The notes beneath the pieces are model-generated. The model ran no database searches. It was not told the DNA's origin and worked only from the letters and a program-made list of their open reading frames with translations. The position numbers and the translations under genes were made by a program. From a virus, in IMG/VR virus record IMGVR_UViG_3300014839_000047, positions 1-21,361 of that record: a DNA stretch of 21,361 nucleotides. The stretch is one strand, 5' to 3'. Below, in pieces: positions 1 through 21,361 of the stretch (within the stretch, counting starts at the first letter, position 1; each line of letters starts with the position of its first letter).

Positions 1-527
1 AAGTTAGTTGCCCCACCATTCCATTGCAAAGTCTGGCTGTAAGCAGTGTTCCAAGTGGAGGTGGCTGAAAGGGGAACGTAAGTACTAGCGGCTGTGGTAG
101 TAGTAAGATATGGAGCCAAGGCCGAAGAAGTGATGAAGACTGAATCATTAGTCCACTGCGAAATATTGGGAGAAGCGAAGTTAGTTACCGTGAGTCCTGT
201 CGAAGTCGTAATATATCCAAGTGAGTTAGTCCAGCCTATTATTCCAGTAGTTGTGCTAAAAGTTATCGGCGTTGTCGCTGAAATTAAATTAAGCACCGAA
301 GATGTGCTAAGCGTGCTGTTAGTCAGAGTGTAAGTAAATGGCGAAGCTGTCGAAACAGTTAGCACCTTGCCTATATCCGTTGTAGTCGCAGAACCTATCC
401 CTGTGCCACCTTGTGCTGGCGTAAACACTGAAGCACCTAACATCAAAGGTGTAGGCTTGTAAAACCCAACTATCAAGGCACCAACTACTGCAATTCCACC
501 TAAAGCGTAAAGTATTCGTTTAAACAT
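1..527 (-). CDS. Fibre-like surface protein with N-terminal membrane anchor (partial)
   Basis: The reading frame opens at an ATG at 527-525 and is still open at the left edge, giving 175 visible codons; the C-terminus is missing. Residues 1-4 (MFKR) are positively charged and are followed by a hydrophobic stretch (about residues 5-21, LYALGGIAVVGALIVGF) that looks like an uncleaved signal anchor or signal peptide. After this comes a Ser/Thr-rich, beta-prone region with the QGGTG motif seen in many phage tail fibres, then a GKVLTVS segment and repeated Thr/Ser clusters. The start overlaps the upstream gene's stop by 8 bases (ATGTTTAA), so the two are probably translationally coupled. The composition suggests a trimeric fibre or adhesin-like stalk. 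A membrane anchor is unusual for a virion protein, so it could instead be displayed on the host envelope. The exact function is unknown. Confidence 0.75.
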   Translation of the reverse strand, partial: MFKRILYALGGIAVVGALIVGFYKPTPLMLGASVFTPAQGGTGIGSATTTDIGKVLTVSTASPFTYTLTNSTLSTSSVLNLISATTPITFSTTTGIIGWTNSLGYITTSTGLTVTNFASPNISQWTNDSVFITSSALAPYLTTTTAASTYVPLSATSTWNTAYSQTLQWNGGATN

Positions 528-1245
528 ATATAATCGTAAAATGTAGCCCCATAAATGAGCTATCTAGTGGAGTGGTATAGGTTACTGTATTACCTGTAAA
601 AGTGTAGTCGTAAGTCAAGTGCTGTCCTTGCCCGTTGATTATGAAGCTGATTACGGTTGTGGCGTTGTGAGCAAGCGTCAAGCTCGTTAGGCTGGCTATC
701 ACACCTGTTTGAGTGTAGAAAGTAGTGCTAGTGCCACCACCGCCTATGACAGTGAGAGGGCTATTAGCTGTACCATTACCGCTTAGAGTAGAATCGTGGC
801 TCACGCTGAATCCAGCTTGTGTCCACTGCATATTCTGGAAGCCTCGCAACGATTCAGTGTCTTTCAAGTCAAAAATTGATAATCTTTCCTTGCCTTTCAG
901 TTCTTTGAGTTTATTTCGTATCTCGCTAGGTGTTATTATAACTTCAGGAAGCTTTGGAATCAAAGGCAATATCATCGCCAGCAACTCATCTTCACTGTAA
1001 CTTTTGCCATCCGCACCCTTTTCTGGTTCAGGGATGTAAGCAGGCACTAATTCTCTTATCATCGCTCGCAGTTCGCTTTCAGTTCTAGGGCGATTCTCAA
1101 TAAAATGAACTAACTGCTCGTCCATATCCTTGTTCACTTTATCAACTTTACCGTCTATGCTATTTAGTTTTTCGATAACATCAACGAATAACTCTTGAGG
1201 AGTGGATGCTTTAGCGAACAGTTCTAACGCTTTTTTCTTGTTCAT
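520..1245 (-). CDS. Putative tail fibre / appendage protein
   Basis: This 241-residue protein has two parts. Residues 1 to about 135 are charged and helical, with a predicted coiled-coil character (LFVDVIEKLNSIDGKVDKVNKDMDE) and a proline-rich break (PAYIPEPEKGADGKSYSEDE). The remainder is beta-rich and contains SVSHDSTLSGNGTANSPLTV, a motif shape common in phage fibre and baseplate-tip proteins, and ends in a Thr-rich beta domain. This helical-stalk plus beta-tip layout fits a trimeric fibre; that is an inference from composition and motif, not a named family match. The start codon overlaps the TGA of the upstream ATP-grasp gene as ATGA. No Shine-Dalgarno sequence is visible (AAAAAACTCATATG). 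Confidence 0.7.
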   Translation of the reverse strand: MNKKKALELFAKASTPQELFVDVIEKLNSIDGKVDKVNKDMDEQLVHFIENRPRTESELRAMIRELVPAYIPEPEKGADGKSYSEDELLAMILPLIPKLPEVIITPSEIRNKLKELKGKERLSIFDLKDTESLRGFQNMQWTQAGFSVSHDSTLSGNGTANSPLTVIGGGGTSTTFYTQTGVIASLTSLTLAHNATTVISFIINGQGQHLTYDYTFTGNTVTYTTPLDSSFMGLHFTIIYV

Positions 1246-2720
1246 ATGAGTTTTTTGAGTTTAGCTCTGACTTGTTTTCGAGTCCTTTCTCTTTTTTCTT
1301 TTTTAAATACTGTTAATTTTTCAGATTCAGGCAATATATAGCCCCATTTAATCAAATCGTCTTTGGCTTTGTGGTAGTTTGACTTGCCGAAATCGTTGCG
1401 GTAAAAGGATTTAGGAACCTTGATTTTATCAAACAGCTTTTCAAGTTTCTCGCCAGCTTCTTCGGGTGTTTTACCCATCATACTGGCTGTTAGGATGTAA
1501 CCATCAGGATTAGCTATCTTGAGCTTGCCGTCTTTAAATCTAAGCCCGTCAGGGTGGATGTGCAACCAATCTTCTTTAGTAAAATCTTTAGTAAAGTTTA
1601 CTACTATGTCCTCTGAATTAGACATCTTAAATGATATAGTTTCACAAATCTCATCCATTGTAGTAGGCTTTTGGCTTTCATAAAGTTGCGTCATCTTGTG
1701 CGAATTGACGAACGGAAATGGTTTAGTATAGAGCCAAGATACTATACAATAATCTGGGTCATAGTTAAAGTTCGGGTCTTGTTTACCGTCTGCCATCGCT
1801 TTGAAAAAATCGTACCACGAGGACTTATGAATTTCTAACTGCCCAGAAGTAGCTGGCACGCCCATTCTTGGAGTATTCTCTAAAAAGTAAGCACCTTTCT
1901 CGGTAACTATGGTATTAACATCAAAATCACCTCTAAAATCTGTATGTTTTAAAATATCCCTGCATTTGTCTAAAGTTTCTTTAAACAGTTTAGAATTAAG
2001 GGCTTTTTCATACTTAAGAACAGTGTACATCTCACCAGTTGATTCACCGAAATTACCGCTCATCAGAGATTTATGTTCCCAGTTTTCTTCGCAGACCTCG
2101 TCGCCGTCTTTGTCTTTCATAAACTCTTTTCCGTTCCAGTAGGAACCAACTGCCATTTCGTAGCCTTCAATCTTTTCCTGCAAAACAAAATCCTTTTTAA
2201 CGCCATCAATCCAGTTCTTTTCCATTATTGATAAAAAGTCTAGTATATCTTCCGAGTTCGGCATTTTAGCGACAAAGTTCAATCCTTTTATTTCGTCGAT
2301 TTTCCCGCACTGTTTTAGTACCCACTTTCCACCTCGTTGCTCAATTATCTGTCTAATCATTTCAAAAGAATCTACCTCTATCATCTCAGGTACTTTAAGA
2401 CCTGCTAGTTTGGCAATTTTATTAGCCCAGGCACGCTTTAATTCTAAGTTATCAGAGAGCTTATCACCGCCTATCACGCTCTTTCCTGACTTGCGAAGCT
2501 CTGAACTCTCGTTATTATTGCTCTTGTCCTCGTAGACAATTAAATCGCAGTCTTTAGCGTATTCTAATCTATCAGCGTATGGTATACGCTTAATAGTACC
2601 TTTCAAGATATTGCAGGGGCGTTTGAGAGCAACAGCAACGTCGTGGCCTTCTAACTTTAACTTCAAAGCAAGAGAGGGAGCGAGCCATTCATCGGAAATT
2701 ATTAGACACTTTTTGGCCAT
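1242..2720 (-). CDS. ATP-grasp ligase, GAR synthetase (PurD)-like
   Basis: This 492-residue protein has the layout of the ATP-grasp superfamily and looks most like phosphoribosylamine-glycine ligase. Residues 4-32 form a Rossmann-like start (CLIISDEWLAPSLALKL). Residues 93-112 match the helix that opens the ATP-binding domain (LELKRAWANKIAKLAGLKVP). K136 in WVLKQ is the expected ATP-phosphate lysine, and QEKIEGYEMAVG (181-192) is the expected lid and acidic strand. FLENTPRMG (279-287) carries the metal-binding E281 and N282 and the following R285. The catalytic residues are therefore present. The family joins a carboxylate to an amine through an acyl-phosphate; the substrate here is unknown. 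The C-terminus (about 470-492) is a Lys/Arg-rich tail not expected in PurD. The gene sits between a virion protein and a fibre-like protein, so it may modify a virion or cell-surface component rather than make purines. The start follows the upstream stop by 2 bases (TAAATATG). Confidence 0.8.
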   Translation of the reverse strand: MAKKCLIISDEWLAPSLALKLKLEGHDVAVALKRPCNILKGTIKRIPYADRLEYAKDCDLIVYEDKSNNNESSELRKSGKSVIGGDKLSDNLELKRAWANKIAKLAGLKVPEMIEVDSFEMIRQIIEQRGGKWVLKQCGKIDEIKGLNFVAKMPNSEDILDFLSIMEKNWIDGVKKDFVLQEKIEGYEMAVGSYWNGKEFMKDKDGDEVCEENWEHKSLMSGNFGESTGEMYTVLKYEKALNSKLFKETLDKCRDILKHTDFRGDFDVNTIVTEKGAYFLENTPRMGVPATSGQLEIHKSSWYDFFKAMADGKQDPNFNYDPDYCIVSWLYTKPFPFVNSHKMTQLYESQKPTTMDEICETISFKMSNSEDIVVNFTKDFTKEDWLHIHPDGLRFKDGKLKIANPDGYILTASMMGKTPEEAGEKLEKLFDKIKVPKSFYRNDFGKSNYHKAKDDLIKWGYILPESEKLTVFKKEKRERTRKQVRAKLKKLI

Positions 2721-2722
2721 AT

Positions 2723-4498
2723 TTATTTTAGTTTAGCGTTTTGTATTTTTCCAGTTAGGAGAGGGCTTTTACCGCTAAGACTTCCTGTACTTTTAAAATC
2801 AGTTTCAGCTTCACCAAATATTCTTTTTAATTGAGTAGCGATTTCATCCACATTAGCAATTTTCTCCCCTACACGGCTTATATTTCCCATTAGAGAAACA
2901 AACTCGCCTACTAAACGAGGAGAAGAAGCGGCAAGATAAGTTGTCAAGATAGGCCAAGAAGCTGGTTGAGTCAAAACTTCCATCGCTCCTGCTCCGCCAG
3001 CAACCGTTTGTACGGCACCAGCGATGCCTTTAGCAGTCCAGGGAGCCAACGAGGCGGCCGCTAATTTACCTGTAATATCCTTACCGCCTGTTTGTTGAAG
3101 AGTATTTAAAAGTTCTTTTCTAAATTCCTGATTCTGTCTTACGGCCATCATAAGTTTTCTGGCGGCCGTGTCAGAAGAAGTCTTTGTCCCTAGTGATAAT
3201 CCTTTAGTAATATCTGTTAAGACATCCGAGGCTTCGTGATATTTCGTGGTCATTACCTTATAACCTGGTATTCCTTCTTCCAAACCTGTTTTTAAATTAT
3301 TCTTTATTTGATTGAGCAAAGCATACCCTGGTGTTCCAGGTTTTGCCTGGTCTACATAGTCAGAGATTCTCTTTTTCAAAGTGTCCAAACCTTTTGCGGA
3401 CGTATCTGACCAGCTAAACACATCCTCTAAGCCTTTTTGTACAGCTTCCTTACCTTCAGTAATAGTAGTTTTTCTCAAATCTACCAAATTTATTTTCTTT
3501 CCAGTTGTATCACCCTTTAGACCTATATCAAAATTTTCAGGTTTTGCTAAATCTTTTACTTTATCTCTTAAACCGCTTAAAATATCGTCAAAGCTACCTG
3601 TATTTCCTTTGACCGTCTTTTCAAAATCAGCAAGATAAGTATTTCTTCTATTATTAACCATCTTTTGCAAAGAAGTTCTGGCGTCTTCAAGAGCTTTTTG
3701 TTGCAGTCCAGCTCCGCTATCAACGCCGACTTCTTTTAAATACTTCTGGACATTAGGATTTTTAAATGCTTCTTCTACGCTAAACGCTTGAGAGCCTGTA
3801 GACTTTCCCAATGCTTCTGAGATACCTTTTCCAATCAAAGAAACTGCTGGTTTTATTAAAGCCCCAGCAATGGGGAGAGCCGCACCAACTAGAGCTTGAG
3901 TCTTAACTTCTTTTCCAACTCCGCCAGTCTGTAAAGCTGTTTGCCCACCAAATAACGTTCCCTCTGCCAAAGACCTGCCAACTATACTGGCTCCCTTAGC
4001 TAATTTTTCTCCAGCACCTAAAGCTTTGGCTCCTGTTTCGAGAGTCTTGCCTACTTCTATTGAAGTATCACCTGGGATTAGAAATTCACCTAATTGCTCG
4101 GCTCCAAAACCTATCTTTTGAGCTGTATTTGTAGGTGCCAATTTTTGTTGTAAACCTAATTGTTCAGAACCAGTCTGAGGGGCAGTCTTTATGCCAACAG
4201 CTTTTAATGGAGCTTGTAAAATCTTTTCTCCAAGAGAGGCACCGCCAGCTAAAGTATGACCAACACCTTTTATTATTCCTGTACCAAAATTCTGAAAAGT
4301 ATCTGCTAAGGCGACAGGTATTTGTTTAGCAACGTCGAGATTGCTGACACCTGCCTGCTTTACACTTCCTCCAAGATTAGACGAATTATAAGGCGTAATA
4401 GACCCTTGAGCCTGTAAATCTTTCAAAGATACTACATTTTTAGGATTTGTAGGTGTAATTGTTCCTTGCTTTTGTAAATCCTGTAATGATATAGTCAT
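2723..4498 (-). CDS. Large virion protein, possible ejection/internal protein, with N-terminal tandem repeat
   Basis: I use the ATG at 4498 (591 residues) because it lies 1 base after the upstream stop (TAATATG), as at many junctions here; an in-frame ATG at 4522 would add 8 residues. The N-terminus carries two copies of a 16-residue repeat with a 20-residue period: ISLQDLQKQGTITPTN (3-18) and VSLKDLQAQGSITPYN (23-38). Next come Gly/Ala-rich amphipathic stretches (GTGIIKGVGHTLAGGASLG; IVGRSLAEGTLFGGQTALQ; LVGAALPIAGALI) that could insert in membranes. A long helical, charged region follows (about 250-450), then another Gly/Ala-rich helical region and a short charged tail. No enzyme motif is visible. 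The large size and position after the tail-nozzle candidate fit a protein ejected with the DNA. This is an inference; a minor structural protein is also possible. Confidence 0.65.
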   Translation of the reverse strand: MTISLQDLQKQGTITPTNPKNVVSLKDLQAQGSITPYNSSNLGGSVKQAGVSNLDVAKQIPVALADTFQNFGTGIIKGVGHTLAGGASLGEKILQAPLKAVGIKTAPQTGSEQLGLQQKLAPTNTAQKIGFGAEQLGEFLIPGDTSIEVGKTLETGAKALGAGEKLAKGASIVGRSLAEGTLFGGQTALQTGGVGKEVKTQALVGAALPIAGALIKPAVSLIGKGISEALGKSTGSQAFSVEEAFKNPNVQKYLKEVGVDSGAGLQQKALEDARTSLQKMVNNRRNTYLADFEKTVKGNTGSFDDILSGLRDKVKDLAKPENFDIGLKGDTTGKKINLVDLRKTTITEGKEAVQKGLEDVFSWSDTSAKGLDTLKKRISDYVDQAKPGTPGYALLNQIKNNLKTGLEEGIPGYKVMTTKYHEASDVLTDITKGLSLGTKTSSDTAARKLMMAVRQNQEFRKELLNTLQQTGGKDITGKLAAASLAPWTAKGIAGAVQTVAGGAGAMEVLTQPASWPILTTYLAASSPRLVGEFVSLMGNISRVGEKIANVDEIATQLKRIFGEAETDFKSTGSLSGKSPLLTGKIQNAKLK

Positions 4499-4499
4499 A

Positions 4500-6905
4500 T
4501 TATATGGCTTCAAATTGGTCATTACCTAAATATTTGTATTGCTTCCCATTAACAGTGTAAGATTGCCCAGTTGTATACTGATTTGAACCTTGCTGACTAG
4601 CTTTGTTATTTAACAGAGAACCTCCACTACTTCCGTTCTCATTCTTGTAAATACCCTGAATAATAGCGTCTTGAGTTCCTTTGTCAGCTTTCTTAAAATC
4701 AGCAGAGTTCTTTATTCCGTACTGTGCCAGCACGTCTTTACCAGTGTGATTTAAATACCAGTCTTGTATGGAAGTTGAATTGCTAAGTATCGCTCTGGCG
4801 GCTTCATTCGGGTCGCCAATAATTCTGATTGTGGACATAGAACTATCGCCAGGGAACGTGTCACCCTTTACCCACGGTATTCCTGCGGCGTCCAGAGCCT
4901 TAGTATACTGATTGCCTGAACTGTTTGTAGACATCGAGGCGGCGATAGGATTGTTATTTCTATCAGTTCTAAACCCAGATTGGCTCGCATTATCCTTGAA
5001 TGTTAAATTAATGCCAGTATCTTGAATCTGCTTATCATAACCCTCGATAGTTGTGTCCATTTCTTTTTGCAGTAAACCAAGAGTGGAAGCAAGTGTACCT
5101 TCTGATAGCGAAGTAGAGATAAGACTTTGAGCTTCGTTGCGAGCTGAATCCGATGAGCCAGCAGAAGAACCAGTCGAACCTGACATAATCTTGGCGTATT
5201 CGTTGGAGAAAGTTATGAGCGAATTGGATAGTAATTGTGTTGGAGTATCGCCAGTAAGCAATTTACCTTTAATAAATGCACTGTTAACTAACGGCCAATC
5301 AGTCCTTGAAACGCTTGAATTTAATGGGGCGACTTCTTTGCCAGTAGTTGGGTCGCTATACCCATTAAGAATCATATCAATCTGAGCCTTGGCTTTGTTT
5401 TCAAAAGCGGCGGTAGTTGATTTTAATGTTATTAACTTAGCGATAGCTGATTTATTGCCAGCGTAGGCAGTCCGTAAATCAGCTTCAGTCATACCGAGAG
5501 CGGCGGCAATATTGGAGGCTTTTGCTTTAACTGCGGCGTCATAAGCTATAATGGAAGGTTTCGAACCCATACCTGTTTTTTGGTATTTACCAGTTTCGGC
5601 GTAGGCGATAGCGTCTTCAAACACAGCACCATAAGTTTTACCAGTCTGTTTATAAATATCATTCCTGTTCTCGTCTGTTGGGGCGTACGGGTTGCCAGCA
5701 AAATCAGTGTATTCAATTTTACCGCTAGAAACGTCACCCGCTGAACTGGAAATGCCGCTTCCTGAAGAACCTACTGAACTCCCAGTACCAATAACAGTTT
5801 CAGAACCATCGGAATTAACTGCTACATTTTTACCAGATAGATTTATATAATGTTCACCAACTTTAGTTCCATCTTGATAATCGGCAATTTTCTTGTAGCC
5901 AGATTGCACTAATTTATTAGCGACATCCTGTTCTTTTTGAGAAAATTGTGATTGTTGAATATCAGTTTTGGTATTAAACTGACTTGCCTGAGTGTCAATT
6001 TTCTGTTGAGCTTGATTAGCCGAAATAGTTTTATAATAATTAGATTCAGCGTCTTTTCTGTCAGTAGTGGCTTTATTCCAACTGTCTTTAGCCTGCTGTA
6101 AATTCTGCGAAGCTTGAGATTGAGAAGAAGCGTAAGTAGCTCGTTCTTGCAATAGTTCTTGGATTCTCTGTTGAACTGGGGCTGTTTGCCCAGCGACTTC
6201 TGCGGCAATCTGAGAACGAGAAACAACGCCACCAGAAGCGGCGGCTTGAGCTTCTTTATCCTGTAAAGCCTGAGATATAGACGCTCTTAAAGACGAAACT
6301 TGGTCATCTATCGACTTAACTTGAGTCTGGGCTCCTTGATAGGCTTGTAACGCAGTTTGATAAACACCATAAGCGTCGTTTTCAGCTGATTTGGATTGCT
6401 GTACATAAGGGTCAGTATCAACAGTTTGAACTGTAGGAGTTTGAGGAGTCTGAGTATCTTGCGAGGCCGCACCAGCTACACTACCACCTAGTCCTGCGTC
6501 AGCTACTTGAACTTGAGGCTGTTGTGGTTGTTGCGGTTGCTGATTCGATTGTGGTTGTTGCGGTGTTTGTGGTAGAGCTTGAGCGACTGAGCCAGCAACA
6601 GGGGCAACTGCAGGTTTCTTACCAGACTTCATAGCGTTCAATAACGCAGTATTGCCCTCGGCAGTACCTACGTTAGCGATTCCATACTGCTGGCCTAGTT
6701 TTGTTCTGGCTTGGAGAGAGTTATCTTGCCCTATGGAAGTCAGATAATCAGAAATCGAGCTGTTTGTATTCAGTTTAGAATAAGTGACGGGTAAATTAGC
6801 TATTGTCTGGGGAGAAGCAGTAGCGTATTTTTTTACCTCGTCAGGAGTTGCTGGTCTATTCAGCAAACTTGTAAAAGCGTCGTTAATTTGATTATCTGTA
6901 TACAT
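4500..6905 (-). CDS. Large virion protein with Gln/Pro-rich linker and coiled coil, possible ejection protein
   Basis: This is the largest gene in the window (801 residues). Residues 1-60 contain FTSLLNRPATPDEVKKYATA, a short helical motif also seen in phage proteins of unknown role. Residues 68-92 (KLGQQYGIANVGTAEGNTALLNAM) form a compact motif, followed by a Gln/Pro-rich linker (about 110-140). A long Gln/Ala/Ser-rich coiled coil occupies about 170-330, and a Gly/Ser-rich stretch at about 365-390 separates it from a more globular C-terminal half. The protein ends with YTVNGKQYKYLGNDQFEAI, a small beta hairpin. No transglycosylase or peptidase motif is obvious. Size, coiled coil and position next to the 591-residue protein suggest an internal or ejected virion protein; this is an inference. 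Start spacing from the upstream stop is 3 bases (TAATATATG), with no Shine-Dalgarno sequence. Confidence 0.65.
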   Translation of the reverse strand: MYTDNQINDAFTSLLNRPATPDEVKKYATASPQTIANLPVTYSKLNTNSSISDYLTSIGQDNSLQARTKLGQQYGIANVGTAEGNTALLNAMKSGKKPAVAPVAGSVAQALPQTPQQPQSNQQPQQPQQPQVQVADAGLGGSVAGAASQDTQTPQTPTVQTVDTDPYVQQSKSAENDAYGVYQTALQAYQGAQTQVKSIDDQVSSLRASISQALQDKEAQAAASGGVVSRSQIAAEVAGQTAPVQQRIQELLQERATYASSQSQASQNLQQAKDSWNKATTDRKDAESNYYKTISANQAQQKIDTQASQFNTKTDIQQSQFSQKEQDVANKLVQSGYKKIADYQDGTKVGEHYINLSGKNVAVNSDGSETVIGTGSSVGSSGSGISSSAGDVSSGKIEYTDFAGNPYAPTDENRNDIYKQTGKTYGAVFEDAIAYAETGKYQKTGMGSKPSIIAYDAAVKAKASNIAAALGMTEADLRTAYAGNKSAIAKLITLKSTTAAFENKAKAQIDMILNGYSDPTTGKEVAPLNSSVSRTDWPLVNSAFIKGKLLTGDTPTQLLSNSLITFSNEYAKIMSGSTGSSAGSSDSARNEAQSLISTSLSEGTLASTLGLLQKEMDTTIEGYDKQIQDTGINLTFKDNASQSGFRTDRNNNPIAASMSTNSSGNQYTKALDAAGIPWVKGDTFPGDSSMSTIRIIGDPNEAARAILSNSTSIQDWYLNHTGKDVLAQYGIKNSADFKKADKGTQDAIIQGIYKNENGSSGGSLLNNKASQQGSNQYTTGQSYTVNGKQYKYLGNDQFEAI

Positions 6906-6908
6906 ATA

Positions 6909-8372
6909 TTATTCTGCAATTAAAACAATTTTTCTAATAATTGCACCCCAGTCATTTCCAGCGGTGCTTAATTGAATTTTAACTTTATCTCCCGTAAAAC
7001 CTTTGACATCAAGTCGAGTTCTTTCTGCGTTTAAATACGTAGTTGGTGTGATAGGATTCAGTACAGTTGTAGAAGAACCTGTTATTATATCTTCTCCACG
7101 CCCGTAGACAGTAACATTGATAGAATTTCCCGTGTGAGCTGGTGGAGAATCATAATTTATATCTAACGCTTGAAGATTTTTAACAGGAATCCATTGGCTT
7201 TTATATAAAATAGTCTGATAGATTGAACCAGTTGAAACGTAATAATAAAGATTAGAATTACCGCTCGGAACGTACTCATTTACTATAAGATTCCCATTAT
7301 AATCAACAACAAACTGGTCAAAATTACGACCTGAACTGTGAATGAACTCAATACCGCCCGACTCATCATTGCCATAAACCATCACTGGATGAGCTAAATC
7401 TGTATTGGATGACAATAAAATTCCCAAATAGTTTTTAAAATCAAACAATGAACAAGGAACTCCCGCTCTTACTCCTGTAGAGATAGTTGAAATCTGAGTA
7501 GTAAATACTTTTTGGAGATTAGTGCCTCTCATTTGGTAAATACAAGTTTTATCATTGGCTACTTGTACAGCCACATAAAGAACCGAATCAACCACTTTCA
7601 TATCGATAAACTTCCCTGGCACTTTCATTGAATAGTTAAAAGAATCAGTAGCCGTATCCCATAAACAAATATAATTCTGGGGATAACCCGTCGCTATACC
7701 GCCAGCACCCACTTTGCCAAAAGCAACAGCTAAATACTTATCGTTGAAGTTTCTCATCTGCGTCACTCCAAAACCAGCACCTAAATTGAGAACTGGGATT
7801 GTTAAAATAGTTGGCGTTCCAGAAGTCGGGTCAATCAATTTAACTAAATTAGATTGATTGGTAGTGCCGTCTGAAATTGCTATATGGTCAGAAAAAGGTT
7901 CCATAATATGCACCCCAGAAGTTTGAGAAATAGTGCCAAACGAACTCCAAGTTCCTTGAGGCAACGACATATAGAACACTTGCCCAGGGCTACCAGCGTT
8001 CGTCATAAAGAGCGAGTTAGCCCCAATAGCTAAGTAGCAATTCTGAGTCAGATTACTTGAACCGCTCGGATAACCCAAATCAGTGACAGACCCAGCAGTC
8101 AGACCGTAAACCTTGGTCGTATCAGTCACGGCGTACGCTGTAAAAGTACCCCCTGTACTCGATACCATATGCACTATATTCCCAGAAACCGAACCTACTA
8201 TGGGTTGCCAATCAAGCGAAGCGGCTAACGGTGCAATTTGTTCTTCTTGCGTTCCGTCAGTCAAATAATAAAGAGGATTAACACCTGAAATCAAATAGTG
8301 CTGATTCTTTTCAGAATATTGAGGAACCTGTGGATATTGTTTTAAGAAATTTTCTAAAACTATTTGTCGCAT
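6909..8372 (-). CDS. Beta-propeller-like tail protein, candidate tail nozzle/stabilisation protein
   Basis: I choose the ATG at 8372 (487 residues, MRQIVLENFLKQYPQ...) because it sits 1 base after the upstream stop (TAGTATG). The longer frame from 8414 would overlap the upstream gene by 41 bases. The protein is almost all beta, with recurring strand-turn-strand units typical of a propeller (for example CYLAIGANSLFMTNAGSPGQ; HIAISDGTTNQSNLVKLIDP; NYICLWDTATDSFNYSM; MKVVDSVLYVAVQVANDK). The N-terminus (about 1-40) is an extended segment that could plug into the adaptor ring. In P22-like podoviruses a beta-propeller nozzle protein (gp10) is encoded just after the gp4 adaptor, and the gene order here matches that. 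The identification rests on fold-like pattern and order, not on a clear sequence motif. Confidence 0.6.
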   Translation of the reverse strand: MRQIVLENFLKQYPQVPQYSEKNQHYLISGVNPLYYLTDGTQEEQIAPLAASLDWQPIVGSVSGNIVHMVSSTGGTFTAYAVTDTTKVYGLTAGSVTDLGYPSGSSNLTQNCYLAIGANSLFMTNAGSPGQVFYMSLPQGTWSSFGTISQTSGVHIMEPFSDHIAISDGTTNQSNLVKLIDPTSGTPTILTIPVLNLGAGFGVTQMRNFNDKYLAVAFGKVGAGGIATGYPQNYICLWDTATDSFNYSMKVPGKFIDMKVVDSVLYVAVQVANDKTCIYQMRGTNLQKVFTTQISTISTGVRAGVPCSLFDFKNYLGILLSSNTDLAHPVMVYGNDESGGIEFIHSSGRNFDQFVVDYNGNLIVNEYVPSGNSNLYYYVSTGSIYQTILYKSQWIPVKNLQALDINYDSPPAHTGNSINVTVYGRGEDIITGSSTTVLNPITPTTYLNAERTRLDVKGFTGDKVKIQLSTAGNDWGAIIRKIVLIAE

Positions 8373-8373
8373 A

Positions 8374-9135
8374 CTAAGCCATACTATTATTCCCCCAAGG
8401 GTAGCACCAGCCACCTTGAGCGTCTTGACCCTCTATCATCGCACTCTCGTAAGGAATCCTGTCTGAAGCGTAAGATTTAACTTCTTCTAATCTTTTTTTA
8501 AACAAAGCAATCGAATCAGATTTTAACTTATCATTTCCCAGTCTTTCGGCTACATCAACTAAAGAACCTTGAGTAATTGCGTCGTGAAAACTAGGAAATA
8601 TCTTGGGAGTATCAGTATCATTAACCAGTTTATCTTGGGTGGCGATATAATAAGCCTTAACGCCATCAATGACAGGGTATTTAGTTACATCAGTTACCAG
8701 CGGGAATAGCACAAAGTAATCACCAAAAATCAAAGCTGTTGGATTTGAAAACTCATAAGCTGGATTAGAAATAGAATCAGGGTCAGCGACTATGCACCTA
8801 TAATATTCTGATTGCAACGGGGCTGTTATATTTTTAGGATTGAACGCCGCCCAGATTGATTTCATTTTCTCATAAGCTGGAGCCGTGCCAGTGCCATTAG
8901 GCATAGTATAAGCACCATCGCCAATCAATAAATCAGTAGTAGCTACCACCATATAAAAATTCTCGTTCACAGCTCTGATTGCTTCTTGAAGTTGGCCGTA
9001 ATACTTATTTATAATGCGATTTAAATCATTATTACCAATAGAAGAAGCGTTGCACTTAGCAAGAAAATAAATATCCTCTCTTATTCCTTGTAGATTTATA
9101 CTATCCCCGTACTGCATTCCTGTATAAGTTGGCAT
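8374..9135 (-). CDS. Putative head-tail adaptor (connector) protein
   Basis: This 253-residue protein has helical ends and a beta-rich middle. The N-terminal helical part includes LNRIINKYYGQLQEAIRAVNENFY (about 40-63). The middle is beta-rich (AAFNPKNITAPLQSEYYRCIVAD, ALIFGDYFVLFPLV, VKAYYIATQDKLVND). The C-terminal helical segment reads FPSFHDAITQGSLVDVAERLGNDKLKSDSIALFKKRLEEVK. A helix-rich C-terminus with a 'pxxxHdaI..ga' pattern followed by a long helix is common in podoviral adaptor proteins that sit under the portal. The position before the propeller-like protein supports this. The start is 1 base after the upstream stop (TAATATG). It could be a different minor tail protein; confidence in gene reality is high, in function moderate. 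Confidence 0.6.
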   Translation of the reverse strand: MPTYTGMQYGDSINLQGIREDIYFLAKCNASSIGNNDLNRIINKYYGQLQEAIRAVNENFYMVVATTDLLIGDGAYTMPNGTGTAPAYEKMKSIWAAFNPKNITAPLQSEYYRCIVADPDSISNPAYEFSNPTALIFGDYFVLFPLVTDVTKYPVIDGVKAYYIATQDKLVNDTDTPKIFPSFHDAITQGSLVDVAERLGNDKLKSDSIALFKKRLEEVKSYASDRIPYESAMIEGQDAQGGWCYPWGNNSMA

Positions 9136-9136
9136 A

Positions 9137-9601
9137 TTAATTGAGTATGAAATAGATAATTGTCGATGTGTCCGTAGCTGAATCGCTGTTTATTACTAGA
9201 CTACCTGCACTAGAAACGTAAGATAAAACTCCAGTAGTGCCACTTGAAACCGCTCTTGAAACTAGCACTAAAGAACTAGACGAAACTAATGGTGTTGTTA
9301 TCGTCACAGTACCACCGCTTAAAGGAATAATACCTATATATCCTTGATTAACCATATACTGTAACATCGCTGGAGTCTGCTCGGTAATCAAGTCAATCGT
9401 ATCTTGAGTTAGAGGAAACATAAGCTGACCTTCGTTTGTCGACAACTCGTCAAGCGAACTTGAATGGTCATCAAGAGAACTTTGAACATCATTAAAACTG
9501 GAATCTATGCTATCTGAAAAATCTTGTAAAGAAGAATCACTATCATCCATTCTTGCGGTGATGTCATCGATAGATTGTTGTACTTCATCCATTGTCGGCA
9601 T
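9137..9601 (-). CDS. Short trimeric-fibre-like protein (coiled coil plus beta tip)
   Basis: This 154-residue protein has a strongly acidic heptad-rich N-terminus (about 1-57; IDDITARMDDSDSSLQDFSD and further SxxD/SSL heptads), predicted to form a coiled coil. A short linker is followed by a C-terminal beta domain from about residue 90 (GTVTITTPLVSSSSLVLVS... ending TSTIIYFILN). This C-terminal pattern, with 'SATDTST' and a final aromatic strand, resembles small fibre tips or receptor-binding knobs in environmental phages. I do not recognise a named family. The start follows the upstream stop by 1 base (TAGTATG), and its own stop precedes the adaptor gene by 1 base, so it sits in a tightly coupled string. 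Confidence 0.65.
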   Translation of the reverse strand: MPTMDEVQQSIDDITARMDDSDSSLQDFSDSIDSSFNDVQSSLDDHSSSLDELSTNEGQLMFPLTQDTIDLITEQTPAMLQYMVNQGYIGIIPLSGGTVTITTPLVSSSSLVLVSRAVSSGTTGVLSYVSSAGSLVINSDSATDTSTIIYFILN

Positions 9602-9602
9602 A

Positions 9603-11003
9603 CTAGAGCTGTTTAATTAAGAGAGTCGTAGAACTTAAACCTATGGCTACTTTATAAGTACCTGAAGTTGCCAACACGCCAGGCGTTCCCGATAAGTAAT
9701 AAAGTGTACCTGCTGTTAAACCAGCTTGATTATTATCAAAGCCTGAAATATTTACTATACAAGATTGCCCGTAAGTAACTGTTTGAGTTGCAAACCCTAT
9801 AAAACCTAGGGTCTTTCTTGAACCAGTGTTATCTGCGTTGTAGAGATAACCTGCGACAGTTGTACCAAATACTACATTAAAAGAAGTCGCTGACAGTCTG
9901 CTTAGATTGCGACTTAAGTTGAACCAAGTAGTTCCGCTATCAGTGGATTCGTACTTAGTTCCGTTAGCATATGTTCCATCAACTTCATTAAATCTTCCAT
10001 TAGAATTGTTGGTCTGTCTTACTATAAAAGCATAAGTAGTGTTAGGAGAAACAGTAATCGGAGTTCCAAAAGTAAAAACTACGTCTTGCTCGCTCCCCGA
10101 AGTTACCCCAGTAACTGAAGCCGAGCCTAAGTCTGAGCCTGTTGGTGTACCTCCGCTAGTAGCTCGCACAGAGAGCGTAAAATCAGTTGAAGTAGAAGAA
10201 CCCAAACCCATTGTTATACTGATTATTCTGTTAGCTCCTGCAACTGAAAGAAAAGTTTGCCCGTACCAATTAGCTTGCGAACCAAACGCAGTAATATAAC
10301 CAGCACCCCCGATAGTCGGATTTAAAGTTACCGTAGTGCTTCCGTCGTCAACAGCGACAGCGTTCCCTGCACTTATAGATTCCCCAGCTTGTGGAAAATT
10401 ATATTGTAATCTAGGTAAAGAAAGAGTCGTTGTATCAATCCAAGTATTTAGCTTTCCAGAACCATCAGCAATAGGGATTTTAGAAGCAGTAGAAGTCGAA
10501 GTTGCATTAGCTGGATTCTGGACTACCGTAGAAGAACCGTCCAAAGTGGCAAGCCCTGAAGCTGAACCGCCCCAGCCTGCGGCTAACTTACCTGAACCAT
10601 CAGCTCTAACAACTTTGTTATTCCCTGGAGTAGCACTGACTTCTTCACCATTTAAGGCAGTCGGCGTAGTTGGAACCGAAGGGTCTGAAGTAAGAAAAGA
10701 AATACCTTTTAAAGTTGAAGAAGCGTTTACTCCCCCTGCAATTACTTGAGCGTCTACATAAGCCTTAGAAGCGGCTTGATTAGCACCTGAAATAAGCCCT
10801 AGTTTGTAATCGTGAGAAGTAGTAACTGCTGAACCGTCAACACCTACTTTAGCCTCTACTGCTTTAATAGCGTCATTAGCGAAAATATGTTCTGCGGCGT
10901 GTCCAGAACCGTAAGTCGGGTCTACTGGAGTTGTTGTTGGAACTTGGCCTCCCGCAACTGGGTTTATTTTTGTATCAATCGAATTAGGAAAAAGCGTACT
11001 CAT
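9603..11003 (-). CDS. Tail fibre / appendage protein with carbohydrate-binding-like domain
   Basis: This 466-residue protein begins with a region common in phage fibre proteins: a HAAEHIFANDAIKAVEAKVG helix followed by VTTSHDYKLG and AASKAYVDAQV (about 35-90). A Gly/Ser-rich section (about 95-190) contains short repeats (KVVRADGSGKL; SKIPIADGSGKL). Residues about 230-375 form a beta-sandwich-like domain (WYGQTFLSVAGANRIISITM; TPITVSPNTTYAFIVRQ; TKYESTDSGTTWFNLS) of the kind used for sugar or surface binding. The C-terminus (about 375-466) ends with LTAGTLYYLSGTPGVLA, a repeat seen at the ends of phage fibres. The order suggests a virion appendage that contacts the host; this is an inference. 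Start spacing is 5 bases (TAATAACTATG), with no Shine-Dalgarno sequence. Confidence 0.7.
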   Translation of the reverse strand: MSTLFPNSIDTKINPVAGGQVPTTTPVDPTYGSGHAAEHIFANDAIKAVEAKVGVDGSAVTTSHDYKLGLISGANQAASKAYVDAQVIAGGVNASSTLKGISFLTSDPSVPTTPTALNGEEVSATPGNNKVVRADGSGKLAAGWGGSASGLATLDGSSTVVQNPANATSTSTASKIPIADGSGKLNTWIDTTTLSLPRLQYNFPQAGESISAGNAVAVDDGSTTVTLNPTIGGAGYITAFGSQANWYGQTFLSVAGANRIISITMGLGSSTSTDFTLSVRATSGGTPTGSDLGSASVTGVTSGSEQDVVFTFGTPITVSPNTTYAFIVRQTNNSNGRFNEVDGTYANGTKYESTDSGTTWFNLSRNLSRLSATSFNVVFGTTVAGYLYNADNTGSRKTLGFIGFATQTVTYGQSCIVNISGFDNNQAGLTAGTLYYLSGTPGVLATSGTYKVAIGLSSTTLLIKQL

Positions 11004-11008
11004 AGTTA

Positions 11009-11962
11009 TTAATTAGCTGATTGAAGTTTCCAAAATATTATATGACCTTGCGAACCAAGGCAATCATAGTTAAATAAAGAATCATAATCCATTAAGACTT
11101 CATCATAAAAAAATGTTCCTGTTTCACAACTTGGCACTTGCAACTTCCAAGACATTCCCTGTTGACTCTGTACAAAGTTGGCACTAAATCCTGTTTCAAA
11201 AAACTGTCCATACCCGAAACTCTGCGACAAAGTTTTAATAAGATGTACATCTACGCCTAATAAAGTAAAACCACCATAATCAGCTATAAGCGAATACCCT
11301 GTAGCTGTTGCGAAAGTAACGTCTATCCCTGTGAGCGTAAAATCTCCAGTAGCAGTATCAAGAGTATAAGCGGTTACAGTGTTTGGGGCGAACGAAGCGA
11401 TTACACCTTCAAAAGTTGGAGAGTGACCGTTTGTTACTTCTAAAGTGCTGACTCCTGCTGGTGTCTTAGCGGCGTTAGAATCATAAATATAAACCCAAGA
11501 GGAATATACGCCAGCTCTTTGAGTTGTGCCAGTTCCATTAAGCGAACCATAACTTCCTGCCTCTACTATCGCAACTAACCAGCAATTATCAGCGACGGTG
11601 GTAGTTGAGATATCGAACGTGCTACTTCCAGCCCCTTGTGAGGCTACATTAAATGAATCAGGCACGCCAGTTTGTTTCGCACCAGTGTAGGAAACTGAGC
11701 CTGAATGTATCCCCCCAGCGTCTACTGTTACTAGAACTGTATTAGTTCCTGAAGCTGGTGCTACTAAGTAAAACAGATGGTCTTGACTTCCTGAACCTAT
11801 TTCAGTCATTGCAACGCCATTATAGGAAACTGTAACGCTTGAGGCACCATAACAAGTAGCACCAACAAAAAGTATTCTGTCGGCACCTGAACAGGTGTGA
11901 GAATAACTTAAGGTGGGGCCGCCTGAATTTTGGTCTGCTACGTAAGCGTCAAACGCAATCAT
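11009..11962 (-). CDS. Beta-rich virion appendage protein
   Basis: This 317-residue protein is mostly beta strands. Residues 1 to about 195 resemble a jelly-roll or Ig-like module (LSYSHTCSGADRILFVGATC, SVTVSYNGVAMTEIGSG, TNTVLVTVDAGGIHSGSVSY). Residues about 198-240 contain two copies of a short strand motif, ATGDFTLTGIDVTF and DYGGFTLLGVDVHL. Similar 'tGxFxLTGxxv' repeats occur in phage and prophage structural proteins. The last 70 residues are aromatic-rich (FGYGQFFETGF, FFYDEVLMDYDSLFNYDC). No enzyme motif is visible. The position among fibre-type genes suggests a surface or decoration protein. The start is 1 base after the upstream stop (TAATATG). Confidence 0.65.
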   Translation of the reverse strand: MIAFDAYVADQNSGGPTLSYSHTCSGADRILFVGATCYGASSVTVSYNGVAMTEIGSGSQDHLFYLVAPASGTNTVLVTVDAGGIHSGSVSYTGAKQTGVPDSFNVASQGAGSSTFDISTTTVADNCWLVAIVEAGSYGSLNGTGTTQRAGVYSSWVYIYDSNAAKTPAGVSTLEVTNGHSPTFEGVIASFAPNTVTAYTLDTATGDFTLTGIDVTFATATGYSLIADYGGFTLLGVDVHLIKTLSQSFGYGQFFETGFSANFVQSQQGMSWKLQVPSCETGTFFYDEVLMDYDSLFNYDCLGSQGHIIFWKLQSAN

Positions 11963-11963
11963 A

Positions 11964-12383
11964 TTAGGTTAATTGCAATACACCGTTAGTATTATCAAAA
12001 TTGACTGTGAATGTATCGGTGGCCGCTAGAGTAAGGGGAGAACCGTAATCGTAATAACAAATCAGGTCTTTATTAGTAGCCCCGTTATCATAAATATAAA
12101 TATACTCAAAAGGCCCCACTGCTCCAGTAGCGGTGAGCAATAAATCCTGTAGGATAAGTTTATACAGTCCAGAAGTCTGAGAGGAACTTGTCAGTGTAAG
12201 ATTAAGCGGATTAGCCCCAGAAAGATTTGTGTAAGAGATTTCAGTTAAATCAGACAACTTAGTCCAAGACGCTGTATGCGGTGTATTCGTTAAAGCTATT
12301 TTTAACTGATGAGAACCTAAGTTAAACGCCCCATTCGCTACTCCCGCAACAAACGAGTTTATTTTTGTCATTGGTACTGACAT
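11964..12383 (-). CDS. Small beta-rich phage structural protein
   Basis: This 139-residue protein belongs by appearance to a group common in environmental phages: an N-terminal KINSFVAGVANGAFNLGSHQ then LKIALTNTPHT, a DLTEISY segment, a GLYKLILQDLLLTATGAVGPF segment, and a C-terminal LTLAATDTFTVNFDNTNGVL. Members lie in head/tail clusters and are thought to be virion components; no biochemical role is known to me. A second ATG 4 codons in is an alternative start. It is separated from the upstream gene by 62 bases that hold a stem-loop, unlike most neighbours, and no Shine-Dalgarno sequence is visible (ACTTGAAATTATG). Confidence 0.75.
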   Translation of the reverse strand: MSVPMTKINSFVAGVANGAFNLGSHQLKIALTNTPHTASWTKLSDLTEISYTNLSGANPLNLTLTSSSQTSGLYKLILQDLLLTATGAVGPFEYIYIYDNGATNKDLICYYDYGSPLTLAATDTFTVNFDNTNGVLQLT

Positions 12384-12407
12384 AATTTCAAGTTAATAAT
12401 TATATTA

Positions 12408-12435
12408 GTTATGCCAGCTTGTCTTTTGGCACAAC
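12408..12435 (-). other. Intergenic stem-loop
   Basis: The two arms (12408-12416 and 12427-12435) form a 9-bp stem with a 10-base loop. Read as minus-strand RNA, the arms GUUGUGCCA and UGGCAUAAC pair fully with one G-U wobble. In plus-strand RNA the same position would be an A-C mismatch, so the structure suits leftward transcripts. No U-run follows, so it is not a typical rho-independent terminator. It lies in one of only two sizeable gaps (62 bases) in the structural operon. Confidence 0.55.
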
Positions 12436-12445
12436 TATCTAACTA

Positions 12446-12661
12446 CTAAGCGTGACCCATTGTCTTCGCTAAACTATTAACAACCATAGACTTGGTAGGT
12501 TTGCGTTTTGAACTGTGTTTTTTCTCTGGCAGTTTAGACATTTTAGTTCCTTTAACCATTTCTTTGGCTTTGGAAGAAGAAAGTCCTTTTTTCTTTATAG
12601 CACCACCTGCTACTGCTCCGAAAAAACGAGCTTGCTTTTTTGATTTTGCTTTATTTGGCAT
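12446..12661 (-). CDS. Small lysine-rich protein, DUF3008-like
   Basis: I choose the ATG at 12661 (71 residues, MPNKAKSKKQARFFG...) because it is 1 base after the upstream stop (TAATATG); a start at 12706 would add 15 residues and overlap the upstream gene by 44 bases. The protein has about 18 lysines in 71 residues. The order 'MP.K.KS.xQ.RF.G', a KKGLSSSKAKEM helix and a LPEKK box resembles DUF3008, a family of small basic proteins of unknown function found in bacteria and phages. The strong positive charge suggests nucleic-acid binding or packaging with the DNA, but this is an inference. It directly follows another Lys-rich protein. Confidence 0.7.
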   Translation of the reverse strand: MPNKAKSKKQARFFGAVAGGAIKKKGLSSSKAKEMVKGTKMSKLPEKKHSSKRKPTKSMVVNSLAKTMGHA

Positions 12662-12662
12662 A

Positions 12663-12938
12663 TTAATATCCCATTGTAGAGCGGACACTTCTTTGGACTT
12701 TTTCAAAAGAAGGTGTCTTTGGATTAGATTTTTTTGAAGCCTTTTTTTTTGCTAATTTTGCTGATAAAGACTTCAACATTCCCTTCGGATAATTCTTGTT
12801 TTCTGGTTTTATTAGGGTTTTTCCTGCTTTTTCCATTCCACCCATTTTTGCACCTAACATTCCAGTTTTTATTCCAGATGGAAGCATATCTATTTTAGTT
12901 GGCTTGACCATATGCGATTGTTGTTGTTGCTGGGACAT
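12663..12938 (-). CDS. Small lysine- and methionine-rich basic protein
   Basis: This 91-residue protein starts with a Gln run (MSQQQQQSHM) and contains about 18 lysines and 8 methionines against 4 acidic residues. The centre is Gly/Met/Lys-rich (KTGMLGAKMGGMEKAGK) and the C-terminal third has a Lys cluster (SAKLAKKKASKKSNPK). I do not recognise a family. Low complexity and high charge suggest a disordered DNA-binding or virion-internal protein. It is 1 base after the upstream stop (TAGTATG) and its own stop is 1 base before the next start, so the two basic proteins are probably made together. Confidence 0.65.
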   Translation of the reverse strand: MSQQQQQSHMVKPTKIDMLPSGIKTGMLGAKMGGMEKAGKTLIKPENKNYPKGMLKSLSAKLAKKKASKKSNPKTPSFEKVQRSVRSTMGY

Positions 12939-12939
12939 A

Positions 12940-13401
12940 CTAGTAACCGTGTAGTTGTCTGCGGAGTTGTAATAAATGTTCTTTGAACTCTGGGCGGCAG
13001 TACGACCATTCTAACGCACCCAACAGTCCGTAATCTCTTGTAAAGCCTCGCTTGTTGCCGTTTTCTTTCGGGTCTGCTAGAAACAATTTCTCTTTTTGAA
13101 AATCATTCTTCATTCTTACCGTCACATTCTTATCATTCAGTTTCTTTTTAGTTTCCCAATACTCTTCCTGGATTCTGAGCAAGTCCTCTGCCTGGTGTTG
13201 AGGAACTTTTACAGTACCAACGTATAATTTCCCATTAATTCTGATACCTCCGTCTGTCATCTCTTTATCAATCAGCACGCTGACTAATTCTTCTTTAACT
13301 ACATTGGGTTTGACTTCGGGAGTAGGTACTACTGGAGTTTCCAGTTTTACTTCGTTGATTGGTTCGACTGGTTTTGGATTTGGAATTCCACGAGGTGCCA
13401 T
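12940..13401 (-). CDS. Unrecognised small protein of the head region
   Basis: This 153-residue protein has a Pro/Val/Glu-rich, probably disordered N-terminus (about 1-40, with EPINEVKLETPVVPTPEV). A compact part follows: GGIRINGKLYVGTVKVPQHQAEDLLRIQEEYWETKKKL (about 51-88), which looks like a short beta pair plus a helix, then a basic, aromatic C-terminus (GFTRDYGLLGALEWSYCRPEFKEHLLQL). No known family is recognised. It starts 4 bases after the upstream stop (TAATTATATG) and is part of the group between the capsid protein and the fibre genes. Confidence 0.6.
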   Translation of the reverse strand: MAPRGIPNPKPVEPINEVKLETPVVPTPEVKPNVVKEELVSVLIDKEMTDGGIRINGKLYVGTVKVPQHQAEDLLRIQEEYWETKKKLNDKNVTVRMKNDFQKEKLFLADPKENGNKRGFTRDYGLLGALEWSYCRPEFKEHLLQLRRQLHGY

Positions 13402-13405
13402 ATAA

Positions 13406-13732
13406 TTACTTAGTTAATTTCTTAGATAGTTTCTCGGCCGCTTCCATAGTTTTCTGGGCGTCTTTCTTGGCTCTCATCTCTTCTTGCAACGCCGCATCCA
13501 ACTTCTTGACTTCGGCGACTCGCTTGTCAGCCGAATCAGCTAGTATGGCTTTTTCTGCTATCTCTCTATCAACTATCTTTTTAAATGCCTCTTGGACTCC
13601 TAAATCCATTTGATTAACTTGGGCTTGAATCTCCTCGGTAGATAAAACCGTTTTATCGGAATTAATCACCGTAGTGAAACTTACTTGCTCTGAACCAAAC
13701 TGTCTTAATGTACTAAATTTAAACTCATTCAT
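13406..13732 (-). CDS. Small coiled-coil protein downstream of the capsid gene
   Basis: This 108-residue protein has a short beta-prone N-terminus (KFSTLRQFGSEQVSFTTVIN) followed from about residue 28 by an uninterrupted charged helix rich in Ala, Lys and Glu (heptads through AFKKIVDREIAEKA, AALQEEMRAKKDAQKTMEAA). It should form a coiled coil. I do not recognise a family. The gene is separated from the capsid gene by 97 bases containing a strong hairpin, so its expression may be set apart from that of the capsid protein. No Shine-Dalgarno sequence is seen before the ATG (AATAAAAAAATATG). Confidence 0.65.
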   Translation of the reverse strand: MNEFKFSTLRQFGSEQVSFTTVINSDKTVLSTEEIQAQVNQMDLGVQEAFKKIVDREIAEKAILADSADKRVAEVKKLDAALQEEMRAKKDAQKTMEAAEKLSKKLTK

Positions 13733-13786
13733 ATTTTTTTATTATTCCGCCTATTAGCATAGTCGGATTTATTAATCTAGTTAGGG

Positions 13787-13821
13787 GGGGGTGATGTAAC
13801 CGCACAGTATACACCACCCCC
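13787..13821 (-). other. Strong hairpin after the capsid gene
   Basis: The arms at 13787-13798 and 13810-13821 form a 12-bp stem. As minus-strand RNA, GGGGGUGGUGUA pairs fully with UACAUCACCCCC using one G-U wobble, around an 11-base loop. In plus-strand RNA that wobble becomes an A-C mismatch. It begins about 8 bases after the capsid stop codon. There is no U-run after it, so it is not a classical terminator; it may block 3' exonucleases, be an RNA processing site, or attenuate transcription. A run of eight G (plus strand, 13784-13791) overlaps one arm. Confidence 0.65.
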
Positions 13822-13829
13822 AATTAAAA

Positions 13830-14801
13830 CTAGGCTGTTGTTGAACTGTTAGTGGCTGATGTTTCGATTCTTACTAAGCGGTTGTTGTCTAAGATAGCGG
13901 CTACGCCTTCCCATTTCCAACCTACTGTGCTTCTCTGTTCTAACGGGTCGCTAGTATCTTGAACTCCACCTGTGTGGATATAAGTTTTAAGACCACCTGA
14001 AAACTCAGATACAGCGTAAGCACCCTTGCCATAGAGCAAGCTACCATAGATATTCTGTGAGGAAGCTCCACCTGCGGCGTATACAGGAGACATTGTGGTA
14101 GAGATAATTCTAGCACCCATCCAATAACCAAGTTCACCAGTGAACAGGTCGCCTCTGTATTCGTTGCTCGGAGTCGGGGATGAATAGTTGACTGCGGCTA
14201 TGAAGTTAGTATCGAGCCTTACGTCATAAGCGACATCAGGGTGAATAACTAACGCATAAGCGTTGCCTATGATAGGCATAGTTCCGAATTTCTCGACGTT
14301 GTTTCGTTCTAAGAACCTTACTGCCCTTGTGACAAGAGTAGTCGTGAGAACCATTGCAGGAGTGATTGTCAATCTTGTTGTCACTACGCCATTTCCATAA
14401 ATAACATTGGTGCCTGCGGCTACCACGTTCATTATGGTTGTGTCGATAGTTTCTGAAGATTGCACGCCAAGAACGTCAGAAGCGTCCTTAATCATCGAGC
14501 GGTCATACAAGAACTCTGCTATATCGGTGATGATAGTGAAATCGCCATACTGAGAAAGAACTGCGGTTACAGCGTTCATTGTCAGATTTGAACCAGCTGG
14601 GGTAATGCCTTCATTCAACGGAGTGAGGGCAAGAGCTAGACGATTGAAACCTCGGAAAACTACAGTCTTGGAGTTTGAGCCTTTAACAACTGCGTGAACC
14701 TTAGCTGTTTTGTACCAGATTAATTTCTGTTTTAAGATGTCGATTAATTCCTTAAATACGATTTTCTGTCCGACATCGATTGCTGAAAATAATGTTGCCA
14801 T
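13830..14801 (-). CDS. Major capsid protein, N4-gp56 family
   Basis: This 323-residue protein forms the icosahedral shell. Residues 47-93 carry the family's recognisable core: VVFRGFNRLALALTPLNEG, ITPAGSNLT, then AVLSQYGDFTIITD. A helix follows (ASDVLGVQSSETIDTTIMNVVAAGTNVIYGNG, about 107-138), then the R-(V)RFLERNNVEKFG segment and a beta-rich C-terminal half (YALVIHPDVAYDVRLD; GELGYWMGARIISTTMSP; YGKGAYAV). This pattern matches the N4 gp56-type HK97-fold coat family, although the protein is shorter than N4 gp56 itself (about 400 residues). Its place after the scaffold-like and decoration-like genes is typical. The start lies 10 bases after the upstream stop in an AT-only stretch, with no Shine-Dalgarno sequence, which is surprising for what should be the most abundant phage protein. 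Confidence 0.9.
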   Translation of the reverse strand: MATLFSAIDVGQKIVFKELIDILKQKLIWYKTAKVHAVVKGSNSKTVVFRGFNRLALALTPLNEGITPAGSNLTMNAVTAVLSQYGDFTIITDIAEFLYDRSMIKDASDVLGVQSSETIDTTIMNVVAAGTNVIYGNGVVTTRLTITPAMVLTTTLVTRAVRFLERNNVEKFGTMPIIGNAYALVIHPDVAYDVRLDTNFIAAVNYSSPTPSNEYRGDLFTGELGYWMGARIISTTMSPVYAAGGASSQNIYGSLLYGKGAYAVSEFSGGLKTYIHTGGVQDTSDPLEQRSTVGWKWEGVAAILDNNRLVRIETSATNSSTTA

Positions 14802-14811
14802 AAATTATATA

Positions 14812-15387
14812 TTATTTACCATCCTGAGCGTAATTGTTGGTGTAAACAGTAGTTACACTGGCAGTATCAAGAGCGGTTGTGCCAGGTACGAATGCGGCGG
14901 CAGATTCATTCTTGATGTATAGGTATCCAACTTCGACGGAGGTGGACAACGGAGTATGAGCGATATCAGACTCCTGAGATTGACGATGTTTTGGGAAGTC
15001 AGCACCAGCAAGCCAATAAAGGCTAACTGTGCCAGCTTCTGTCTGAGCTGAATCAGCACAAAGAGTGTAGATTCTGCAAGAGCCAGTAGTGGCGGCGACA
15101 GTGCCGTTATCAAAAGCTAGATTGCCAGCTACAGTACCTGCTGTGCCTCCGTAACATAACTGATTTCCAGTAATAACTGGAGTTCCACCAGCTCCATTAG
15201 CTGTAGTAATCGGAGTAACAGTAGTGGCCAGTGCTAAAGACGGTGCGTTACCCGAGGCTTTGTACATCATTCTTCCATTTACTTTGAAGAAAAATGTAGA
15301 ACCGATAGTGACTGTGGAACTTCCACCAGCCGCTATGGCTAAGCCTGGAGTCGATGTGCAATTATTTACACAATGAACATTAGGCAT
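14812..15387 (-). CDS. Putative head decoration / accessory capsid protein
   Basis: This 191-residue protein is Gly/Ala/Thr-rich and mostly beta, with cysteines at the N-terminus (VHCVNNC) and further in (QLCYGG, GSCRIYTLC). The segment SSTVTIGSTFFFKVNGRMMYK (about 23-43) and the late strand TSVEVGYLYIKNESAAAFVPG are typical of small beta-sandwich decoration proteins. It sits directly before the capsid gene, where phages with N4-gp56-type coats often carry a head accessory protein. No family is named with confidence. The ATG is 18 bases after the upstream stop and lacks a Shine-Dalgarno sequence. Confidence 0.6.
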   Translation of the reverse strand: MPNVHCVNNCTSTPGLAIAAGGSSTVTIGSTFFFKVNGRMMYKASGNAPSLALATTVTPITTANGAGGTPVITGNQLCYGGTAGTVAGNLAFDNGTVAATTGSCRIYTLCADSAQTEAGTVSLYWLAGADFPKHRQSQESDIAHTPLSTSVEVGYLYIKNESAAAFVPGTTALDTASVTTVYTNNYAQDGK

Positions 15388-15405
15388 AATTTAAGATTAA
15401 GTGAA

Positions 15406-16101
15406 TCATTCTCGCATAGTGTCCAGCAAGTCATAGAGCTGGTCTTTTGAGAGATTTTCTGTGTTCGGCTTCTCCCGACTAGGAGTAGACGGTGTCTTTT
15501 CTACAGGTTTCACTTTATTCAGTTGCAAGTCAGTAACCACTTCGCCAATCAACGCTTTTAAGGATTGATTGGGGTTGCGTAGAAAGGTTTTGCGTAAATC
15601 ATTTTTATAATCTACCAAACCCTCTATCTTCTCGTATTTGTTAAACTCAGTTTCAAACTTAGTTTCGTTGTTTTTCTGCTCGATAGGAGCGAGAATCTGG
15701 CTAGTTTCGCCTCTTAAAGTTTCGGCGAACTTTTCCAATAATGTACGAGAAGGTTTATCTTCAACTGCGTCAAGGAACTCCTGCATTGTTTTGAACTTAG
15801 GAAGTTCAGCGGTTGTGTCAGGGGCTTTAGGTTCTTCAACTTTGGCCGCTTCACTCAATCGCTTAATTTCTTCCGCTTGTTCTCTGATACGTTTTTGAGC
15901 ACGAGGGGTAAGCTTGGCTATATCATCCTCGCTTAGCTCTGCGTTCTCGTTGACTTCTTTTTTAGAGTTGTCATCCTCTTTAGGTTTTTGGTCGGACGCC
16001 ACCGAGGCTTCCTCTGCCTCTGAATCTTTTAAAGTCTTATTCAGCTCTTCGTAAAGAGCGTCGGACTCCAAAGATTCTACGTCTTTGTTTTCTGTATCCA
16101 T
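15406..16101 (-). CDS. Putative scaffolding protein
   Basis: I take the ATG at 16101 (231 residues, MDTENKDVESLES...). An upstream in-frame TTG at 16122 overlaps the previous stop as TTGA and would add 7 residues; an AGGC lies before the ATG. The protein is very acidic and hydrophilic: residues 1 to about 60 are Glu/Asp/Ser-rich and probably disordered. A helical region follows (LTPRAQKRIREQAEEIKRL; KTMQEFLDAVEDKPSRTLLEKFAETL), and the C-terminus has a short helix (LSKDQLYDLLDTMRE). The acidic-disordered plus helical layout and the position between portal and coat genes fit an internal scaffold that directs capsid assembly and is then lost. Sequence similarity between scaffolds is generally weak, so this is inferred. 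Confidence 0.7.
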   Translation of the reverse strand: MDTENKDVESLESDALYEELNKTLKDSEAEEASVASDQKPKEDDNSKKEVNENAELSEDDIAKLTPRAQKRIREQAEEIKRLSEAAKVEEPKAPDTTAELPKFKTMQEFLDAVEDKPSRTLLEKFAETLRGETSQILAPIEQKNNETKFETEFNKYEKIEGLVDYKNDLRKTFLRNPNQSLKALIGEVVTDLQLNKVKPVEKTPSTPSREKPNTENLSKDQLYDLLDTMRE

Positions 16102-16118
16102 ATTGCCTATTGTTATAG

Positions 16119-16415
16119 TCAATTATTTATGAAACTTTGCACCGCCTGGTCAAGGATTTTGGCGATACTGCTAGTATCGGCAACCGAGAGCAGGGCGATT
16201 AAAGTTTGTATTTGTTGGTCATCTTTTATTAAAATAGTTATTCTTTCAGATAATTGTTCTCTAATCTTTTTCTCCAACAACTTCCAGCCTTCAGTTGATT
16301 TCATTGACTTCAAGCTTTCAAGCTCTGCATTGGCAAACGACAAATTATCAAGAACTTTTTTAGACTCGTCGTCATATTGGTCACGTTGGCTAAGTAATAC
16401 GTCTAAGTCTTTCAT
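16119..16415 (-). CDS. Small coiled-coil protein between portal and scaffold
   Basis: This 98-residue all-helical protein has Leu/Lys/Glu heptads (LDVLLSQRDQYDDESKKVLD; LSFANAELESLKS) and a central STEGWKLLEKKIREQLSER box. Small proteins with an 'S.GW..l...i..q' core occur next to portal genes in many phages; their role is not established to my knowledge. The start codon overlaps the portal's stop as ATGA, so translation is probably coupled to the portal. Confidence 0.65.
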   Translation of the reverse strand: MKDLDVLLSQRDQYDDESKKVLDNLSFANAELESLKSMKSTEGWKLLEKKIREQLSERITILIKDDQQIQTLIALLSVADTSSIAKILDQAVQSFINN

Positions 16416-18154
16416 AATCTAGGGGGTACATTAGCTTGAGCTACTTGCTGGGTTTGACTGAGTTCTGGTTGCTGGGCTGGCTGTGGTTGCCCAGGTTGTT
16501 GTTCTGGCTGTTCTGGTAGCTCGCCTGTATTCGGCTGTGGCGGTTGTTCTTCTTGAGTAAACCAGCTCTCTACTTCGTCTGGCTCAATATTGAACGACTT
16601 AGCAATACTGCGTCTTAGTGCCAGCTGGCCAGGTACTTTCGGGTCGTCTTTAAACAGCTCGTAGAGTTCTATTCTAGATTTCTGCTTGATAACTTTATTC
16701 TGTTCAGAATCATCGGGAGGGAGCGCCTTGGCTCTCAGTTCAACGTCTTTAAAATTCTTTTTAGTTACATCTTCCAGGGTATAATTCTTATAACCAAATA
16801 ACTTGACTGTTCTTGGCTTAGTCAATTTATCCTGCGTCAAGTCTGCCATTATCTGGTAGAGTTCCTTGCACGCTAGAACCGAGCTTTTTCTCATCACTAC
16901 TATCTTGGCTTCGACTTCGGCGTTTAGCTTAGCGACTTCAGTGACGGATTTCTTCTGACCTTTCTGGGCTAACGCACCTGACGACATACCGCTCGCACTG
17001 TCAGCGAAGTTCTTGATTACCTGCATTGTCTGTAGGGCAGTGGTTATCTCAGGCGGTGTGAACTGCCAAACCTTGTCCTGTACTTTCTCGTTGGGCGAAC
17101 ACTGAACAGGAGTAACGCCAAGAGGTCTAGGCACTATCGAGCTTTGTTTTAATCCAGAAGAAGAAGAAACGAATATCATCCCGAAGTTCCTGTAAGTGTT
17201 ATTATCAATGCCTTGGTTCATCGTGCAGTCTATCGCCAAGTTAGGGTCACGGTATATATCGGCAACTGAAGGACACCAGAACGTTATGCCTCTAGCGTAA
17301 GTACCCCACGCCACGAACGGCGGGCGTTTATAACCCAGTTCGCTGGCTTTCTTACAGCGTAGCAAATAAACTTCGTTAGCTACTGTTAAAATGTGAAGCT
17401 CACCTTCGATATGAGTCCACCACTCTGTTATCTCGGCTACTTTTGAGCCATATTGAGTAGTGTTAGCCAATCCCATATTAGCCAATCTCAAGTTCTTCAT
17501 TGAGGCTTCGGAAGTAGCGTCTGATTGGACTTCGTTAGGGATTTTATTTTCTTTTAAATATTGCAAGGACTCTTCGTCGTACTCAAATTTATCTTTGTCC
17601 TTTTCGAGCTGTTCGATAGTTTTATAAATAAACTGTCTGCCTTGATAGAGGGCGTCACGGGTATTCTTGGCGATTGGCGAGATTAAATATGCCAGCGTAT
17701 CAACTAAATCGACAGTCTGTTTGTCATTGCCCGCGATAACTTGATAGATTGTTCTGCCATAGATTCCGCACTCCACCTTGCTCTGTTCGTATAATAAATC
17801 CCAGTTGCACTCGTCTAAATCCTCTTTAACGACGTGCTTCATAATCTCTGCGGCGTTCTCATCGCCTTCAGGGATTGTGTCAAACTCGACATCGGGTGCT
17901 CCTCCCAGCTTAGCTGACATATTCTGCACGCCTTCAAACACTACGGGGTTGTGCAGATTGCTTCTAGTGAGCAGGGTTTTCTGGGTAACGCCGTTATACT
18001 GTTCTTCGTTCTTTAGCCAGTTATTAATCTTAGTCTGGCGAACTTTAACTGCGTAGTCTTTTTCTCGCAAGAACTGTTTAATAATTTTACTCTTACCGTC
18101 TATCAGATGTGCGTAATTAGGCACTATCTTGTCATTTAAAGATTCACCGCTCAT
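16412..18154 (-). CDS. Portal protein
   Basis: This 580-residue protein occupies the portal position between terminase and scaffold. It shows the usual features: a helical N-terminus ending in KINNWLKNEEQYNGV (about 42-56), a wing-domain region (NPVVFEGVQNMSAKLGGAPDVEFD; VECGIYGRTIYQV), a mixed core (TEWWTHIEGELHILTVANEVYLLR; PFVAWGTYARGITFWCPSVADIYRD), and a long helical stem/crown segment (VTEVAKLNAEVEAKIVVMRKSSVLACKELYQIM). The C-terminal 60 residues are a Gln/Pro-rich, low-complexity tail. The portal forms the ring at the capsid vertex through which DNA is pumped. Its ATG overlaps the previous stop (ATGA) and is one of the few here with a good Shine-Dalgarno sequence (AGGAG at 18161-18165, 6 bases upstream). 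Confidence 0.85.
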   Translation of the reverse strand: MSGESLNDKIVPNYAHLIDGKSKIIKQFLREKDYAVKVRQTKINNWLKNEEQYNGVTQKTLLTRSNLHNPVVFEGVQNMSAKLGGAPDVEFDTIPEGDENAAEIMKHVVKEDLDECNWDLLYEQSKVECGIYGRTIYQVIAGNDKQTVDLVDTLAYLISPIAKNTRDALYQGRQFIYKTIEQLEKDKDKFEYDEESLQYLKENKIPNEVQSDATSEASMKNLRLANMGLANTTQYGSKVAEITEWWTHIEGELHILTVANEVYLLRCKKASELGYKRPPFVAWGTYARGITFWCPSVADIYRDPNLAIDCTMNQGIDNNTYRNFGMIFVSSSSGLKQSSIVPRPLGVTPVQCSPNEKVQDKVWQFTPPEITTALQTMQVIKNFADSASGMSSGALAQKGQKKSVTEVAKLNAEVEAKIVVMRKSSVLACKELYQIMADLTQDKLTKPRTVKLFGYKNYTLEDVTKKNFKDVELRAKALPPDDSEQNKVIKQKSRIELYELFKDDPKVPGQLALRRSIAKSFNIEPDEVESWFTQEEQPPQPNTGELPEQPEQQPGQPQPAQQPELSQTQQVAQANVPPRL

Positions 18155-18942
18155 AGTTTTCTCCTATCTTCTAAACTTAAACCTCTGTATTTATAACTTC
18201 CTAAAATATTAGTCCAATAAATATCTTCTTTGCTCATTTTAATCTCGTCTAAATCCAAGTCCTCGACAAAATCCTTTAATTTAACCAATAACTTCCTGTT
18301 TAGTTTTAAATAGCTCAGACCGTATCTTATTGCGTTAAATACCCTGCCCATAGTTTTATCCTCTCTGTGTACGTAAACTCTTACTAATCGTTTAATCTCA
18401 TCCATCGGGTCTAATCTGAAATTCGCCTTGTTCAGCTCACCTAAAATATCCTGCACCCTGTATCTGTAAGCGTCATCGAACTCCAGTATAGCACAAACTA
18501 CTTCCCGTGTCTGCTCGTCTTTAATCAGTCTGTAAATCTCTCGCACTGGCTGAGAATAGCGGTCAGGCTCGGTGTACACATCCCGCATACCCAGATAAAC
18601 AAATTCTAAATACTTCTTCCAGTTTAGTTTTAAATATACCAGCCCGATAAACTTTTTAAAAATATTTCCCTCTAGGCTTTTCAACAGTATCGGTGCGAGC
18701 TTCTTGTAGCCGTGTACGACGCTGGTCTTTGAGTTAAAACAGCCTCTAACTGGGTACTTATGCCCTTTAATCCAAGTTTCACAGCCCTTAGCCAACACTT
18801 TGAAATCCATTATCTCCATTAAGTTGTTGTAGCTAGCGAACTTTGAATCTTGATACTCTTTACCATTCACTAATCTGGACTTCTGCCCGTAAGTTTCCAT
18901 TTTGAACACTAACTCTTGGCAGTGGCGTTCGTATTGATTCAT
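18151..18942 (-). CDS. Unrecognised 263-aa protein between terminase and portal
   Basis: I do not recognise this protein. It is basic and helical with many Tyr, Lys and Leu. The motif YLKLN occurs twice 108 residues apart (FIGLVYLKLNWKKYLEF and GLSYLKLNRKLLVKLKDF), and the 15 bases coding for it are identical (18298-18312 and 18622-18636). A central piece reads VVCAILEFDDAYRYRVQDILGEL (about 148-170). No signal peptide, transmembrane segment or enzyme motif is visible. Its position suggests a link to packaging or portal assembly. The start is 5 bases after the TerL stop (TAGATAATATG) and its stop overlaps the portal start as ATGA, so it is part of the same translated string. Confidence 0.7.
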   Translation of the reverse strand: MNQYERHCQELVFKMETYGQKSRLVNGKEYQDSKFASYNNLMEIMDFKVLAKGCETWIKGHKYPVRGCFNSKTSVVHGYKKLAPILLKSLEGNIFKKFIGLVYLKLNWKKYLEFVYLGMRDVYTEPDRYSQPVREIYRLIKDEQTREVVCAILEFDDAYRYRVQDILGELNKANFRLDPMDEIKRLVRVYVHREDKTMGRVFNAIRYGLSYLKLNRKLLVKLKDFVEDLDLDEIKMSKEDIYWTNILGSYKYRGLSLEDRRKL

Positions 18943-18947
18943 ATTAT

Positions 18948-20414
18948 CTAATTTTTCCAGTAACCTGTTCTGTCGTCTACACCTTGTTGCATTTCTTCTC
19001 GCACTTCCTGTTCTCTGGTCTTTAACGAATACGGGGCGTTTACAATCTGCTCTTGGTAGGCTTCGGAATCAACCTCGTCGTCATTCCTGCCTTTAGGGAA
19101 TCTTAGCTGTTCTTCTTCGAGCGACTCGCATTGGCCTATAATGTGATAAATCTTGCCTGCTTCATAGCGTGGCAGTAATCCCCTGATTCTCAGAATTTTG
19201 CTTTTCCCGTGGTGTTTCAACGGATAGATAATCGGGAAAACATTTCTTTTAATCTGCTCTAATTTCAGAAAGGGATAAACGGCCTGCATAAATGTTGTTT
19301 CCTCTATCCCAATCGACTCTGGCTGTTCTATCGACCACAAATCAAATATATAATCAATCAGCTTGGTGGAATTAATTTTTTTCCTGTTGGCCTTAATGTA
19401 CCAGTTATTATCCGAGTCAACTCTGTTTATAACGGTTCCAGTATAATCAGAACTTTCTTCTTCCTTGACTGCGGTGTCTATCGTTATAAAACAGCTGGTA
19501 AGCTTTTGCTTGACTTCGTCCTCGGTAATGTACTTGTACATTTCTTTCTTGAACTCTTGGGTTTCAGCGTTTAAAGGATTCTGCTGGTACAGCGACGACC
19601 ATTCATACGAGCCGACTTCTGACTTGGTTTGTAAAAGATTCTCTAAGTTAAACTGCGATGGCCATAGAGCTTCACCTTGCTTCCTGTATTCTTCGTCTGC
19701 TTCAGCTATTGCTGGCAATGAGATTACTTTCCAATTACTGCTGTCCTCTTGCATAACCCTTCCAGCTAGGTCGTCATCGTGCCATCTAGTGACAACCATT
19801 ATCACTGAACCAGTGGGGCTTAAACGAGTTCTGGCTGTAGACTGATACCACTTGTAAATGTTTTCTCTGATAAGGAACGAGTCAGCATCCTTGCGGTTTT
19901 TAATCGGGTCGTCAATTATCAGAATATCAGCACCCTTGCCTGTTGCCGCACCACCTACGCCCAGTGCGTTATATCTTCCTCTGCCGTTAGTCGACCAGAC
20001 TGATTTAGCTTGTGAATCTTCCGCTAGAGTAGTATCAAATATATTCTTGTACTCCCTTGAATCCACTATGTTCCTGGCTTGTCTGCCGAACTCTGCGGCC
20101 AAATCCGCTGAATAACTGGCTTCCATTATGCTTTTGTTCTTATCTCTGCCCAATACCCAAGTGGGAAAATGTATTGAAACCATCTCTGACTTGCTGTGCC
20201 TCGGCGGCAAGAATATCATCAATCTCTTTAATTCTCCACGCTCTACTTGCTCTAAAGCTTCTGCAATCACCTTGTGGTGCCAGCTTATTTTAAACCAAGG
20301 TGAATTGTAAGTAACAAATCTTAGGAACTCTCTTTTAGCCAGTATTCTCCTCGCTATCTCCTTTGTCGCTTCCCTCTGCGATTCTAGCAAGTTGTTCATT
20401 GGTGAGTTCTTCAT
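18948..20414 (-). CDS. terL: Terminase large subunit
   Basis: This 488-residue protein is the DNA-packaging motor and headful/cos nuclease. With Met1 at 20414: adapted Walker A PPRHSKS (70-76), Walker B ILIIDDP (164-170), coupling motif VVTRWHDDD (207-215), then the RNase H-like nuclease with D313 in ITIDTA, E371/E372 in GIEET, and acidic residues D445/D446/D449 in NDDEVDSEA. These motifs and the C-terminal layout match the large terminase group with the psiM2-type nuclease domain. A TTG at 20423 is an alternative start; the ATG at 20414 has GGAAAG just upstream and I prefer it. Either way the gene overlaps the end of terS by about 80 bases, more than any other junction here. Confidence 0.93.
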   Translation of the reverse strand: MKNSPMNNLLESQREATKEIARRILAKREFLRFVTYNSPWFKISWHHKVIAEALEQVERGELKRLMIFLPPRHSKSEMVSIHFPTWVLGRDKNKSIMEASYSADLAAEFGRQARNIVDSREYKNIFDTTLAEDSQAKSVWSTNGRGRYNALGVGGAATGKGADILIIDDPIKNRKDADSFLIRENIYKWYQSTARTRLSPTGSVIMVVTRWHDDDLAGRVMQEDSSNWKVISLPAIAEADEEYRKQGEALWPSQFNLENLLQTKSEVGSYEWSSLYQQNPLNAETQEFKKEMYKYITEDEVKQKLTSCFITIDTAVKEEESSDYTGTVINRVDSDNNWYIKANRKKINSTKLIDYIFDLWSIEQPESIGIEETTFMQAVYPFLKLEQIKRNVFPIIYPLKHHGKSKILRIRGLLPRYEAGKIYHIIGQCESLEEEQLRFPKGRNDDEVDSEAYQEQIVNAPYSLKTREQEVREEMQQGVDDRTGYWKN

Positions 20415-20814
20415 ACTTTCCAAACGCTTTGCCTGCTGTCGTTATATCTAGTTTTCGTGTAATTCTTGATTTTAATTTATTATACTCTGCTATCGCACCT
20501 AATTTAGTTTTAAGGTCTGCATATTGATTGAGCAGAAAAAGATGTTGCTTATCTACGTTTTCGTCATTAAATCCTTCAGATTCCAGCAACTCGTTAATTC
20601 TTTTGCAGACGTTAATATTAGATAATAGCTGGGAAGCAGACGCCCTAGCCACATTGTACCAATTCCCTGTCTGTTCTGGCTTATACGCTTGTATGTAACA
20701 GGCTACTCCGTTACCAAAGAAATTAGTATCGCTTTCAACGAATAACTGGGCAAATTCTTCTTGTTTCGGTGTCAGGCCGCTTGCTACTCTGGCGGCAGTT
20801 TGTTTTACCGCCAT
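20335..20814 (-). CDS. terS: Terminase small subunit
   Basis: This 159-residue protein recognises the packaging site and loads the large subunit. The N-terminal half has the Terminase_2-type DNA-binding region: LTPKQEEFAQLFVE (14-27), NGVACYIQAYKP (35-46), then NVARASASQLLSNINVCKRI (about 54-73), a helix-turn-helix-like set of helices. A long helix follows (QHLFLLNQYADLKTKLGAIAEYNKLK), likely the oligomerisation segment, and a charged tail (EGSDKGDSEENTG) that could contact TerL. It starts 2 bases after a 32-residue acidic peptide (TAAATATG) and has no Shine-Dalgarno sequence of its own. Confidence 0.88.
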   Translation of the reverse strand: MAVKQTAARVASGLTPKQEEFAQLFVESDTNFFGNGVACYIQAYKPEQTGNWYNVARASASQLLSNINVCKRINELLESEGFNDENVDKQHLFLLNQYADLKTKLGAIAEYNKLKSRITRKLDITTAGKAFGKYEELTNEQLARIAEGSDKGDSEENTG

Positions 20815-20816
20815 AT

Positions 20817-20915
20817 TTATAAATAATAAAATGTTAAATCGTCATCGTCCTCTTCGTCGTCAAATTCGTCTTCGCCTTCTTCTAAAACTTCACCAGATAA
20901 GTCATCATCTTCCAT
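20817..20915 (-). CDS. Short acidic peptide, first gene of the structural operon
   Basis: This 32-residue reading frame (MEDDDLSGEVLEEGEDEFDD..., ending LTFYYL) has 18 acidic and no basic residues. It is the first frame after the leader and has a Shine-Dalgarno-like AAAGGA close to the ATG (2 bases away). Its stop is 2 bases from the terS start. This arrangement suggests it is translated and may serve mainly to deliver ribosomes to terS, or it may bind a basic partner. The short length and low complexity leave some doubt that it is a functional protein. Confidence 0.5.
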   Translation of the reverse strand: MEDDDLSGEVLEEGEDEFDDEEDDDDLTFYYL

Positions 20916-21161
20916 ATCCTTTAAGTAAGACTAACGGGTTATATTAAGCGGATGGGAGCTGTTTGTATTGTTTATGCGGTTCTATTCGGTATGCTTAGCC
21001 GAAGCCGAGCTACCGTTGAACCTAGAAACTTTACTTTGAGTATGTCGGGTTGTCCTCCCCCGCTTAGTACAGCTAATTAAATCAATACCAGAGCCAAATC
21101 CTCAATTCCCCAGCCACCGCCAAAGAAAGAATCTTTGACCTCAGTGCTGATTTTATTCAGC
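20916..21161 (-). promoter_or_regulatory. Structured 5' leader of the structural operon
   Basis: This stretch has no convincing gene. It is the predicted untranslated leader of about 245 nt between the leftward promoter and the first start codon. It contains a stem-loop at the very 5' end of the transcript (21146-21161, GCUGA/UCAGC), a second 6-bp hairpin (21121-21137, CAAAGA/UCUUUG) and the large imperfect hairpin at 20965-21034. A GGGGGAGGA stretch (minus strand, 21054-21062) resembles a strong ribosome site but has no start codon close behind it. The region directly before terS is also a common place for a packaging site; nothing in the sequence proves that. Confidence 0.5.
20965..21034 (-). 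other. Long imperfect hairpin in the leader
   Basis: Nested complementary segments build a 70-base stem-loop: 20965-20967 with 21032-21034, 20970-20973 with 21026-21029, 20978-20982 (GGTTC) with 21018-21022 (GAACC), 20987-20991 (CGGTA) with 21011-21015 (TACCG), and an apical stem at 20993-20999 with 21004-21010. In minus-strand RNA the apex is C(UUCG)G, an unusually stable tetraloop. Regular small internal loops separate the helices, a pattern expected of a selected RNA fold rather than chance. No T-run follows, so it is not a terminator, and it is not a tRNA. Confidence 0.6.
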
Positions 21162-21167
21162 GAGCGT

Positions 21168-21196
21168 ATTATAGCAAAAAAAAATGCTTTTGTCCA
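21168..21196 (-). promoter_or_regulatory. Leftward sigma-70 promoter of the structural operon
   Basis: On the minus strand, a -35 box TGGACA (21196-21191, 5 of 6 to consensus) is separated by 17 bases from a perfect -10 box TATAAT (21173-21168). The -10 is preceded by TGC, an extended -10. The spacer holds a T9 run. The predicted start of transcription is near 21161. It reads into the acidic peptide, terS, terL and the rest of the structural genes, so host RNA polymerase alone could express them unless repressed. Confidence 0.8.
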
Positions 21197-21199
21197 TAG

Positions 21200-21226
21200 A
21201 AAAGTGTCCACAGGATACGCACTTTT
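21200..21226. promoter_or_regulatory. Dyad operator between divergent promoters
   Basis: AAAAGTG (21200-21206) and CACTTTT (21220-21226) form a perfect 7-bp inverted repeat around a 13-base centre. Inside it GTGTCC and GGATAC are a near-match second dyad. It lies between the two -35 boxes (21191-21196 and 21232-21237). A direct repeat GTCCAxAG (21192-21199 and 21206-21213) links the leftward -35 to the operator. The placement is that of a repressor or activator site that could control both promoters at once. Confidence 0.6.
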
Positions 21227-21231
21227 GAGGG

Positions 21232-21260
21232 TTGACAAAAGTAAAAATGTATGCTAGAAT
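21232..21260 (+). promoter_or_regulatory. Rightward sigma-70 promoter
   Basis: A perfect -35 TTGACA (21232-21237), a 17-base spacer and a -10 TAGAAT (21255-21260) with the extended TGC (21252-21254) make a near-consensus promoter. It points away from the structural operon. The expected start of transcription, about 7-8 bases beyond the -10, falls at or next to the ATG at 21269. Confidence 0.8.
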
Positions 21261-21268
21261 GTTTATAT

Positions 21269-21361
21269 ATGAAAAACCTTTGCAATAATTTAGAGGCTAG
21301 AATACTCAATGTTTCCCAACAAGTTTCCCCGCAAAGGTTCTTGGTAAGAAGCATTGGGTAT
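21269..21361 (+). CDS. Rightward, probably leaderless gene (partial)
   Basis: An ATG at 21269-21271 opens a frame (MKNLCNNLEARILNVSQQVS...) that stays open for 31 codons to the window edge. It is the only plausible rightward gene. The ATG sits 9 bases after the end of the -10 box, where the transcript should begin, so the mRNA is likely leaderless; no Shine-Dalgarno sequence exists. The visible residues do not identify a family. The position, divergent from the late operon and next to a dyad operator, is that of a regulatory or early gene. Leaderless mRNA is known for lambda cI from PRM, but a repressor identity here is an inference. Confidence 0.45.
   Translation, partial: MKNLCNNLEARILNVSQQVSPQRFLVRSIGY
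21275..21339 (+). repeat. 9-bp perfect inverted repeat in the 5' end of the rightward transcript
   Basis: AACCTTTGC (21275-21283) and GCAAAGGTT (21331-21339) are exact reverse complements with 47 bases between them. In the rightward RNA they would form a stem immediately after the start codon. Between them is a direct repeat GTTTCCC (21311-21317 and 21323-21329). This could regulate the leaderless start or be a chance feature of the coding region. Confidence 0.45.

Follow-up and report, generated by a model that had tools for sequence, protein, structure and literature searches.

The closest described relative of the ligase considered here is PurD, the GAR synthetase of purine synthesis (TIGR00877; structures 2YW2 and 2QK4). 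A simulation study of the Aquifex enzyme has indicated that its glycine substrate is contacted by Asp212, Arg287, and Glu292 (PMC8880213). In surveys of oceans, vents, and snow, viral purD, or GART, is counted as a purine auxiliary metabolic gene (PMC11360552, PMC12043954, PMC11097641). Phages are likewise known to encode ATP-grasp ligases in the amidoligase modules of phiEco32, LUZ24-like phages, PA11, and RIO-1, whose substrate is unassigned; unlike the locus described below, these modules comprise several genes, including those for a glutamine amidotransferase and an amidoligase, those of UFV-P2 being located in the early region. Protein modification has been proposed for the R2K/CDC123 phage ATP-grasp family, in which variation of the ExN metal motif is on record (PMC4431377); it belongs to another ATP-grasp clade, and R2K.3 has ExGD.

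The DNA analyzed here (the window, 21,361 nucleotides) is a virus record in the form of a 21.4-kb contig. It reads as a single P22-like late operon on the minus strand, in which terminase is followed by portal and capsid, adaptor and hub, large late proteins, the ligase, and finally fibre-like proteins (Table 1). The ligase gene is real: its 492 codons run without interruption, the start lies 2 bases past the end of the upstream gene, and the stop codon overlaps the ATG of the downstream gene as ATGA. The gene directly upstream occupies the slot in which other lineages have a large virion protein ahead of the ligase, and its sequence is not conserved. A preliminary description had reported an intact GAR-synthetase-like ligase with an extra Lys/Arg-rich tail, lying between a virion protein and fibre genes. 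The reading frame and the neighborhood are as described, with a virion-type gene at 2723-4522 and fibre-like genes at 520-1245 and 3-527; the likeness to GAR synthetase holds as superfamily similarity, with respect both to the TIGR00877, GARS_A, and GARS_C profiles and to the best PDB matches. The tail is kept in all four close relatives (10-15 Lys plus Arg per 34-44 residues) and is specific to the window clade, none being present in the sister viral clade.

Table 1. Features of the window, listed from terminase to fibre-like genes.
Feature	Position	Strand	Basis or remark
Terminase large subunit	18948..20423	minus	library match
P22-like portal	16412..18154	minus	library match
Major capsid protein	13830..14801	minus	library match
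Tail-adaptor-like protein	8374..9135	minus	by position; 59-66% conserved
Tail hub / stabilisation-type protein	6909..8414	minus	by position and gene order
Late virion-type protein, 801 aa	4500..6905	minus	partly conserved in relatives
Large late protein, 599 aa, directly upstream of ligase	2723..4522	minus	function inferred from position
PurD-derived ATP-grasp ligase gene, 492 aa	1242..2720	minus	stop codon 1242-1244
Lys/Arg-rich C-terminal helix, about residues 459-492 of the ligase	1242..1346	minus	model and relatives
Fibre-like protein directly downstream of ligase	520..1245	minus	L001 homologue matches PHROG tail protein
Second fibre-like protein, N-terminal hydrophobic segment, cut by window end	3..527	minus	sequence inspection

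Several other properties of the window were recorded. The fibre-like genes (3-1245) carry collagen-like G-x-DG and GGTGTS-type repeats, which presumably resemble those of Patescibacteria proteins. The 801-residue protein (4500-6905) gave a weak match to PHROG 2307, a peptidase family, partly on Gln/Pro-rich low-complexity sequence, which is probably not meaningful. When the host was sought through the terminase large subunit, no match was obtained in 287 genomes of the phylum of a Peregrinibacteria carrier. None of the anti-phage defence models matched, and scans for promoters and terminators yielded numbers close to those of the shuffled background. Among the late-operon proteins of the window that were searched, neither an amidoligase nor a glutamine amidotransferase was matched.

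The family to which the ligase belongs descends from the PurD lineage, yet it is clearly separate from PurD. Against TIGR00877 the window protein scores 64 bits (E 1e-17), below the cut-off of 288, and its relatives score 57-82 bits; the GARS_A and GARS_C profiles give 26.5 and 22.8 bits, both under their respective thresholds of 27 and 34.8. A profile search yielded 193 viral stretches and 86 in bacterial or archaeal genomes. Four close viral relatives share 64-71% identity with the window ligase, the 50 members of a sister viral clade around phage MW202796 share 27-30%, and cellular relatives share 27-32% over their full length, with best matches at E 9e-53, a value relative to the candidate stretches only. 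The enzyme family is widespread in phages, and no whole-length PHROG family was found for it: a scan of seven further viral members gave no family match for any of them, and the window ligase had a weak partial match only. In the only named phage genome carrying the ligase, its reading frame (MW202796.1, 42140-43468; L005:19992-21320) is absent from the annotation. In a Peribacteria genome, a cellular family member occurs in two tandem copies (L139:8525-11266). Several PurD matches in “phage” records were set aside, as they showed canonical PurD motifs, two of them with an adjacent purH, and are probably host DNA.

A PurD-like fold is predicted by an AlphaFold model computed with 56 diverse sequences (pLDDT 89.6, pTM 0.88), as compared with a pLDDT of 41 when five close relatives only were supplied. 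The 15 best PDB matches of the model are all GAR synthetases, with TM-scores of 0.64-0.69 by query length, and matches to viral predicted structures are far poorer (best E 3e-10, TM 0.40). The likeness to PurD extends to the ATP-grasp core, to the Lys, Glu, and Arg residues of the ATP/carboxylate site, and to a GARS_C-like C domain. To our knowledge, R2K/CDC123 ATP-grasp proteins are without this PurD C domain.

Residue conservation was tabulated for 30 viral and 40 cellular family members and five PurD sequences. All 70 members share K136, E188, K217, E93, E281, and R285, and these include the second-strand Lys, the ATP-contacting Lys and Glu, and the Mg-binding Glu typical of the ATP-grasp superfamily (K136, K217, E188, and E281). 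The ExN metal motif is replaced by ExT throughout the 70 viral and cellular members, which does not exclude ATP-grasp membership, since the Asn is replaced by other polar residues elsewhere in the superfamily (PMC4431377). The preliminary description had listed K136, E281, N282, and R285 as the catalytic set. The Lys, Glu, and Arg are indeed invariant among the 70 relatives, whereas the choice of N282 was a misregister: this position is Phe in every close relative, and the Asn of PurD aligns with T283. As this position is Thr in all 70 relatives, the catalytic set is an altered one, not that of PurD.

Other positions that are invariant or nearly so define the family and differ from PurD, namely R96 (Lys103 in PurD), Q181 (Glu185), E215 (Asp212), T228-G-E230 (TGG), D267-x-N269 (Y-x-G), and T283 (Asn). 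Two PurD loops differ as well, and the N-terminal one, GGREH, is gone. The window protein has SDEWLAPSLAL where PurD has GxGGREH, and GESTGEMYT, of which the family form is GxxTGE, where PurD has GPNTGGMG. In the alignment to 2YW2, Asp212, Arg287, and Glu292 correspond to E215, R285, and A290, the last position being mostly Ala, Leu, Thr, or Gln across the family, such that only the Arg is kept among the three glycine ligands of PurD. The carboxylate contact is retained, and both acidic contacts with glycine are altered or gone. With respect to the comparison with PurD called for in the preliminary description, the model supports a GAR-synthetase fold, and the alignment argues against a full PRA/glycine pocket.

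The genomic position of the ligase, among virion genes, recurs in many diverse environmental phages. Most of 55 loci that represent the two main viral clades have a gene for a large late protein upstream, on the same strand, and most have a gene for a fibre-like protein downstream; in other lineages, whose hub proteins fall into different clusters, the upstream half of the pattern is repeated. Where the slot recurs in late operons, reading frames overlap, and the tail-hub proteins of several phage lineages sharing it have no detectable similarity to one another. Two viral members, L066 and L088, are exceptions that lie outside a late operon. Within the window clade, the ligase (64-71% identity) is conserved like the portal (61-66%) and the terminase (56-71% in full-length comparisons), but its flanking neighbors are not, the proteins on either side ranging from undetectable similarity to 35% identity. 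What recurs in other phages is therefore a slot, composed of a late virion protein, the ligase, and usually a fibre, and not the fixed pair of homologous neighbors that had been proposed as a search target, because the neighbors themselves turn over. In one relative, an HNH-endonuclease-like reading frame lies directly upstream of the ligase (L003:9489-9986, by sequence inspection), and a GNAT acetyltransferase (PHROG 1249) is found within a late operon of the sister clade (L029:5465-5914).

The same family-specific motifs are found in cellular proteins named “phosphoribosylglycinamide synthetase C domain-containing” in Bacteroidota, Peregrinibacteria, and some archaea. In contrast to the phage ligases, these proteins are chromosomal, have no virion genes nearby, and lack the basic tail. 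In 57 of 77 loci, the gene directly after the cellular ligase codes for a GNAT, frequently with overlapping reading frames, and most Bacteroidota loci show this arrangement; the pairing suggests amide formation plus acylation. In L148, L156, and other Flavobacteriaceae, the ligase-GNAT pair recurs downstream of SecDF-like and malate-dehydrogenase-like proteins, as named by sequence inspection. The idea that the GNAT of the sister-clade phages is the counterpart of the cellular GNAT was dropped, as the two have no BLASTP similarity, and a profile of the cellular GNAT had no match in viral genes. In a tree of 51 sequences, the window clade is placed with cellular sequences (support 99/96) and away from the other viral clade. 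On the other hand, a single viral clade was not rejected by the AU test (p 0.46), and long branches were flagged. Two captures by phages are possible.

Rather than serving purine synthesis, the enzyme probably links some moiety to a protein or surface late in infection. Its most likely function is that of a carboxylate-amine ligase that works late and has as its target a protein of the virion or of the host surface. More specifically, we tentatively favor, as plausible, an active ATP-grasp carboxylate-amine ligase repurposed from the PurD lineage, made late and most likely modifying a protein of the particle or of its delivery apparatus. The analysis shows an intact fold and ATP site, the loss of substrate features specific to PurD, strong conservation, and a recurring place in virion operons; catalytic activity, timing, and the protein substrate we infer. 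ATP, held by K136, K217, E188, and E93, would activate a carboxylate held by R285, with Mg probably bound by D267 and E281, and the resulting acyl-phosphate would be passed to an amine other than phosphoribosylamine. The enzyme would be made late, from the structural operon, and its most likely target would be an ejection protein or a fibre. The sequence points to no acceptor. The variability of the neighboring proteins makes a single neighboring substrate hard to reconcile with so conserved a ligase, and both L066 and L088, outside late operons, and the cellular relatives, with no virion link, speak against a virion target.

It is also quite possible, if doubtful, that the late operon sets the timing and not the substrate, and that the ligase forms an amide on a host metabolite or on a cell-wall or surface polymer, for instance against superinfection or to aid lysis. 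The frequent GNAT partners of the chromosomal homologues suggest a small-molecule or peptide product, many phages have fibre, lysozyme, and small membrane-type genes after the ligase, and host peptidoglycan has been suggested as the target of the phage amidoligase modules (PMC6256558). Nevertheless, the ligase is a lone late gene, unlike those multi-gene modules with their early location in UFV-P2, and no transporter or polymer gene was recognized adjoining it. That the protein is packaged or ejected, or serves mainly in structure or assembly with catalysis secondary or absent, is improbable: its position, flanked in various lineages by a large late virion-type protein and by fibre genes, and the basic tail conserved in the window clade would fit such a role, but ATP-site and carboxylate residues that are invariant in 70 members would not be needed for it. 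Hypermodification of DNA or nucleotides by amide formation is very improbable; a nucleotide-like amine would be a fitting substrate for an ATP-grasp enzyme of PurD descent, but the gene lies among late structural genes and not with those for replication, and no hypermodification partner was recognized among the annotated genes of MW202796, a circular relative.

The supply of purine precursors by an ordinary PurD is scarcely credible in spite of the superfamily similarity and of public records that link such cellular homologues to purine synthesis, given the sub-threshold profile score, the loss of substrate residues in the family, the coexistence of a true PurD in cells, and viral records without purM or purH. 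Of the 20 genomes in which a cellular family member occurs, 16 also encode a distinct PurD that reaches full score (363-500 bits), and another two have high-scoring partial PurD matches, compared with about 86-114 bits for the family member itself. Neither purM nor purH was matched in 38 related viral records, many of which are fragments, and no purine gene is listed in the annotation of MW202796, a circular phage genome of 43.8 kb. The doubt raised in the preliminary description about ordinary purine synthesis is supported by these data.

Returning to the favored reading of a late ligase acting on a particle protein, it is conceivable, albeit unlikely, that phages captured the gene at least twice, that it settled each time after late virion proteins, and that its product covalently couples a protein of the particle to a small group bearing an amine or a carboxylate. 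If true, this would amount to phage-encoded amide modification of virions. Some of the viral purD or GART genes counted in environmental surveys could belong to this non-PurD ligase family; if so, their ecological reading changes, and “purD” calls in viral metagenomes merit rechecking.
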